Positions 1-64,000 of a stretch of DNA of 64,000 nt are shown in pieces (position 1 is the stretch's first letter; each line of letters starts with the position of its first letter). The notes beneath the pieces were generated by a model. It ran no database searches. It saw only the letters and a program-made list of their open reading frames with translations, and was not told the DNA's origin. The translations under genes and the position numbers were made by a program. The DNA is taken from positions 372,001 through 436,000 of the forward strand of contig NZ_WOSV01000002.1 in assembly GCF_011516655.1 (NCBI RefSeq). The letters are read 5' to 3'. Source of the DNA: Acetobacter thailandicus (GTDB taxonomy: Bacteria; Pseudomonadota; Alphaproteobacteria; Acetobacterales; Acetobacteraceae).

Positions 1-2
1 TG

Positions 3-425
3 ATGGCAAACCCTGACATCACCAAAATTATGCATTTTGCACGGTTTGACGTCGCTATTCTTCAGCATGCTCTGGGCATCAGAGTCAGCCCGGTTGTCTG
101 CACCAAAATTGCAGCGCGCCTGGTACGCACCTTTACAGACCGTCATGGCCTTGCCGCCCTGTGTCGTGATATGCTGGGGGTCGAGCTGAGCAAACAGCAG
201 CAGACATCTGACTGGGGCAAAACCGAACTCAGCCCTGAACAGATGACCTACGCAGCCTCTGACGTGCTGCACCTCCATGCGTTATGGGCGAAAATGGAAG
301 AACTGCTCCGGCGCGAAAACCGCACCGAACTGGCACAGGCCTGCTTTGATTTTCTGCCGGCACGTGCTCAGCTTGATATCCTGGGTTACGAAACACCAGA
401 TATTTTCTCGCACCGTTCTTCCTGA
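3..425 (+). CDS. rnd: Ribonuclease D, short form (5' end outside window)
   Basis: This is the C-terminal 140 residues of a DEDDy-family 3'-5' exoribonuclease, which trims the 3' ends of tRNA and other structured RNAs in the cytoplasm. The start codon lies left of the window; the first visible Met is internal. The Exo II motif is visible as HFARFD (visible residues 11-16), and the Exo III Y-x3-D signature as YAASD (83-87). The reading frame ends soon after Exo III, so there is no HRDC domain; this fits the short alphaproteobacterial form of about 200 residues rather than the long E. coli Rnd. It lies 66 bp upstream of kdsD on the same strand. Confidence 0.85.
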   Translation: MANPDITKIMHFARFDVAILQHALGIRVSPVVCTKIAARLVRTFTDRHGLAALCRDMLGVELSKQQQTSDWGKTELSPEQMTYAASDVLHLHALWAKMEELLRRENRTELAQACFDFLPARAQLDILGYETPDIFSHRSS

Positions 426-491
426 GCCAGGTATCATCCCGGCATTCCACGCACTATATAGCAACCTGTAACAGCCAGAGGGCAAACTGAC

Positions 492-1487
492 TTGCATCTC
501 AAAACTTTTCACGCTCTGACAGCCAGCGCCATTGATGTCGTTCGTACAGAACAGGCCGGCCTGAAAGCGCTTGAAGAAGCTTTACAGGACTGCTCTGGCC
601 TTGGCTCTGCGTTTACAGATGCCGTCACGCTGATAAGCGGGCTGACCGGGCGCCTGGTCGTAAGTGGCATTGGAAAATCAGGACATATTGCACGTAAAAT
701 ACAGGCTACTCTGTCATCAACCGGTACCCCGGCCCTGTTTGTACACCCGGCAGAAGCCTCTCATGGTGATCTGGGGATGATCCGTCCCGGGGATGCTGTT
801 CTTGCTTTTTCCAACTCGGGAGAGACAACCGAGCTGGGCGATATTGCGGCACACACTCGCAGCAACAACCTGCCACTGCTGGCGGTAACAAGTCAGCCTG
901 ATTCAACCCTTGCCTGTGCTGCTGATATTGCTTTAATTATGCCTGCAATGAAAGAGGCATGTCCGATGGGCCTTGCTCCGACAACCAGCACCACAATACA
1001 ACTTGCCTTTGGCGATGCGCTGGCTGTTGCTCTTCTGCAAAAGCGCGGCTTTACAGCCAGTGACTTTAGCTCATACCACCCTGGCGGGCGACTGGGCATG
1101 AGGTTACGCACTGTACGCGACCTGATGCGCACAGGTGATATGATGCCGCTGGGGCATCCTGACACGTCTATGCGTGATATTATTATGGAAATGACGCGCA
1201 AGGCGCTGGGCTGCATTGGCATAACAGACGAAAACGAGACCCTGGTCGGGTTGATTACCGACGGAGACCTTCGTCGTGCGCTTGATCTTGACCTTGCCGT
1301 GACACAGGCAAAGGATGTGATGAACACAACCCCCCTGACAATTTCTCCTGATATCTTTGTGTCAGAAGCAGTAAGCCTCATGAACACCCGATCTCGTCCG
1401 GTCACTTCTCTTTTTGTGCTGGATGACCATAAAAAACCACTTGGCGTCGTTCATATGCACGACTTACTCAAGGCAGGTGGCCGATGA
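492..1487 (+). CDS. kdsD: Arabinose-5-phosphate isomerase (KpsF/GutQ family)
   Basis: It interconverts D-ribulose 5-phosphate and D-arabinose 5-phosphate, the first committed step to Kdo for the LPS inner core. The N-terminal SIS domain carries SGIGKSG (58-64), SHGDLG (90-95), SNSGET (107-112) and HPGGRLG (196-202). Two CBS domains fill residues about 208-331. The length of 331 matches the family. The start is TTG at 492, supported by an AGAGGG ribosome site nine bases upstream; no in-frame ATG precedes the SIS domain. The stop overlaps the lptC start (ATGA), so it is translationally coupled to the Lpt genes that export the Kdo-bearing LPS. Confidence 0.93.
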   Translation: MHLKTFHALTASAIDVVRTEQAGLKALEEALQDCSGLGSAFTDAVTLISGLTGRLVVSGIGKSGHIARKIQATLSSTGTPALFVHPAEASHGDLGMIRPGDAVLAFSNSGETTELGDIAAHTRSNNLPLLAVTSQPDSTLACAADIALIMPAMKEACPMGLAPTTSTTIQLAFGDALAVALLQKRGFTASDFSSYHPGGRLGMRLRTVRDLMRTGDMMPLGHPDTSMRDIIMEMTRKALGCIGITDENETLVGLITDGDLRRALDLDLAVTQAKDVMNTTPLTISPDIFVSEAVSLMNTRSRPVTSLFVLDDHKKPLGVVHMHDLLKAGGR

Positions 1488-2212
1488 CAAAACCCGTTAC
1501 CCCACACCGGAGCGACTTTGCCCGTTCGGAAGAGACAACACGGCAGCAGCGCAACCAGCTTGCCTCGAACCTGAAGCGCCACAAAGCCCCGAATGAAGCT
1601 CTGCTGGCACGGCGCCGCACATTGCTGCGATGGGCTAAGTGGGTGCTGCCAGGCACAGCCCTGCTCCTGCTTGTCTCGATTGCTGTATGGCCTGAAGTTG
1701 ACCGCCTCATTCATGCTGGCAGTGCATCTCTGCGTGACCTGACAAAAATACACGTCGAAAACGGCAGCCTCGTTGGCGCCACCTACCGCAGCGTTGATGA
1801 ACATAACCGCCCCTTTATGATTACCGCCCAGAGCGTGCATCAGATTGACCAGGAAAGAATGGATCTGGTCAGCCCGGTTGCTGATATTATAAACCAGGGG
1901 AATAACTGGATTATTGTCAGTTCAAGAAAGGGGGTTTACATGCAACATGCTAACCTGCTTGATCTGACAGGAGAAGTAACCCTGTATCGTAATGATGGTC
2001 TCATGATTCGCAGCCCGGTCGCTGATATTAATTTAAAACAAGGCGTTATTGCCTCTGATATGTGGGTCAGGGCTGAAGGGCCGTTTGGCGTTCTGGATGC
2101 GAAGGGCTTTGTGCTGTCTCAGCATGACGGAATTGCACAGTTTCGCGGCCCCGGGCGTATCATTCTCAACGATGACCACAAAACGGACACCCCGGAAGGG
2201 AAATCCTCCTGA
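1484..2212 (+). CDS. lptC: LPS export protein LptC
   Basis: LptC is the bitopic inner-membrane component of the Lpt bridge and hands LPS from LptB2FG to LptA. There is a basic cytoplasmic N terminus (residues 1-50), one hydrophobic helix at about 50-69, then a periplasmic beta-rich region with the pattern of the LptC/OstA fold (for example the segments around GVYMQHANLLDLTGEVTLYR). The 242-residue length is slightly above E. coli LptC because of the charged N-terminal extension. It overlaps kdsD by 4 nt and is followed two bases later by lptA. Assignment rests on fold-like features and strong synteny, since LptC sequences are poorly conserved. Confidence 0.85.
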   Translation: MTKPVTPHRSDFARSEETTRQQRNQLASNLKRHKAPNEALLARRRTLLRWAKWVLPGTALLLLVSIAVWPEVDRLIHAGSASLRDLTKIHVENGSLVGATYRSVDEHNRPFMITAQSVHQIDQERMDLVSPVADIINQGNNWIIVSSRKGVYMQHANLLDLTGEVTLYRNDGLMIRSPVADINLKQGVIASDMWVRAEGPFGVLDAKGFVLSQHDGIAQFRGPGRIILNDDHKTDTPEGKSS

Positions 2213-2214
2213 CC

Positions 2215-3222
2215 ATGCGCCTGCCGGTTTTTTCTGCCATAACTTTGCTGCGCCCTCTGTGCGCCGCATTTGTCATCCCGGTTTGTGTGGGAGCAGTCCT
2301 GCCTCATACAAATGCCCGGGCACAGGCCATTGATCTCTCTCACGGCGGGCAGATTACTGTCACCGCAGTCGGAGGGTTTGACTGGGACCAGAACCAGAAA
2401 AAAATTACTGCCTATAAAGACGCCCGGGCCGTACGGGGCGACGCAACAGTCACCGCAGATAAGCTTATCGCTTATTACCGGAAAAAAAGCGGCACAGATG
2501 ACGCTAAAACGGGTGCAGCTCCGCTACAGACCGCGCCTCAGAAAACAGCAGCGCCTCCGGCTGATGCTTCAGCCGGCCCGATGGATTCCTCAGGCTCAAA
2601 CGAGATTTATCGTCTTGAAGCCATTGGTCACGTGCATATCTTTACACAGACCGATCAGGCATGGGGTGACAAAGCCGTTTATGACATGGACAAAGCCGTC
2701 CTGGTCATGACGGGAAAAAATATGAAAATGGTGACCCCGCAGGATCTCCTGACTGCCAGAGATTCAATGGAATATTACTCACAGGATCACATCTCCATCG
2801 GGCGGGGAAATGCAACTGTGACAACAAATGACCACAGGCAGATCAAAGCCGATGTTCTGGTCGGCTACAGCGCACCGGCTGATGAGCAGACAAAAGACCA
2901 GGATAAAGCCACAAAAGCTCAGAAAAGTCAGGGCGGACTGGCCGATGGCTCAGGCAAACTGAAGAAAGTTGACGCCTTTGGTCATGTATGGGTCAGAACA
3001 CCGACTGAAGTCGTAACAGGCGAGCGCGGTGTTTATGTTCCTGACACCGGCATTGCCCGCATTGTAGGCAATGTTCATATCACCCGCGGCGCTAACCAGA
3101 TTCAGGGTGCTGCGGCCATTATTAATCTGCATACAGGCATTGCCACTATGACCGAACAGCCCGGCAACCGGGTCAACGGTGTTGTCGTGCCAAACAGCAA
3201 AGACAGCACAGACAGGAAATAA
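2215..3222 (+). CDS. lptA: Periplasmic LPS-transport bridge protein LptA (OstA-like)
   Basis: LptA oligomerises into the periplasmic beta-jellyroll bridge that carries LPS to LptD. An N-terminal signal peptide is visible, with a hydrophobic core around residues 8-29 and a likely cleavage after ARAQA (about residue 38). Repeated OstA-type strands follow, such as KITAYKDARAVRGDATVTAD and AWGDKAVYDMDKAVLVMTG. At 335 residues it is much longer than E. coli LptA; the extra length is largely Ala/Pro- and Lys/Gln-rich linkers (about 100-125 and 222-245) between OstA segments. It is sandwiched between lptC and lptB with two-base gaps. Confidence 0.87.
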   Translation: MRLPVFSAITLLRPLCAAFVIPVCVGAVLPHTNARAQAIDLSHGGQITVTAVGGFDWDQNQKKITAYKDARAVRGDATVTADKLIAYYRKKSGTDDAKTGAAPLQTAPQKTAAPPADASAGPMDSSGSNEIYRLEAIGHVHIFTQTDQAWGDKAVYDMDKAVLVMTGKNMKMVTPQDLLTARDSMEYYSQDHISIGRGNATVTTNDHRQIKADVLVGYSAPADEQTKDQDKATKAQKSQGGLADGSGKLKKVDAFGHVWVRTPTEVVTGERGVYVPDTGIARIVGNVHITRGANQIQGAAAIINLHTGIATMTEQPGNRVNGVVVPNSKDSTDRK

Positions 3223-3224
3223 GG

Positions 3225-4043
3225 ATGACACAGGCACAAAGCCCATGGACATCACCCGAAGCCCCCGACGATAGTTTCCTCGGCTCTGAGTTCGTGTCTG
3301 ACAACCCGCTTCACGTCCCTGGCCATGGGCTGTTTGCTCACGGCATCGGAAAGTCTTATAAAAAGCGCGAAGTTGTTAAAAACGTCTCGATAGAAGTGCA
3401 CCGCGGAGAAGCTGTTGGGCTTCTTGGTCCAAACGGCGCAGGTAAAACCACCAGCTTTTATATGATTGTTGGTCTGGTACAGCCAGATACCGGTTCTATT
3501 ACACTTGATGGCGCGAATATTACCCAGCTGCCTATGTATCGCAGAGCACGCCTTGGCATTGGCTACCTCCCGCAGGAAGCCAGTATTTTCCGTGGCCTCA
3601 ATGTTGAACAAAACATTATGGCGGCCCTGGAAGTCGTGGAGCACGACCCTGACAAACGGCAAATGATGCTGGATGGTCTGCTGGGTGAATTTGGTATTTC
3701 ACACCTGCGCCGCTCCCCTTCTCTTGCGCTGTCAGGTGGTGAACGCCGGCGACTGGAGATTGCGCGTGCCCTTGCAAGCCAGCCCAATTATATCCTGCTC
3801 GATGAGCCGCTGGCTGGTATTGACCCTATTGCGGTCGGTGAGATCCGTGATCTGGTTTCACACCTGAAAGACCGTGGTATTGGCGTGCTGATTACCGATC
3901 ATAACGTGCGTGAAACGCTGGAAGTTATTGACCGCGCCTATATTATGCACAGCGGACAGGTGCTCATGCAGGGTGTCCCTCATGAGATTGTCGCCAATGA
4001 GGATGTACGACGCGTTTACCTCGGGGAGAGCTTCTCGCTCTGA
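3225..4043 (+). CDS. lptB: LPS export ABC transporter ATPase LptB
   Basis: LptB is the cytoplasmic ATPase that powers LPS extraction by LptFG. Walker A GPNGAGKTT is at 68-76, the ABC signature LSGGERRR at 169-176, and Walker B with catalytic Glu YILLDEP at 189-195; the switch His lies in ITDHNV. A roughly 40-residue N-terminal extension precedes the first strand, longer than the 241-residue E. coli protein. The start has an AAGG directly upstream and an AGGA further back. It is the last gene of the kdsD-lptCAB run. The rpoN gene that follows lptB in many proteobacteria is not here, although hpf is close by on the same strand. Confidence 0.95.
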   Translation: MTQAQSPWTSPEAPDDSFLGSEFVSDNPLHVPGHGLFAHGIGKSYKKREVVKNVSIEVHRGEAVGLLGPNGAGKTTSFYMIVGLVQPDTGSITLDGANITQLPMYRRARLGIGYLPQEASIFRGLNVEQNIMAALEVVEHDPDKRQMMLDGLLGEFGISHLRRSPSLALSGGERRRLEIARALASQPNYILLDEPLAGIDPIAVGEIRDLVSHLKDRGIGVLITDHNVRETLEVIDRAYIMHSGQVLMQGVPHEIVANEDVRRVYLGESFSL

Positions 4044-4086
4044 CCTCTTCCCCTTTTTCTGTGCACTTCTGACAAAAGCAATACTG

Positions 4087-4359
4087 TCAGCGTGCCAGAG
4101 AAGGAACCGGCAGATGAATATCAGGTGGCGCGACCATAACGACAGGTGGCGCTGGTGGTGCCGCAGGTACTTTTACAACATGTGAAACGACCTTTGCGGG
4201 GATGATAACACGCTCCATCCGAACCGGTGGTTTTTTATGTGTAAAACTCCATACAAAAGCCCCGTAGCCAGCAACCAGCACACACAGAACAACAACCTTA
4301 ACACGCCAGCTACGACGCATTTTTGGCATATCAGCAGGCGGGTTAGACAGTAACAGCAT
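4087..4359 (-). CDS. Small single-pass membrane protein, unknown function
   Basis: About 90 residues: a short basic N terminus containing MRRSWRVK, one hydrophobic segment (VVVLCVLVAGYGAFVW), then a periplasmic-type tail ending in a Pro/Ala/Val-rich stretch (VPAAPPAPPVVMVAPP). I do not recognise a family. The start chosen is the ATG at 4359; a TTG at 4374 and a later ATG at 4329 are alternatives, and none has a strong ribosome site. It lies alone, antisense to its neighbours, between lptB and hpf. The hydrophobic helix and Pro-rich tail look like a real protein, but there is no independent support. Confidence 0.45.
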   Translation of the reverse strand: MLLLSNPPADMPKMRRSWRVKVVVLCVLVAGYGAFVWSFTHKKPPVRMERVIIPAKVVSHVVKVPAAPPAPPVVMVAPPDIHLPVPSLAR

Positions 4360-4532
4360 AGCACTCACATACAAAATCGAAGAGGCACTTATCTCTATGC
4401 TGTGTGACTAAACCTGACAACCTCTTCTTTCACGCGACAGACTATTAATACTCTGCGCTCATAATTTATCAGAAATGTCATAAAAATATAGACAGACGCC
4501 GGCAACCATGGCCAAATCATAGCTACGGGTGT

Positions 4533-4607
4533 TGCAGACTCCCTGCTCTGCAGCCTTAGCTCTGATACCAGAGGTAAAGTAGATTTTTTGCCATCAAGAC
4601 AAAAAAT
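4533..4607 (+). promoter_or_regulatory. Hairpin-rich leader upstream of hpf
   Basis: Three short perfect inverted repeats follow one another in the spacer before hpf: TGCAGA/TCTGCA (4533-4552), CTCTG/CAGAG with a 4-nt loop (4560-4573), and ATTTTTTG/CAAAAAAT with a 9-nt loop (4583-4607). The hpf ribosome site follows at about 4628. They could form a structured 5' UTR. Whether they are transcribed with hpf is inference; no convincing promoter was identified. Confidence 0.3.
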
Positions 4608-4640
4608 AACTCCGGCAACAGGTTAGAAAAGGACTCACGA

Positions 4641-5234
4641 ATGAATATTCATGTTTCCGGTAAACAGGTTACTCTTTCTGATGCACTAAAACACAGGGTT
4701 AATACCCACCTCAACACACTGACCGGCCGCTATTTTGATAAAGCGTTCGATGCTAAAGTTACTTTCAGTAAAATACGCTCGTTTTTTACGTGCGATATTA
4801 ACGTCCATGCAGGACGTGGCGGTATTATCCTTCGTGGTGAAGGTGAAGGTGCTGACGCGAACGTCGCCTTTGATGATGCTGCTGAACATATTGCCAAACG
4901 ACTGCGCCGCCATCACCAGCGTATAACCTCGCATACGCGTGCGGATAAGACTGAACAGCCGCCTGAAACAGGCCGCTCGTACATCCTCGATGCTGAAACC
5001 TCATTTAACGAAAGTAAGGATATCACCCCGCCACCGGAGGAAGCCTCCTTTCCGGTCATCATTGCTGAGCAGGCAACGGACATCCCTTTTCTGAGCGTAA
5101 GCGAAGCTGTTATGCGCCTTGACCTCGCCGGCTCAACACTCCTTCTGTTTCGTAACAGTAAAAATCAGGAAATTAATGTTATCTTCAGGCGCTCTGACGG
5201 TAATATTGGCTGGATTGATACAGGGCCAGCCTGA
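4641..5234 (+). CDS. hpf: Ribosome hibernation promoting factor, long form
   Basis: It binds the 30S decoding region and dimerises ribosomes into inactive 100S particles in stationary phase. The N-terminal RaiA/HPF domain (about 1-100) begins MNIHVSGKQVTLSDALKHRV and includes the basic segment AKRLRRHHQR. A variable linker (about 105-145) leads to the C-terminal dimerisation domain (about 147-197, FLSVSEAVMRLDLAGSTLLL). The 197-residue length is that of long HPF. An AAGGA ribosome site lies eight bases upstream of the ATG. In many alphaproteobacteria this gene is followed by ptsN; here it ends at a hairpin facing the DUF1150/hsp20 pair. Confidence 0.93.
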   Translation: MNIHVSGKQVTLSDALKHRVNTHLNTLTGRYFDKAFDAKVTFSKIRSFFTCDINVHAGRGGIILRGEGEGADANVAFDDAAEHIAKRLRRHHQRITSHTRADKTEQPPETGRSYILDAETSFNESKDITPPPEEASFPVIIAEQATDIPFLSVSEAVMRLDLAGSTLLLFRNSKNQEINVIFRRSDGNIGWIDTGPA

Positions 5235-5255
5235 TTTTTTCCTTTAAAAACGACA

Positions 5256-5288
5256 AAGGCCAGTGGCGTATCTTATACCACTGGCCTT
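5256..5288. terminator. Bidirectional hairpin between hpf and the DUF1150 gene
   Basis: A perfect 11-bp inverted repeat, AAGGCCAGTGG (5256-5266) and CCACTGGCCTT (5278-5288), with an 11-nt loop. It lies between convergent genes. T-rich sequence follows on the minus strand, but the plus-strand T tract is poor. Confidence 0.7.
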
Positions 5289-5311
5289 AACCGGATGTAT
5301 TCTGGCATTCT

Positions 5312-5578
5312 TTACTGCAGCCCTGCTGTAACCATGTCGTTTTTCGAAATAATTCTCGAGGCGGCCTCAATATCATCAACGACTGAGAGCAACGCACCAT
5401 CTGCCGCATGAATAGCCCAGGCTGCATGTCCGTCTGCCGTTACAGAAGGACGCACATAAGCAACATTTGTTAACCCCATAATCAGAAACTGATGCTCTGA
5501 TAAGTCCTGAGTATTCAGCAGCATAGCTTGCTGATCCGGTGCCAGAACAATCTTTCCGTTATGGGTTGTGACCTTCAT
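5312..5578 (-). CDS. DUF1150 family protein
   Basis: A small cytoplasmic protein of 88 residues and unknown biochemical role. It carries the DUF1150 core (VAYVRPSVTADGHAAWAIHA, then DGALLSVVDD). DUF1150 genes sit next to small heat-shock protein genes across alphaproteobacteria, and that arrangement is kept here, with hsp20 directly upstream and a 46-nt gap. The start chosen is the ATG at 5578, because GGAG is suitably placed before it; an ATG four codons upstream has no ribosome site. A role with Hsp20 in proteostasis is inferred from this pairing only. Confidence 0.82.
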   Translation of the reverse strand: MKVTTHNGKIVLAPDQQAMLLNTQDLSEHQFLIMGLTNVAYVRPSVTADGHAAWAIHAADGALLSVVDDIEAASRIISKNDMVTAGLQ

Positions 5579-5624
5579 AATCCGCTCCATTTATTAAAAT
5601 AAATTTATAAATAGCACGGTTTTG

Positions 5625-6128
5625 TTAACTTATCTCATCATTTTCAACTTTATGTAATATTCTTGACGACCGTTGCACAAAATCCCCGGAGGTCCGCCTC
5701 GCAGATGTCTTCTTCTGACCAGGCTGCATAATCTCAATACGCTTTACACGCACCTCAGGCTGCGGACGGTATAAGTCTATATGCAGCAGGCCATTATCAA
5801 GCCAGGCTCCCCCGGTCTCAATCCCTTCAGCAAGGACAAACGCTTTCTGAAACTGGCGCGAGGCAATGCCACGGTGCAGATAGACTTTTTCTTCTTCCTC
5901 TTCTGCCTGCCGCCCTCTTATGACAAGCTGATTATGCTCCTGCGTGATCTGCAGATCTTCCATCCGAAACCCTGCAACTGCCAGAATAATCCGCAGTTTA
6001 TCAGAAGCAACCTGTTCAATATTATATGGCGGGTAACCATCACTGGCTCCCTTGCTGGCACGTTCAAGCATCTGCTCCAGATGATCGAACCCTAAAAACA
6101 TAGGGGAGCCAAATACTCTGCCTGACAT
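5625..6128 (-). CDS. Small heat-shock protein Hsp20/IbpA family
   Basis: An ATP-independent holdase that keeps unfolded proteins soluble. The alpha-crystallin domain spans about residues 28-125, starting PPYNIEQVASDKLRIILAVA, with an acidic loop EEEEEK and the conserved AxxxxGxLxI-type strand as WLDNGLLHIDL. The start is firmly set at the ATG at 6128 by a strong AGGAGG site; the frame is open upstream to 6221, but that part has no ribosome site. Length is 167 residues. It precedes the DUF1150 gene in an apparent two-gene operon. I see no ROSE or fourU thermometer in the short visible leader. Confidence 0.9.
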   Translation of the reverse strand: MSGRVFGSPMFLGFDHLEQMLERASKGASDGYPPYNIEQVASDKLRIILAVAGFRMEDLQITQEHNQLVIRGRQAEEEEEKVYLHRGIASRQFQKAFVLAEGIETGGAWLDNGLLHIDLYRPQPEVRVKRIEIMQPGQKKTSARRTSGDFVQRSSRILHKVENDEIS

Positions 6129-6352
6129 AAAAGCCTCCTCCCTCCTGAGCGAGACAAAGCCGGACCCAACATGGCATCCGGTCACTGCATAAAATATGGG
6201 GGGAGGATCAGAAAAACTCAAGACAAAGGCAGCTTTCAGCCGCGATGAAACTCTCAGAATATCTGTAAATCAAAAAGCAATATGAGCATTTTAAAGAAAA
6301 ATGACTTATTTTCCTCTGGCATAGTCAGAAGGAGAAGGCTAAATCGGCTGAT

Positions 6353-6916
6353 ATGACACATGCGCTTCAGACTGATATCGCTATCGCCGCAACTGCAGCC
6401 GATGCGACCCCTATGCCTATTCTCATTGCCCCTCATGCTGTTCTGCGTCGCAAAACACGCGAAGTACGCCCTGAGGATATGGCTGACATTCGTCGTCTTC
6501 TGCCTGGCATGTTTTCTGCCATGTATAAAGCACCCGGCATTGGCCTGGCCGCTCCTCAGGTCGGTCTTGACCTGCGTTTTGCACTGGTTGACCTGGGTGA
6601 GCCCGAAGCCCGCGAACCTATTATTATGATTAACCCCGAAATTCTGAGCGAAACAGAAACGATGGCTGTGCGCGAGGAAGGCTGTTTGTCACTCCCCGAT
6701 CAGTATGCTGAAGTTGTTCGCCCTGAAAAAGTACGGGTGCGCTGGCGCTCAGTTGATGGTGACACGATTGAACGCGAGGTTGATGACCTGATGGCAACCT
6801 GCATGCAGCATGAAATTGACCATCTTGAAGGCATTTTATTTGTCGATCACCTTTCGGCTCTGCGCAAAAATATGATTATGCGCCGCCTGGCAAAACAACA
6901 AAAAGCAAAACGCTGA
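6353..6916 (+). CDS. def: Peptide deformylase
   Basis: It removes the formyl group from the N-terminal Met of nascent proteins at the ribosome. All three metal-site motifs are present: GIGLAAPQ (62-69), EGCLS (109-113, Cys ligand) and HEIDH (153-157, two His ligands and catalytic Glu). The N terminus is about 20 residues longer than usual (Ala/Thr-rich) if the ATG at 6353 is used. An internal ATG at 6413 would give the canonical N terminus but lacks a ribosome site, whereas GGAG and AAGG lie upstream of 6353, rather far away. It is followed by fmt, the enzyme that adds the formyl group. Confidence 0.95.
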   Translation: MTHALQTDIAIAATAADATPMPILIAPHAVLRRKTREVRPEDMADIRRLLPGMFSAMYKAPGIGLAAPQVGLDLRFALVDLGEPEAREPIIMINPEILSETETMAVREEGCLSLPDQYAEVVRPEKVRVRWRSVDGDTIEREVDDLMATCMQHEIDHLEGILFVDHLSALRKNMIMRRLAKQQKAKR

Positions 6917-6941
6917 TAACACTGACAGGGATACTCTGATT

Positions 6942-7859
6942 ATGCGCCTCATTTTTATGGGAACACCGGAGTTCTCTGTCCCTGCCCTTCAGGCTTTGCA
7001 TGATGCCGGCCATGAGATTGTTGCTGTCTACACTCAGCCGCCCAGGCCGGCAGGGCGAGGCAAGGCTATCCGCCCCTCGCCTGTTCATAAAGCAGCTGAT
7101 GCCTTAGGCATTCCTGTCAGGCACCCGCTCTCTTTACGTAAAAATGAAGAAGAATGGGCTGCATTTGCGGCACTCAATGCTGATGCAGCAATCGTGGCCG
7201 CTTATGGCCTGATTCTCCCTCAGGTTATGCTTGATGCCCCCCGCCTTGGCTGCCTGAACATTCACGCAAGTCTGCTGCCGCGCTGGCGCGGTGCCTCGCC
7301 TATCCAGAGTTCTGTTCTGGCAGGCGACACAGAAAGCGGTGTCACGATTATGCAAATGGAAGCCGGGCTTGATACCGGCCCTATGCTGGTGCATGCCGCA
7401 ACGCCCATCACACCGGCAACCACAGCGACAACATTACATGATGCTCTGAGTGCTCTTGGTGGTGAACTGGTCGTGTCAGTCCTGAGCAATCTGCCACAGG
7501 CAACCCCTCAGCCAGAAGACGGTGTTACCTACGCTCCCCGCCTGACAAAAGAGGATGGTCGCATTAACTGGCAGGACAGCGCCAGCGCCACAGACCGGCG
7601 TATTCGTGCCCTGACCCCCTGGCCGGGTACTTTTACCAGCACGGAAGATGGTACGATTCTTAAAATCGGGTCGGCTGAGCTTCTGGCAGATAAACAGCAT
7701 TCCGCACCTCCGGGCACAGTGCTCGATGACACATTAACCATCGCCTGTGGCACCGGTGCACTGCGCCTGACACTCATACAAAAGCCTGGCGGACGTATGA
7801 TGGATGCGCAAACCTTCCTGCGTGGCTTTTCCCTCCCTTCGGGCACACGCCTGGCCTGA
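6942..7859 (+). CDS. fmt: Methionyl-tRNA formyltransferase
   Basis: It formylates initiator Met-tRNA with 10-formyl-tetrahydrofolate. The N-terminal Rossmann domain starts MRLIFMGTPEFSVPALQ; the catalytic triad is visible as N106 and H108 (LNIHASLLPRWRG) and D144 (AGLDTGPM). The C-terminal OB-like domain (about 205-305) contains the usual RIRALTPWPGTF segment. The length of 305 is typical. It lies 25 bp after def, with truA following 21 bp later; def-fmt-truA is a common alphaproteobacterial order. Confidence 0.96.
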   Translation: MRLIFMGTPEFSVPALQALHDAGHEIVAVYTQPPRPAGRGKAIRPSPVHKAADALGIPVRHPLSLRKNEEEWAAFAALNADAAIVAAYGLILPQVMLDAPRLGCLNIHASLLPRWRGASPIQSSVLAGDTESGVTIMQMEAGLDTGPMLVHAATPITPATTATTLHDALSALGGELVVSVLSNLPQATPQPEDGVTYAPRLTKEDGRINWQDSASATDRRIRALTPWPGTFTSTEDGTILKIGSAELLADKQHSAPPGTVLDDTLTIACGTGALRLTLIQKPGGRMMDAQTFLRGFSLPSGTRLA

Positions 7860-7880
7860 ACATACACACGCATTATAATT

Positions 7881-8708
7881 ATGACTGAAACCAGTTCATT
7901 TACCCCTCAGGCTCATACCGGCTCTGATGACCTTAGCTCTTCCATTCAGCGCTGGGCTGTTAAAGTAGAGTATAACGGCACGGGCCTTGTTGGCTGGCAG
8001 CGCCAGACAAATGGCCCCTCGGTGCAGGAGTTTCTTGAACATGCAGCTTCCTGCATCGCAGGGAAACGAACCGTTAACAGCATTACGGCCGGACGCACTG
8101 ATGCAGGCGTGCATGCTACAGGTCAGGTAGCGCATCTCGATTTTCCGGCTGATATTGCCCTAAAACCTCATCAGGTCAGGGACGGGCTAAGCTATTACCT
8201 GAAGCCACATGCGATAGCTGTCATACAGGCTGCCCCCGTACCACCAGACTGGAGCGCGCGTTTCTCAGCGACCTGGCGTTCCTACCGCTACCGCATTCTT
8301 AATCGCCCGACACGGGCTGCTCTGGGTGCAGGTCTTTTATGGCATGTAAGAGGGCACCTCGATATTGACCTGATGCAGGAAGCAGGAAACCACCTTCTGG
8401 GTCTGCATGACTTCACCTCTTTCCGTGCTGCGGCATGCCAGGCGAACAGCCCTGTACGTTCGATTGATCATCTGCATGTCGCACGCCATGATGACGAAGT
8501 GCATGTTACGGTTAAAGCCCGCTCGTTCCTGCATCATCAGGTCAGAAACATTGTTGGCACCCTGGTTCTGACTGGCCACAAACGCTGGAAACCCGAGCGC
8601 GTTGCTGAAGCTCTTGCTGCACGCAGACGCAGCGCTGCCGGACCAACCGCGCCACCTGATGGCCTTTACCTGACCGGAGTTGGCTATGACCCAGACCCCT
8701 TCGCCTGA
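7881..8708 (+). CDS. truA: tRNA pseudouridine(38-40) synthase TruA
   Basis: It isomerises uridines 38-40 in the anticodon arm of many tRNAs. The catalytic motif GRTDAGVHA is at 71-79 with the nucleophile Asp at 74, and conserved segments such as VEYNGTGLVGWQRQ (29-42) and FLHHQVRNIVGTL are present. The N terminus carries about 24 extra residues (Ser/Thr-rich) before the first strand. The C terminus overlaps the downstream UPF0178 gene by 23 nt, indicating translational coupling. Confidence 0.95.
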   Translation: MTETSSFTPQAHTGSDDLSSSIQRWAVKVEYNGTGLVGWQRQTNGPSVQEFLEHAASCIAGKRTVNSITAGRTDAGVHATGQVAHLDFPADIALKPHQVRDGLSYYLKPHAIAVIQAAPVPPDWSARFSATWRSYRYRILNRPTRAALGAGLLWHVRGHLDIDLMQEAGNHLLGLHDFTSFRAAACQANSPVRSIDHLHVARHDDEVHVTVKARSFLHHQVRNIVGTLVLTGHKRWKPERVAEALAARRRSAAGPTAPPDGLYLTGVGYDPDPFA

Positions 8709-9210
8709 GAACGATAAAACTGTTCGTATTTTTATTGATGCGGATGCCTGCCCTGTGCGTGACGAGGTCTACCGTGTGGCTGAGCGTTACGGGCTGCACA
8801 CATTTGTTGTGGCAAACCAGCTTCTGGCGGTGCCTCCAACTCCGCGCATTGAGCGGGTCATCGTCTCTGAAGGCATGGATGTTGCCGACAACTGGATCGC
8901 TGACAATGTCAGAACCAATGATATCGTTATCTCAGCAGATATCCCTCTGGCAGCCCGCTGTGTCGCAAAAGGAGCCTGCACACTCGACCCGCGCGGTCGT
9001 ATTCTGGATGAAAATGCCATTGGTATGGCCCTGGCCGTGCGCAACCTGATGGATGACCTGCGCTCAAACGGCGCCATCACACAGGGCGGGCGCAGTTTCG
9101 CAAAATCTGACCGCTCTGCCTTTTTGTCAGCGCTCGATACAGCTGTTGTTAAAGCCCGAAAAAATGCAGCTCTTCCGGCACAGCGGCGCCACCCGATTTC
9201 TTTTTCATAG
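8686..9210 (+). CDS. UPF0178 / YaiI-YqxD (DUF188) family protein
   Basis: A conserved cytoplasmic protein of 174 residues related to PIN-like nuclease folds; the biochemical role of the family is unsettled. The diagnostic N-terminal FIDADACPVRDEVYRVAERY and the ADIPLAARCVAKGA segment are present, with conserved acidic residues in DADAC and SADIP. The start is the ATG at 8686, preceded by GGAG six bases upstream; a TTG at 8680 would sit on the ribosome site. It overlaps the end of truA and is the last gene of the def-fmt-truA run, converging on the membrane-protein pair on the other strand. Confidence 0.9.
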   Translation: MTQTPSPENDKTVRIFIDADACPVRDEVYRVAERYGLHTFVVANQLLAVPPTPRIERVIVSEGMDVADNWIADNVRTNDIVISADIPLAARCVAKGACTLDPRGRILDENAIGMALAVRNLMDDLRSNGAITQGGRSFAKSDRSAFLSALDTAVVKARKNAALPAQRRHPISFS

Positions 9211-9225
9211 TCCTCTGCGGCCCCG

Positions 9226-9867
9226 TCAATGCACCCCGTACAGCGGGAAAAGCATCTGCATAAAACCGGCATATGTCAGGTCAGAGGCCGGAGGGCTGTA
9301 ATAAGGTGGTAAAAACGAGCCTGTAACATGTACGGCAAGCATGGCCAGCGCGATATAGGCACAGAGCTGAGCCGCCCTTAAACCGCTGACTGCCAGAGCA
9401 ACGCGCGCGATATACCACTGCACCCATAAAAAATTACCTGAAAATATCAGCAGCATAATCATCAGAAAAAGTGACGATGTTTTCAGGCCAGGAAACACCA
9501 GAATACCAAGCTGCGTCAGAATAAAAGCATCAATTACAACCGACCAGCCACACCATAAAGAGGCCACCATATAGCGCAGCCACATCTCGCCACGCTGCCA
9601 GTATTGCGCACAAAACTGAGAGACAACCAGCATCATAAGAGTGCAGCACAGATCGAGCAGAATATCACGCAGATCGTTTATTTTAGCGGGAGACACACAG
9701 ACCAGAAACAGGCTGACAATATTAAACGCAAATGAGGGGGCTAACGCAGCCCACAGATCAGCCTTTGTGTCACCAAAACAGGCAACACCTTCGCGCCTGC
9801 CTGTGCAGAGAAGGTACGTGCCCTGGAGGATTCTGCCTGTATTTCCTCCTTCGTCAGAACCCGCCAT
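9226..9867 (-). CDS. Multispanning membrane protein, paralogue of 9908-10531
   Basis: A 213-residue protein with about five hydrophobic segments and no signal peptide. I do not recognise a named family. It shares with its upstream neighbour an N-terminal GRREG motif, an ALAPxxAF segment, an SxFxARxWQR-like loop (SQFCAQYWQRGEMWLRYM here), a QWYIARVxLxxSG segment and a LPPxY motif near the C terminus. The Yip1-like arrangement of helices is only a guess. The ATG at 9867 is preferred over a GTG at 9873 because GAGG is well spaced from it. It lies 40 bp behind its paralogue, as the last gene of the dapD-dapE run. Confidence 0.75.
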   Translation of the reverse strand: MAGSDEGGNTGRILQGTYLLCTGRREGVACFGDTKADLWAALAPSFAFNIVSLFLVCVSPAKINDLRDILLDLCCTLMMLVVSQFCAQYWQRGEMWLRYMVASLWCGWSVVIDAFILTQLGILVFPGLKTSSLFLMIMLLIFSGNFLWVQWYIARVALAVSGLRAAQLCAYIALAMLAVHVTGSFLPPYYSPPASDLTYAGFMQMLFPLYGVH

Positions 9868-9907
9868 AATCACAAACCTCGTATTTCAGGTAACAGACAG
9901 GTAACCG

Positions 9908-10531
9908 CTATGCTGCTCCGGCACGATGAAAAAAGACTTTCATCAGATCATCAGGTGACGGATAATGTGGCGGCAAAATGTAAGCAACGACATACATTAA
10001 CCCTGTAATAACCAGCACCGAGCCATATAACAAAGCGGCCTTAAAGCCACTGATAACCAGACCAACACGGGCAATATACCATTGCAGAACAACGTCACCA
10101 ATAATACCCATCATCATGACAGCGGCGGTAAAATAGGGGTTGTCAGCAAATTCGGGGAATAAAAAATGACCCGCAACAATAACAATGACCACGCCAAATA
10201 CAGCGATCCAGTTGCTCCAGGTTGCCGCAGTAATATAACGCAGCCATAAATTGCTACGCTGCCAGCGCCGCGCATAAAACTCTGACACAACAACCGGCAG
10301 CAGAATTTTACATAAAAACATTAAAACCTGGATCAGGCCTGTGATTTTTCCGGGTGAGGCCAGAACAGCAAACAGATTAATCAGCACAAATGCCAGCTGC
10401 GGTGCCAGTGCTGCACCAAAAGCATCTGTCGTGCCGGCAAAATTATTAATGCCTTCGCGCCGTCCGCTGGCCAGCAGAAACATACCCTGAATGATCTTAT
10501 GCGCATTTCCCTGCCGGGTCGGCTGAGACAT
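9908..10531 (-). CDS. Multispanning membrane protein, paralogue of 9226-9867
   Basis: A 207-residue integral membrane protein of unknown function with about five transmembrane segments. It contains GRREGINNF near the N terminus, then ALAPQLAF, EFYARRWQRSNLWLRYI, QWYIARVGLVISGFKAA and the LPPHYPSP motif, all shared with the following gene; the two look like products of a tandem duplication. Its start codon overlaps the dapE stop by one base (TAATG), so translation is probably coupled to lysine/DAP biosynthesis. The conserved RREG and YIAR motifs would sit at membrane-water interfaces. Confidence 0.78.
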   Translation of the reverse strand: MSQPTRQGNAHKIIQGMFLLASGRREGINNFAGTTDAFGAALAPQLAFVLINLFAVLASPGKITGLIQVLMFLCKILLPVVVSEFYARRWQRSNLWLRYITAATWSNWIAVFGVVIVIVAGHFLFPEFADNPYFTAAVMMMGIIGDVVLQWYIARVGLVISGFKAALLYGSVLVITGLMYVVAYILPPHYPSPDDLMKVFFHRAGAA

Positions 10532-11700
10532 TATGCCAGCACCTCTTTAAGAAAAATGTGATAGATCTGCGTCAGCGTTTCCAGGTCCTGCACACTGGTG
10601 TGCTCGTCAACCTGGTGAATGCTGGCACCAACCAGACCAAACTCTACCGCCGGGCAATAACGCGCGATAAAGCGGGCGTCTGATGTCCCGCCTCCGGTAT
10701 CCTGCTTCGGATCACGTCCCGTCACCTGCCTGATGGCAGAGATCAGAGCCCGTGTCTCTGCCCCCGGTGGGGTCAGAAAAGATTCCCCACTGATATGAAT
10801 ATCTGCATGGCTCTGCGGTGCATGCTTTTGACAGACAGTGGTGATCCACCTGGCCAGTTCTGCACCGGTATGAAGGTTGTTGAAACGTATATTCAGTCGG
10901 GCCTCAGCCTTAGCCGGAATAACATTTGTTGCCGTATTGCCAACGTCCATGCTGGTGACCTGAAGGCTTGAGGCCTCAAACCATTCTGATCCCTCATCCA
11001 GTGGCCGGGCCGTCAGTTCGCCCAGCAGAGCAAGCAAACGATGCACCGGGTTATCAGCCCTGTGCGGATATGCGACATGACCCTGCACTCCTTCAACCAC
11101 AATATGAGCATTGAGGCTGCCGCGCCGGCCATTTTTGATCATGTCACCGATAGCAAGAGGATTCGTTGGCTCACCAACAACACAGTAATCAGGAATGTGT
11201 CCTTCCTGCGCCATCCACTCCAGCACCTTCTGCGTGCCGTACGTTGCCCGTCCTTCTTCATCTCCTGTGATCAGAAGGCTGACCGAGCCGGGACCACCCT
11301 CACCCATACGGGCTGCGGCTGCAACAAAAGCGGCAATACCACCCTTCATGTCACAGGCACCGCGGCCATAGAGCACACCATCGGCAATATGTGCAGCGTA
11401 GGGAGGGTGCGTCCACAACTCTTCTTTTCCTGGTGGCACAACATCCGTATGGCCCGCAAAACAGATATGCGGGCCTTTATCACCACGACGTGCAAAAAAA
11501 TTGAACGTCTTTTCTTTCCCCTCGCCAAAGGCAAGGTGCCAGACCTTAAAACCCATCTGCTCAAGCACTGCAGCCAGAAGCGCCTGAGCTGCTCCTGTAT
11601 CAGGTGATACAGATGGCTCACGGATCAGCATTTGTGTCAGAGCAACGGGATCTGTCGTATCAGGCAGAGAGGCTTCCTCTCCGAAAGAAAAGCGCGTCAT
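10531..11700 (-). CDS. dapE: Succinyl-diaminopimelate desuccinylase
   Basis: It hydrolyses N-succinyl-LL-2,6-diaminopimelate to LL-DAP, on the way to lysine and the peptidoglycan cross-linker. It is an M20-family metallopeptidase: metal ligand His84 in FAGHTDVVPPG, bridging Asp117 in GRGACDMKGG, and the catalytic Glu pair at about 148-149 in TGDEEG. The C-terminal GGGTSDARF motif is also present. Length is 389, with about 12 extra N-terminal residues. It follows dapD after 15 bp, making a DAP-pathway pair. Confidence 0.95.
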   Translation of the reverse strand: MTRFSFGEEASLPDTTDPVALTQMLIREPSVSPDTGAAQALLAAVLEQMGFKVWHLAFGEGKEKTFNFFARRGDKGPHICFAGHTDVVPPGKEELWTHPPYAAHIADGVLYGRGACDMKGGIAAFVAAAARMGEGGPGSVSLLITGDEEGRATYGTQKVLEWMAQEGHIPDYCVVGEPTNPLAIGDMIKNGRRGSLNAHIVVEGVQGHVAYPHRADNPVHRLLALLGELTARPLDEGSEWFEASSLQVTSMDVGNTATNVIPAKAEARLNIRFNNLHTGAELARWITTVCQKHAPQSHADIHISGESFLTPPGAETRALISAIRQVTGRDPKQDTGGGTSDARFIARYCPAVEFGLVGASIHQVDEHTSVQDLETLTQIYHIFLKEVLA

Positions 11701-11715
11701 GGTGTCTCTGTACCT

Positions 11716-12564
11716 TTAGTCGCGCAGCAGGTCGTTGATGGAAGTTTTAGAGCGTGTGCGCTCATCAACGCGCTTGACGATAACCGCACAGGCAAGGTGG
11801 GGGTTAGGCTTGCCATCAGCACCAGCAGGTGATGAAGGTGGCAGAGTGCCAGGCACAACCACTGAGTAAGCAGGCACGCGCCCCATGAAGATCTCTCCGG
11901 TGGCACGATCAACAATTTTTGTCGACGCACCAAGGAAAACACCCATGGACAGAACTGAGCCACGTTCAACAATAACACCTTCAGCGACTTCTGAGCGTGC
12001 ACCGATAAAACAGTCATCTTCAATGATAACAGGAGCAGCCTGAAGAGGCTCAAGCACACCACCAATACCTGCACCACCGCTGATATGACAGTTACGGCCG
12101 ATCTGAGCACAGCTGCCAACGGTTGCCCATGTATCAACCATTGTGCCGCTGCCAACGTGCGCGCCAACATTTACAAAAGAAGGCATCAGCACAGCGCCGG
12201 GAGCAATAAAAGCAGAATAGCGCACAACGGCACCCGGCACGACGCGGAAACCAGCGGCATCAAAACGAGCCTGGTCCCAGCCGGCAAATTTAACCGGCAC
12301 TTTATCAAAAGCCGGAGCACCCGCTGCTGCACCAGGTACAACCACACTGTCGTTAAGACGGAAAGAGAGCAGAACAGCTTTTTTCAGCCACTCATGCACA
12401 ACCCAGCCACCATCTTCAGGGGCGGCAACACGCAGCTCACCGGCATCCAGTGCGGCAAGAGCTGTTTCGATTGTTTTACGGCCTGCTCCGGTCGTTGCAG
12501 AAGAGATCGTATGACGTTCTTCCCACAAAGCTTCGATTTGAGTACGCAGTGTATTGTCTGTCAT
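11716..12564 (-). CDS. dapD: Tetrahydrodipicolinate N-succinyltransferase
   Basis: It transfers succinyl from succinyl-CoA to tetrahydrodipicolinate, the step before the aminotransferase and DapE reactions. The N-terminal helical domain (about 1-100) is followed by left-handed beta-helix hexapeptide repeats (for example [20 protein letters not shown] and [20 protein letters not shown]). The C terminus has the family's [16 protein letters not shown] ending. The length of 282 is typical. It heads dapD-dapE; a 162-bp spacer separates it from argB. Confidence 0.95.
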
Positions 12565-12726
12565 GAGGCACCGTCAGAAACATAAGGAACATCAGTCAGA
12601 GCTGTCAGCCCTGACCATTAAAACGTGAGCAAGGACCATGCGGACAGAGACGAGCCCTGTCAACGCACCATCCTTTATGCCACACACGCCACGGCAGAAC
12701 TGCCGGGGGCTATAAACAGCTTAAAG

Positions 12727-13632
12727 TTAGTCAGCTCTGATAAGAGTGCCTGAACCAGAAGTTGTAAACAGCTCGAGCAGACAGGCATGCGGTATGCGCC
12801 CGTCAATAATAACCGCAGCCTGAGCCCCTGCCTGCACGGCCTCGATGCAGGTTTCAACTTTAGGAATCATACCGCCGGTAATAATACCGTCTGCAATTGC
12901 TTTACGCGCCTGGGTAGCAGTCAGCTCAGGAATGAGATTACCCTGCGCATCAAGCACACCTGCTACGTCTGTCAGCATAAGCAGCCGTTTGGCGTGCACA
13001 GCACCAGCCACAGCACCGGCGGCTGTATCGGCATTGATGTTATAGGTCTCGCCATCCTCACCCTGCCCGACAGGGGCAATAACCGGCACCAGGCCAGAAC
13101 CTGACAGGGCGTAAATCACACGCGGGTCAACTTTAACAGGCTCACCAACAAAGCCGAGGTCAAGCACACGCTCGCTCTTTGTCACGGGGTCATATACTGT
13201 GCGCTGATGCTTGCGGGCAGTAATGAGGTTGCCATCTTTACCTGATATGCCAACAGCCATAGCACCGGCGCGGCTGATCAGCCCGGCTACCTCTTTATTG
13301 ACTGAGCCGGACAGAACCATCTCGATCACGTTAACCATGCTGGCATCAGTGACACGCAGGCCATTAACAAAAGTTGACTGAATGCCCAGTTGGGTCAGCA
13401 TATTGTTAATCTGCGGGCCACCGCCATGCACAACGACCGGGTTAATGCCAACCAGTTTTAACAAAGCAATGTCACGACCAAATGTCTGCGCCAGGTCAGA
13501 ATTGCCCATGGCATGACCGCCATATTTTATGACAATCGTATCACCGGCATAGCGACGAAGGTAAGGGAGTGCCCCGGCAAGAACAGCGGCCTCCTGGTGA
13601 GGCCCCATGGAGGCATTGTTGGCACTGGTCAT
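12727..13632 (-). CDS. argB: Acetylglutamate kinase
   Basis: It phosphorylates N-acetylglutamate in arginine synthesis. The amino-acid-kinase fold is recognisable from IVIKYGGHAM near the N terminus, VVHGGGPQIN, and the C-terminal DGRIPHACLLELFT segment. The length of 301 is normal. The N terminus resembles arginine-inhibitable forms only weakly, so feedback control cannot be judged by eye. It lies 38 bp after engB in a run rpmH-rnpA-yidC-engB-argB-dapD-dapE. Confidence 0.95.
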   Translation of the reverse strand: MTSANNASMGPHQEAAVLAGALPYLRRYAGDTIVIKYGGHAMGNSDLAQTFGRDIALLKLVGINPVVVHGGGPQINNMLTQLGIQSTFVNGLRVTDASMVNVIEMVLSGSVNKEVAGLISRAGAMAVGISGKDGNLITARKHQRTVYDPVTKSERVLDLGFVGEPVKVDPRVIYALSGSGLVPVIAPVGQGEDGETYNINADTAAGAVAGAVHAKRLLMLTDVAGVLDAQGNLIPELTATQARKAIADGIITGGMIPKVETCIEAVQAGAQAAVIIDGRIPHACLLELFTTSGSGTLIRAD

Positions 13633-13670
13633 AACGGCAAAAGTCCTGCTGCTAAATCTGCCAGATGGCT

Positions 13671-14348
13671 TCAGGTTAACGGGAGAGCGAACTCGGCAAG
13701 CTCGGCGCGCAGCTCTTCAATACCCGTACCTTTTTCACTGCTGGTAACAGCCAGAAAGGGGCAGGCTGCAGGGTGGCGCTTCACCTGCTCCTGCAGGGCG
13801 TTGTGTTTAGCACTCAGCGCCTGTGGTTTAAGAGCATCGCATTTGGTCATCACGATCTGAAAACTGACAGCCGCTTTATCAAGCAGCTTCATCATATCAG
13901 TATCGTGCTTTTTCAGTTCGACACGGGCATCCAGCAGCAGCATAACCCGGCGCAAACCAGGCCTGCCACGCAGATACTCAAACATCATCTCCTGCCAGTC
14001 TTCTTTCACTGACTTCGCAGCTTTTGCGTAGCCATAACCGGGCATATCAACCAGCATCAGTCTCTCAGCGAGATTAAAGAAGTTGAGCTGCTTTGTGCGC
14101 CCTGGCTCTGAAGATGCACGGGCCAGCGCCTTACGACCGGTCAGCGCATTAATAAGGCTCGATTTACCGACATTCGAGCGGCCGGCAAAAGCAATTTCAG
14201 GCAAAGTCTGCGGCGGGAGCTGCCCCAGTTTCTGAGCACCAAAAATAAACTCACACGGGCCGGCAAACAGACGCCGCCCTTCCTCAAGGGCGGCATCAAT
14301 CTGAGCCTGATCTGTCAGTTCACGGAAGGTCGTCGAAGCCTGAAGCAT
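13671..14348 (-). CDS. engB: Ribosome biogenesis GTPase EngB/YsxC (YihA)
   Basis: An essential Era-type GTPase needed for late 50S assembly. The G1 loop GRSNVGKSS is at 56-64, G3 as DMPGYG (101-106), and G4 as TKCD. The length of 225 is typical, with a roughly 45-residue N-terminal extension. Its ATG overlaps the yidC stop by one base (TAATG on the minus strand), so it is cotranslated with the membrane insertase. Confidence 0.95.
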   Translation of the reverse strand: MLQASTTFRELTDQAQIDAALEEGRRLFAGPCEFIFGAQKLGQLPPQTLPEIAFAGRSNVGKSSLINALTGRKALARASSEPGRTKQLNFFNLAERLMLVDMPGYGYAKAAKSVKEDWQEMMFEYLRGRPGLRRVMLLLDARVELKKHDTDMMKLLDKAAVSFQIVMTKCDALKPQALSAKHNALQEQVKRHPAACPFLAVTSSEKGTGIEELRAELAEFALPLT

Positions 14349-16096
14349 TATTTGTTACTCAGCGCAGCTTTTTTGGCATCAGCTGCTTTAAACCCGCGCA
14401 TAATGATGACCTGCTGCAGAGCTGTGAGCAGGTTGCTCCAGCTATAGTAGATCACAAGGCCAACGGGCTGGTGTGCCATAAAGAACGTAAACACCAGAGG
14501 AATGAAAGTCATAACCTTCTGCTGTGCCGGGTCCATGTTCGTTGAACTGGCACTGATTTTCTGCATCAGGAACATGGTTGCACCATAAATGATGGGCCAT
14601 GCACCAAGAGAGAGAATAGCAAAAATATGTGACGGGTCGAACGGCAGCAGACCAAACAGATTAAACACGTTGGTCGGGTCAGGTGCAGAGAGGTCTTTAA
14701 TCCAGCCAAAGAAGGGCGCCTGACGCATCTCAATGGTCACATACAGGTCTTTATACAGACACCAGAACACAGGCGCCTGGATAAACAGAGGCAGGAACCC
14801 GCCGAAAAGATTAACACCCTCCTCACGGTACAGTGCCATGATGTGCTGCTGCATCACCATCGGGTCTTCTTTGTAGCGTGCTTTAATCTGATCGACTTTT
14901 GGCTTCAGGCGGCTTGTCTTCCAGGTCATGCGCATCTGTTTGACGGTCAGCGGCAGGAAGGCAACCTTAACAATCACGGTAAAGGTCAGCAGAGCCAGGC
15001 CAAAATTACCCATAATTGAATACAGCCAGTCGAGCACCTTAAACACCGGCAGGGTCAGGAAAGAGAGCCAGCCAAAATCCACCGCTTTCCAGAACATGGG
15101 GATATGCAGCATCTTCTGATAATGATCGAGAAGACTGTATTCTTTTGCACCGGCAAAGAGATGTGCTTCAGTCCCCGCTGTCTGCCCGGCAGCCACTGCC
15201 ACAGGGGCCACGTTGGTAAAGCCAACCTGATAGGTCGTGCTGGCAGCCTGATAGTCATATGTACCAACGACCTGAGCTGCCTGGTCAGGCACAATCGCCA
15301 TCAGCCAGTATTTATCGGTAATACCGGCCCAGCCACCTTTACCCTGATGGCTCCAGGCAATGTTATTGGGTGGTACACTGTCCTGACGCAGGGATTTATA
15401 TGACCCTTCGTTCAGGCGGTCATCAATAACGGAAATCGGCCCTTCGTGCACCAGCATCCCCCCATTAGTTTCGGGGGTATAGCCACGGTTAACACGATAA
15501 AACGGATAAAGCGAAACCGCCTGCGCTGTATTATTATGCACATGCTGACTGACCGTGAACATAAAGTTACGATCAATCGCCAGCACGATATCAAACACAA
15601 AGCCCTGACCGTTATCCCACGTCAGTGTAACGGGGTGTGTCGCATCAAGATGAGGCTGATCAGCTTTCCAGACGGTATTAGCGTCTGGCAGAGCAATTTT
15701 GACATCTTCAGGGGCGCGCCAGCCAAAATCAATATAATCAGGACGGGCCGTGCCAGTCTGGCTCAGCACACGCACATCAGGACTGTCTGGTTTTGTTGTT
15801 TCGCGGTACGCCTTGAGAACGAGGTCATCAAGACGGGCACCTCTGAGATTGAGGCTTCCCTGAACAGCAGGGGCGTCAATTGTCAGGCGGATATCGGCCT
15901 GAGCAGCATCGGAACTTTCGGCAGGTCTGGCAGCTGCACCTGATGTAGCAGCGGCTCCGCCGGCAGGGGCGTTAAGAGCCTGCGTTGCAGCAACCGGCAC
16001 AGGCTGCTGTTTAGGGGCTTGCGGGAAGAAATAATCAAACCCGATAAGGACAATAGCTGACAGAAATGTTGCCAGTATGAGACGACGTGTATCCAT
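14348..16096 (-). CDS. yidC: Membrane protein insertase YidC
   Basis: It inserts and folds inner-membrane proteins, alone or with SecYEG. The start MDTRRLILATFLSAIVL gives the usual N-terminal transmembrane anchor; the frame is open 27 codons further upstream, but that part is not YidC-like. A large periplasmic beta-sandwich domain (about 55-330) follows, then the five-helix core with NFGLALLTFTVIVK and the VKQMRMTWKTSRLKPK cytoplasmic hairpin. The length of 582 fits Gram-negative YidC. The yidD gene commonly found between rnpA and yidC is missing; only 124 bp separate them. Confidence 0.95.
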   Translation of the reverse strand: MDTRRLILATFLSAIVLIGFDYFFPQAPKQQPVPVAATQALNAPAGGAAATSGAAARPAESSDAAQADIRLTIDAPAVQGSLNLRGARLDDLVLKAYRETTKPDSPDVRVLSQTGTARPDYIDFGWRAPEDVKIALPDANTVWKADQPHLDATHPVTLTWDNGQGFVFDIVLAIDRNFMFTVSQHVHNNTAQAVSLYPFYRVNRGYTPETNGGMLVHEGPISVIDDRLNEGSYKSLRQDSVPPNNIAWSHQGKGGWAGITDKYWLMAIVPDQAAQVVGTYDYQAASTTYQVGFTNVAPVAVAAGQTAGTEAHLFAGAKEYSLLDHYQKMLHIPMFWKAVDFGWLSFLTLPVFKVLDWLYSIMGNFGLALLTFTVIVKVAFLPLTVKQMRMTWKTSRLKPKVDQIKARYKEDPMVMQQHIMALYREEGVNLFGGFLPLFIQAPVFWCLYKDLYVTIEMRQAPFFGWIKDLSAPDPTNVFNLFGLLPFDPSHIFAILSLGAWPIIYGATMFLMQKISASSTNMDPAQQKVMTFIPLVFTFFMAHQPVGLVIYYSWSNLLTALQQVIIMRGFKAADAKKAALSNK

Positions 16097-16220
16097 TCTC
16101 TGGCCAGCAGGCCCCCTTGTAGCAAGCAAAAAAAATAGCAGCACACTGCCTGCGAGCCGGGAAACCTGAAAAGACAAACCATAAAAAAACGGAAATCAGG
16201 CACAACAGGCCTGAAAAACT

Positions 16221-16640
16221 TTAAGAACCGTTTTTACCTGCTCTGGCTTTTCTGTCGGCCTCAGACAGACATACCCCCAGTGCCTTACGAAAATCTGTGA
16301 TCAGAGCCGTGAAAGGCCTGTCTCTTGTCCCTGCACGACCAATCAGAACGAGGTCAAGACCGTTGAGCGAGGTTTCTGCCTCGACGATTCTCACAACTTC
16401 GCGCAGACGACGACGCACTCTGTTACGCACAACAGCGTTGCCGACTTTTTTGGTAACTGTGTACCCCACACGGGCAGCCCCCGAATCAGCACGCCTGAAG
16501 AGCTGAAGAACAAGGCCTGGCACCGGGCTTTTACATCCACGCGCAGCCAGAAAAAGAAACTCTTTGCGCTTTTTAAGGCCCTGAGACTGAAGAGGTCCGT
16601 CTTCAGCCTGCTCAAGGTTTCTTCCCTGGTCTGTGACCAT
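16221..16640 (-). CDS. rnpA: Ribonuclease P protein component
   Basis: The protein cofactor of RNase P, which matures tRNA 5' ends. The conserved RNR motif is present as GNAVVRNRVRRRLRE, preceded by RVGYTVTKKV. The ATG at 16640 is chosen over a TTG two codons earlier because GAGGGG is spaced six bases from it. The product is 139 residues, slightly long owing to both ends. It lies 17 bp behind rpmH, the standard bacterial arrangement, and shares its promoter. Confidence 0.93.
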   Translation of the reverse strand: MVTDQGRNLEQAEDGPLQSQGLKKRKEFLFLAARGCKSPVPGLVLQLFRRADSGAARVGYTVTKKVGNAVVRNRVRRRLREVVRIVEAETSLNGLDLVLIGRAGTRDRPFTALITDFRKALGVCLSEADRKARAGKNGS

Positions 16641-16657
16641 GGACAACCCCTCAGCCC

Positions 16658-16792
16658 TTAGGCAGAAAGACGTTTACGGCCTTTTGAGCGACGGTTAGCG
16701 ATAACTTTACGACCACCAACTGTTGCCATACGTGAACGAAAACCATGGCGACGCTTGCGAACGAGCCGTGAAGGCTGATAGGTGCGCTTCAT
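16658..16792 (-). CDS. rpmH: Ribosomal protein bL34
   Basis: A 44-residue basic protein of the large subunit, starting [18 protein letters not shown] and ending in a Lys/Arg-rich tail with GRKRLSA. A GAGGGAG ribosome site lies upstream of the ATG. It is the first gene of the rpmH-rnpA-yidC run and has a near-consensus sigma-70 promoter about 70 bp upstream. Confidence 0.97.
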
Positions 16793-16861
16793 TGCGGCAC
16801 TCCCTCTGATAAATTAATTGTCAGACAGATAGATAAAACTACCTGCCCCTGTAAAGGGCGG

Positions 16862-16890
16862 CTTATAATGACCTGAAAGCCAGCCGTCAA
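16862..16890 (-). promoter_or_regulatory. Predicted sigma-70 promoter of rpmH-rnpA
   Basis: Reading the minus strand, TTGACG (16890-16885) and TATAAG (16867-16862) are separated by exactly 17 bp, close to the housekeeping consensus and at a sensible distance from the rpmH start. Confidence 0.65.
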
Positions 16891-16941
16891 TCGTTGCCAG
16901 AGTCTCTCGGATAATCATAACCAACAAGAAGGCTATTCCTG

Positions 16942-17136
16942 ATGCCACAGTCTGACACCATCCAAACCGCCAGCAAAAAACTAAAGCATGATATTAAAAA
17001 TATTATTGCCCCTGCCCTGCTGAGTGTTGAGCTGCTCGAAACCCACCAGGACTCTCAGGTGCAACAGGCTGCAAACACGATTAACAGCTCGCTTGAACGA
17101 CTGTTATCACGCCTGAAGCAGGACCCGGCTGCATAA
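16942..17136 (+). CDS. Stand-alone H-box (histidine kinase DHp-like) small protein
   Basis: A 64-residue protein predicted to be a helical hairpin. It contains KLKHDIKNIIAPALLSVELL followed by a second helix AANTINSSLERLLSRLK, the layout of the dimerisation/phosphoacceptor (HisKA) region of sensor kinases, with His16 in the place of the phosphorylated His. No catalytic ATPase domain, sensor or receiver is attached or adjacent. A well-placed AAGAAGG ribosome site supports it as a real gene. Similar short HDLRGxLSPALL-type proteins occur in alphaproteobacteria, but I know no function. It could be a phosphorelay intermediate or a kinase decoy; both are inference. It is divergent from rpmH. Confidence 0.7.
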   Translation: MPQSDTIQTASKKLKHDIKNIIAPALLSVELLETHQDSQVQQAANTINSSLERLLSRLKQDPAA

Positions 17137-17153
17137 GCAGCCGGAGCCGGAAC

Positions 17154-17540
17154 TTACCGCTGGATAAGTTCTATTTTATAACCATCGGGGTCTTCAACAA
17201 AGGCGATAATGGTCGTGCCAAATTTTACCGGCCCGGCCTCACGGGTTACTTTTCCGCCACCCGCACGCACGGCATCAGCTACCGCTGCAACGTCTGAAAC
17301 ACCAACGGCAAAATGACCAAAGCCGGTACCAACGTCATAGCCGTCATCCTGCCCCCAGTTATAGGTAAGCTCAATTTCAGCCTGCCCTGCGGCATTGTCA
17401 GCATAGCCAATAAACACAAGCGTATATTTGCCCTCTGGCACCTCACGCCGGCGTAGCTCATGCATGCCGAGTAATTTATAAAATGCGAGGCTTTTGTCGA
17501 GGTTGCGCACACGCACCATTGTATGCAGATAACTGGCCAT
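17154..17540 (-). CDS. gloA: Lactoylglutathione lyase (glyoxalase I)
   Basis: It converts the methylglyoxal-glutathione hemithioacetal to S-lactoylglutathione. The vicinal-oxygen-chelate fold shows the paired motifs HTMVRVRNLDKSLAFYK at the N terminus and FGHFAVGVSDV in the second half; metal ligands are His6, a Glu in EIELTYNWG, the His in GHFAV and the Glu in GYKIELIQ. The length of 128 is typical. A GGGGAGAAG ribosome site precedes the ATG. It stands alone between the H-box gene and lpxI. Confidence 0.93.
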   Translation of the reverse strand: MASYLHTMVRVRNLDKSLAFYKLLGMHELRRREVPEGKYTLVFIGYADNAAGQAEIELTYNWGQDDGYDVGTGFGHFAVGVSDVAAVADAVRAGGGKVTREAGPVKFGTTIIAFVEDPDGYKIELIQR

Positions 17541-17632
17541 TAGACTTCTCCCCGCCGATAACAGAATAATATCTCATACTAGCAGGCGTCACCTGACACA
17601 CAAACCGATGAAGGCACGAGCACAGTCACAAA

Positions 17633-18472
17633 TCAGGGAATAAAACGCTCAGGTTCAACGGCTATCAGAAAAAGTCCGCTCTTATCAGCTTCCGCTACGC
17701 AGTTTTCAGAATCAGTTAGCAGTGTGTGTGCTGCCTCAAAGGCGATACCCCGCAAACCGGCCTGCGCTGCGAGCCGCACAGTAACCGGGCCAATCGTTGG
17801 CATGTCAGCGCGTTTATCCTGACCTGGCTTTAAAAGCTTGACCAGTACACCGCCCTCTCCGGGCTGCTTACATAGCCCCGCACGTTCCAGCATACGGTCT
17901 GTGCCCTCCATGGCCTCAACAGTCAGAACCACGCCATTCTGCACAACGCATCCCTGCCCGATATCCAGCCGCCCCAGAGTCTGCACTACTTTTATGCCAT
18001 GCGCGATATCAGCTCTGGCAATATCATCAGGCCGAATCTGCCCCAGTACTCCGGGTTCAGAAACAGACTGCGGCAAAAATTCGTGAGCACCACGAACCCG
18101 AAAGCCTTCCTCCCCCAAAATACGAACGAGGGAGGCCAGAAGGCCATCATCACCAGAAAAAAGAGAACGACCCAGACGGGCAAGAATACGCACCCCCTCA
18201 GAATCGGGATACAGACTCCGTAATGACGGGCGACGCACAGGGCCTATAAGAACAAGATCACCGCACTTATGCTCTCTGAGCAAAGAGAGCATCTGACCCG
18301 CCGCACCCAGCCTTACAATCTGGTGCGGCCAGGGCGCTATCGTCTCAGGCTCTGCGAAGCCCTCGAAACCAAGAATGAACACCGAGCCGCCTCTGGCCAC
18401 AACAGCTTCAGCAACTCTGGCAGGCAATGGCCCGCCACCGGCCAGAATCCCTACAGTTTGCGACGACTGCAG
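17633..18472 (-). CDS. lpxI: UDP-2,3-diacylglucosamine diphosphatase LpxI
   Basis: It hydrolyses UDP-2,3-diacylglucosamine to lipid X, replacing LpxH in alphaproteobacteria (DUF1009 family). The N-terminal GILAGGGPLPARVAEAV motif is clear, as are RADIAHGIKVV and the C-terminal GIAFEAAHTLL. The conserved GILAGGG motif lies upstream of the first ATG, GTG or TTG that is not inside it, and there is a stop not far upstream, so the start must be unusual. The CTG at 18472 is chosen because GAGGGAG lies about seven bases before it; a CTG at 18478 that overlaps the lpxA stop (CTGA) is the alternative. It closes the lipid A gene run. Confidence 0.9.
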   Translation of the reverse strand: MQSSQTVGILAGGGPLPARVAEAVVARGGSVFILGFEGFAEPETIAPWPHQIVRLGAAGQMLSLLREHKCGDLVLIGPVRRPSLRSLYPDSEGVRILARLGRSLFSGDDGLLASLVRILGEEGFRVRGAHEFLPQSVSEPGVLGQIRPDDIARADIAHGIKVVQTLGRLDIGQGCVVQNGVVLTVEAMEGTDRMLERAGLCKQPGEGGVLVKLLKPGQDKRADMPTIGPVTVRLAAQAGLRGIAFEAAHTLLTDSENCVAEADKSGLFLIAVEPERFIP

Positions 18473-18474
18473 TG

Positions 18475-19347
18475 TCAGGCTCCCTCTGTTTCTGCTGCGC
18501 TGTAATCACCTCGTGCAACCCTTACAAGGCCACGCTTACTCGGGCTGTCAATAAAGGTCAGAACCTCCTGAATGCGTGGGTCAGAAGAGTAATCCCTGCG
18601 CACACGCTCAAGACGTTCAGCAAATGTCCCTTCCTCAGGCCCTTTAGGATAAAGAGTGAGGAATGCACGGCGCATCTGATGAATTTCAGGCTGACTGACA
18701 CCATGACGGCGCAGCCATATCCAGTGCAGACCAACCAGCCTGGCCCGGTTTCCCAGCACACTGCCATAGGGGATAACGTCAGCTTCCACGCCTGCAACGC
18801 CACCAACCAGAGCAGCATGACCGATACGGACAAACTGATGAATGGCTGCGGAGCCCATAATGCGGGCATCATCCTCAACAACGACATGACCACCCATCAC
18901 AACGTTATTGACGATAATCACACGATTCCCGACCTGGCAGTCATGAGCAACATGCGCGTTCGCCATAATCAGCACATCGTCCCCGACATGCGTCACGCCA
19001 CAGCCGGTAGCTGTGCCACGGTGAATCGTTACGTGTTCACGCACAACAGTACGTGCACCAACCTCACAACGGGTTGGCTCATCATTATACTTCAGGTCCT
19101 GCGGTGCCATGCCTACCGTAGAGAACGGGTAGTAGCGTGACCCGACACCAAGACGTGTATGGCCATCAACCACAACGTGCGAAATCAGCTCAACGTCATC
19201 ATCAATAACGACATTGGCTCCGACAGAACACCATGGTCCAACCTTAACTCCACGCCCGATGCGGGCGCCAGGAGCAATAATGGCAGTTGGATGGATTACT
19301 GCCCCACTGCCTTCTTCCACCTTATGCAATACCTCAGTTCCTTCCAT
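18475..19347 (-). CDS. lpxA: UDP-N-acetylglucosamine O-acyltransferase LpxA
   Basis: It transfers a 3-hydroxyacyl chain from ACP to UDP-GlcNAc, the first step of lipid A synthesis. Left-handed beta-helix hexapeptides fill the N-terminal two thirds (for example IHPTAIIAPGARIGRGVKVG), with the catalytic-region HVTIHRGT. The C-terminal helical domain has the family-typical GLHWIWLRRHGVSQPEI and LTLYPKG. The start is the ATG at 19347 (MEGTEVLHKV); a TTG 13 codons upstream adds an unconserved tail. The product is 290 residues, longer than the 262 of E. coli because of tails at both ends. The 118-bp gap to fabZ is unusually wide for this cluster. Confidence 0.94.
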   Translation of the reverse strand: MEGTEVLHKVEEGSGAVIHPTAIIAPGARIGRGVKVGPWCSVGANVVIDDDVELISHVVVDGHTRLGVGSRYYPFSTVGMAPQDLKYNDEPTRCEVGARTVVREHVTIHRGTATGCGVTHVGDDVLIMANAHVAHDCQVGNRVIIVNNVVMGGHVVVEDDARIMGSAAIHQFVRIGHAALVGGVAGVEADVIPYGSVLGNRARLVGLHWIWLRRHGVSQPEIHQMRRAFLTLYPKGPEEGTFAERLERVRRDYSSDPRIQEVLTFIDSPSKRGLVRVARGDYSAAETEGA

Positions 19348-19464
19348 AACTGCACTCTCGTCCTTCGGTGAAAAAGACAAAAACAAACAGACAAATCACG
19401 CTTTTTTATGGCAAACTACTTTTCACAGGCATTTACTTAAAAGCGTCCCTTACAGGCAGAACGC

Positions 19465-19932
19465 TCAGTCCATGATCATAGCGCTGAATGTTGCCTCAGC
19501 TACAATTTTTCCATCTACGGTTGCAGACCCAAAAAACTTCCACACACTACCGCGGCGGCGCTGCTTGGCAACGTGCAGGCGAATCTGATCTCCGGGACCA
19601 ACAGGGCTACGGAATTTGGCACCTTCAACGGTCATAAAATAGACAAGCTTGCCCTCAAAACTATCACCAAGAGAAAGGACAACAAGTGTTGCTGCTGTCT
19701 GAGCCATAGCTTCAATAATCAGGACACCAGGCATCACCGGGCGCGCCGGGAAGTGCCCCTGAAAGAAAGGCTCATTAACAGTTACGCATTTAATACCTGT
19801 TGCTTCCTCACCAAGGACAATATCGACCATTTTATCGATAAGCAAAAAAGGATAGCGGTGAGGTATAGCCTGCTTAATACGATTAACGTCTATCTCTTTA
19901 ATTATCTGCTCTTCCTGCTGCATTACTTCCAT
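19465..19932 (-). CDS. fabZ: 3-hydroxyacyl-ACP dehydratase FabZ
   Basis: It dehydrates 3-hydroxyacyl-ACP in fatty acid elongation and competes with LpxA and LpxD for the same substrate pool. The hot-dog fold catalytic residues are His60 in FFQGHFP and Glu74 in MPGVLIIEAMAQ. The length of 155 is typical. A second ATG three codons in is an alternative start. It sits between lpxD and lpxA, as in most Gram-negatives. Confidence 0.96.
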   Translation of the reverse strand: MEVMQQEEQIIKEIDVNRIKQAIPHRYPFLLIDKMVDIVLGEEATGIKCVTVNEPFFQGHFPARPVMPGVLIIEAMAQTAATLVVLSLGDSFEGKLVYFMTVEGAKFRSPVGPGDQIRLHVAKQRRRGSVWKFFGSATVDGKIVAEATFSAMIMD

Positions 19933-19982
19933 TATCTTAACACCCTGATTTTAATTTAATCTTATCTGATAGAATTATCCGG

Positions 19983-21086
19983 TTAGTCTTTTTTATCATC
20001 TTTATCGGCCGAACTCTCAGACGAACCCGGCTTCTTTTTAGCTATTCTTCGCAAAACAGCAACATTCTGAAAGAATTCTTTGAAAGGCATTGCAGGACTA
20101 CCAATCACATCAGCCTTACTTTTTACGTCAGACATCACACCGCACTGCGCACCTACACGCGCTTTTTCACCTATGCGGATATGCCCGATAAGGCCTGCCT
20201 GAGCAGCAATTGTAACAAAATCTTCAAGAATAGTAGAGCCGGAAATACCGGCCTGGGCCACCACTATACAGCACCGGCCCATTTGCACATTATGGCCAAT
20301 CTGCACCAGGTTATCGAGACGGGAGCCCGCGCCAATAACGGTGTTATTAACCGAACCACGGTCAATAGTCGTATTTGCACCGATTTCAACATCATTACCG
20401 AGCACAACCAGACCAAGCTGCGGCACAGTTTCAAAGCCCTGAGGCCCCACAGCGAAACCAAACCCATCCTGACCAATGCGTGCGCCTGGCAGAATAATAA
20501 CTCTGTCACCCACAACGGCATGCGATAATGTAACGTGACTGCCAATCCGGCACTCTTCACCCAGAGTCACACTCTGTTCAATGACAGTATGAGCACCAAT
20601 AACAGAACCAGCCCCGATTTTTACGTTTTCGCCAATCATGGCGAAGGGACCGACTTCGCAGGTGGGATGAATGTCAGCTGTTGACGCAACACAGGCTGAG
20701 GGGTGAACCCCCGCTCTGGCCGGATGCCTTGGATGAAACATGCGGGCAACACGCGACCAGGCCAGATATGGCTCTGACGTAATCAGCGCAGCACAATGTG
20801 GCGGAACTTTATCAGCAAAAGCAGGCGCAACGATGACCAGCCCGGCTGAGGTGTTTTCAAGTAACGTCGCATAACGCCGGTTATCAAGAAAACTGATTTC
20901 ATCAGAACCGGCATTTTGCAACGGCGCTATGCCTTTGAACCCTTCGGCTGGCAGAGCACGTCCGTCAGCCGGAGGAACAAAAGTAGCCTGAGCAGCCTGA
21001 GCGACTGCCTGCGCATCAAAAGGGCCTGACCGAAGGAAAAAACGTGGATTAGCCGGCCCCGCAGCTAAAGAATTTTCGGCATTCAT
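19983..21086 (-). CDS. lpxD: UDP-3-O-acylglucosamine N-acyltransferase LpxD
   Basis: It adds the second, amide-linked hydroxyacyl chain to lipid A precursor. The N-terminal uridine-binding domain (about 1-120) includes GSDEISFLDNRRYATLL. The left-handed beta-helix runs from about 125, with IGHNVQMGRCCIVVAQAGIS carrying the catalytic His. A charged Lys/Asp/Ser tail ends the protein (SSESSADKDDKKD). The length of 367 is slightly above E. coli (341). It follows the skp-like gene after five bases. Confidence 0.96.
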   Translation of the reverse strand: MNAENSLAAGPANPRFFLRSGPFDAQAVAQAAQATFVPPADGRALPAEGFKGIAPLQNAGSDEISFLDNRRYATLLENTSAGLVIVAPAFADKVPPHCAALITSEPYLAWSRVARMFHPRHPARAGVHPSACVASTADIHPTCEVGPFAMIGENVKIGAGSVIGAHTVIEQSVTLGEECRIGSHVTLSHAVVGDRVIILPGARIGQDGFGFAVGPQGFETVPQLGLVVLGNDVEIGANTTIDRGSVNNTVIGAGSRLDNLVQIGHNVQMGRCCIVVAQAGISGSTILEDFVTIAAQAGLIGHIRIGEKARVGAQCGVMSDVKSKADVIGSPAMPFKEFFQNVAVLRRIAKKKPGSSESSADKDDKKD

Positions 21087-21091
21087 AAGAA

Positions 21092-21952
21092 TTAATGAGT
21101 CTTTGCCGCAGAAGGGTTAAACGCAGGTGCAGGACCCGCTGCTGGTGCCTGTGCATCACTATTAGCCGTTGTTGGCATCTTCCCTGACTTAGCAAGCACT
21201 TCCGGGTCGACGTCAGCAGCAGGAATGAAAACAGTTGACATAATAGTATTCAGCTGTTTAGCCACCTCATTGGTAATATCCTGACCATCTACATGCAGAG
21301 CTACCTGCTCATTATGAAGAATGAGGTTCATACCACGCGATGTTGCTACTTTCTGAATAACCTGAACCAGCTCGCGCTCTATCTGCCCGAGGGAAACCTG
21401 AGCGGCCTCCTGAATGATGCGGTTACGATTACGGAAAGCCTGCTGAGCTTTCATAACGCGTGTTTGCAGGCTGCGCTCGCGAGACTGGATCTGATCAGAG
21501 GTCAGTGACTTTGCCTGTGCCTGAAGCTTCTGCTGCTCATCACGCCAGCCAGCCTGCTCTTTCTGAACATCACGGGCCAGGGCATCACGACGCGCACCCA
21601 GAATATGCTCTACCTGTGCTGCGGCCATTGACTGCTGCATAACGCCAGGAACACTGATCACGCCGATAACGGCCTGAGGAGGAGCGACACCTTTTGGCAG
21701 GTCAGGCGCGTTTGGAATAGTTGGGAGAGGCAGAACGGGAGGGGTCTGCGATTCCTCACCACCACTCTCTTCAGGAGCATCAGGCTGAGGAGCTTCGTGA
21801 ACCTGACGAGGTGCCGGAGCAGGCTTTGGCTGTGCACTCTTTGGCACAAACCATCCGCCACCTGAACTCTGTGCCTGCGCATCTGATAGAAAAGCAGCTG
21901 AACATGACAGAAAAACGGCTCCCAAAAGGGCTTTTCTGCTAAAATAAACCAT
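21092..21952 (-). CDS. skp: OmpH/Skp-family periplasmic chaperone
   Basis: It holds unfolded outer-membrane proteins on their way to BamA. A signal peptide is visible (MVYFSRKALLGAVFLSCSA, cleavage after DAQA). A Pro-rich linker follows (about 35-85), then the Skp-like coiled-coil tentacle region, rich in Gln, Arg and Glu (QKEQAGWRDEQQKLQAQAKS), and a Pro/Ala-rich tail. The frame is open a further 61 codons upstream into bamA, but the ATG at 21952 has GAGG just before it and begins the signal peptide. At 286 residues it is longer than E. coli Skp (161) because of the linker and tail. Confidence 0.87.
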   Translation of the reverse strand: MVYFSRKALLGAVFLSCSAAFLSDAQAQSSGGGWFVPKSAQPKPAPAPRQVHEAPQPDAPEESGGEESQTPPVLPLPTIPNAPDLPKGVAPPQAVIGVISVPGVMQQSMAAAQVEHILGARRDALARDVQKEQAGWRDEQQKLQAQAKSLTSDQIQSRERSLQTRVMKAQQAFRNRNRIIQEAAQVSLGQIERELVQVIQKVATSRGMNLILHNEQVALHVDGQDITNEVAKQLNTIMSTVFIPAADVDPEVLAKSGKMPTTANSDAQAPAAGPAPAFNPSAAKTH

Positions 21953-21959
21953 CATTACC

Positions 21960-24422
21960 TCAGAATTGCTGACCAAAACCAAAACGAATAAGCTGCGTAC
22001 GGTCGTTATGACTGCGCATGATAGGAACACCAAGGTCGATATTAAGCAGACCGAAGGGGCTCTTCCACGAGAAACCGGCACCCGCACTGACACGTGGCAA
22101 TGGCCTGTCACCCGAAATACCCTGATACGGGTCACTCCAGGGATGCGACAAGTTACGTTTTACACGCAGGCCCCAGAGACTACCTGTATCAACGAAGGTA
22201 CGCCCCATCACGCCCATTGCAGACAGAAACGGCATCGGGAAATTAAGCTGGGCTGAAGCGTTGTAAATATAACGCCCGCCCAGGAGATCCTCACCCGGAT
22301 AAGCGCCATAACCTTTGCTTCGCGGACCGGCACCACCATCAAGGAAGCCGCGAAGGTTCTGACCACCCAGATAGAAGTTATCAATGATATCATGGCGCCC
22401 GTTACCCCAGTCACCCATGTAACCGGCACCGGCACGCAGGACAATAGTCCAGTCATGGCTGTTCGTCAGGTCATCAAGCGGAATATAATATGAGGCATTA
22501 ACTTTAACACGCCCATATTTTTCATCCCCGCCCAGACCAGCAAAATCTCCGCCAAGTGATACCATATAACCATTATGCGGGTTCATACGGTTATCACGCC
22601 GGTCATAAACCAGGTTCGTACCGATCTGAGACAGAAGAGAGTTACCCTTCTGGTCGATCACGTACAGGGAGGGCTGATACCAGCCACCGCCGGCAAGACC
22701 CACATGACGGCGTGTCAGCGTATAATTCCATGACTGCGAGAGGTAGCGATTATACGCATACCCCATACGCAGGGTAATACCGACACGACTTTCAGAGTAG
22801 TTCTGGTACGTCTGATACTTGTTCTGAATACCGAAAATATCGACACCAGCAACAAGGTTACGACCAAGAAAAGCCGGGTTTGTAACAGAAAGGTCAACCT
22901 GCCTCTGCCACTGCGACATTGTACCGGAGAGACCGGCATCAACGCCTGTACCAAGCAGGTTGTGCTGTTTAAGACCAATATTACCAATCACACCGACGTC
23001 AGTTGAATAACCGCCACCAAGAGAAAATTCACCTGTTGGCTTTTCAACGACATTAACTGCGACGTTGGTTTTATCCTGTGCCGAACCCGGCGTATCCTGA
23101 ACGTCTACACTTTTAAAGAAGCCAAGATCCTGGACCGATTCTTTAGCATATTTTTTGTAGCTCGGTGTATAGGGGTCACCCTCAGCAAACGGCATCTGAC
23201 GACGAATAACGCTGTCTTCGGTAATGGTGTTACCGTTAATGTCGAGACGCTCAATATAACGACGCGGCCCCTCACTCACATCAAACAACAGGTTCACAAC
23301 ACCCTTTTCAGGGTTACGTGCGATAACCGGCCTGACCATAGCAAAGGGGTGACCTTCAGCCTGGAGAGTTTCCTCCATATCTGTGGCGTTATCCTGCACA
23401 GCCTTACCATCGTACCACTGATGAGCAAACAGCTCGACATATTTTCGCAGGGACTTTGCCGGCACATGGCGCAGGCTTGAGCGAATATCGACTTTACCCA
23501 GACGGTAACGCTGCCCCTCATCCATGGTATAGGTTACATAAAATGACTTACGGTCAGGAGAAAGCTCGCCTGACACGTCTTTCATCTGAAAATCAACATA
23601 GCCATTGCTGAGATAAAAACGCCGCAGAAGCTCGGCATCGTATTTCAGACGCTCAGGATTATATTCATCTGCTGAAGACATAAACCTGAACCAGGCTGTC
23701 TCTTTTGAGGAAACAATACCGGCCAGACGGAGGTCGCCATATGCCTTATTACCAACAAATGCAATTTTGCGAATAAGGGTCTGCGGTCCTTCCGTTATAT
23801 GGAAAACCACATCCACGCGGTTATGTGACAGCCTGACAATCTGTGGCGTGACGACGGCAGCGTAACGCGCCTTCTCCGCATACACATCGAGAATTTTCTG
23901 ACGGTCATCAGCTGCAGTTTCTGCCGAGAAAACAGCACGCGGACGCAGAGCGATAACCTTTCGCAGGTCTTCCTCTTTGGCTGCACTATTACCTTCAAAC
24001 ACAATGCGGTTGACGATCGGATTCTCAACCAGGTTAACCTTCAGAACATTGCCCTCACGACGAAGGCGGACATCCTTAAACAGACCTGTCGCAAACAGTG
24101 TTTTAAGCGAACGGTCAAGGTCATCCTGAGAGAAGTAATCCCCGGACTGAACAACCATGTAAGAAAGGACTGTGTTGGTTTCGATGCGCGAATTACCGGT
24201 AATATCGATATGTTCGATAACATCGTGCGATCCGGGAGAAACCCCCGAAACACTACCACTGACGTATCCTGGCGAAGATGACACCTTACGCTGACCTGCA
24301 GAAACAGCCGAAGACTGCCGCGCAGAGCTGGCAGGAGCGTCTGCAGCCATGGCGTATCTCTGCACCAGCAGAAAAGGCACCATACATACAGAGACAAAGA
24401 GAGCTGAACGCTTACCCGTCAA
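21960..24422 (-). CDS. bamA: Outer-membrane protein assembly factor BamA
   Basis: The essential barrel-forming core of the BAM complex. Five POTRA repeats occupy roughly residues 60-410, starting IEHIDITGNSRIETNTVLSY, followed by the 16-strand Omp85 barrel ending in the canonical C-terminal aromatic signature (IRFGFGQQF). The barrel motif VRGF is represented as NLRGFLDGG. I choose a TTG start at 24422: it gives a clean signal peptide (MTGKRSALFVSVCMVPFLLV, cleavage after AMA) and has GGAGGAAAG about nine bases upstream. An ATG 16 codons earlier would prepend a Cys-rich polar stretch that spoils the signal peptide. Confidence 0.95.
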   Translation of the reverse strand: MTGKRSALFVSVCMVPFLLVQRYAMAADAPASSARQSSAVSAGQRKVSSSPGYVSGSVSGVSPGSHDVIEHIDITGNSRIETNTVLSYMVVQSGDYFSQDDLDRSLKTLFATGLFKDVRLRREGNVLKVNLVENPIVNRIVFEGNSAAKEEDLRKVIALRPRAVFSAETAADDRQKILDVYAEKARYAAVVTPQIVRLSHNRVDVVFHITEGPQTLIRKIAFVGNKAYGDLRLAGIVSSKETAWFRFMSSADEYNPERLKYDAELLRRFYLSNGYVDFQMKDVSGELSPDRKSFYVTYTMDEGQRYRLGKVDIRSSLRHVPAKSLRKYVELFAHQWYDGKAVQDNATDMEETLQAEGHPFAMVRPVIARNPEKGVVNLLFDVSEGPRRYIERLDINGNTITEDSVIRRQMPFAEGDPYTPSYKKYAKESVQDLGFFKSVDVQDTPGSAQDKTNVAVNVVEKPTGEFSLGGGYSTDVGVIGNIGLKQHNLLGTGVDAGLSGTMSQWQRQVDLSVTNPAFLGRNLVAGVDIFGIQNKYQTYQNYSESRVGITLRMGYAYNRYLSQSWNYTLTRRHVGLAGGGWYQPSLYVIDQKGNSLLSQIGTNLVYDRRDNRMNPHNGYMVSLGGDFAGLGGDEKYGRVKVNASYYIPLDDLTNSHDWTIVLRAGAGYMGDWGNGRHDIIDNFYLGGQNLRGFLDGGAGPRSKGYGAYPGEDLLGGRYIYNASAQLNFPMPFLSAMGVMGRTFVDTGSLWGLRVKRNLSHPWSDPYQGISGDRPLPRVSAGAGFSWKSPFGLLNIDLGVPIMRSHNDRTQLIRFGFGQQF

Positions 24423-24557
24423 AATCTGCTTTCCTCCACAGTCGGGGTCGTTGCACAGCCAGGAACCCATCTTTCATTAATATTGCTCTGCCCTCTGTAT
24501 GGAGTATCCGATATCACTATCATGACGCAAGTGTTTCCATTTGCGCGATAACAAACT

Positions 24558-25667
24558 TCAACTCACAAACGATGTTATCCACTTAAACAATCCAAAGCTG
24601 GAAAGGTCATTAAACGTCGAAAAAAGAAAAAGAGCAGCAACAGCGGCCAGACCAAACTGAAAACAAACTTCCTGCACTTTAACCGGCACAGGGCGTCCTC
24701 TGACCGCCTCAACAATGTAAAATATTAGTTTACCACCATCAAGCACCGGTATCGGGAAGAGATTGATAAGCCCGAGATTAACAGAAAGCAAAGCCATAAA
24801 CGGTAGTAAACTGGCAAATCCATACTGCGCAACCTGCCCTGAAAGCTGGGCAATTTTAAGCGGCCCGCCAAGCTCTCTGGCACTATGCTGCCCGGTAAGA
24901 ATCATCCACAGTCCGCGAACTGTCTCCTTCGTCATAGACCACGTCTCTTTTATGCCAGCAATTACAGCCTGAGGCAACGCAAGCGGCGGGGTCTTTTCGA
25001 CCATAAAGCCAACGCCCAGAAGACCATGAGCGGAACCACCTGATTTTGCCGTGCCTGAACCAATTGTAACCGGCACTTCGAGTTTATTACCGTCACGTGT
25101 AACGCTCAGAGTCGTTTTAAGACCAGGAGATACTGAAACCTCCTCCTGAATAGCCGCAACGCTGTCAAGCGAATGACCACCAATGCCAGTAATCACGTCA
25201 CCTTTTTCAAGGCCTGCATCTGCTGCGGCACTATGAGGCAGTATTGTCGATACATGATTAGTGATTCTGGGCATGCCTGTAACGCTGTACAAACACGCAA
25301 GCAGGACAATAGAAAGCAAAAAGTTAAAGAGTGGCCCCGCCACAATGACTGCTGCACGCGACCATACTGATTTTTCATGAAATGTTTTACCAGGAATCCA
25401 GGCAGCCCTCTCTTCGGGGGTGGCGGTCTCAGGGTTCATCATTCCATGAGGCAGCACGTAACCGCCGAAAGGCAGGCAGCATATACGCCACTCTGTACCG
25501 CTGCGATCAGCCCAGCGCACCAGAGCGGGCCCAAAACCTATAGAGAAAATCTCTACATGAATGCCACGCCAGCGTGCTGCCAGATAATGCCCGAACTCAT
25601 GAATGGTGACCAGAACACCGAGTACAAAGACGAAGGCGATAATCGCCCGAAGAGAGTCATGTATCAT
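24558..25667 (-). CDS. rseP: Site-2 intramembrane protease RseP
   Basis: It cleaves anti-sigma factor and signal-peptide remnants inside the membrane. The HEFGH zinc motif is at 23-27 in the first transmembrane segment. One clear PDZ domain lies in the middle (about 145-205, AADAGLEKGDVITGIGGHSL), and the second zinc-ligand motif is in PIPVLDGGKLIFY near the C terminus. The length of 369 matches single-PDZ alphaproteobacterial forms rather than the 450-residue two-PDZ E. coli protein. It sits between dxr and bamA, the usual order. Confidence 0.95.
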   Translation of the reverse strand: MIHDSLRAIIAFVFVLGVLVTIHEFGHYLAARWRGIHVEIFSIGFGPALVRWADRSGTEWRICCLPFGGYVLPHGMMNPETATPEERAAWIPGKTFHEKSVWSRAAVIVAGPLFNFLLSIVLLACLYSVTGMPRITNHVSTILPHSAAADAGLEKGDVITGIGGHSLDSVAAIQEEVSVSPGLKTTLSVTRDGNKLEVPVTIGSGTAKSGGSAHGLLGVGFMVEKTPPLALPQAVIAGIKETWSMTKETVRGLWMILTGQHSARELGGPLKIAQLSGQVAQYGFASLLPFMALLSVNLGLINLFPIPVLDGGKLIFYIVEAVRGRPVPVKVQEVCFQFGLAAVAALFLFSTFNDLSSFGLFKWITSFVS

Positions 25668-25700
25668 AATAAAATCAATATCACTCCTGCTAACCCGGGT

Positions 25701-26858
25701 TCAGGCAGCCAGCGTTGATGTCAAATTCCGGGCCTCATGACGTGCCTGAGCGTCCCAGTGCAGAACGGCATCAAGTGTATCTGCCGGCGGAGCACCAAGC
25801 TTCTCCATCACCTTCTCCACAAGACGCGCAATATCAAGAAAACCAATTGTCTTATTTAAAAATGCATCAACTGCAATTTCATTCGCAGCTGAAAGAATAG
25901 CAGGTGCAGCACCACCTGAGCGTAACGCCTGACGCGCCAGACGCAAAGCAGGAAAACGCTGCTCATCAGGGGCACTGAACTCAAGTGTTGCATAAGCAGC
26001 CAGGTCGAGCCTTGACGATGTGGTTGCCATCCGTTCAGGCCAGGCCAGAGTATGCGCTATAGGAATGCGCATATCGGCTGATCCCATCTGCGCAATCAGG
26101 CTGCCATCGGTATATTGTACCATACCATGCACAACAGACTGCGGATGCACCAGAACATCAATCTGACTTTCGGGCAGGTTAAAAATTCTTGCAGCCTCAA
26201 TCACCTCAAGGCCTTTATTAAACATTGTAGCCGAATCGATGCTGATCTTAGCACCCATGCTCCAGGTCGGGTGCTTCAGAGCCTGCCCGGGTGTTGCGGC
26301 TTCCATCTCAGCAAGAGAAGACTTGCGAAATGGCCCCCCTGAAGCGGTGAGAATAATTTTCTCAACCTGAGATACCTGCCGGTCGGCCATAGACTGATAA
26401 ACAGCATTATGCTCAGAATCGACAGGCAGCAGCGTTGCTCCGGCCTCAGCAACTGCGCGAAGCATCACATCACCCGCACAGACCAGAGCCTCTTTGTTAG
26501 CCAGCGCGACTGAGCGGCCATTTTTAACCGCAGCCAGAACCGGCTCAAGGCCCGCAGCCCCTGTAATGGCAGCCATTGTCCAGTCAGCGGGCAGAGCTGC
26601 CGCATCAATCACCGCCTGCCGCCCGCAGGCAATTTTTACAGACGAGCCAGAGAGCAGACTGCGCAGCTCATCAAACGCTGCTTCATCAGCGACAACGGCC
26701 AGTTCTGCATTGAGACTGAGCGCCTGTTCTGCCAGCTTTTTAGCATTCCTGCCGCCAACAAGAGCACGAACGCGATAACGGTCACGCGCCTGCTCAAGCA
26801 GATCAACAGTTGAACACCCAATGCTGCCGGTGCTTCCCAGAACAGTTACAGTTCTCAT
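25701..26858 (-). CDS. dxr: 1-deoxy-D-xylulose 5-phosphate reductoisomerase
   Basis: It makes 2-C-methyl-D-erythritol 4-phosphate in the MEP isoprenoid pathway, which feeds UppS and hopanoids in this organism. The NADPH-binding motif VLGSTGSIG is at 5-13. The substrate and metal site shows LPVDSEHNAVYQ and, later, SATMFNKGLEVIEA. The length of 385 is typical. It lies 51 bp after cdsA. Confidence 0.96.
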   Translation of the reverse strand: MRTVTVLGSTGSIGCSTVDLLEQARDRYRVRALVGGRNAKKLAEQALSLNAELAVVADEAAFDELRSLLSGSSVKIACGRQAVIDAAALPADWTMAAITGAAGLEPVLAAVKNGRSVALANKEALVCAGDVMLRAVAEAGATLLPVDSEHNAVYQSMADRQVSQVEKIILTASGGPFRKSSLAEMEAATPGQALKHPTWSMGAKISIDSATMFNKGLEVIEAARIFNLPESQIDVLVHPQSVVHGMVQYTDGSLIAQMGSADMRIPIAHTLAWPERMATTSSRLDLAAYATLEFSAPDEQRFPALRLARQALRSGGAAPAILSAANEIAVDAFLNKTIGFLDIARLVEKVMEKLGAPPADTLDAVLHWDAQARHEARNLTSTLAA

Positions 26859-26909
26859 TTTTATCTATCTCTTATAGCTGAAGAAAACGGCTCTATGCTA
26901 ACGACTGGC

Positions 26910-27740
26910 CTACATGTGGAGTATAGTTGTCAGAGCGGTTAATACAGCATGCAAATCCGCTGTCCAGAACGGACGAGGCAAAGTCACACACAAAGAAAAC
27001 AGGGCCGCAGCCGGTGCCGCGAAAATAAGACCGTCAAACCTGTCGAGCAGCCCGCCATGACCAGGCAGAATACTGCCCGAATCTTTTACCCCGATTTTGC
27101 GCTTCACACCACTTTCCGCCAAATCTCCGATCTGCCCTACAACAGCAAGAACACCAGCACAAAATAAAGCTGAGCCCGTAGCAGGGTAATCAGAGGCAGA
27201 AGCGATCAGGAACCCTGTCAGTAAAGCTGCCAGCAAGCCGCCAGCAGAGCCCGACCAGGTTTTACCAGGAGAAATGCGCGGGGCCAGTTTAGGGCCGCCA
27301 AGCATACGTCCGGTCAGATAGGCACAGCTGTCACTGGCGACCACGACACCGATAACAAACAGCACAGGCAAAGCCCCGCCAAGACGCAGCCACAACAAGG
27401 CATTACAGGCCACAACAATCACGCACATAATGGCGCACAGAGGCAGACCAAAAATAAGAGAAGAAAGACAAAAAAGCGGGAAGGCGTTCCAGTGGCCAGT
27501 CACGGCAGCAATCCAGGCGCAGGCGGCCCACAACACATAAAGCCCGCCACGCCACGACCGGGGCGAAACCTTGAAAAGCGTTGCAGCCTCAGCCGCCATC
27601 CCTGCGGTCATGGCAGCAACCATGATCTTATAGGGCCAGTCACCGGCCCATATACAAAAAGCACCAACAGCTCCAAGCATAATGCCTGAGAGTGTACGAA
27701 CTTTTAAGTCACGCCAGGCGTTACTTTTTTCAGCACTCAT
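26910..27740 (-). CDS. cdsA: Phosphatidate cytidylyltransferase
   Basis: It makes CDP-diacylglycerol, the precursor of all phospholipids, in the inner membrane. About seven hydrophobic segments are present. The C-terminal CDP-alcohol-type signature is visible as KRKIGVKDSG followed by LPGHGGLLDRFDG. The length of 276 is normal. Its ATG overlaps the uppS stop by four bases (ATGA), so the two are translationally coupled. Confidence 0.95.
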   Translation of the reverse strand: MSAEKSNAWRDLKVRTLSGIMLGAVGAFCIWAGDWPYKIMVAAMTAGMAAEAATLFKVSPRSWRGGLYVLWAACAWIAAVTGHWNAFPLFCLSSLIFGLPLCAIMCVIVVACNALLWLRLGGALPVLFVIGVVVASDSCAYLTGRMLGGPKLAPRISPGKTWSGSAGGLLAALLTGFLIASASDYPATGSALFCAGVLAVVGQIGDLAESGVKRKIGVKDSGSILPGHGGLLDRFDGLIFAAPAAALFSLCVTLPRPFWTADLHAVLTALTTILHM

Positions 27741-28477
27741 GCTGACGGCCTGACACCAAAGCGGCGCTCACGGCGGGCATAATGATCTAACACAGCAGCA
27801 AAGTGCCTTTCATTAAAGTCTGGCCAGAACACGTCCAGAAACACCAGCTCTGCATATGCACTCTGCCACAGTAAAAAATTTGAAAGGCGATACTCCCCGC
27901 TTGTCCTTACGACAACATCAGGATCGGGGACGCCTGACGTCCACAAATGTTGTGAAAACTCTAATTCTGTAATCTGCTCCGCTGCCATTTCACCACGCTG
28001 AACGGACAGTGCCAGACGCTGAGCCGCCTGAACGATATCCCCCCGCCCACCGTAAGACAGAGCAAGCAAAAGGGTAATGCGCGTATTTTTACTGGTTAAT
28101 TTCTCAGCACGATCCAGCTCGACCCTCAGGTCAGAATCAAAACGCGATAAATCACCAATGAAACGTATTCTGACCCCTTCCTGATGCAGGCCTGCAATTT
28201 TATGCCGCAGGTAATAACGCATCAGGCTGGTAAGGTCAGAAACCTCCTGCGGTTCGCGCGACCAGTTTTCGGAAGAAAACGCATATAATGTCAGATAATC
28301 CACACCGCGGGCCACAGCAGCACGCAGGCAACGGGTTACTGCCTCTGCCCCGGCTTTATGCCCGGCCAGACGTGGCAGACCCCGCTCTGCAGCCCACCGG
28401 CCGTTTCCATCCATGATGACCGCAACATGCGTCGGAACAGAGACTTTTTCTTTTTCACGTGTTTTTTCGGCTGACAT
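27737..28477 (-). CDS. uppS: Undecaprenyl diphosphate synthase
   Basis: A cis-prenyltransferase that makes the C55 lipid carrier for peptidoglycan and O-antigen. The catalytic Asp is at about 23 in VAVIMDGNGRWA, and the conserved YAFSSENWSR and RTSGEYRLSNFLLWQ segments follow. The ATG at 28477 is used; a GTG one codon earlier is possible. The product is about 246 residues. Its neighbours are frr upstream and cdsA downstream. Confidence 0.96.
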   Translation of the reverse strand: MSAEKTREKEKVSVPTHVAVIMDGNGRWAAERGLPRLAGHKAGAEAVTRCLRAAVARGVDYLTLYAFSSENWSREPQEVSDLTSLMRYYLRHKIAGLHQEGVRIRFIGDLSRFDSDLRVELDRAEKLTSKNTRITLLLALSYGGRGDIVQAAQRLALSVQRGEMAAEQITELEFSQHLWTSGVPDPDVVVRTSGEYRLSNFLLWQSAYAELVFLDVFWPDFNERHFAAVLDHYARRERRFGVRPSA

Positions 28478-28507
28478 CACGGCTTTTAATCTGATCGCGC
28501 TTGCACA

Positions 28508-29071
28508 TTAAACCTGTTTGATCTCACGATCCTTATCAGCCAGCATGTCATCAACTTTTTTAACATACTGATCCGTCAGTTTCTGGATCGCATCAGACCA
28601 GACCTTAACATCGTCCTGGCTGATATCGCCTTTTTTCTCACTGGCTTTCGATTTATCCATGCCATCGCGGCGTACACCACGCACTGCGATCTTGGCACCT
28701 TCAGCATAACGAGCTGCTGCACGAGCCAGCTCATGACGACGCTCTTCCGTCAGCTGGGGAATGGGCACACGCACAATCTGACCATCAGCGGCAGGGTTAA
28801 GCCCCAGACCAGAATCACGAATTGCGCGCTCCACAGCAGCAACGGCACCGCGATCCCACACCTGTACAGTCAGCATACGTGCTTCTGGCACTGCAATCGA
28901 CCCAACCTGTGTCAGCGGCACTTCGCTGCCATAAACCTCAACTCTTACAGGCTCAAGAAGAGCCGGGCTGGCACGACCGGAGCGCAGGCCGGCAAAATCA
29001 CGTCGCAGGCTCTCCAGCGCGCCGTCCATCCGGCGGGTCAGGTCTTCGGTCAGAGCATTCAGTTCAGACAC
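28508..29071 (-). CDS. frr: Ribosome recycling factor
   Basis: It splits post-termination ribosomes together with EF-G. It shows the three-helix-bundle sequence with GLRSGRASPALLEPVRVEVY, the LGLNPAADGQIVRVPIP hinge region and the family ending VKKVDDMLADKDREI. The length of 187 is typical. The start is GTG at 29071, preceded by GGAGGAG at good spacing. It follows pyrH, as in nearly all bacteria. Confidence 0.97.
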   Translation of the reverse strand: MSELNALTEDLTRRMDGALESLRRDFAGLRSGRASPALLEPVRVEVYGSEVPLTQVGSIAVPEARMLTVQVWDRGAVAAVERAIRDSGLGLNPAADGQIVRVPIPQLTEERRHELARAAARYAEGAKIAVRGVRRDGMDKSKASEKKGDISQDDVKVWSDAIQKLTDQYVKKVDDMLADKDREIKQV

Positions 29072-29149
29072 GGTTTTCTCCTCCGTTTAGCAGGCAGCCG
29101 AAGCTGCCTTTATTATATCAGGTCGCACCTCAGAACAGGCAGCAGCCTG

Positions 29150-29887
29150 TCAGGATGCCTCAATAATCTTTGTAAAGGGGCCTTCGCCACGCATAACACG
29201 AGCGAAAGACCCGGCCTCACCAATATTAAAAACAATAATAGGCAGCTTATTCTCACGTGACAGGCTGATTGCAGCCGCGTCCATCACGTTGAGATCATGC
29301 GCAAGCACATCCATATAGCTCAGCTGATCATAGCGCTTTGCTGACGGATCTTTTTTCGGATCTGCAGAATAAACGCCATCAACCTGCGTACCTTTAAGCA
29401 GCACATCGCACTCCATCTCGGCAGCACGCAGCGCAGCGGCTGTATCTGTCGTGAAGAAGGGGTTGCCTGTGCCGGCTGCAAAAATAACAACGCGCCCTTT
29501 TTCCATATGCCTTACGGCACGGCGACGGATGTAGGGTTCTGCGATAGAAGACATATCAATAGCTGACATCACGCGGGTTGGCAGCTCTTCACGCTCAAGC
29601 GCATTCTGCAAAAGCAATGCGTTAATAACTGTTGCCAGCATGCCCGCGTAGTCACCCTGGGCGCGGTCCATCCCTTTTGCAGCAGCAGCAACACCACGAA
29701 AAATATTGCCACCACCAACAACCAGACACACCTCAACACCGCTGTGCACAACGGCGGCAACATCTGAAGCAATACGCTCTACAGTTTTCTGATCAACCCC
29801 AAAGGCACCGCCGCCCATCAGGGCCTCACCCGAAACTTTGAGCAGGACACGTTTACGATCTGGCTTTTCGCCTGTTAACATTGTCAT
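29150..29887 (-). CDS. pyrH: UMP kinase
   Basis: It phosphorylates UMP to UDP; the bacterial enzyme is a hexamer of the amino acid kinase fold, regulated by GTP and UTP. It shows [14 protein letters not shown] at the N terminus, [10 protein letters not shown], and [20 protein letters not shown]. The length is 245; an ATG two codons in (29881) has better spacing from the GAGGG site and may be the real start. The rpsB-tsf pair that usually precedes pyrH is not here; era is upstream instead. Confidence 0.96.
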
Positions 29888-29991
29888 TTGCCCTCGACCA
29901 TTCCTGAGAAATTCCGGCCCGGCGCATAACCGGGCCTGTGTGGCTCTTTCTTATCCTTCATGAGCGTATGCCACAAGCGGTCATAGGTTCT

Positions 29992-30891
29992 TTATGGCAC
30001 GTCATCCAGGCCAATAGCACGCAAACGCGCGCGCTCTTCATCCCAGCCTGAACGCTCTTTCACATTCAGGAAGAGATGGCAGGGGCGTTCAAGAAGTTCA
30101 GAAAGCTGCCGGCGGGCACGTTCGCCGATCTGACGAATTTTCTGGCCACGCTCACCAATCAGAATCGCTTTATGCCCGGTACGTGACACATAAATAACGG
30201 CATCAATACGTACTGAACCATCAGGGCGCTCTTTGTAGCTTTCGGTTTCAACTGTGGCACCATAAGGCACTTCTTCATGCGTTTGCAGAAAAACCTGTTC
30301 GCGCACAATTTCAGCAGCAAGAAGACGATCGGGCAAATCTGTCAGATCATCTTCAGGGTAAAGATAAGGCCCCTCAGGCAGGGTCTCTGCCAGGCGGTCG
30401 AGCAGATCATCAACCCCCTGCCCTGAACGGGCACTGACCATAAACACATGCTCAACCGGCAGTTTTTCTGTCACTGCTGCTGTCAGAGGCAACAAAGCCT
30501 GGCGCTGCACCAGGTCCGTTTTATTCAAAACCAGCCAGACTTTACGTTTTGTCTCTGCGAGACGTGCAATAATTTCCTGCACAGCCTCTGTCAGGCCAGA
30601 TTTTGCATCAATCAGCAACATGGTGATGTCAGCATCTTCCGCACCGGTCCAGGCAGCGGCAACCATAGCCCGGTCAAGCTTACGACGCGGACGAAAAATT
30701 CCGGGAGTATCAACCAGAAGAATCTGCGTTTTTTCACGCATAAGAATGCCCAGAACCCTGAAGCGGGTTGTCTGAGCTTTCGGGCTGACAATAGACAGTT
30801 TTACCCCCGCCATACAGTTAAGCAGGGTCGATTTTCCGGCGTTTGGTGCACCAACCAGAGCAGCAAAACCACAACGTGTTACATCAGCCAT
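29992..30891 (-). CDS. era: GTPase Era
   Basis: An essential GTPase that binds the 3' end of 16S rRNA and checks 30S maturation. G1 GAPNAGKST is at 14-22; DTPGI, NKTD and the C-terminal KH domain (GERGQKIRQIGERARRQL) are clear. The ATG at 30891 gives the standard MADVTRCGFAALVG start with a GGAAGG ribosome site; the frame stays open for 129 codons upstream, but that is an out-of-frame reading of rnc. The product is 299 residues. It overlaps the rnc end by 8 nt. Confidence 0.96.
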   Translation of the reverse strand: MADVTRCGFAALVGAPNAGKSTLLNCMAGVKLSIVSPKAQTTRFRVLGILMREKTQILLVDTPGIFRPRRKLDRAMVAAAWTGAEDADITMLLIDAKSGLTEAVQEIIARLAETKRKVWLVLNKTDLVQRQALLPLTAAVTEKLPVEHVFMVSARSGQGVDDLLDRLAETLPEGPYLYPEDDLTDLPDRLLAAEIVREQVFLQTHEEVPYGATVETESYKERPDGSVRIDAVIYVSRTGHKAILIGERGQKIRQIGERARRQLSELLERPCHLFLNVKERSGWDEERARLRAIGLDDVP

Positions 30892-31630
30892 TTTTTTTAC
30901 CTTCCAGCTGCTCAAGCAGGCTTGCTGCGGCTGCGCTCTCCGCCGCCCGCTTGCTGCCTGCCCGACCTGACCCGCTCTGGCCACCAGCTTCAACTTCAAC
31001 AACAAAAGAAGGAGCGTGTGACGGCCCTTCTGCAACAACAACCTTATAAACAGGCAAAGCCTGACCTCTGGCCAGAACCCATTCCTGCAAAGCTGTTTTG
31101 GGGTCTTTGGGCGGACGGGCCTGCGCTTCCAGCAGGGAAGACCAGCCTTTGCGCACAATTTTACGCGCAGGAGACAAGCCGCCATCAAGGAAAACAGCAC
31201 CCAGAACAGCTTCCATGGCATCAGCCAGAACGCTGGCTGTTGCCTGAACACCAGCACGCGCCTCGTGCGCGGCAACACTCAGACTGTCTGTCAGCTCAAA
31301 AGCACCAGCGACCTCAACCAGCATAGTACGTGACACCAGATGAGCAAGACGTGCCCCCAAAGCTCCTTCCTGCTCGCCGGGGTACCGCTCCAGAAGCCAC
31401 TCAGCCATCAGCAGCCCCAGAACACGGTCGCCTATAAACTCAAGGCGCTCATTGGAGCCGACGCCTTTAAGTTTCTGACCACGCCTGCGGCCACCGGCGT
31501 TCTGATACGCTGCAGAACGATGGGTGAGAGCCTCAAAAAGCAGCTCCGGTTTTTTAAAAATATACCCAAGACGCTGTTGTAAAGCGTCAATGGGGGGCTG
31601 CGGCACAAGGCCGCCAGCAACAGATGTCAC
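30884..31630 (-). CDS. rnc: Ribonuclease III
   Basis: It cleaves double-stranded RNA in rRNA processing and mRNA decay. The signature NERLEFIGDRVLG is at 60-72 with catalytic Glu64 and Asp68, and the second acidic set lies in ADAMEAVLGAVFLDGG. The C-terminal double-stranded RNA binding domain (about 165-245) ends GSKRAAESAAAASLLEQLE. The start is GTG, overlapping the lepB stop (GTGA). The order lepB-rnc-era is the classical proteobacterial one. Confidence 0.96.
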   Translation of the reverse strand: MTSVAGGLVPQPPIDALQQRLGYIFKKPELLFEALTHRSAAYQNAGGRRRGQKLKGVGSNERLEFIGDRVLGLLMAEWLLERYPGEQEGALGARLAHLVSRTMLVEVAGAFELTDSLSVAAHEARAGVQATASVLADAMEAVLGAVFLDGGLSPARKIVRKGWSSLLEAQARPPKDPKTALQEWVLARGQALPVYKVVVAEGPSHAPSFVVEVEAGGQSGSGRAGSKRAAESAAAASLLEQLEGKKNG

Positions 31631-32436
31631 GTCAAACTCCGAAATAAATGTGCCCAGCGAATTTCCGCCGGCCAGTGCCAGAACTGCCAGGCCGGGGCGA
31701 TGCTATCAAACGAGAAGAAGATGAATTTAGCCTGACCAACGAGATTTTGCATTGGCACAAAACCGAGATCATGCGGGTCATCACCCATAAAGCGGCTGTC
31801 GGCACTGTTATCGCGGTTATCACCCATCATGAACAGATGCCCTGGCGGCACAACATATTCAGGCGTATTGTTCTGCGCTCCCTGATCCGTCAGCTTCAGC
31901 ACAGAATGCTTTACGGCAGGACGACCATCACTGCCGGGCAGAATCTCTTCACAGACCTGGCCATTTTCCGGCTCATGCGTTTCATCCACAGCAACATAAG
32001 GGTGCGGATCAATACAGGGCACAAGCTGGTCATTAAGGTAAAGCTGCCCCCCGGTCACGCGGATCCGGTCGCCGGGGAGGCCAATAACGCGCTTGATATA
32101 ATCGATTGACGTATCTTTAGTGAAACGAAAAACCGCCACATCTCCCCGATGCGGCACTGCGCCCCATATACGACCATTAAATAAATCGAAGTTCATCGGA
32201 AAAGAATAACGTGAGTAGCCGTAACTATATTTACTCACAAAAATATAATCACCAACCTGAAGAGTCGGGATCATTGAACCGGACGGAATGAAAAACGACT
32301 GAAACACAAAAGTACGCAGCACAAGCACGACAATAAAGGCCGTACCAAGCGTGCGCACATACTCCATGACAACCTGAGCCGTTGTTTTTGTCTCACCTTC
32401 TTTGTTTTCGGAAGGCTGATGTTCCGGCATATTCAT
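31627..32436 (-). CDS. lepB: Signal peptidase I
   Basis: It removes signal peptides from exported proteins at the periplasmic face. One transmembrane anchor (about 30-48) precedes the catalytic Ser54 in PSGSMIPTL; the general-base Lys115 is in DYIKRVIGLPGDR, and the MGDNRDNSADSR box is present. The length of 269 is typical for alphaproteobacteria. Its end overlaps the rnc start by 4 nt, and acpS lies 19 bp upstream. Confidence 0.96.
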   Translation of the reverse strand: MNMPEHQPSENKEGETKTTAQVVMEYVRTLGTAFIVVLVLRTFVFQSFFIPSGSMIPTLQVGDYIFVSKYSYGYSRYSFPMNFDLFNGRIWGAVPHRGDVAVFRFTKDTSIDYIKRVIGLPGDRIRVTGGQLYLNDQLVPCIDPHPYVAVDETHEPENGQVCEEILPGSDGRPAVKHSVLKLTDQGAQNNTPEYVVPPGHLFMMGDNRDNSADSRFMGDDPHDLGFVPMQNLVGQAKFIFFSFDSIAPAWQFWHWPAEIRWAHLFRSLT

Positions 32437-32455
32437 GATCTGACGCTTTCCTGTC

Positions 32456-32875
32456 TTAATGCTCTTTTGTTATCGGGCGCGACGAAATAATCACCTCAGC
32501 AAAAGCATAGGGCGGCTCGTCTGTCATACTCAGCAGAATATGTGGCTCATGTCCTTCAGGGATTAACGTCATCAGACGTTTGCGGGCGGCACCATAAAGT
32601 TTGAGCGTTGGCTGACCTGATGGCAGATTATCAACAGCGATAAGGCTATGTGCCACACCCATAGCAAACCCGGTACCAAGAGCCTTGGAACAGGCCTCTT
32701 TCGCTGCCCAGCGCTTGGCATAGGCGCCGATACGCGCATGACCGGAACGCCCTTCAGCACGCTCCCGCTCTGCCGTCGTAAACACCCGATCGAGAAAACG
32801 CTGACCAAAGCGGTCAATCACCCCCTCAATGCGGCGCATGTCGCATAAATCGACCCCGGCGGCAATAATCGTCAT
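32456..32875 (-). CDS. acpS: Holo-[acyl-carrier-protein] synthase
   Basis: It transfers 4'-phosphopantetheine from CoA to apo-ACP, enabling fatty acid and lipid A acyl chain synthesis. Magnesium-binding Asp9 is in AAGVDLCDMRRI, and the Glu of the KEACSKALGTG motif is at about 59. The length of 139 is typical. AAGGTGG precedes the ATG. It lies 25 bp after rsh. Confidence 0.95.
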   Translation of the reverse strand: MTIIAAGVDLCDMRRIEGVIDRFGQRFLDRVFTTAERERAEGRSGHARIGAYAKRWAAKEACSKALGTGFAMGVAHSLIAVDNLPSGQPTLKLYGAARKRLMTLIPEGHEPHILLSMTDEPPYAFAEVIISSRPITKEH

Positions 32876-32900
32876 GGTCCACCTTCTTTCACAGGCATGA

Positions 32901-35228
32901 TTATGAGCGTGCCCTGTCAGCCTGTGTCACACCTGAAGCAGCACGCAACCCGCCAATAACCGAAGAAAGATGTCTCAGATCACGAACCTCGACATCAACC
33001 AGAATTTCCATAAAATCAAGCTGACGGTTCACGATCTTCAGATTGACGATAGAAGCATCATATTTAGAAACTGTGTTCGTAACTGTTGCCAAAACCGAAG
33101 AGACATTTTCAGCAATAAGACTGATACGCCCGACCCGCATGGTGCTGGCACCACCCCGGTCCATGGCGTCATAATCCCAGTCAACATCAAGAAAACGCTC
33201 AGGGGTTGCCGCAAAGTTTTCCAGCGTCTGACATACTTTGGTATGCACGGTCACACCACGCCCGGTTGCCACGACGCCCACAATCCGATCACCCGGGAGA
33301 GGATGGCAACAGGCGGCAAAATGTACTGCTATCCCCGCACCCAGACCGACGAGAGGAATATTACCATCAGCGCGCTTCTTCTGGTTACCGCTGGTTCCCG
33401 CCATAAGGCGTGGCCCTGCTGTCCCCAAAACACCAGGTAGCCCGGGCACCATACGCGGAGCACGTACTGCACGCCTTAACTCAGGATAGGTGGCATAAAC
33501 AACATCACGCGCACCAATACTATTGTTGCCAACGGCAACATAAAGGTCATGCAGGCTGTTTTGTTTAAGAGTTTTAAGAACCGGCTCAAGAATTTTCTCT
33601 GAACCGTCAACACCTTCCTGCCTGAAAGCCTTAGCCAGAGCAGAACGCCCGGCATCAAGATATGTCTGCCTTTGCTGTGCTGCCACATAACGACGAATGC
33701 GCGCACGCGCTTTGCCAGTAACAACAAACCGCTCCCACGAGGGGGATGGTGCCCCCCCGCGCGCGGTCATAATTTCAACCTGATCGCCATTTTGCAGCTC
33801 ATAGCGCAGTGGCATCAGGCGGCCATTCACCCTGGCCCCGACACAACTATCGCCAATCTGGCTGTGTACAGCATAGGCGAAGTCAACCGGCGTTGCGCCC
33901 CGCGGCAGAGAGATCAGCTGACCTTTGGGTGAGAAACAAAAAACCTGGTCCTGGTACAGCTCAAGCTTGGTGTTTTCCAGGAACTCATCAGGAGCTGAAG
34001 AGGCTTCAAGAATTTCAAGAAGATCCTGCACCCAGCGCGGCCGCCTGAAACCAGGAGAGCCTTCTGTATTTTCACCACTACCGTCTTTATAAGCCCAGTG
34101 CGCTGCCACACCGTTTTCAGCAATGTCATGCATTGCAGCGGTACGAATCTGCACTTCGATTTTCTGGTTGCGCGGCGAGCGCAGCGTCACACCTGTATGG
34201 ATACTCTGATATCCGTTGACCTTAGGTGTGGAGATATAATCTTTAAAACGCCCGGCAATGACCGAATATGCAGCGTGCACTGCCCCCAGCGCCATATAAC
34301 AGTCTTCACGCGTGTCAACGATCACGCGGAATGCCATGATGTCGGAAAGCTGCTCAAACGCCACATTACGGCGCTGCATCTTATCCCATATCGAGTAAGG
34401 CGATTTTTCACGTCCCGCGACATGAACATTCTTCAGGCCAGCATCGTGGCACAGGCGCAAAAGTTCACGCCTGACATCCTCAATGACATCAGCCCCCTGC
34501 CCGCGCAGATAATTCAGGCGGGCTCTCAGTGTTGCATCGACCTCAGGCTCAATCTGCGCGAAAGACAGATTCTGAAGCTCGGTTTTAACCCGGTCCATAC
34601 CGATACGCTCAGCAAGTGGCGCATAAATATCAAGGGTTTCACGGGCAATACGCTGCCTGCGATCAACGCGCTCCACAAAATGCAGCGTACGCATATTGTG
34701 CAGGCGATCGGCCAGCTTCACCAGAAGGACACGAATATCCTTCGACATAGCCAGCACAAGTTTACGGAAGTTTTCAGCCTGCTTGGTACGGTCCGACTGC
34801 AGCTCAAGCCGTGTCAGCTTGGTTACACCGTCAACCAGCTCAGAAACTGTATCACCAAACTCTGCCCGGAGCTGTTCCTGCGTGACACCGGTATCTTCAA
34901 CCGTATCATGCAGCAAAGCTGTTATTACTGAGGACACGTCAAGCCGGAAACCGGCGAGAATCATCGCAACAGCGAGAGGGTGGGTTATATAAGGGTCACC
35001 ATTATCACGAAGCTGACCCTCATGCGCTTTCTGCGCAACATCGAAGGCCCGCCTGATGGACTCAAGGTCGGCATCAGGTGCATAACCCCGAACGACAGAA
35101 AGCAGTTTATCGCAGGTGACAGGCTTTGCGTCTTTTACCGACACATTCGTGCCGTGAGCGGCTGGCGGAGCTTCAGCTATAACTCCACCGCCCCCGACAT
35201 TCTGATTGCCACTGCCGGCCTGCGTCAC
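32901..35228 (-). CDS. rsh: Bifunctional (p)ppGpp synthetase/hydrolase (Rsh/SpoT type)
   Basis: It sets the stringent-response alarmone level. The HD hydrolase domain has ITHPLAVA and LLHDTVEDT (His107-Asp108) intact. The synthetase domain carries the RxKD motif (GRFKDYIS) of bifunctional enzymes rather than ExDD of RelA, followed by NGYQSIHTGV. A TGS domain (about 410-470, VFCFSPKGQLISLPRGATPV) and a C-terminal ACT domain follow. The 775-residue length matches single Rsh proteins of alphaproteobacteria. The start is GTG, right after rpoZ, as in spoT operons of many proteobacteria. Confidence 0.95.
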   Translation of the reverse strand: MTQAGSGNQNVGGGGVIAEAPPAAHGTNVSVKDAKPVTCDKLLSVVRGYAPDADLESIRRAFDVAQKAHEGQLRDNGDPYITHPLAVAMILAGFRLDVSSVITALLHDTVEDTGVTQEQLRAEFGDTVSELVDGVTKLTRLELQSDRTKQAENFRKLVLAMSKDIRVLLVKLADRLHNMRTLHFVERVDRRQRIARETLDIYAPLAERIGMDRVKTELQNLSFAQIEPEVDATLRARLNYLRGQGADVIEDVRRELLRLCHDAGLKNVHVAGREKSPYSIWDKMQRRNVAFEQLSDIMAFRVIVDTREDCYMALGAVHAAYSVIAGRFKDYISTPKVNGYQSIHTGVTLRSPRNQKIEVQIRTAAMHDIAENGVAAHWAYKDGSGENTEGSPGFRRPRWVQDLLEILEASSAPDEFLENTKLELYQDQVFCFSPKGQLISLPRGATPVDFAYAVHSQIGDSCVGARVNGRLMPLRYELQNGDQVEIMTARGGAPSPSWERFVVTGKARARIRRYVAAQQRQTYLDAGRSALAKAFRQEGVDGSEKILEPVLKTLKQNSLHDLYVAVGNNSIGARDVVYATYPELRRAVRAPRMVPGLPGVLGTAGPRLMAGTSGNQKKRADGNIPLVGLGAGIAVHFAACCHPLPGDRIVGVVATGRGVTVHTKVCQTLENFAATPERFLDVDWDYDAMDRGGASTMRVGRISLIAENVSSVLATVTNTVSKYDASIVNLKIVNRQLDFMEILVDVEVRDLRHLSSVIGGLRAASGVTQADRARS

Positions 35229-35237
35229 TCAGTTCTC

Positions 35238-35609
35238 TTACCGGCGCCCGCGCCCGCTCAGAGCTGCCTCAACAGCACTGGCGTCGTCATGCGCCTCTTC
35301 CTCAGGAGAAATCTCCTGAAGGCCGAAAATATTCTGCTCAGTGGGAACAAGATCCTGCACTTCTTCATCAACAGGCTCAGGCTCAGGCTCACGCGTCTGA
35401 GAACGGATCAGGTCGTTACGCAGCTGTGGCAGCGGCACAGCATCCTGAGCGATTTCACGCAAAGCAACTACCGGGTTCTTATCATTGTCACGATCAACAA
35501 TAAGCTCTTCACCGCGGGAGATATTGCGGGCACGCTGTGCTGCGTACAACACCAGCTCAAAACGATTTGGAACTTTTTCTACGCAGTCTTCAACAGTCAC
35601 GCGGGCCAT
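35238..35609 (-). CDS. rpoZ: RNA polymerase omega subunit
   Basis: It helps fold and assemble the beta' subunit and forms part of a ppGpp site in E. coli polymerase. It begins [20 protein letters not shown], with AAQRARNIS and [10 protein letters not shown], all family hallmarks. The acidic C-terminal tail (Glu/Pro-rich, about 70-115) is typical of alphaproteobacteria. An AGGAGG site precedes the ATG. It lies nine bases upstream of rsh, coupling omega to the alarmone enzyme. Confidence 0.95.
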
Positions 35610-35692
35610 TGTGAAGAGCCTCCTGACACTAGCACTTTAAAAAACAGAGGAACCTTCTTAGCGCATTATGCAAGCCTAAGAAAAGACCCCTT

Positions 35693-36211
35693 TCAGACAA
35701 TTCTTCTGATTTCCTGCTCAGAAACCTGCTGAACCAGCTTTTTTATCCCGACACCACTCACGGGGTGCACCCAGTCAGGCGCAACATCACAAAGGGGCAT
35801 CATAACAAAAGCACGCTCATGCGCTCTGGGATGCGGTAAAATAAGCACCGGATCATCCTGACACAGATCACCATAAGCAATGATATCGAGATCGAGCGTG
35901 CGCGCCGCATTAGCAACGGAACGCTGACGACCAAAATCCTGCTCCACTCCCTGCAAAACATGCAGCAGCTCATAAGAACCCAGAGTTGTCAGCAGACGGA
36001 TAACACCATTGACATAAGGGGGCTGCCCTGATGGCGGAACAGGCGCACTTTCATACCATGATGAAACCTGAATATCCTCAACACCGGCAACCTGTTTCAG
36101 AACCCCTGCCGCCTCCTGGCACGCAGATAACGGACTCCCCTGAGCTGAAGGCAGATTAGCACCCACCGCAACCAAAGCTGTTACAAGCTTTTTTTCAGGT
36201 TTTATTTTCAA
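35693..36211 (-). CDS. folK: 6-hydroxymethyl-7,8-dihydropterin pyrophosphokinase
   Basis: It transfers pyrophosphate from ATP to the pterin in folate synthesis. It shows ALVAVGANLPSAQGSP at the N terminus, SSWYESAPVPPSGQPPYVNG, and the metal/ATP motif ARTLDLDIIAYG followed by LPHPRAHERAFVMMPL. The length of 172 is normal. It may be the first gene of the folK-rpoZ-rsh run; the spacer to rpoZ is 83 bp. Confidence 0.95.
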   Translation of the reverse strand: MKIKPEKKLVTALVAVGANLPSAQGSPLSACQEAAGVLKQVAGVEDIQVSSWYESAPVPPSGQPPYVNGVIRLLTTLGSYELLHVLQGVEQDFGRQRSVANAARTLDLDIIAYGDLCQDDPVLILPHPRAHERAFVMMPLCDVAPDWVHPVSGVGIKKLVQQVSEQEIRRIV

Positions 36212-36342
36212 CTATATTCCCCTGCAGCAGGTTGTCAGATAATCTCCGCTTCCCTTATATTAATAAAACAACTGACACGGGAATTTTTAACTAATTTTAA
36301 CAATTTTACATTTCGTTAATAATTATGAGGATATACTCTCTT

Positions 36343-36993
36343 ATGAACCTGAAGAAAGACGAAAAGACGTGTCTGTTTATTGACGGATCAAGTCTTTATT
36401 CAACCTCCAGAAGTCTTGGTTTCGATATTGATTACAAAAAACTTCTCGATTTTTTTGCTACAAAAACACACGTTGTTCGTGCCTATTATTATGCAGCTAT
36501 TCTCGACACAGAAGATTATTCTCCCCTGAAGCCTCTCACCGACTGGCTCTCATACAACGGATACTTTCTGGTCACCAAAGCTGCGCGCGAATTCACTGAC
36601 AGCACGGGCAAGCGCCGCGTTAAGGGAAACATGGAAATAGAAATCGCTGTCGATATGATGGAGATGGCTCCACATATTGATCATGCGATTCTCTTTACCG
36701 GAGATTCAGACTTCCGCAGAGTTGTTGAGGCCGTTCAGCGCCAGGGCACACGGGTTTCCGTTGTTTCCTCAATGCGCTCAACCCCTCCCCTTATCGGTGA
36801 CGACCTGCGCCGACAGGCTGACCAGTTCCTTGAGCTGGCAACTTTAGGCGCAAGCTTTACACGCCGCAGAGCACCCGAAGCCCAGGCACCACAAATGCCA
36901 TCACCAGCTGCAGCCGCTCCACGCTCTAACGCTCCGATACGCCATCCCGCAGATCAGATGAGCGAACCTGATGAAGGCGATCTTCTCGCCTGA
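36343..36993 (+). CDS. NYN-domain protein (LabA/DUF88 family)
   Basis: A PIN-like, probably RNA-cleaving protein of 216 residues. The NYN domain (about 8-165) shows the metal-binding acidic residues in CLFIDGSSLY (Asp14), GNMEIEIAVDMM, and TGDSDFRRVVEAVQRQG. A low-complexity Ala/Pro-rich tail follows (about 178-216). The ATG at 36343 is preferred because GAGG precedes it; the in-frame ATG at 36325 has no ribosome site. It is a single-gene unit divergent from folK, closed by a 13-bp hairpin. Target RNA is unknown. Confidence 0.88.
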   Translation: MNLKKDEKTCLFIDGSSLYSTSRSLGFDIDYKKLLDFFATKTHVVRAYYYAAILDTEDYSPLKPLTDWLSYNGYFLVTKAAREFTDSTGKRRVKGNMEIEIAVDMMEMAPHIDHAILFTGDSDFRRVVEAVQRQGTRVSVVSSMRSTPPLIGDDLRRQADQFLELATLGASFTRRRAPEAQAPQMPSPAAAAPRSNAPIRHPADQMSEPDEGDLLA

Positions 36994-37027
36994 AATCATT
37001 GCTGTTTTCATATTTTATACATAGCGT

Positions 37028-37058
37028 AGGAATGTTTATTGCTGTAATAAACATTCCT
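37028..37058 (+). terminator. Hairpin after the NYN gene
   Basis: A perfect 13-bp inverted repeat, AGGAATGTTTATT (37028-37040) and AATAAACATTCCT (37046-37058), with a 5-nt loop, 35 bp past the NYN stop. There is no long T tract, so it may be an RNA-end stabiliser rather than a strong terminator. Confidence 0.6.
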
Positions 37059-37201
37059 GTCAGCATTTAAACTTTTCTGACCAAAAATAAAAAAACCTTC
37101 TTGTGAACACACCCACTCTATTTGTCTGTTTATAAGAAAAACATAAATGCGGACGCTGCCTTTAAACAACGCAGCCGCTCTAAACAGCCGGAGTCTACAG
37201 T

Positions 37202-37897
37202 ATGCCTAAATGTTCTGAGACCAGATCAAACCTGATCTCTCTGCTTCGTGGCGTTGAACACTTCAACTCTGAAGTTTTTCCTGCAAAAGAATCTCTGTTC
37301 TCCGACCTGGCCAGCGGCCAGTCACCCGGCACCCTTTTTATCACCTGCGCAGATAGTCGTATTCATCCCAACCTGATTACTCAGACAGAACCAGGCGATC
37401 TGTTCATTCTGCGTAATATTGGCAATATCGTTCCTGCTTATGGCGAAATGCTCGGAGGCGTCTCCTCTGCCATTGAGTATGCCGTCCTGGGCCTTGGCGT
37501 AAACTCCATCATTATCTGCGGCCATTCTGACTGCGGCGCCATGAAAGCACTGCTGCCAGCGAACCAGGCCAGCCTGGAAAAAATGCCAACTGTTAAATCA
37601 TGGTTGCGCAATGCTGAAGCAGCTGCAGCAGCGGCTCTGAACGATTTTACAGCTGAAGATGCCGGTCCTGCAATCGTAAGGTCACTGGCAGAGCATAATG
37701 TCCTGCTTCAGCTGGCACATCTGCGCACACACCCAGCGGTCGCAGCAAAACTTGCACGTAACACCCTGACTCTTCAGGGCTGGTTTTATGATATCGGGTC
37801 AGGCGAAGTCAGCATCCTTGATGAAAAAACACGCCGGACAACCTCTGTAGCCGAGGCCCTTAAAGAGCTTGAGCTCTCAGCCGAGACACAGGCCTGA
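37202..37897 (+). CDS. can: Beta-class carbonic anhydrase
   Basis: It interconverts CO2 and bicarbonate for carboxylation reactions. The zinc ligands are visible: Cys49 in TCADSRIHP with the Asp51/Arg53 dyad, and His108 and Cys111 in ICGHSDCGAM. The length of 231 is usual. GGAG precedes the ATG at good distance. The 208-bp leader contains a small hairpin (GCTGC at 37155-37159 with GCAGC at 37171-37175). A strong terminator follows after 29 bp, so it is a single-gene unit. Confidence 0.95.
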   Translation: MPKCSETRSNLISLLRGVEHFNSEVFPAKESLFSDLASGQSPGTLFITCADSRIHPNLITQTEPGDLFILRNIGNIVPAYGEMLGGVSSAIEYAVLGLGVNSIIICGHSDCGAMKALLPANQASLEKMPTVKSWLRNAEAAAAAALNDFTAEDAGPAIVRSLAEHNVLLQLAHLRTHPAVAAKLARNTLTLQGWFYDIGSGEVSILDEKTRRTTSVAEALKELELSAETQA

Positions 37898-37926
37898 ACG
37901 CCCTCTGCGCTGAAGCAGACGAGAAT

Positions 37927-37963
37927 AATGCCCGCCACTCCTCACCTGTGGCGGGCATTTTTT
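37927..37963 (+). terminator. Intrinsic terminator of can, abutting the next start codon
   Basis: A 12-bp stem, AATGCCCGCCAC with GTGGCGGGCATT, a 9-nt loop and a T7 tract. It ends at 37963, and the ATG of the following gene is at 37964-37966. Confidence 0.88.
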
Positions 37964-38842
37964 ATGCCCGCACGTGGCCGCCTCTGTCATGCAATGGCCC
38001 TTTGCTTAATCAGCCCGCTACTCATAACGCGACCATGTTTAGCCGAAACGCAGCTTAAAATAGCGACATGGAACATGGACTGGCTCATCAATGAAACCTC
38101 TCCCCAGGCTCAGACTGCCCCGCCCGACATTCCTCATCGCACGCCAGATGATTTTTATGCTCTGTCAGATTATGCACAGCATCTCAACGCAGATATTATC
38201 GCTTTTCAGGAAACCGATAATAAAGATACCGCAACCAGGGTTTTTTCTGAATTACGCTACACTATTCTTATGACGCACGATGATATTCTGCAGCGTACTG
38301 GTATAGCTTTAAATAAAAATCTTCACATAACCCGCCACCCTGACCTGACGGAGTTAAGCACAGCAGGCGTAAACACCCGGCACCTGCTGCGAAGCGGGCT
38401 GGATATTACAGTACAAAGCGATCATTCTGCCCTGCGCTTACTGGTTATCCACCTGAAAGCAGGGTGCTCATATTACCCGATGACTGAAAAAAAACACAGC
38501 TGCCCGACACTCATCAAACAATTCTCCATTTTACAGAAATGGATAGCGCAGCGACAGGCCAGCCATGAAGCCTTTCTTATTCTGGGTGACTTTAACCGCC
38601 GCCTGACAAAAGCAGATCCGTTATTTCTCAAACTTTCACAGTCAGGGCCCCTGATGCTGACAACATCAGGTTTTGCAACCCCCTGCGATGGAGGAAGATA
38701 TTTTATTGATCATCTGATCGCCGGTGGAGATGCTATATCCTGGATTGCGCCAGGAAGCCTGAAGGTCATGCTTTATAAACCCGACGAACAGGCCCTGACA
38801 TCTGATCACTGCCCCGTCTCAGTAAAGCTTATAATGCCATAA
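37964..38842 (+). CDS. Exported endonuclease/exonuclease/phosphatase-fold protein
   Basis: A 292-residue predicted periplasmic or secreted hydrolase of the EEP (DNase I-like) superfamily. The signal peptide (ALCLISPLLITRPCLAET, cleavage after CLA) is followed by EEP motifs: IATWNMDWLI, FQETDN, HLKAGC, LGDFNRRL and the C-terminal SDHCPVS, giving a complete metal and catalytic His/Asp set. The substrate could be nucleic acid or a phosphoester. The start is uncertain: ATG 37964 directly follows a terminator, while an in-frame ATG at 37928 lies inside its stem with GAGA before it. Either keeps the signal peptide. Confidence 0.82.
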   Translation: MPARGRLCHAMALCLISPLLITRPCLAETQLKIATWNMDWLINETSPQAQTAPPDIPHRTPDDFYALSDYAQHLNADIIAFQETDNKDTATRVFSELRYTILMTHDDILQRTGIALNKNLHITRHPDLTELSTAGVNTRHLLRSGLDITVQSDHSALRLLVIHLKAGCSYYPMTEKKHSCPTLIKQFSILQKWIAQRQASHEAFLILGDFNRRLTKADPLFLKLSQSGPLMLTTSGFATPCDGGRYFIDHLIAGGDAISWIAPGSLKVMLYKPDEQALTSDHCPVSVKLIMP

Positions 38843-38843
38843 A

Positions 38844-38873
38844 AAAACCACCCCTTTCACAAGGAGTGGTTTT
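38844..38873. terminator. Bidirectional terminator between EEP gene and rhlE
   Basis: AAAACCACCCCTT and AAGGAGTGGTTTT pair with one mismatch around a 4-nt loop; A and T runs flank both sides, as expected between convergent genes. Confidence 0.8.
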
Positions 38874-38904
38874 CAAATTTTTAAGTCACGGTGTCACAGA
38901 AAAA

Positions 38905-40221
38905 TCAGCTGACACCAGCAGCCTGACGCTGCCCGCGGCCACCATAGCGACGCTGTCCGGATGCCCCTGCATCAGAACGATGGTTCGTCGGACGACGGGC
39001 ACCACCACCATTACGTGACGGACCACCCCGGCCACGACCACCCCCACCAAGGACAGGAGGACGCATGGTAGAAGCCTCAGCTTCTTCAGAGTGCCACGGA
39101 TGATCACGCACAACCGGCACCGGCTTGCCAATTGTTTTTTCTATATCACGCAGCCAGGCACGCTGCTCTGCATCACAGAATGAAAGAGCCCAGCCTTCAC
39201 GCCCGGCACGCGCTGTACGGCCGATACGGTGCACATAGCTTTCAGGAATATTAGGCAGATCATAATTGAAAACGTGGCTGACTTCATCCACGTCGATACC
39301 GCGCGCTGCAATATCCGTTGCAACCAGCACCTGCACTGCACCACTACGGAAACCCTTCATAGCCCGCTCACGCGCACCCTGAGATTTGTTACCGTGTATT
39401 GCTTCTGAGCTGATGCCATATTTATTAAGAAACTCAGAAACTTTATTGGCTTCGTGCTTCATCAGCGTAAAGACAACCGCACGCACCACCTTAGGTGACT
39501 TGACCAGCTCAAGCAAAGCCTCGCGCTTATCATCGCCATTGATAAACATAACAGCCTGCTGAATACGATCAACCGTACTTGAAGGAGGCGTAACCTCTGC
39601 TTTAGCAGGGTTATTCAGCAATGAACCTGCAAGATCAGAAATGCTGCGCGGCATTGTTGCAGAGAACAGAAGCGTCTGCCTCTTTTCTGGCAGATACGTC
39701 ATGATACGACGGATATCACGGACAAAGCCCATATCGAGCATACGGTCAGCTTCGTCGAGCACCAGAACTTCCAGCGCAGACAGGTCAATATGACCCTGGC
39801 CGATCAGATCAAGCAGACGACCAGGAGCTGCGACCAGCACATCAACCCCACGGCGCATGACCTCAACCTGACGCCCCTGACCAACACCGCCAAACACAAC
39901 AGCCTGAGAGCATTTCATATAACGTGAATAGGCTTTAAAGCTGTCACTGATCTGAGAAACCAGCTCACGCGTTGGCGCCAGAACCAGAACCCGGGCCTGC
40001 CTGGACTGAGACTGCTTTGGGTTTTTGTGAAGATATTCAAGGATAGGTAGCGAAAAGGCTGCTGTTTTACCCGTACCGGTCTGAGCGAGCCCGAGAAGAT
40101 CGCGCCCCTGCAAAAGATAAGGGATAGACTGCGCCTGAATAGGGGTAGGTTTATCGTAACCCTCGTCAGCCAGAGCCTTCAGTATAGGCGTTGCAAGTTG
40201 CAGATCAGAAAAAGTAGTCAT
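38905..40221 (-). CDS. rhlE: DEAD-box RNA helicase, RhlE type
   Basis: An ATP-dependent RNA unwinder acting in ribosome assembly or RNA decay. All core motifs are present: Q motif (KPTPIQAQSIP), AQTGTGKT, PTREL, VLDEADRML, SAT, and HRIGRTARAG in the second RecA domain. The C-terminal tail (from about 375) is rich in Gly and Arg (GGGGRGRGGPSRNGGGARRP), typical of RhlE RNA-binding tails. The start is the ATG at 40221, with GAGGGA ten bases upstream; a TTG three codons earlier is possible. A long AT-rich leader with an 8-bp hairpin lies upstream. Confidence 0.93.
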   Translation of the reverse strand: MTTFSDLQLATPILKALADEGYDKPTPIQAQSIPYLLQGRDLLGLAQTGTGKTAAFSLPILEYLHKNPKQSQSRQARVLVLAPTRELVSQISDSFKAYSRYMKCSQAVVFGGVGQGRQVEVMRRGVDVLVAAPGRLLDLIGQGHIDLSALEVLVLDEADRMLDMGFVRDIRRIMTYLPEKRQTLLFSATMPRSISDLAGSLLNNPAKAEVTPPSSTVDRIQQAVMFINGDDKREALLELVKSPKVVRAVVFTLMKHEANKVSEFLNKYGISSEAIHGNKSQGARERAMKGFRSGAVQVLVATDIAARGIDVDEVSHVFNYDLPNIPESYVHRIGRTARAGREGWALSFCDAEQRAWLRDIEKTIGKPVPVVRDHPWHSEEAEASTMRPPVLGGGGRGRGGPSRNGGGARRPTNHRSDAGASGQRRYGGRGQRQAAGVS

Positions 40222-40366
40222 CAGAGTCAAATCCCTCTGTGCTGTCTGAATAACAATGTTAGTCAGCTTTTCAGCAGCACCACTTTCTTCAGATGATACG
40301 TCCAGTAACGATCAACTCTCTGACCAGCACGCATCAACGAAGGCTTTTAATAAAAAATTAGCGCAA

Positions 40367-40397
40367 CAGTTAATGATTTAATTAAAATGATTAACTG
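40367..40397 (-). promoter_or_regulatory. Inverted repeat in the rhlE leader
   Basis: A perfect 8-bp repeat, CAGTTAAT (40367-40374) and ATTAACTG (40390-40397), around a 15-nt AT-rich centre that is itself nearly palindromic (TTTAATTAAA). It lies about 150 bp upstream of rhlE and could be a leader hairpin or a dimeric regulator site. Confidence 0.3.
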
Positions 40398-40782
40398 CGC
40401 CTCCTTCCCCATGATATAAGGGGATTTTCTGGCTCCTGCAAGCAGACAGTACCATTATGGTCCTAACTGGAAGTGCCATCAGACCTTCCAGATTACAGTT
40501 TCATATAAGTTACAGCTTATCGTATAATTCTTGTTTTCTTATTGATATAAAATACTTTTCTAATTTCTTTTCCCGTAACATTACTTAACAGAAATACAAT
40601 ACTACCCACTTAAATTTAATAAAATTTAATATAATATAAGAGATTTTCGTAAATATTACTGACAAACAATAAAAACTATAAAAATAAAATAAATTAATAA
40701 AATTATAAGCAATTATTGTCCATCATACTGAACAATAAATATTCTTTTATTGTGATAAAAAATATTGTTTTTAACAAAAAAT

Positions 40783-40818
40783 AAAAAATCTCCATAAAAA
40801 GTTTTCATAGAGATTTTT
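40783..40818 (-). terminator. Terminator of the aminotransferase operon
   Basis: AAAAAATCTC (40783-40792) and GAGATTTTT (40810-40818) form a stem with a T run on the minus strand, about 45 bp after the stop codon of the gene ending at 40864. Confidence 0.7.
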
Positions 40819-40863
40819 AATGATTTTTTAACTTCATAATACTCTTCTGTATAAACCTGTACT

Positions 40864-42069
40864 TCAATGACAATTTTTTACAAACTCTCGAATTCGTGAG
40901 CAGGCATCCTCCAGAATCACCTCACTCGTCGCACAGGAAAGTCGCAGATAAGGAGCCAGACCAAAAGCCGAACCAGGCACTGTTGCAACATGGGCCTCTT
41001 CAAGTAAGGCGATCGCAAAGTCACGGTCCGTCTCAAGCAGCCTTCCTGCTGCAGTTTTACGCCCCAGACAACCAGCTATACCCGGATAGGCATAAAAAGC
41101 CCCTTCAGGCATTGCACAGGTCACACCTGGTATTTGTCTTAACGCCTCAACAACCATCGTGCGGCGCCGGCTATATGTTTTTGCCATATGCTGCACAAGA
41201 TCAGCCGGACCATCAAGAGCCGCTGCGGCAGCTGCCTGCGCTATAGCGCAGACACCTGAGGTTGCATTCCCCTGCACGGCAGACATCGCTGCAATTAATG
41301 CCTGCGGACCGCCAGCAAACCCGACACGCCAGCCGGTCATAGCATAGGCTTTTGAAACCCCGTTAAGAGTAACAACCCGCTCTTTCAGATCAGGGGCCAC
41401 TGCCGCGATAGAGTATGACTGCATACCGTCAAAAACGAGATGCTCATAAATCTCATCAGATAAAATCCAGACATCAGGATAGCGCCGCAGCACTTCGGCT
41501 ATTTCTTCCATATCCTGACGGGAACAGACTGCCCCGGTCGGATTATTAGGAAAATTCAGCACAACCCAGCGCGTGCGCGAGGTCATTACACGTGAAAGCT
41601 CGGCAGCTTTGAGGCGAAAACCATCCTCTTCATGACACCGGGCATAAACCGGCGCTGCCCCGAACATGCTGGCAATAAGAGGGTAACTGACCCAGTAAGG
41701 AACGGGCACAACGACCTCATCCCCCTCATTAAGGGTCGCCATAAAAGCATTAAAAATAACCTGCTTGCCACCATTTGAGACCATAATCTCAGAAGGCTGA
41801 TAAATCAGATTATTTTCACGGCCGAACTTACGGGCGACAGCCGCCTTCAAAGCTGGTGTACCATCAACCGGCGGATATTTCGTCTGGCCGTTAAGAGCGG
41901 CCTGATGCGCAGCCTCAACCACGGCCGGAGGCGTTGCAAAATCGGGCTCGCCCAGAGCAAGAGAAATAATCTCCTGCCCTTCTGCCCGTAACGCACGGGC
42001 ACGGCGTGCCATTTCTATCGTCGCAGGCGGCGGCAGTGTCTGCAGCCTGCGTGAAAAATGTCCTGCCAT
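40864..42069 (-). CDS. Class I aminotransferase, aspartate type (copy 1)
   Basis: A PLP-dependent aminotransferase of fold type I, most like subgroup Ib aspartate/prephenate aminotransferases. It shows SLALGEPDFATPP, NFPNNPTGAV, SDEIYEHLVFDG and the PLP lysine in NGVSKAYAMTGWRVGFAGG. The length is 401. It begins three bases after the stop of a closely related aminotransferase and shares the whole family pattern with it; differences include DEIY here versus DDIY in copy 2. Substrate (aspartate, prephenate or another amino acid) cannot be fixed by eye. Confidence 0.88.
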   Translation of the reverse strand: MAGHFSRRLQTLPPPATIEMARRARALRAEGQEIISLALGEPDFATPPAVVEAAHQAALNGQTKYPPVDGTPALKAAVARKFGRENNLIYQPSEIMVSNGGKQVIFNAFMATLNEGDEVVVPVPYWVSYPLIASMFGAAPVYARCHEEDGFRLKAAELSRVMTSRTRWVVLNFPNNPTGAVCSRQDMEEIAEVLRRYPDVWILSDEIYEHLVFDGMQSYSIAAVAPDLKERVVTLNGVSKAYAMTGWRVGFAGGPQALIAAMSAVQGNATSGVCAIAQAAAAAALDGPADLVQHMAKTYSRRRTMVVEALRQIPGVTCAMPEGAFYAYPGIAGCLGRKTAAGRLLETDRDFAIALLEEAHVATVPGSAFGLAPYLRLSCATSEVILEDACSRIREFVKNCH

Positions 42070-42072
42070 CGT

Positions 42073-43275
42073 TTAACGCAGACCGTTACAGAAATTTTCA
42101 ATGCGCTCACAGGCTTTACGCAGGCTTTCTGTATCCGTTGCATAAGAAAGGCGCATATAGCCAGGATACATAAAGGCCGAGCCATGCACAGCCGCTACAC
42201 CTTCTTCTTCAAGCAGGGCTGTCACAAAATCTTCGTCAGTCTTCAGCACAACACCGCTGCGTGATGTTTTGCCAAGACATTTCTCAACAGATGGGAACAC
42301 GTAAAACGCACCGGAAGGCATATCACATTCCAGGCCATTACACTGATTAATCCTGGAGACGACAAAATTACGGCGCTCTTCATAAATTTTGACCATATCC
42401 GCAATAAAATCCTGCGGACCCTGCAGAGCTTCAACAGCTGCGGCCTGGGCGATAGAACAGGTGTTGCCTGTTGACTGCCCCTGCAGTTTGTTCATCGCTT
42501 TTGTCAGCTCGACAGGCGCGCCAGAAAAACCAATCCGCCAGCCGGTCATGGCATAGGCTTTTGAAACCCCGTTCATTGTCACGGTGCGTGAACGCAGGCG
42601 GGGTTCGACCTCAACAAAAGTTGCAGGTTTAAACCCGTCATAAACCAGCTTTGCATAAATATCGTCAGTGAAAACCCATACGTGCGGATGCTCTAACAGC
42701 ACATCACACAGCGGACGCAGCTCTTCAGCCGAGTAGCTGGCACCTGTCGGATTGCACGGAGAGTTAAGGAACAGCCATTTTGTACGAGGTGTAATAGCAG
42801 CCCTGAGTTCATCAGCTGTCAGCTTAAACCCGTTCTCGCGCTTACAGTGCACAATAACAGGCACGCCCTCAGCCAGAGTGACGATATCGGGATAAGAAAC
42901 CCAGCATGGAGCAGGAATAACCGTCTCATCACCTGGATTGAGAGAAGCCATCATCGCATTATAAATAATCTGCTTACCGCCGGTTGAAACCAGAATCTCA
43001 TCCGCCGTGTAATCCAGCCCGCTATCCAGGCGAAAGCGTTCAGCAACGGCCTTACGCAGCTCCGGCGTGCCAGCAACATCGGTATATTGAGTCTGCCCGT
43101 TTTCAATGGCTCTGGCAGCAGCCTTACCAATATTATCAGGAGTTCTGAAGTCAGGCTCTCCTGCAGAGAGGCTGATAATATCACGGCCGGATGCTTTAAG
43201 AGCACGGGCCTTAGCGGAAATAACTACCGTCTGGCTTGGGCTAATTCTGTTCAGACGATCAGCGACAATACTCAT
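42073..43275 (-). CDS. Class I aminotransferase, aspartate type (copy 2)
   Basis: A PLP-dependent aminotransferase of the same subgroup as the next gene, about 400 residues. Motifs are SLSAGEPDFRTPDN, NSPCNPTGAS, TDDIYAKLVYDG and NGVSKAYAMTGWRIGFSG. The start is the ATG at 43275 (MSIVADRLNRISPSQT), with GGAAA before it; the frame extends 19 codons further without support. The two genes form a tandem, apparently cotranscribed pair ending in the terminator at 40783-40818. This copy more closely resembles the common alphaproteobacterial AspC in its N terminus. Confidence 0.88.
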   Translation of the reverse strand: MSIVADRLNRISPSQTVVISAKARALKASGRDIISLSAGEPDFRTPDNIGKAAARAIENGQTQYTDVAGTPELRKAVAERFRLDSGLDYTADEILVSTGGKQIIYNAMMASLNPGDETVIPAPCWVSYPDIVTLAEGVPVIVHCKRENGFKLTADELRAAITPRTKWLFLNSPCNPTGASYSAEELRPLCDVLLEHPHVWVFTDDIYAKLVYDGFKPATFVEVEPRLRSRTVTMNGVSKAYAMTGWRIGFSGAPVELTKAMNKLQGQSTGNTCSIAQAAAVEALQGPQDFIADMVKIYEERRNFVVSRINQCNGLECDMPSGAFYVFPSVEKCLGKTSRSGVVLKTDEDFVTALLEEEGVAAVHGSAFMYPGYMRLSYATDTESLRKACERIENFCNGLR

Positions 43276-43471
43276 GGTTTCCACAGTTCCTGACACAGTT
43301 GATATGGCTGGCATCTTCCGACCAGTCCACACGAAATTTGTCTGTTGTCTTTCTCAGACTCCGCCGGGCAAAAAAACTTCGGCGGCGGGATCATACAGAA
43401 GAAAAATATCCTGCCATCTCTTTTTCTTATAGTTGAGCGAAAACTCCTGTCATTTTTATGATATCACCAGC

Positions 43472-44317
43472 TCAGAAGCCTGCTGCACGCATAACTTCCT
43501 CTTTGCACATACCAGCCTCGCGCATAGCGCGTACCGACCGGGCGTTATCACGTTTTGACAGCCGCCTGCCATCTGCACCGCAGAGCAAAGGGTGAAATGT
43601 GTAATGCGGGCGGGGCCAGCCCATCAGATTCTGCAAAAGGCAGTGCAGGTCTGTAGCAGGGCGCAGATCCTCCCCGCGTGTGACAAGGGTAATACCCTGC
43701 TTTGCATCATCATGCGTCACACACAGATGATAAGATGCGGGAATATCCCTCCGGGCCAGCACGACATCACCAAACAAAGCCGGCCAGCACTGCACCCGCC
43801 GTCCCTCTGGTGTGTTGTAATAAAGGCTTTCGGCACCCCCGGCACATTCGAGTGCACGCTGCATATTCAGGCGCAGCACATGGGGCCTGCCCCGGGCAAG
43901 CAGCTCTTCACGCCGCGCTGCGGGCAGGCTGCGACAACGCCCCGGATAAAGAAGGCTGCCATCAGGTGCAGCATGCGGCGCTGAGAAAATAGCGGCACTC
44001 TCGCGCGCAATGTCAGAACGGGTGCAAAAACAGGGGTAAAGAACTCCCATCTGCTCAAGAATATCCAGGGTCTGCCTGTACTCGGCCAGGCAGGCAGACT
44101 GATAAAGAACCGGGGCATCAGAAAACAGACCAAGCCATGCGAGGTCCTCAAGCAGCTGCCTGGCATATTCAGGCCTGCAACGCTGAGGGTCGATATCCTC
44201 CATTCTGATAAGCCAGCGCCCGCCAGGGCGGGCATAAGACAGCCCCGACATGGCCGATGCCACATGCCCCAGATGCAGCACCCCTGTCGGACTCGGAGCA
44301 AAGCGCGTAACCCACAT
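43472..44317 (-). CDS. gluQ: Glutamyl-Q tRNA(Asp) synthetase
   Basis: A truncated glutamyl-tRNA synthetase paralogue that attaches glutamate to queuosine-34 of tRNA-Asp. The catalytic domain alone is present: HLGH (15-18) for HIGH and RLSKRDNAR for KMSKS. There is no anticodon-binding domain, so the 281-residue length fits GluQRS. CFC after LYPCF and a downstream Cys in PGRCRS fit the zinc site. It stands alone, divergent from the HNH gene. Confidence 0.93.
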   Translation of the reverse strand: MWVTRFAPSPTGVLHLGHVASAMSGLSYARPGGRWLIRMEDIDPQRCRPEYARQLLEDLAWLGLFSDAPVLYQSACLAEYRQTLDILEQMGVLYPCFCTRSDIARESAAIFSAPHAAPDGSLLYPGRCRSLPAARREELLARGRPHVLRLNMQRALECAGGAESLYYNTPEGRRVQCWPALFGDVVLARRDIPASYHLCVTHDDAKQGITLVTRGEDLRPATDLHCLLQNLMGWPRPHYTFHPLLCGADGRRLSKRDNARSVRAMREAGMCKEEVMRAAGF

Positions 44318-44521
44318 TGTTTCTGCTCCCGCTCAGGTTACAAAACCCTTGTAAAAATTACCGTTTCATGACGAACCCGCGCTTTATCTTGCTGCCCTTC
44401 ATACAATCTGCAATAGTCAGCGGGCTTATTCATCTCGACGACGTGCTTCCCGCAGACGTAATGGTCAGAGTATAACGCCCGCTGCGAAGCCGCTCCCTCG
44501 TAAGAGTAAAGGAGGATCGGT

Positions 44522-45085
44522 GTGGCTGACGGCAGCTTGCTGAATTTCCCGGCTTTAGTGCTGAATGCGGACTTTCGACCACTTTCTTACTTCCCCCTCT
44601 CTCTCTGGTCCTGGCAGGATACGGTTAAGGCGGTCTTTCTCGACCGGGTCTCCGTACTCAATGAGTATGACCAGGAAGTACGCTCGCCTCAGGTCTCCCT
44701 GCGTCTGCCAAGTGTGATTGCACTGAAAGACTACATCCCCGCAGCGCGCAGGCCGGCATTCACCCGCTTTAATGTTTTTCTGCGTGATAATTTTTCATGC
44801 CAGTACTGCGACGACCAGTTTCCCGCACACGACCTGACCTTTGACCACGTGATTCCACGCTGCAAGGGAGGGCGCACCACATGGGAAAATGTTGTGACAG
44901 CCTGCGGTGTGTGCAATCTGAAAAAAGGGCCGCACCTGCCAGAAAAAATCAACATGCATCCCCGTCGCCGGCCAGACCAGCCCACATCATGGCAGTTGCA
45001 GGAAAACGGGCGTGCCTTCCCGCCAAACCATCTTCATGAAAGCTGGCGTGACTACCTTTACTGGGATACAGAGCTGGAAAACTGA
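44522..45085 (+). CDS. HNH endonuclease family protein
   Basis: A 187-residue protein with a C-terminal HNH nuclease domain: zinc-binding Cys pairs CQYC and CGVC flank the active-site DHVIPRCKGGRTTWENVV. The N-terminal half (LVLNADFRPLSYFPLSLWSW) is the conserved extension of a widespread chromosomal HNH family; these proteins are housekeeping genes of unknown role rather than obvious mobile nucleases. The start is GTG at 44522, with GGAGG six bases upstream. It converges on a small lipoprotein gene. Confidence 0.9.
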   Translation: MADGSLLNFPALVLNADFRPLSYFPLSLWSWQDTVKAVFLDRVSVLNEYDQEVRSPQVSLRLPSVIALKDYIPAARRPAFTRFNVFLRDNFSCQYCDDQFPAHDLTFDHVIPRCKGGRTTWENVVTACGVCNLKKGPHLPEKINMHPRRRPDQPTSWQLQENGRAFPPNHLHESWRDYLYWDTELEN

Positions 45086-45092
45086 AACACGG

Positions 45093-45386
45093 CTATTTTG
45101 TATAATTATAGCCGTGGTCGTCGGCCATTTTTTGCAGATCAGGCGCATCCCTGAGGTTAAGAGGCAAAGGGTGCGCTCCCTTTTCACTGAGCACAAAATT
45201 ATGATTGCTCATACGCTGGCAGGTGTTAGCCGCCAGAGGGAAACTCAGAAACATTGGTCCCGCCATCTGCTTACGCAGGCAGGAGACGTCAGTATCCAGA
45301 AACGGCCTGCGCCCGACTTCGGACGAACAGCCCGCAAGCACGAAAGCCGATAACGCCAGTCCCCATATTTTTACCGGATACATCAT
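45093..45386 (-). CDS. Small predicted lipoprotein
   Basis: About 97 residues with a lipoprotein signal: hydrophobic WGLALSAFVLAGCSS, the lipobox being LAGC. The mature part has two further Cys (in VSCLRKQ and NTCQRM) that could form a disulfide. I recognise no named family. The ATG at 45386 is used, with a weak GTGAG before it; an ATG one codon later is equally possible. It ends seven bases from the HNH stop on the other strand. Confidence 0.65.
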   Translation of the reverse strand: MMYPVKIWGLALSAFVLAGCSSEVGRRPFLDTDVSCLRKQMAGPMFLSFPLAANTCQRMSNHNFVLSEKGAHPLPLNLRDAPDLQKMADDHGYNYTK

Positions 45387-45543
45387 TTTCACTCACCATA
45401 CCCGCCTGCCAGGCAGCGCAGGAACATTAACCGGAGAAGCGTGTCGTCACGCCCCGGGCTGAGAGAATAACAGAAAAATTCACTCCCGGCCCGCCCGGAT
45501 AACACATGGCTGAAAAGACAAAATTCAGGAGGTCACGCGCCTC

Positions 45544-45750
45544 TCAGCTCACTTCGTAGCCTGCACCACGAATAGCATTCTGCAAAGAAGACGTACCAGC
45601 GCGCTGCGGGTCATACTCAATAGTTACTTCACCATTTTCCTGCTTCACATCAACGCTCTGTACACCATCAATAGCTGTCAGTGCACGGCGGATAGACGAC
45701 ACACATCCGTCACAGGTAATACCATCAACAATAAAACTGACTGTCGTCAT
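45544..45750 (-). CDS. Heavy-metal-associated (CopZ-like) metallochaperone
   Basis: A 68-residue HMA-domain protein that probably carries copper in the cytoplasm. The metal-binding CxxC lies in VDGITCDGCVSSIRRAL, followed by the beta-alpha-beta pattern of the ferredoxin-like fold. The start is MTTVSFIVDG at 45750, with GGGAGAGAG upstream. No copper ATPase or regulator is adjacent. Confidence 0.87.
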   Translation of the reverse strand: MTTVSFIVDGITCDGCVSSIRRALTAIDGVQSVDVKQENGEVTIEYDPQRAGTSSLQNAIRGAGYEVS

Positions 45751-45827
45751 AAAACTCTCTCCCTTAAGACGTAACATCATAGTACTATGAAAACATGCCT
45801 GTTTTTACAACATAAACAAAAGCAACC

Positions 45828-46499
45828 ATGCAAGACTCCTTTTATCTGCCAGCTTCACAGCACGACATGACACCCTTGCCTGACCTGCTATGGCGCGACA
45901 CGGGCCTGCACCGGCTTATGCTTTCAGCTCTCCTGTCCCGACTGAAAAATCAGCTGCTGCTTGAAAACAGTGCAACACAGACACTTGACGCCTGGTGCCG
46001 GCAACAAAAGCTGGCTTCTGCCCCGGCTATCAGGGCAGTGCGCGTAAACTCTGACACGCCTGCGCCCCCCTGCCCGCCAGAACTGGCAGAACATCTGCAG
46101 CTCACATCCCAAAATGCATCTGAAACACTGCGCTATCGTCATGTGCGCCTGATATGCGGCGCTCTTACACTCTCTCATGCAGAAAACTGGTACAGACCAG
46201 ACAGGCTGACAAAGGAGATGAATACAGCCTTAGAAACAACCGAAACTCCATTTGGCCTTATCACAACGCCTCTTGGTTTTTCGCGCCGGACACTGGCAGA
46301 GCAGGATTTATGGGACCCTCTGCCCGACATAACGGCTGGCATGACTATTCCTGACGGAAACAACTGCCAGTTACATCTGCCCCGTTTTTTGTTTCGTCAT
46401 CAGGCTATCCTGAAACGACACGATGCAGCCCCCTTTAGTGCAGTGATTGAAACCTACACCTCGGACCTGCTTCGCTTTACACCGCCGCACATAGCCTGA
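45828..46499 (+). CDS. UbiC-like (chorismate lyase/DUF98-type) hypothetical protein
   Basis: A 223-residue soluble protein. The central region LRYRHVRLICGALTLSHAEN followed by WYRPDRLTKEMNTALETTETPFG resembles a bacterial family related to chorismate lyase: a conserved Arg-rich strand, a HAENWY segment in place of the substrate-lid region, and a late PFG. No catalytic assignment is safe. If it is a chorismate lyase it could supply 4-hydroxybenzoate for ubiquinone, but no ubi gene is nearby. The start at 45828 lacks a clear ribosome site; the ATG at 45867 is an alternative. It converges on hpnR through a hairpin. Confidence 0.6.
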   Translation: MQDSFYLPASQHDMTPLPDLLWRDTGLHRLMLSALLSRLKNQLLLENSATQTLDAWCRQQKLASAPAIRAVRVNSDTPAPPCPPELAEHLQLTSQNASETLRYRHVRLICGALTLSHAENWYRPDRLTKEMNTALETTETPFGLITTPLGFSRRTLAEQDLWDPLPDITAGMTIPDGNNCQLHLPRFLFRHQAILKRHDAAPFSAVIETYTSDLLRFTPPHIA

Positions 46500-46504
46500 A
46501 CAAA

Positions 46505-46528
46505 AAAAGGAGGCCGCAGCCCCCTTTT
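46505..46528. terminator. Bidirectional terminator between the UbiC-like gene and hpnR
   Basis: AAAAGGAGGC and GCCCCCTTTT pair with one mismatch around a CGCA loop, flanked by an A run on the left, between convergent genes. Confidence 0.75.
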
Positions 46529-46544
46529 GTACAAACAACCTCTC

Positions 46545-48086
46545 TCAGGCATCTTCTCCCATTCGGGTCTGATCAACAAATTCCTCCGTTTTCTCATCCA
46601 GCGAACGGGACTTTCTGCCCCCTGGTCCGTGCACGTAAAGATCTTTACGATCAACTTTATCAACCACCTCTGGCTGAACAGGCATCAGGTAGCGCGGCTT
46701 ACGCATATGATCAGCAAGCTGAAGCTTCGGATTAAAGACGGAATTGAACTTCCACAGCATTTTAACAAAATTGGTCTGCCCTTTCATCAGCAGACGGCCG
46801 GCAATACCTGCCGTGTCTTTGAGCGCCTGCCAGCCCATATGCTTGGTGTTAAGCACCTGCTGTGTTTTGACCAGCTCCTCATAAAACTCGGGCAAAGGCA
46901 GTTTAGTTGGCAATACAGCATGCTGAATATCAAACAGGCGATAGTCGCGGGTAATAAGGCGCCGGGATTCTTTGTGCCAGATTTCTGTTCCCGGATAAGG
47001 CGTTGTGACAGAAATATTCACAATTTCAGGAATTTCGAGACACCACTGACGCACAGCCTCAAAACGACTTCTGTCCCATGACGGGTCAGCAATAATATTA
47101 ATAGCCACGATCAGCCCCAGAGAACGGGCATAGTCCAGAGCCTCGAAATTTTTGTCCAGTGAGACACGCTTACGAAACTGTTTCAGGCCTTCTTCATCAA
47201 CGGCTTCCATACCAATAAAGATGTAGGAAAGACCGATCTCGCTCCAGACCTTAAAAACTTCTTTATTACGCAGCAGAACATCAGCCCGCGTTTCAAGATA
47301 ATATTCTTTTTTAATCCCGCGCTTCTTAATTTCATTAGCAATGGCCATGCCATGCTCTTCATGCACAAACGCAACGTCATCGACAATAAAGATACCCGGC
47401 TCTTTAATATCCTCAAGCTCGTCAGCAATCGTCTGCGGGCTGGCTGTGCGGTACGAACGCCCGTAAAATGTCCAGGCAGAACAAAAAGTACAATCCCACG
47501 GGCAGCCACGGGCAAATTCAATAGAGGCAGCAGGATCGAGCGTGCCGATAAAATATTTATTACGGTGCCTTAACAGGTCCCGGGCAGGGCGGATATCATC
47601 AAGGGATTCCACAAAAACCGGTGGTGGCCCTTCACCATCAGGCGTAATCACACCCGGAACAGTCAGCAGGTCCTGTCCTTTTTCTATCGCGCTGAGCAGC
47701 AGGCCGACAGTTGCATCGCCCTCACCTTTGAGAATGCAGTTTACCGTGCCTTCTGAGAGGGAGAGGATATCCTGAGCGATGAAAGAGACCGAATGTCCGC
47801 CTATAAACTGAAACACTCCGGGAAAGCGCAGTCGGGTCGCACGGCACAGATCTATGATCTCGGGCACATTCGCCAGGTAATTACCCGAAAAACAAATAAC
47901 ATCAGGTTTGAAATGACTGACCAGCTTCCAGTAATCGTCATGCGTTTCAACCTGAAGATCAATCAGCTGCACATCATGTCCGGCATTACGTGCAGCGGCA
48001 GCGACCAGTTCCAGACCCAGAGGCTCAAGCCTGAGAAACACTTTTGTATACATCAGTGCACTCGGGTGTACTGCCAGAACTTTCAT
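46545..48086 (-). CDS. hpnR: Hopanoid C-3 methylase (radical SAM, B12-binding)
   Basis: It methylates hopanoids at C-3 of ring A. The N-terminal cobalamin-binding-type domain (about 1-150) starts KVLAVHPSALMYTKVFLRLE. The radical SAM domain has the iron-sulfur triad in RGCPWDCTFCSAWTFYGRSY, and the C-terminal region is of HpnR type (ADHMRKPRYLMPVQP). The start MKVLAVHPSA at 48086 is preferred; an ATG six codons earlier lacks a ribosome site. Length is about 513. HpnR is known from acetic acid bacteria and methanotrophs, so it is a good taxonomic marker. No squalene-hopene cyclase or other hpn gene is adjacent. A 460-bp structured spacer precedes it. Confidence 0.88.
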   Translation of the reverse strand: MKVLAVHPSALMYTKVFLRLEPLGLELVAAAARNAGHDVQLIDLQVETHDDYWKLVSHFKPDVICFSGNYLANVPEIIDLCRATRLRFPGVFQFIGGHSVSFIAQDILSLSEGTVNCILKGEGDATVGLLLSAIEKGQDLLTVPGVITPDGEGPPPVFVESLDDIRPARDLLRHRNKYFIGTLDPAASIEFARGCPWDCTFCSAWTFYGRSYRTASPQTIADELEDIKEPGIFIVDDVAFVHEEHGMAIANEIKKRGIKKEYYLETRADVLLRNKEVFKVWSEIGLSYIFIGMEAVDEEGLKQFRKRVSLDKNFEALDYARSLGLIVAINIIADPSWDRSRFEAVRQWCLEIPEIVNISVTTPYPGTEIWHKESRRLITRDYRLFDIQHAVLPTKLPLPEFYEELVKTQQVLNTKHMGWQALKDTAGIAGRLLMKGQTNFVKMLWKFNSVFNPKLQLADHMRKPRYLMPVQPEVVDKVDRKDLYVHGPGGRKSRSLDEKTEEFVDQTRMGEDA

Positions 48087-48194
48087 ACCATTTTTTCCCG
48101 TCATCAAAGATCATGCTGACCGCAGAGCTACTGGCGATCATTCAGTGAAATAATTACTATACACGGCATGACGAATACCGCCCGGTAATTTGCC

Positions 48195-48271
48195 GGTATT
48201 TATTATAATACCAGCATTACAGCACAAAAGACTATCTTTTCAGAGCAAAACATTTTGCTCCGGCAATGCTG
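48195..48271. other. Candidate structured RNA/leader with a three-way junction
   Basis: In the 460-bp spacer between ndk and hpnR, CAGCATT (48212-48218) pairs perfectly with AATGCTG (48265-48271). This encloses two perfect hairpins: AAAAGA/TCTTTT with a 3-nt loop (48226-48240), and GAGCAAAA/TTTTGCTC (48243-48260). A further hairpin GGTATT/AATACC (48195-48212) abuts it. On the minus strand it would lie in the hpnR leader. The rest of the spacer (48108-48194 and 48272-48520) shows no gene. Function is inferred from geometry only. Confidence 0.35.
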
Positions 48272-48520
48272 TGGAACCGGGGTTAAGATATCGGGATAAA
48301 TGATAAAAACAATCCACCACAGATCAGAACAGACCTGCGCAGTCGTTCATGCTCACCCTATATATTTTTTGTTATACGCGGAGGAGAATCTGATTTTTGC
48401 AATGCAAACCCATATAAAAACAGGTTAATCTGCCAGATATAAAAATAATCGCACCCGGTTAAAAACCATGGACACGTAACTGATCAGTAATCACATTATA
48501 GTGTTATAAAAATTTTATCA

Positions 48521-48559
48521 TGTTACAGGCCAGAGTATTTTCTGCCCCGGCCTGTAACA
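48521..48559 (-). terminator. Terminator of ndk
   Basis: A perfect 11-bp repeat, TGTTACAGGCC (48521-48531) and GGCCTGTAACA (48549-48559), with inner CAGA/TCTG pairing, starting 11 bp after the ndk stop; a T-rich run follows on the minus strand. Confidence 0.75.
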
Positions 48560-48570
48560 GTCAGCAGAAA

Positions 48571-48993
48571 TCAGGGAAGGATTTCTGTTTCAGCAAAGAA
48601 GAAACGAATTTCGTTTGCTGCGTTTTCTGCGCTGTCAGAACCATGTACTGAGTTTGCTTCAATGCTTTCAGCAAAACGTGCACGAATGGTGTGTGCTTCA
48701 GCTTTTTTCGGGTCTGTTGCGCCCATAACGTCGCGGTTTTTTGCAACTGCGTTCTCGCCTTCGAGCACCTGCAGAACAACCGGACCAGAGATCATGAAGT
48801 CAACGAGGTCTTTGTAGAAAGGACGCTCTTTGTGAACAGCGTAGAAAGCACCAGCCTGAGCAGGTGTCAGCTGCACGCGTTTCTGAGCAACGATTTTCAG
48901 ACCTGCTTCTTCAAAAACAGCGTTGATGTTGCCTGTCAGGTTACGACGTGTTGCATCTGGTTTAATAATGGACAGAGTGCGTTCTGTTGCCAT
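48571..48993 (-). CDS. ndk: Nucleoside diphosphate kinase
   Basis: It equilibrates nucleoside di- and triphosphates through a phosphohistidine. The catalytic His117 is in [25 protein letters not shown] at the N terminus and GATDPKKA are intact. The length of 140 is standard. It is a single-gene unit with its own terminator, divergent from the ABC-F gene. Confidence 0.97.
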
Positions 48994-49129
48994 GATATAA
49001 TGACTCCCTGTTATATACAGCCCCGTATAATACGAGGCCTGTCAGCGTGTTCCTCTAGAACATATTCCGGCAGGCTGGTAGGTCTTTCGCTTCATTGTTC
49101 TTATTTGCATCCTTAACGAGAGTATCCCG

Positions 49130-51013
49130 GTGAGCCTTCTTATCATTTCCGACCTGACCCTTCGCATTGCAGGGCGTACCCTGCTTGACCAGGCCGATCT
49201 CTCTGTCGAACCAGGACGCAAAATAGGACTCATAGGCCGCAACGGGGCCGGTAAATCAACACTTCTGGCCGCGATTGCCGGTGACATTGCGCCTGACGGG
49301 GGGGATATCCGCCTCTCCTCACGGGCACGTATGGCCCGCGTTTTGCAGGAAGCACCGGCCACCGGCGCCTCGCTGATTGATACAGTACTGGAGGGGGATG
49401 TCGAACGATCCTCTCTGCTCGCAGAGGCAGAAACAGCGACTGACCCTGCCCGAATCGCAGCTATTCATGAACGCCTTCTTACTATCGGCGCTGACAGTGC
49501 TCCCTCACGCGCAGCCTCAGTCCTGGCAGGCCTGGGCTTTAATGCCGAGGCGCAGCTGCGCCCCATTACCGATTTTTCGGGCGGCTGGCGTATGCGCGTC
49601 TCCCTTGCAACAGCACTCTTTCTCGAACCCGATCTGCTGATTCTCGATGAGCCAACCAACCATCTTGATCTTGAAGCGACCCTCTGGCTTGAAAGCTGGT
49701 TAGCCCGCTTCTCCGGGGCTGCAATTATTGTAAGCCATGATCAGGGGCTGCTTGATTCCTGCGTTGACGCCATAGCCCATCTCGACAAGGGCAAATTATC
49801 CCTCACGCCAGGCGGTTACCAGAATTTTGTACGAATCCGCACCGAGCAGGCTCTGCAACAGGCCCGGCAGGCTGAAAAAATTGCAGCACAACGCGCACAT
49901 ATGCAGTCATTCGTTGATCGCTTTCGGGCAAAAGCAACAAAGGCCCGTCAGGCACAGGCGCGCCTTAAAGCTCTTGAAAAGCTGCCTGTTATAGAAAGCG
50001 TTGTGGAGGACGCCCCCGCTCAGTTCAACTTTCCCGAACCTGAGCAGCTCCCCCCGCCTATGCTGCTCATGCAGCGTGTGTGCGCCGGTTATAACGGCAA
50101 AGCCATTCTGAAAGACCTTTCACTCAGACTGGACATGGATGATCGTATCGCGCTGCTGGGTTCTAACGGCAATGGTAAGTCAACCTTCGCCAAACTGATT
50201 GCAGGCCGCCTCGAACCTCTTTCAGGTACGCTTGAACGCAACCCACGTATGAAGATTGGCTATTTTGCGCAGCACCAGACCGAAGAACTGATTGCTGAGC
50301 AGACACCGGTCGACCATATGAGCCGTGCTATGCCAAAAGCACCTCTGCCTGCTGTCAGGGCACAGCTGGCCCGCTTTGGCCTTGATGCGGCACGCGCTGA
50401 AACACCGGTGAAAGACCTGTCAGGCGGTGAAAAAGCCCGCCTGCTTCTGGCACTGGCCACGCGCGATGCCCCGCAGCTCCTCATCCTTGACGAGCCAACA
50501 AACCACCTTGACCTTGATGCCCGCGATGCACTGGTACGCGCTCTTTCAGCCTTTGAAGGCGCTGTCTTACTTATCAGCCATGACCCGCACCTGACCGAAC
50601 TGATTGCTGACCGGCTCTGGCTCGTTGCCGATGGTAATGTCACGCAGTTCGATGGCGACATGGCAGAATACCGCACATGGCTTGCTGAACAGAGCCGTGC
50701 AGGTAAAGAGCAGGATAATGCATCGAAACAGCCCAGCCGCAAGGATGACCGCCGCGAACGGGCCGAGCTGCGCCAGGCACAGGCGCCTATACGCAAAACA
50801 ATTAAAGATATCGAAGCAAAACTCGCAAAACTCGCAAAAGAACACGCAACGATCGAAAGTAAACTGGCCAGCCCCGAGCTCTATACTGACGGACAGGCCA
50901 CAGAAGTAACCCGCCTTAACACGCGTCTGGCCGCGATTACAAAAGAGCAGGAAACCCTGGAGGAAAAGTGGCTGGAAGCTGAATCTGCTCTTGAAAATTT
51001 TCAGTTTTCATAA
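49130..51013 (+). CDS. ABC-F family ATPase (Uup-like)
   Basis: A soluble duplicated ABC ATPase without membrane domains; ABC-F proteins act on the ribosome. First cassette: Walker A GRNGAGKS, signature FSGGWRMR, Walker B LLILDEPTNHLDL. Second cassette: GSNGNGKS, LSGGEKAR, LLILDEPTNHLDL. A charged linker (AEKIAAQRAHMQSFVDRFRA) lies between them, and a C-terminal coiled coil (about 545-627) rich in Lys, Glu and Ala matches the Uup DNA/RNA-binding tail. The start is GTG at 49130 with GAGAG upstream. Length is 627. No resistance context is present, so a housekeeping translation role is likeliest. Confidence 0.92.
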   Translation: MSLLIISDLTLRIAGRTLLDQADLSVEPGRKIGLIGRNGAGKSTLLAAIAGDIAPDGGDIRLSSRARMARVLQEAPATGASLIDTVLEGDVERSSLLAEAETATDPARIAAIHERLLTIGADSAPSRAASVLAGLGFNAEAQLRPITDFSGGWRMRVSLATALFLEPDLLILDEPTNHLDLEATLWLESWLARFSGAAIIVSHDQGLLDSCVDAIAHLDKGKLSLTPGGYQNFVRIRTEQALQQARQAEKIAAQRAHMQSFVDRFRAKATKARQAQARLKALEKLPVIESVVEDAPAQFNFPEPEQLPPPMLLMQRVCAGYNGKAILKDLSLRLDMDDRIALLGSNGNGKSTFAKLIAGRLEPLSGTLERNPRMKIGYFAQHQTEELIAEQTPVDHMSRAMPKAPLPAVRAQLARFGLDAARAETPVKDLSGGEKARLLLALATRDAPQLLILDEPTNHLDLDARDALVRALSAFEGAVLLISHDPHLTELIADRLWLVADGNVTQFDGDMAEYRTWLAEQSRAGKEQDNASKQPSRKDDRRERAELRQAQAPIRKTIKDIEAKLAKLAKEHATIESKLASPELYTDGQATEVTRLNTRLAAITKEQETLEEKWLEAESALENFQFS

Positions 51014-51034
51014 AAACAATTATTTCAAAATGCG

Positions 51035-51053
51035 AATAAATATGTTTATTTTT
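51035..51053 (+). terminator. Weak AT-rich terminator after the ABC-F gene
   Basis: AATAAA and TTTATT (51035-51050) flank a 4-nt loop and run into further T residues, about 20 bp past the stop. The rest of the 260-bp spacer is AT-rich, with a second hairpin AAATTAA/TTAATTT at 51133-51149. Confidence 0.4.
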
Positions 51054-51276
51054 CATTCACAGTATCAAAACCATTTCTTTAACTGGATCGGGCAATGCGC
51101 TTCAAGAAAAAAATAAAATCTCCATCCCGTTGAAATTAATAGTTAATTTTATGAAAAATACGTTATATTAAAAGTTTACTCATGTTTCGCAGATTACAAA
51201 AACCATCAAATGGGGTCATAAGTCACGTTATGAGCTACTGTATCTTTCTCATGACAAGCAAAGAGCTTCGCCTGAT

Positions 51277-52377
51277 ATGACCTCTCCGTCTGCCCCCACA
51301 GAAAAAAAATCAGCTGTTGCAGAACAAAGCGCCGAGGCTGAGTGGCTGGGCAGTATCACGAGTATTCTGCGTTTTGTCGTTATACTGGTTATAATCGCGG
51401 CAGCTGTCTGGCTGCTGAGCGATGTACTGACTATTACCTTTTCTGCGACATTATTTGCCGTCGTTCTTTCAGGACTGTCGCGCATCCTGGTTAAAAAGCT
51501 GCATCTCTCTTATGGATGGGCGCTGTGCGCAGTTGTTATTCTGCTGATTGCTGCTGTTGCCCTCCTGGTATGGGGCAGCGGCCCGGCGATCGTTGAAAAT
51601 GCCCTGCGCCTGAAACAGGCCCTGCAACAGCAGGAAGTACTGTTGCGCAGTAACCTTGAAAATAACCAGGCCGGACAGTCTTTACTCAACTACCTGCCCT
51701 CCTCTCTCAGCGGGCAGCAGGGCAGAAGCAGCCTCGATTTTCTTGGCTCGCGCATTGCCGGGTCGATGACAGGTATTGTCGGCTCAGCTTTTGGTGCTGT
51801 TGGCACGGCTGTTGTCGCCCTGATTGCCGGTTTATATTTTGCCATATCCCCCTCATTATACGCTAATGGCGTTCTGAGGCTTGTGCCCGTAACACAGCGC
51901 CCCCGTGCACGCACTCTGATGCTGCGCACCGGTCACACTCTCTGGGCATGGGTCGCCGGACAATCGCTTGATATGCTGGTTGTCGGCGTTCTCTCCGGTG
52001 TTGGACTGTGGTTTATTGGTGTTCCGCTTGCCCTGGCACTTGGCGTTCTGGCCGCACTTTGTAATTTTATCCCCTATATCGGGGCTATTATGGGGGCTGT
52101 TCCGGCTATTTTGCTTGCACTTTCACTTGGGGTGCGCGAAGCAATTATGGTTGCAGCCCTTTATAGTGTGATACAGTTTTTTGAAGGCAACGTTATGGCT
52201 CCTCTTATCCAGCGTCACGCTGTTAAAATGCCACCTGCCATCACAATTCTTTCGCAGACGCTGTTCGGTGCCATTCTTGGGTTTCCCGGGCTTATTCTGG
52301 CCTCTCCTCTCACTGCGGCGTTGCTATCAGTTTTTGACGGCCTTGCCCCGCCTTTGAAAGATGATGAACACATATGA
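51277..52377 (+). CDS. AI-2E family transporter (PerM/YdiK-like)
   Basis: An integral inner-membrane protein of about eight transmembrane segments, 366 residues. The C-terminal half carries the family-typical GVPLALALGVLAALCNFIPY, IGAIMGAVPA and the LIQRHAVKMPPAI region. Members include the AI-2 exporter TqsA and other permeases, but the substrate here is unknown. A cytoplasmic N-terminal tail (about 25 residues, Ser/Ala/Glu-rich) precedes the first helix. No ribosome site is obvious. A perfect 9-bp hairpin follows, before the two-component genes. Confidence 0.87.
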   Translation: MTSPSAPTEKKSAVAEQSAEAEWLGSITSILRFVVILVIIAAAVWLLSDVLTITFSATLFAVVLSGLSRILVKKLHLSYGWALCAVVILLIAAVALLVWGSGPAIVENALRLKQALQQQEVLLRSNLENNQAGQSLLNYLPSSLSGQQGRSSLDFLGSRIAGSMTGIVGSAFGAVGTAVVALIAGLYFAISPSLYANGVLRLVPVTQRPRARTLMLRTGHTLWAWVAGQSLDMLVVGVLSGVGLWFIGVPLALALGVLAALCNFIPYIGAIMGAVPAILLALSLGVREAIMVAALYSVIQFFEGNVMAPLIQRHAVKMPPAITILSQTLFGAILGFPGLILASPLTAALLSVFDGLAPPLKDDEHI

Positions 52378-52387
52378 CATAATCTTC

Positions 52388-52410
52388 AATACCTGCCTTC
52401 AGCAGGTATT
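52388..52410 (+). terminator. Perfect hairpin between permease and response regulator genes
   Basis: AATACCTGC (52388-52396) and GCAGGTATT (52402-52410) with a 5-nt loop, starting 10 bp after the permease stop and 50 bp before the response regulator. There is no T tract, so an operator is an alternative reading. Confidence 0.45.
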
Positions 52411-52460
52411 ACCTCCTCGCCCTTAGTTTACACCGCTCTGCAATTATTGGTTTTTTCAGA

Positions 52461-53141
52461 ATGCGCATTCTCCTTGTAGAAGACGACCCAACCGTTAAAA
52501 GCTTTATCGTCAGAGGCCTTAAAGAAGCTGGCCACTCTGTCGAATATGCTGACAATGGTAAAGATGGCCTGGCACTTGCCACCAATGTTCAGTTTGACAT
52601 CATTATTCTTGACCGCATGCTGCCAAGTGATGTCGATGGTCTGCACATCGTTGAAGCCCTGCGTAAGAAGAACGACGCCACACCTGTGCTGCTTCTTTCC
52701 GCTTTGTCTGATGTCGATGAAAAAGTCGCAGGCCTCCAGGCCGGTGCGGATGATTATGTCACCAAACCATTTTCTTTCAGCGAGTTACAGGCACGTATTG
52801 ACGCCCTTGTCAGACGCAACCGTAACGACCCGCAACTGCCTCTGACGCGCCTGGCTATTGGCGATCTGGAAATTGATCTGTTATCGCGCACAGCCAAACG
52901 TGCCGGGCAGAAAATTGATCTTCAGCCACGTGAATTCAGACTGCTTGAATTTCTGATGCGTAACGCCGGGCAGGTTGTTACACGTACCATGCTGCTTGAG
53001 AACGTGTGGGACTATCACTTCGACCCTCAGACAAACGTCATCGACGTTCATATTTCTCGCCTGCGCCAGAAAATTGATAAACCTTTTGGCCGCCCGCTTG
53101 TACATACGATCCGTAACGCCGGGTATATGCTTCAGGAATGA
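52461..53141 (+). CDS. OmpR/PhoB-family response regulator
   Basis: A DNA-binding transcription factor controlled by phosphorylation. The receiver domain (1-120) has the acidic pair in LLVEDD (8-9), phosphoacceptor Asp51 in IILDRMLP, and the conserved Lys in YVTKPF. The winged-helix effector domain (about 130-226) shows LQPREFRLLEFLMRN and VIDVHISRLRQKID. The stop overlaps the sensor kinase start (ATGA), a typical coupled pair. Its regulon is unknown; the next gene after the kinase, a small Cys-rich secreted protein, is a possible target. Confidence 0.94.
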   Translation: MRILLVEDDPTVKSFIVRGLKEAGHSVEYADNGKDGLALATNVQFDIIILDRMLPSDVDGLHIVEALRKKNDATPVLLLSALSDVDEKVAGLQAGADDYVTKPFSFSELQARIDALVRRNRNDPQLPLTRLAIGDLEIDLLSRTAKRAGQKIDLQPREFRLLEFLMRNAGQVVTRTMLLENVWDYHFDPQTNVIDVHISRLRQKIDKPFGRPLVHTIRNAGYMLQE

Positions 53142-54562
53142 AGGTTTTTTCATTCCGTCGATTAACAGCGCTGACACGCATCAAGCTACGCTCTGTCAGC
53201 CTGCGTTTCGGCCTGGCCTATGCTGTTTTATTTATTGGGTCTGCTATGCTGTTCCTCTCCTTTATCTGGTGGGGAACAGTCGGCCTTATTGAGCGTCAGA
53301 CTGAACAATCTATTACCTCTGATGCTCATCTGATATTTAATGCACTACAGCTACATAAAGATACCTCTCTCAATACACTGATTAACGAGCGCCTTGAGCA
53401 GGATATTGATGACAATGCGCTTTATCTGCTTGTTAACAAAAATGGCAAACGCATAACCGGAAACCTCATCGAGTGGCCTTCGGTTATTAAAACAACCCAC
53501 TCCTGGTATACAATTCTGGTAAAACGCGTCGACATTGATAATGTCGCCAAGGTCAGAGCCTATGATATGCCCGGAGGAGAGCGCCTGCTGATCGGGCGTG
53601 ATATGCGCGGCCTGACCGAGCTCTCACATATGCTCACAAAAGTTCTGCTGTGGGTCTGTGTCATGATTGCTCTGCTGGCTTTCAGTGGCGGCCTGCTGAC
53701 ACGCCGCCTGTTAAGGCGCATCATTTCCTCTATCAGCCGTACAACTTCAGCCATTACACAGGGCGATATGACCCGGCGTCTGCCTGTGCACGGGCAGGAT
53801 AAGGAACTGGATGCTGTATCGGCAACAGTTAACGAAATGCTTGATCGCATTGCCCGTCTGATGGATGGCGTAAAACAGGTCTCTAACAGTATTGCCCATG
53901 ATCTGCGCACTCCACTGACCCGCGCGCGCAACCAGCTTGAAGAAGCCGTTATTCATGCAACGAATGAAGACGAGTTACGTGCAGTCATTAACCAGACCAT
54001 TCGCGGCCTTGATCACCTGACAAATATCTGCTCCGCTCTTCTGCGTATCGCGCAGATTGAAGCCGGTGCCAGACGCTCCGCTTTTACCCAGTTTGATTTC
54101 GTAGCCATCCTCCACGATATCATTGAATTTTACGAACCTGTTGCTGAAGAAGAAAACCTGAAACTGACACACTCATTCCCTGAAACACTGATGTTCTTCG
54201 GTGATCGGACCATGTTTCAGCAGGCCGTTGTTAATCTGGTTGATAATGCCATTAAATTTTCACCAGCCGGCGGCGTCATAACCCTGAGCCTGAAAGTTAT
54301 CTCTCCCCAGCCCGATCAAAAAAGTTCTCACCCTCAGATGGAACTTATCGTTGAGGATCAGGGTACAGGAATGACCGAGGCTGACATGGCACGTGCTACA
54401 GAACGTTTTTTCAGAGCTGACCAGGCCCGCAATACACCGGGCTCTGGCCTGGGTCTCTCTCTTGTCCAGGCCATTGTTCAGCTGCATGGCGGAACGATTA
54501 GTTTGTCTTCGACAAATCCGGGTCTGAGAGTCGTTATCACTGCCCCTCTGTCCCTTGCCTAA
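53138..54562 (+). CDS. Sensor histidine kinase (HAMP, HisKA, HATPase)
   Basis: A membrane-bound kinase partner of the response regulator upstream. Transmembrane helices at about 24-48 and 166-186 bracket a periplasmic sensor region of some 115 residues without a recognisable domain. A HAMP linker follows (about 188-242), then the H box SIAHDLRTPLTR (His254), N box VVNLVDNAIKFSPAGG, and G boxes DQGTGM and GSGLGLSLVQAI. The length is 474. The sensor region has charged and hydrophobic patches but no Cys or His cluster, so the stimulus cannot be guessed. Confidence 0.93.
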   Translation: MKVFSFRRLTALTRIKLRSVSLRFGLAYAVLFIGSAMLFLSFIWWGTVGLIERQTEQSITSDAHLIFNALQLHKDTSLNTLINERLEQDIDDNALYLLVNKNGKRITGNLIEWPSVIKTTHSWYTILVKRVDIDNVAKVRAYDMPGGERLLIGRDMRGLTELSHMLTKVLLWVCVMIALLAFSGGLLTRRLLRRIISSISRTTSAITQGDMTRRLPVHGQDKELDAVSATVNEMLDRIARLMDGVKQVSNSIAHDLRTPLTRARNQLEEAVIHATNEDELRAVINQTIRGLDHLTNICSALLRIAQIEAGARRSAFTQFDFVAILHDIIEFYEPVAEEENLKLTHSFPETLMFFGDRTMFQQAVVNLVDNAIKFSPAGGVITLSLKVISPQPDQKSSHPQMELIVEDQGTGMTEADMARATERFFRADQARNTPGSGLGLSLVQAIVQLHGGTISLSSTNPGLRVVITAPLSLA

Positions 54563-54694
54563 AAAATAAAAATCTTATAGCGTTTTAAGCATATGTTAGA
54601 ATTTTCTTATAATTTGATTTTTTGTTTCTCAGCACCAGCCCTCAAAAACAGGGAACACAGCCACGCTAACGTCCTTAATTCATAAAGGTAAGGC

Positions 54695-55054
54695 ATGAGA
54701 CATTCTCTGCCCATCGCTATTATACTCATCGCTGCTAACATCGCGTTATCAACCACGATGGAGCGGGAGCAATGTGCTCCCCCTCCTTCTGACCTGATAG
54801 ACTCCGGCGACCGTCGTATATTCTGCGCCCCAAAACCAACAGTTAAGCCTGTTGTTGTTACGTCTGACAGTAAAGCCTTCTGCGCATCGCTTGTTAAAGC
54901 GATTGATGAATATAAGGAGCAGGCTTTATCTCCTATGATTAAACAAATGCGCGATAGTGGTGAGGATTTATGTAAGAAAGGCATGGTAAGGTCTGGCATA
55001 GTAAGGCTGAGGCGTGCGTTAATAAGCCTTAAAAAAACAGACGATATACCTTAA
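54695..55054 (+). CDS. Small secreted Cys-containing protein, unknown function
   Basis: A 119-residue protein with an N-terminal hydrophobic segment (SLPIAIILIAANIALS) that looks like a signal peptide or anchor. The mature part has four Cys (in EQCAPPP, RIFCAPKP, AFCASLV and EDLCKKG), suggesting disulfides in the periplasm, and a helical C-terminal half ending VRSGIVRLRRALISLKK. AAGG is well placed before the ATG. I recall similar short RxGIxRLRRAL-ending proteins in Acetobacteraceae but know no function. It follows the sensor kinase by 130 bp and could be part of its output. Confidence 0.6.
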   Translation: MRHSLPIAIILIAANIALSTTMEREQCAPPPSDLIDSGDRRIFCAPKPTVKPVVVTSDSKAFCASLVKAIDEYKEQALSPMIKQMRDSGEDLCKKGMVRSGIVRLRRALISLKKTDDIP

Positions 55055-55264
55055 TATTTATATAAAATATCAGTTTTCCGGGTTTTAACCCTGTAAGATA
55101 TTCAGGGCTTTCATGTGCCTGTCCGGGCCAATCTTCTCTTGTCGGTAACAGGTCTGGTTTCTGCTGGCATTCAGGCGGAACAATTTATGCCACAAAGCAG
55201 AAATATTACTAAATACCTCAGGTCATAGCTCACGCTGCTGACCAGAATAAAACGGAGACATTTT

Positions 55265-55981
55265 ATGAAACGTCACGTGATGTTAGTAGCCCTTGCGGCC
55301 ACAATGATCGTTCCTGCAACAATAACTCAGGCAGCTGAGACATCAGCAGAAAACCAGAACACCACCAGACTCATTCTCTCTGGCAGTGGCACAGCTCAGG
55401 CTCAGCCTGACCAGCTAAAGGCACATTTCCGCATTGAAAGCCGCAACAGTACCGCAGCGGCAGCACAAAAAGCTGTTAACACTCTGGTACATGACGCCAT
55501 CGAGCAGGCTAAAAAAAATAAAGGCATCACCTACACTGTACAAAACTACGATGTTTCAGAGTGGCGTGATGATAAAATAAAAAATAAATCAACCTGGTCT
55601 GCCAGCCAGACGCTGACACTTGTCTCAGCAGACTCCGAGGCACTTTTACCCTTAACCGGGCAGCTTCAGAGCAATGGCCTGTTATTAGAAGGTCTGGAAT
55701 GGTCTCTCTCACCAGAAAAGCAAAATACACTCCTTCTGGAAGCAAAAAAGAACGCCGTGACTGACCTGCAAAAGCAGAGTGACACCCTGGCGCAGGCTCT
55801 GAAAATGCATGTTGTGCGCTTTGAAAGAATTTCTCTTTCTGACACGCCCTTCCCTCGTCCGCTGATAATGGCAGCAATGGCAAGAAGTAAGATGGCAGAA
55901 GATGCGCCTGCCCCTTCTGCAACAGCCGAAACACAAACAGTGCATGCCACAGCATCAGCTACGGTGCTCTTAGCACCCTGA
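55265..55981 (+). CDS. SIMPL domain (DUF541) periplasmic protein
   Basis: A 238-residue exported protein. A signal peptide (VMLVALAATMIVPATITQA, cleavage near AAE) precedes the SIMPL domain, recognisable from LILSGSGTAQAQPDQLKAHF and the following helix AAAAQKAVNTLVHDAI, then YTVQNYDVSEWRD. SIMPL proteins form ring oligomers in the periplasm and have been linked to oxidative stress tolerance and conjugation, but no single activity is agreed. GGAG precedes the ATG. It converges on infC via a 9-bp hairpin. Confidence 0.87.
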   Translation: MKRHVMLVALAATMIVPATITQAAETSAENQNTTRLILSGSGTAQAQPDQLKAHFRIESRNSTAAAAQKAVNTLVHDAIEQAKKNKGITYTVQNYDVSEWRDDKIKNKSTWSASQTLTLVSADSEALLPLTGQLQSNGLLLEGLEWSLSPEKQNTLLLEAKKNAVTDLQKQSDTLAQALKMHVVRFERISLSDTPFPRPLIMAAMARSKMAEDAPAPSATAETQTVHATASATVLLAP

Positions 55982-56016
55982 TGTCATAATTTTTTAAAAG
56001 AAAATATGAGGTTCTT

Positions 56017-56041
56017 CCTCTGCCGGTTTGAGCGGCAGAGG
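56017..56041. terminator. Terminator between SIMPL gene and infC
   Basis: A perfect 9-bp repeat, CCTCTGCCG (56017-56025) and CGGCAGAGG (56033-56041), with a 7-nt loop between convergent genes. No strong T tract follows directly on either strand. Confidence 0.6.
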
Positions 56042-56055
56042 AGTTGCATCCTGCT

Positions 56056-56592
56056 TCAGCGAGGAGCCAGAACCATAACCATCTGACGATTCTCAAGACG
56101 TGGAAGCTGCTCAACTTTAGCTTCTTCTTCCATTTCTGTACGAATACGCTCAAGAATTTTAATACCCAGCTCCTGATGCGCCATTTCACGGCCACGGAAA
56201 CGCAGAGTAATTTTTACTTTATCGCCGTCGCCAAGGAAGCTTTTCACAGAGCGCATTTTAACCTGGTAGTCATTTTCGTCGATATTCGGACGAACCTTAA
56301 CTTCCTTGATTTCAATAACTTTCTGCTTTTTACGCGCTTCGTTGCGTTTTTTCTGCTGCTCGTATTTAAACTTGCCGTAGTCAAGAATTTTAGCAACAGG
56401 CGGCTCAGCGTTTGGGCTGATCTCAAGAAGATCAAGTCCGACACCATAAGCGCGGGCAAGCGCATCACGGGTTGTAAATACACCCGCCATCTCGCCATTT
56501 TCATCAATAAGACGAACCTGGGCTACACGAATTTCCTCATTAACACGTGGTCCCTCACGCGTAGGCGGCGCGGGAATAGGGGGTCTGGCTAT
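56056..56592 (-). CDS. infC: Translation initiation factor IF-3 (AUA start)
   Basis: It binds the 30S subunit and checks start-codon pairing. The conserved N domain ([20 protein letters not shown]) lies upstream of the first in-frame ATG, so that ATG is internal. The frame begins [19 protein letters not shown] after an ATA codon at 56592, preceded by AGGAG six bases away. This gives 178 residues, the usual IF-3 length. A rare start codon is the known basis of infC autoregulation in E. coli (AUU). The C domain ([20 protein letters not shown]) is complete. It follows thrS; rpmI and rplT, the usual next genes, are not present downstream. Confidence 0.93.
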
Positions 56593-56668
56593 GGTCAGCT
56601 CCTGTTAAATATTAAAGCATACGGGTGGAAATTTTTAAATGAAACTCCACCCGGCTGGTTAGCAATGT

Positions 56669-56689
56669 GCGCAATTTTGCGCTTTTTTT
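56669..56689 (+). terminator. Terminator-like hairpin in the thrS-infC spacer, facing the plus strand
   Basis: GCGCAA and TTGCGC (56669-56682) with a tight centre, followed at once by T7 on the plus strand. It points against the direction of thrS-infC transcription. Confidence 0.4.
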
Positions 56690-56744
56690 CAAGCAGCACA
56701 GCCCAGAAAAGCGCGAATCCTGCTCTCACTTTTTACTGTTTTAC

Positions 56745-58682
56745 TCAATGTGTGCTTTTCTTACGCAGGTCTGGTGGTGTTGCCTCAGCCTTCAGTTGCT
56801 GAACAATCTCCTCTAAACCTGCCATTGTCTGATCCTGGCTGCCAAGGCGGCGCATCGCAACGGTACGCTGCTCAGCCTCACGACGGCCAACAACAAGAAT
56901 CACCGGCACACGTGCAACACTATGCTCACGAATCTTGGCGTTAATTTTGTCGTTGCGTGTATCTGCCTCGACTGAAAGGCCAGCATCACGCAGCGCAGCC
57001 GCTACTTCCTCTGCATACGGGGCCGCATCACTGACAATAGATGCCACAACCACCTGCACAGGTGCCAGCCACAGCGGGAAACGCCCTGCATGCTGCTCGA
57101 TCAGAATACCAAGGAAACGTTCGAACGAGCCCAGAATCGCACGGTGCAGCATAACCGGACGATGACGGGCAGAATCCTCACCGATAAACGAAGCATCAAG
57201 ACGATCTGGCAAAACCAGGTCAACCTGAAGCGTGCCGCACTGCCAGTCACGCCCAATGGCATCGCGCAGAACAAACTCAAGTTTAGGACCATAGAATGCC
57301 CCCTCACCCGGGTTATGCTCATATTCAACACCGGCTGTCAGGCAGGCCTCTTTCAAAGCGCTCTCTGCTTTATCCCATGTTTCGTCGCTACCAGCCCGCT
57401 CTTCAGGGCGATCAGCAAATTTAACCCGAACATGTTCAAAGCCGAGATCCTGATAAACCTCATAAAGCATTTTTACGAACTTAACGGTTTCATCAGCAAT
57501 CTGATCTTCCGTGCAGAAAATATGAGCGTCATCCTGCACAAAGCCGCGCACACGCATCAGACCATGCAGCGCACCTGATGGTTCATAACGGTGGCATGAC
57601 CCGAACTCGGCCATACGCAGGGGCAGCTCACGGTAAGAACGCAGGCCATGACGGAAAATCTGCACATGGCAAGGGCAGTTCATGGGTTTGAGTGCGAGAG
57701 TTTTGTCTTCGTCCTCAACCGTGGCAATAAACATGTGGTGGCGGTATTTATCCCAGTGGCCCGAAGCCTCCCACAAGCCACGGTCCACCAGCTGCGGGGT
57801 TTTAACTTCCTGATAACCATGGCGGGTTTGCGCACGACGCATGTAATCCTGCAGCGCAGTATATAAACGCCAGCCTTTATGGTGCCAGAAAACCTGACCC
57901 ACGGCTTCTTCCTGAAAATGAAAGAGGCTCATTTCACGGCCGATACGACGGTGGTCGCGACGCTCGGCTTCCTCCAGCTGGTGAAGGTGCGCATCAAGCT
58001 CTTTCTGGTCACGCCAGGCAGTACCATACACACGGGTCAGCATGGGATTGCGATGATCACCACGCCAGTATGCACCGGCAACCTTCATCAGCTTAAATGC
58101 CGTACCGACATCTTTCGTGGTGCGCAAATGTGGCCCACGACACAGATCAAGCCACTCACCCTGACGATAGACAGAGATATCCTCACCTGCCGGCAGGTCA
58201 CGGATCAGCTCAGCCTTAAAGCGCTCTCCTTTTTCTTCAAAAAAGGCAATGGCCTGATCACGTGGCCAGACTTCGCGCACAAAAGGTTCAGCCTCAGCCA
58301 CAATCTCTTTCATACGCTGCTCAATGGCGGCGAAGTCTTCAGGCGTAAATGGCTGATTTCTGTAAAAATCATAGTAAAAGCCATTTTCGATAGAAGGGCC
58401 GATGGTGACCTGCGTACCAGGAAAAAGAGACTGCACAGCCTCAGCCAGCACATGGGCCGCATCGTGGCGAATCAGCTCAAGGGCTTCGGGGTCTTTACGG
58501 GTAACAAAGCGTACACCAGCATCAGCCACAATTTCACGGCTGATGTCACACAGCTTCCCATCGACCTCCATGGCAAGCGCAGCCCGGGCCAGCCCTGCGC
58601 CAATTGACTCAGCGACGGTTGTGCCTGTCACCGGCCCGTCAAAACTACGTACGGATCCGTCTGGCAGGGTAATGGCGGGCAT
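56745..58682 (-). CDS. thrS: Threonyl-tRNA synthetase
   Basis: It charges tRNA-Thr. The N-terminal TGS domain ([20 protein letters not shown]) and the editing-domain histidines in [11 protein letters not shown] are present. Class II motifs are recognisable in the catalytic core (for example the [20 protein letters not shown] region with zinc-ligand Cys in NCPCHVQIF). The C-terminal anticodon-binding domain ends near [19 protein letters not shown]. The start at 58682 has GGAG at seven bases. Its length of 645 is standard. It lies upstream of infC with a 152-bp spacer; no T-box-like leader is evident. Confidence 0.96.
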
Positions 58683-58719
58683 AGGAAAACTCCGAAATAT
58701 CAAAAAGGTTCAAAACTGT

Positions 58720-59670
58720 TTAATGACGACTCATGAGAGCCTCTGCAACCCTGCCAACACTCAGACGTGCCAGGTCGGGCTCAGAAAGCACCTGCACCTG
58801 TCCGTTTCTGCGCCCCAGGGGCATTGTCAGAGCAGGACTGCTGTGGGCTGAGTACAACACTATACACTCACACCCCATCATTGCTGCAAGATGTATCGGC
58901 CCTGTATCATTACCCACTGCGAGGCAGGCATGCTCTGCCAGCGCAGCAAGTTCTGCCAGTGTCGTCCTGCCGGTATAATCCTCCGCCTGGGGGCACAGCG
59001 CACAAATCTCTGCCGCCAGCGCTTTATCTGCCCCGGCTCCGACAACGACAGGTGTAATTCCCGTCCTCACCAGATGCCGGGCCAGCTCACCATAAGACGC
59101 GGCAGGCCAGCGTTTTTCGGGCCTGTGGGGTGAAGCACCCGGTACAATCAGCGCATAGGGCGCCTGTCGTGCCGGGTCTTTCATGCCCTGAAGCCAGCTG
59201 ATATCCGGCAATGGCACATCAGCTATGCCTGCCATACGCAGCTGATCACGCTGGCGCGGCACAGTGTGCATGTCATTACGCCAGGGGTTAGCATGAAAAA
59301 ATGTCCCGGCGGGTACATGCCCTGACCAGTGACGTTGCCCTGCCAGATAGAAGTAACGCGCTGTACGCCCCGATGTCTGCAAATCATAAATACGGTCATA
59401 ACCGCGCAGCTGGCGGCGCAGCTGCATCATACCTTTCAGATTACTCCAGCGTGGACGTTCATCGGTCAGAACAGCATCAAACCAGGGAGCAGGCCTCGCA
59501 AAAGCAACAAAAGGCTTTGTCGTAAGAAGCGTAATATGCGCCTGGGGATGTGCTTCACGGATAGCCTGAAACGGCCCGAAACTCTGCACAAAATCACCCA
59601 GAGCACCAAGCCGGATAATAAGAATATTTTCTTCTGCGGGAGCAGGCAGCCGATGAGTAACGTATTGCAT
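58720..59670 (-). CDS. Glycosyltransferase family 9 (heptosyltransferase-like)
   Basis: A cytoplasmic, membrane-associated enzyme likely to add heptose or another sugar to the LPS core. Family 9 features are ILIIRLGALGDFVQSFG near the N terminus, the ADP-heptose-site pattern LIVPGASPHRPEKRWP, and the late GNDTGPIHLAAMMG motif. The length of 316 is typical. Its ATG overlaps the stop of the preceding TPR gene (TGATG). A glycosyltransferase of another family is divergently encoded 1 kb away, so this is a small surface-sugar locus. Confidence 0.87.
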   Translation of the reverse strand: MQYVTHRLPAPAEENILIIRLGALGDFVQSFGPFQAIREAHPQAHITLLTTKPFVAFARPAPWFDAVLTDERPRWSNLKGMMQLRRQLRGYDRIYDLQTSGRTARYFYLAGQRHWSGHVPAGTFFHANPWRNDMHTVPRQRDQLRMAGIADVPLPDISWLQGMKDPARQAPYALIVPGASPHRPEKRWPAASYGELARHLVRTGITPVVVGAGADKALAAEICALCPQAEDYTGRTTLAELAALAEHACLAVGNDTGPIHLAAMMGCECIVLYSAHSSPALTMPLGRRNGQVQVLSEPDLARLSVGRVAEALMSRH

Positions 59671-60527
59671 CAGGGCATATCAGGGTCAGCAGCCTGCACG
59701 GCGAGGTCCTGCCGGGCCAGATCCGCATCATGTGTATCGGGAGCAAGCTCAATAACCTGCTGCCAGTCGCTGCGGGCCCCTGAGAAATCACCGGCCTGGC
59801 CGCGGATAATACCGCGTTCAAGCAACACAGCCGAATCCTGCGGTGCTATCTCAGCAGCACGGGCGATATGCAGTTGGGCCTGGGGCAACAGTCCATCCCT
59901 GCGTTCAGCAGAAGCCAGAAGCATATAGGTCTCAGCACTTACCTGAGGCGTACGGGCAACCAGCGCACCCAGATCACGCGCCACAACGTCAAAATGTCCC
60001 ATCATCAGCTGAGCTCTGGCTCTGAGCAGCATAAGGGTCATGTCTGCGCCCTGCAGGGAAAGGCCATAATCAGCGATCGTCACCGCCTCTGACGGCTGAG
60101 AGGCCGCAAGCCAGGCCTGTGCCGCCTCTGAGGCAATAACCGCTCTCTGCCCGTCAGAACTGTCCGGGCCGGAGAATGGTCCATTACGTGCAAGGTCGTT
60201 TAAAATTTTTGCCGCCGCCACTTCTTCTCCCACAGACATCTGAGCCAGAGCAAAGCAATGCAGCGCAGGTCTGCCGCCATTATGTTTCAGCCAGTCCTGG
60301 GCGTAATCACGTGCACCATAGGGATCATCCCCCGTCATCACATCACACTTTGCAGGCGACCAGACCGCCTCAGAGAGGGCTTTACTTTTCTCTGTCAGCT
60401 GATGCGAAGGTGCCACAGAGTTACCCCCTTCAGCTGCGGCAGCACGGGCGCTGTCAGTCACCTGAAAAGTTAACAAAAATACAGGAAAAGCCAGAAAAAA
60501 ACCTGAGGCGAAAGAACGTTGCATCAT
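59670..60527 (-). CDS. Exported TPR-repeat protein
   Basis: A 285-residue protein with a signal peptide (SGFFLAFPVFLLTFQV, cleavage near ARA) and TPR-type helical repeats, clearest at about 205-275 (AQLHIARAAEIAPQDSAVLL, then ARSDWQQVIELAPDTHDADL). It is probably a periplasmic scaffold. Two ATGs are adjacent at the start, with AAAGGG just before. It is coupled to the family 9 glycosyltransferase behind it. Its partner is unknown. Confidence 0.78.
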   Translation of the reverse strand: MMQRSFASGFFLAFPVFLLTFQVTDSARAAAAEGGNSVAPSHQLTEKSKALSEAVWSPAKCDVMTGDDPYGARDYAQDWLKHNGGRPALHCFALAQMSVGEEVAAAKILNDLARNGPFSGPDSSDGQRAVIASEAAQAWLAASQPSEAVTIADYGLSLQGADMTLMLLRARAQLMMGHFDVVARDLGALVARTPQVSAETYMLLASAERRDGLLPQAQLHIARAAEIAPQDSAVLLERGIIRGQAGDFSGARSDWQQVIELAPDTHDADLARQDLAVQAADPDMP

Positions 60528-60637
60528 GACCCTTTAAAATATTGCAAACAAAATTGCCTCACAGACAAAACATAAAAGGCAGGAAGTAACCGCTGTAACA
60601 GTAGGTTATTTGAGAAAAACCATGCTAACAGAATCGT

Positions 60638-61963
60638 ATGAGCGATCAAAAGCCCCCGCCTGTTATCCTGCAGATCCTGCCAGCCCTGAACCAGGGTGGT
60701 ATAGAGCGGGGAACTCTGGAAATAGCCTCTGCTATCCAGCAGGCCGGCGCGAAGGCTGTTGTTGTCAGCGAAGGTGGTCAGCTGGTGCCGGCACTCACCC
60801 ACTCGGGGGCAACTCATATTGTCCTTCCTCACTGCGGCAAAAAATCACCCGTTTCGGTTTTGCATAACGCGCGTATTCTTGCCCGGATTATTAAAGAACA
60901 CAAAGTCAGCCTGGTGCATGCCCGCTCACGCATCCCTGCATGGACAGCCTGGTTTGCCTGCCGGCGTACCCAAACCCCGTTTGTCACAACATGGCACGGC
61001 GTGCATAACTCTGACTTTCCTGGCAAACATCGTTACAATGCCGTGCTTGCACGCGGTAACAGAGTTATAGCGATCAGTCGGCATATTGGTCAAAAATTAA
61101 CCTCTGAATATAACCTTACACCCGATCAGCTGCGTATTATTCCCCGTGGTGCCGATATCAGACAGTTCACCCCTGAAGCCGTCTCCGGACTGCGGGTACA
61201 CAGCCTGAGCGAGCAGTGGAACATACCGCCTGATAAACATATTATCCTCCTCCCCGGTCGTCTGACCGAATGGAAAGGTCAGGCTTTTCTGCTCCAGGCC
61301 TTGTGCCACCTCAGAAAACAGGCCCCTCACCTGCAGTGGTGCTGCCTTTTTACAGGAACAGGTTCACCTGAGAATAAATTTGAAAAAAAACTACTGGGCC
61401 TGATAAAAAAATCCGGCCTGACTGACGATGTCTTTTTTACGGGGCACTGCAGCGATATGCCCGCTGCTTTTGCTATGGCCACTGTGGTGGTTGTGCCCTC
61501 TCTGCGCCCCGAACCCTTTGGCCGCGTTGTCGTTGAGGCACAGGCTATGTGCTGCCCTGTTATTGTTACAGCCCACGGAGCCGCCCTCGAAACCGTCAGA
61601 AACGGCCTGACAGGCCTTGCTATCCCCCCCGGCGATGATGTCGCACTTGCAGATGCGCTCCGGATTGTTCTCGAAGCTTCTCCCGAAGGGCGTGCCTCTA
61701 TGGGGCAGACTGCACGAAATGACGTGCTGCTTAACTATACAACTCTGAATATGCAGCATGCCACACTTGGCACGTATGATGAGCTCCTTGGGACCCATCT
61801 GGCAGAAACATTCTCACACACGATGGCAGACACAGCCCGGCAACAGGCCGAACAGGGAGAACTTTCTGTGAAAAATTACTTTTCACAGCTGGCGCACCCT
61901 GGGCAACACACAGCACATGTGTCAGAGAATACGTCTTTCCATCCCTCCGACGCAGAGTTCTGA
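60638..61963 (+). CDS. Glycosyltransferase family 4 protein
   Basis: A GT-B fold retaining glycosyltransferase of 441 residues, likely to extend LPS core or another glycan. The N-terminal ILPALNQGGIERGTLEIA gives the acceptor-domain glycine loop; the C-terminal Glycos_transf_1 domain shows LLPGRLTEWKGQAFLL and the ExxxxE-type motif EPFGRVVVEAQAM. The last 50 residues are an unconserved polar tail. It is divergent from the TPR/heptosyltransferase genes and ends one base before the nadK start. Confidence 0.88.
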   Translation: MSDQKPPPVILQILPALNQGGIERGTLEIASAIQQAGAKAVVVSEGGQLVPALTHSGATHIVLPHCGKKSPVSVLHNARILARIIKEHKVSLVHARSRIPAWTAWFACRRTQTPFVTTWHGVHNSDFPGKHRYNAVLARGNRVIAISRHIGQKLTSEYNLTPDQLRIIPRGADIRQFTPEAVSGLRVHSLSEQWNIPPDKHIILLPGRLTEWKGQAFLLQALCHLRKQAPHLQWCCLFTGTGSPENKFEKKLLGLIKKSGLTDDVFFTGHCSDMPAAFAMATVVVVPSLRPEPFGRVVVEAQAMCCPVIVTAHGAALETVRNGLTGLAIPPGDDVALADALRIVLEASPEGRASMGQTARNDVLLNYTTLNMQHATLGTYDELLGTHLAETFSHTMADTARQQAEQGELSVKNYFSQLAHPGQHTAHVSENTSFHPSDAEF

Positions 61964-61964
61964 C

Positions 61965-62780
61965 ATGACCTTCCTTACGCCTGCCATGCCGACACCGGCT
62001 CTGCGTCCTGTTCCTGAGCGCATTGCCTTTATGGCTGCCCCGACTGATAACGCCAGCCAGACCCGTGACCTCCTGGCGCAGCATTATGGTAACGTCTCTC
62101 TCGAACAGGCTGATATTATTGTCTGCCTGGGGGGAGACGGCTTCATGCTCGAAACGCTGCATAAAGTACTCGATGCTGATTTATCGACCCCCGTTTATGG
62201 TATGAACTGTGGCTCTGTCGGCTTTCTGATGAACCCTTTGCAGCAGGACAATCTGCCTGAACGACTGGCCCGCACGCAGGCGGCTGAACTCAACCCCCTG
62301 TATATGACGGCAGTCTCCGACACCGGAGAAGTCACTCATGCACTCGCCCTGAATGATGTTTTTTTGTTTCGTCAGACACGACAGGCAGCAAAGCTCCGTA
62401 TCGACGTTGATGAACATGTGCGCCTGCATGAGCTGATCTGTGACGGAGCGCTGATTTCTACCCCGGCCGGTTCAACAGCCTATAATCTGTCCGCCCACGG
62501 TCCTATTGTGCCTCTGTCAGGCAATCTTTTGCCTCTCACACCTATATGCCCTTTCCGTCCGCGACGCTGGCGCGGGGCACTTCTGCCATCAACTGCCCAT
62601 GTGCGCTTTAGTGTGCTGGAGCATGAGAAACGTCCGGTTGCAGCCGTTGCTGATTCACTGGAAATCAGAAATGTTGTCGCTGTTGATGTTCATGAAGACA
62701 GAAGTCAAAAAGTCACCGTGCTGTTTGACCCCGGACAAACGCTCTCTGAGCGCATAGTTGCTGAACAGTTTTCGTCATGA
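61965..62780 (+). CDS. nadK: NAD kinase
   Basis: It phosphorylates NAD to NADP. The diagnostic GGDGFML motif (in VCLGGDGFML) replaces the GGDGT of enterobacteria, as in other alphaproteobacteria. The LNDVFLFR segment and the STPAGSTAYNLSAHGPI substrate-binding region are intact. The start is the ATG at 61965, one base after the glycosyltransferase stop; an in-frame GTG 16 codons earlier lies within that gene. The product is 271 residues. Confidence 0.94.
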   Translation: MTFLTPAMPTPALRPVPERIAFMAAPTDNASQTRDLLAQHYGNVSLEQADIIVCLGGDGFMLETLHKVLDADLSTPVYGMNCGSVGFLMNPLQQDNLPERLARTQAAELNPLYMTAVSDTGEVTHALALNDVFLFRQTRQAAKLRIDVDEHVRLHELICDGALISTPAGSTAYNLSAHGPIVPLSGNLLPLTPICPFRPRRWRGALLPSTAHVRFSVLEHEKRPVAAVADSLEIRNVVAVDVHEDRSQKVTVLFDPGQTLSERIVAEQFSS

Positions 62781-62860
62781 TGCCACATATTTGACATCTG
62801 ATGTGATAGTATGGCGCTCTGATACCACCGTTATAGTTTTTCCGGGTCGATATATTCCTG

Positions 62861-63604
62861 ATGCGTAATCCTTTTTCTTTCTCTGTCCTGCCTGCACTCT
62901 GCGCTGCTTTTGCGCTGCCGGCTGCCTCGGCCTATGCTCAGGTCACGACGAATACCGAGATTCTCGACACACTCCAGACACAGGCACAGCACAGCACGCC
63001 CCCCTCGCGGCATGCACCGCCTGCCAGGCGCATGCAAAAACCTGCGGCCGCGCCGGCGCAGGCAACCGGAAGTAATAATTCTTCCGCGACAGGCTCAGCC
63101 GTGCCGGCAACATCTAAGCCCGCAGTCAAAACAACAATACCCGATATTCCTCAGGCCCCCCCACCTGACCCGCAGCTGACAACACCCCCCAATATTGAGC
63201 TGCACCCCTTTCCTATTCCGCCACAGCCGGTTGTTCAGCTTAAAGCTGCAGGTAAAGTCACTGAGATTAAAAACGGGATACGGGTTACATTTGCTCCCAA
63301 ATCAGCAGATCTGAACCCGGTAACACACCAGGCTATTCTGACTTTCGGGCAGAAACTGGCAGAAAACCCCTATAAGCAGGCGCTGATCAACGCATATAGT
63401 TCAGCTGCGACTGATGACCCCTCACTGCCACGCCGCATGGCTTTCTCACGCGGTCTGGCAGCGCGCAGTGTGTTAATGAATGCTGGTATACCCTCAACGC
63501 GTATTTACCTGCGGGTTATTGGCATTCCCCACGACAGCGAAGGAAACCAGGCCGGCACCCAGGATTTTATTGAGATTTCACAATCCGGGAATGACCCTTC
63601 CTGA
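62861..63604 (+). CDS. OmpA-like domain protein (possible MotB/TolR partner)
   Basis: A 247-residue exported protein. The signal peptide (FSVLPALCAAFALPAASAYA, cleavage after AYA) is followed by a Pro/Ala/Thr-rich region (about 45-125) and a C-terminal OmpA-like peptidoglycan-binding domain: VTFAPKSADLNPVTHQAILT, then AFSRGLAARSVLMNAGIPSTRI. The first strand and helices match, though the canonical NxxLSxxRA motif is replaced by SLPRRMAFSRGLA. It precedes a MotA/TolQ/ExbB-like gene by 32 bp, so the two may form a stator-like complex. Confidence 0.8.
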   Translation: MRNPFSFSVLPALCAAFALPAASAYAQVTTNTEILDTLQTQAQHSTPPSRHAPPARRMQKPAAAPAQATGSNNSSATGSAVPATSKPAVKTTIPDIPQAPPPDPQLTTPPNIELHPFPIPPQPVVQLKAAGKVTEIKNGIRVTFAPKSADLNPVTHQAILTFGQKLAENPYKQALINAYSSAATDDPSLPRRMAFSRGLAARSVLMNAGIPSTRIYLRVIGIPHDSEGNQAGTQDFIEISQSGNDPS

Positions 63605-63636
63605 CCCTTTATTAAACCAGACAGGATTTTTGCAGG

Positions 63637-64000
63637 ATGTCCCGCCCGTCACGTTATTGCCTCAGAATGGCTTTGTTTCTTGCCTGTGTGGTTGCCGGGG
63701 CAGCCATACTGTGGGAACCGCTTTACAAAGCTTTTTTCTATAACCCTCTGTTAAATGGCCTGATTGCAGCCATTCTGCTGACTGGTGTTATATGGAACAT
63801 CGTTCAGACCCTGCGCCTGTCAGCTGAGGTCAGATGGGTTGAAGCCCGTAAGCAAACCCGCACCAGCCTCGTAAACACCAAACCACCTCCGCTGCTGACA
63901 CCGCTGGCAACAGCTTTCAGACTGAACGAATACCATAACGGACAGCACACAAAACTACCTGCCCTGACCGTACAGGCTTTACTTGATTCGGTTTCAGGGC
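63637..64000 (+). CDS. MotA/TolQ/ExbB-like membrane protein (3' end outside window)
   Basis: The first 121 residues of an integral membrane protein. Two transmembrane segments are visible (about 9-28 and 37-58), separated by a short loop. A cytoplasmic region follows with EVRWVEARKQTRTSL and a Pro-rich PPPLLTPLATAF stretch, then LPALTVQALLDSVSG at the edge of the window. This resembles proteins encoded beside OmpA-like genes in Acetobacteraceae and annotated as MotA/TolQ/ExbB channel proteins. The identification is based on partial sequence and context. The start ATG at 63637 has ACAGGA about 11 bases upstream. Confidence 0.6.
   Translation, partial: MSRPSRYCLRMALFLACVVAGAAILWEPLYKAFFYNPLLNGLIAAILLTGVIWNIVQTLRLSAEVRWVEARKQTRTSLVNTKPPPLLTPLATAFRLNEYHNGQHTKLPALTVQALLDSVSG

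Follow-up and report, generated by a model that had tools for sequence, protein, structure and literature searches.

In a 2.8-Mb Acetobacter genome, ndk and hpnR are separated by a spacer (48108-48570) containing a compact, strongly folding stretch, which raises the question of whether this element acts as RNA in the control of hpnR or is a feature of the DNA only. All positions refer to the 64 kb of sequence analysed, here called the window. HpnR is, by family assignment, a cobalamin-binding radical-SAM methylase; 3-methylhopanoids serve as molecular fossils, and our literature search found no paper on the control of hpnR. The spacer is free of genes, as the initial annotation had stated: no listed open reading frame of at least 60 aa lies inside it, and the one frame that intrudes does so by a four-codon overhang on the plus strand. 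Element and hpnR share the minus strand with no gene in between. The longest hpnR frame opens with TTG at 48107, although alignment of relatives indicates that the real start is probably the ATG at 48086, about 80 nt from the end of the element. The order ndk-hpnR is kept in 40 of the spacer rows extracted from relatives (some genomes occur in both collections, thus the number of species is smaller), and no ndk match is present in the stretch fetched at other hpnR loci, e.g. in Gluconobacter and A. fallax. The hairpin that ndk has at its 3' end (Table 1), which the terminator scan omits because its loop is longer than the scan permits, would by its position be terminator-like for that gene.

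Table 1. Features of the ndk-hpnR region, with positions in the window
Feature	Positions	Strand	Basis
hpnR, hopanoid C-3 methylase	46545-48107	-	TIGR04367, 897.5 bits (cut-off 650)
TATAGT, best-placed -10-like hexamer for hpnR	48156-48161	-	Inferred from spacing in relatives
Whole structured element, including weak basal helix P0	48173-48292	-	Folds of 193 nt and of the element; z -5.32, 1/4000 shuffles
P0, weak basal helix, 6 pairs (2 G-U)	48287-48292 with 48174-48179	-	Predicted fold
Element core, closed by P1	48181-48281	-	MFE -41.8 kcal/mol, z -6.48, 0/4000 shuffles; inverted repeat
P1, CCCGGU with ACCGGG	48276-48281 with 48181-48186	-	Predicted fold
Arm A, P2 around two hairpins	48219-48272	-	Predicted fold
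P2, 7 pairs	48266-48272 with 48219-48225	-	Predicted fold
Hairpin H1, 9 pairs	48241-48262	-	Predicted fold; core is an 18-bp perfect palindrome (48243-48260)
Hairpin H2, 6 pairs, 3-nt loop	48226-48240	-	Inverted repeat and predicted fold
Arm B, hairpin H3, 10 pairs	48191-48216	-	Inverted repeat and predicted fold
Segment predicted to pair with 48091-48100, around the weak Shine-Dalgarno-like GACGGGA	48287-48296	-	Fold of transcripts starting upstream; weak
Hairpin at ndk 3' end, 11-bp arms	48521-48559	-	Inverted repeat; z -5.80 for 48521-48640
ndk, nucleoside-diphosphate kinase	48571-48993	-	NF001908, 204.6 bits (cut-off 155)

The predicted fold is a branched structure of about 100 nt, in which P1 would close a multiloop bearing arms A and B, and the actual three-way junction would be that of P2, H1 and H2 within arm A. 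The junction had been drawn differently, with a perfect 7-bp outer stem (48212-48218 with 48265-48271) enclosing two perfect hairpins and a third abutting. The two hairpins are indeed perfect (arms 48243-48250/48253-48260 and 48226-48231/48235-48240) and the 7-bp segments are perfect complements, but these are predicted not to pair as an outer stem, 48212-48216 pairing within H3 instead; a fold with that stem reaches -18.3 kcal/mol compared to a minimum of -41.8 kcal/mol, and its pair probability is 0.0. The third hairpin also exists (arms 48191-48200/48207-48216, one of the ten pairs being G-U on the minus strand), but it overlaps the supposed outer stem rather than merely abutting it, while the closing helix P1 had been missed. 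The base pairing is real, and stronger than was first recognized.

Dinucleotide shuffling places the free energy of the core well below that of shuffled sequence, as expected of conserved RNAs of the riboswitch type: the minus strand of 48181-48281 (z -6.48) and the plus strand (-34.0 kcal/mol, z -5.02) were each equalled by 0 of 4000 shuffles, and with P0 included (48173-48292) z is -5.32 on the minus and -3.95 on the plus strand, each equalled by a single shuffle in 4000. The proposal that the element is more ordered than its surroundings was borne out by a scan of the window in 3194 segments of 120 nt (both strands, 40-nt step), in which 48161-48280 on the minus strand ranked second with z -6.31, the ranks being approximate as 20 shuffles were used per segment and 300 for the top 40 only. 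First was 5241-5360 on the plus strand (z -6.67), a hairpin between open frames ending at 5234 (+) and 5312 (-) that by position is probably a two-way terminator, and third was 48521-48640 on the minus strand (z -5.80) at the 3' end of ndk; both look like terminators at gene ends. It is very unlikely that the element is a chance product, i.e. that a quickly diverging, AT-rich spacer just happens to contain sequence that folds strongly. Such an origin would suit an element that was picked by eye from 64 kb and shows no conservation, but not one that none of 4000 shuffles could equal and that is outscored among the 3194 segments only by a hairpin between converging genes. The two strands differ in their pairing, the fold of 48173-48292 having five G-U and 39 Watson-Crick pairs on the minus strand and one and 34, respectively, on the plus strand. 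This asymmetry favours an RNA on the hpnR strand, which is modest evidence because a minimum-energy fold picks its pairs for the strand supplied; a structured minus-strand RNA is nevertheless compatible with the sequence.

The paired segments, whose conservation in relatives was to be expected of a regulatory RNA according to the initial annotation, were not found by a DNA search of the genus or by RNA-model searches of genus, family and class. The spacer DNA has no match in 48 other Acetobacter genomes. An RNA model built from this single sequence, which is insensitive and was run with strict filters, gave only one weak match of 58 nt (E 0.075) in the same 48 genomes, none at E 0.1 in 298 other genomes of the family and none at E 0.01 in 384 others of the class (the window's own genome adds one to each set, giving 299 and 385 for family and class, and some genomes are in more than one set). 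Run without filters on 20 loci of relatives, it returned 14 matches, the best with E 1.1, and no convincing homologue. Homologues with compensatory changes, the mark of a conserved structured RNA, were thus not found in the genomes searched. Comparison with Rfam, suggested at the same time, gave no match at gathering score anywhere in the window, and the best result of a permissive search of 48000-48700 was the animal element U1A_PIE (RF00460; 21.1 bits against 50, E 0.11). The spacer DNA matches no phage and an exact 22-nt piece of it no viral contig, and its one match to plasmids, of 28 nt, is a chance match (E 0.4).

Folding of this strength was not seen close to hpnR in the relatives scanned. 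Across 28 of their spacers (13 near-duplicate or kin rows, including a second copy of the window's own, were omitted), the 120-nt stretches that begin at most 200 nt from hpnR reached z -4.1 at best (L020, L029, L033), and the same scan gave z -7.7 and -5.5 for the window's own spacer, that of Acetobacter thailandicus (40 shuffles each). Farther upstream several relatives reach z -5 to -9, mostly at the ndk hairpin; beyond that hairpin L014 reaches -6.1 at -270 and L015 -5.1 at -308. As far as we searched, only this Acetobacter lineage has the fold. In the hpnR tree the window falls within a fully supported clade of 27 rows, on a long end branch (0.22) and weakly beside A. orientalis (87/46), with no close sister among the rows.

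Two candidate homologues were considered and rejected. In a metagenome-assembled genome (MAG) from sheep abomasum (L036, identical to L059), an unfiltered model match of 105 nt (1362-1466) lies just before hpnR, with E 1.5 over 88 kb and E 0.39 over four loci, and folds to a possible three-way junction (z -3.23, 1/200 shuffles); the hairpin resembling one of the window's is the second there and the first in the window, and 32 of 400 shuffles were as similar. For A. farinalis (L023), the best of 30 spacers in local similarity, 4 of 400 shuffles did as well, which is unconvincing because it is about what 30 tests allow. The A. farinalis spacer carries about 100 nt of additional, species-specific sequence (1348-1447), which includes an inverted repeat, lies between its -10-like hexamer and hpnR and was found in one of 49 Acetobacter genomes.

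What most of the relatives do share is a sequence signature upstream of hpnR. With up to two mismatches, GCATGGGWGRTG is present in 37 of the 40 rows; counted from the hpnR match it stands between -104 and -139, except in A. farinalis, where it is at -224. The rows without it come from two MAGs of ruminant origin, L036 (the rejected candidate above) and one that is represented twice (L037 and L060). In 22 of the 26 rows examined further the best -10-like hexamer lies 47-51 nt after the start of GCATGGGWGRTG, bearing in mind that it was picked as the best in a range of 29 positions and that the rows are related, and in those 22 rows it is 64-86 nt from the hpnR match, except for 176 nt in A. 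farinalis. GCATGGGWGRTG and the hexamer are a likely activator site and promoter for hpnR, shared by most of the Acetobacter spacers that we examined. This conserved promoter signature is a by-product of our comparison, and a firmer one than any role for the fold. GCATGGGWGRTG does not look like the mark of a wide regulon: there are 48 exact sites in 10 genomes, and of the 30 fetched five precede hpnR and 22 of the remaining 25 fall within open frames at least 100 codons long.

GCATGGGWGRTG is absent from the window's spacer (48108-48570), and the neighbouring signals are changed. There are six -10-like hexamers, including TATAGT at 48161, TATAAT at 48207 and TATAAT at 48500. The first is 66 nt away from codon 5 of the long hpnR frame, on its upstream side, and is the only one at the distance seen in relatives, with a poor -35 hexamer (two of six matches); the second lies inside the element and the third far upstream of it. 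Scanning 48000-49100 by consensus detected no sigma-70-like promoter on the minus strand. A study of transcription starts in the related Gluconobacter oxydans reports that its promoter consensus is lax and that 43% of its 5' UTRs measure 100-300 nt (PMC5756330), therefore neither a weak -35 hexamer nor a long leader would be odd in the window. The Shine-Dalgarno sequence is AAAGGA in most relatives; the aligned site in the window is GAAAAA, directly preceded by GACGGGA, and the putative ribosome-binding site of hpnR (within 48084-48104) is on this alignment diverged from that of relatives. Together, the absence of GCATGGGWGRTG and the changed hexamers and Shine-Dalgarno sequence argue that the whole presumptive regulatory region of hpnR is remodelled in this lineage, which agrees with the gain of a new leader and equally with insertion or decay of DNA.

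The TATAAT at 48207 falls in the loop region of H3 (48207-48202, minus strand), and the palindromes could also be read as DNA operators, with 48243-48260 and H3 as sites for a dimeric regulator around a promoter. In favour of this, the -10 hexamer is perfect and has a perfect 18-bp palindrome 36 bp upstream of it; however, the best -35 match for that hexamer is two of six, neither palindrome has a second copy in the genome at 0 or 1 mismatch, the four other places at two mismatches include three that we looked at, all overlapping open frames, and P1 and P2 would be left unexplained. We regard operators as quite improbable. A regulon built on these palindromes was rejected, as none was found genome-wide.

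A lineage-specific insertion or rearrangement of palindromic DNA, located within the hpnR promoter region or upstream of it and with no RNA function, is a serious if doubtful possibility. It would have come about as the ancestral promoter signature was lost, the good fold resulting merely from inverted repeats. This would account for an element found in no relative searched, for both strands folding beyond chance, and for the window lacking a sequence kept by 37 of 40 relative rows (the same genome may be counted from two collections). A. farinalis offers a parallel in its own extra 100 nt or so, which lie at the corresponding place, contain an inverted repeat and are likewise single copy. The hexamer placed as in relatives, TATAGT, also sits downstream of the element, and a promoter there would leave the element upstream of the hpnR transcript, outside its 5' UTR. 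On the other hand, the element consists of four nested, branched helices instead of terminal inverted repeats, its G-U pairs are asymmetric between strands, no target-site duplication is seen by eye, and it is single copy in the genome. The last point sets it apart from families of miniature transposable elements (MITE) or REP sequences, which it resembles in being short, in a spacer, composed of inverted repeats and absent from relatives, but which form one long hairpin rather than a branched structure and occur in several genomic copies; both the DNA search (others 14-21 nt, E >1) and the RNA model found one copy only.

We tentatively prefer, at somewhat less than even confidence and only weakly over an untranscribed palindromic insertion, that the element serves hpnR as a structured RNA leader, one peculiar to this Acetobacter lineage. 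In its favour are the multi-branch fold, as opposed to one long palindrome, and the better folding and greater number of G-U pairs on the minus strand, as expected if RNA on that strand matters. Against it are the lack of a homologue in the genomes searched, the analogy with relatives that puts the hpnR promoter downstream of the element, the lack of a consensus promoter on the minus strand of 48000-49100, the folding of the plus strand beyond chance, and the weakness of the masking described below. Transcription from a promoter in the AT-rich segment at 48300-48500 would make the element part of the hpnR mRNA, where the compact domain might shield the 5' end from nucleases. It could also lower hpnR translation by bringing 48287-48296 close to the ribosome-binding site, a weak one (48091-48097); P0, which shares 48287-48290, would compete with this masking, and its formation might relieve repression, a switch that, like any ligand for it, is speculative. 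In predicted folds GACGGGA is unpaired with probability 0.17 for transcripts starting at 48350 or farther upstream, compared to 0.64 for those starting at 48293 or later. Masking by 48287-48296 is a suggestion only, because 19 of 300 shuffled 5' flanks equalled it, as did 2 of the 24 relatives for which 280 nt upstream were included.

The same strand could alternatively carry a separate small RNA gene, whose transcript would begin in the AT-rich spacer and either end or be processed ahead of hpnR. The fold is compact and self-contained with closed ends, and the spacer has room for a promoter of its own (TATAAT at 48500). We nevertheless consider this unlikely, as the terminator scan found no terminator after the element on the minus strand, and neither an Rfam family nor a homologue in the genomes searched was found.

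As a leader, the element would resemble structured 5' leaders and orphan riboswitch candidates in having several helices on the sense strand before a metabolic gene and perhaps a helix that competes close to the ribosome-binding site; it differs in being known from DNA alone, with neither a phylogenetic distribution nor a known ligand. HpnR binds both cobalamin and S-adenosylmethionine (SAM), so a leader sensing either would make sense, but neither riboswitch class appeared in the Rfam search of the window at gathering score or in the permissive search of 48000-48700. That a new RNA leader unlike known classes, perhaps sensing one of these cofactors, replaced an ancestral protein-controlled promoter strikes us as highly improbable. 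The element shares with intrinsic terminators its stable, G+C-rich helices close to where the preceding gene ends; unlike them, it is not followed by a U-run on the minus strand (the scan found no site there, and no T-run follows P1), and it is therefore not an intrinsic terminator for ndk read-through, ndk having its own hairpin. Integron attC sites carry a conserved R box and core-site heptamers at their ends, and neither was seen by eye.

The fold is real and unusual and its role unproven, with neither conservation nor a family. If it is a transcribed leader, it adds an RNA layer to the control of hpnR and provides a case of the recent origin of a structured leader; if it is only an inserted palindrome, the fold matters little. 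Inside the element, 48182-48196 on the plus strand reads as a terminator-like stem followed by a T-rich run, at a place where no plus-strand gene ends.
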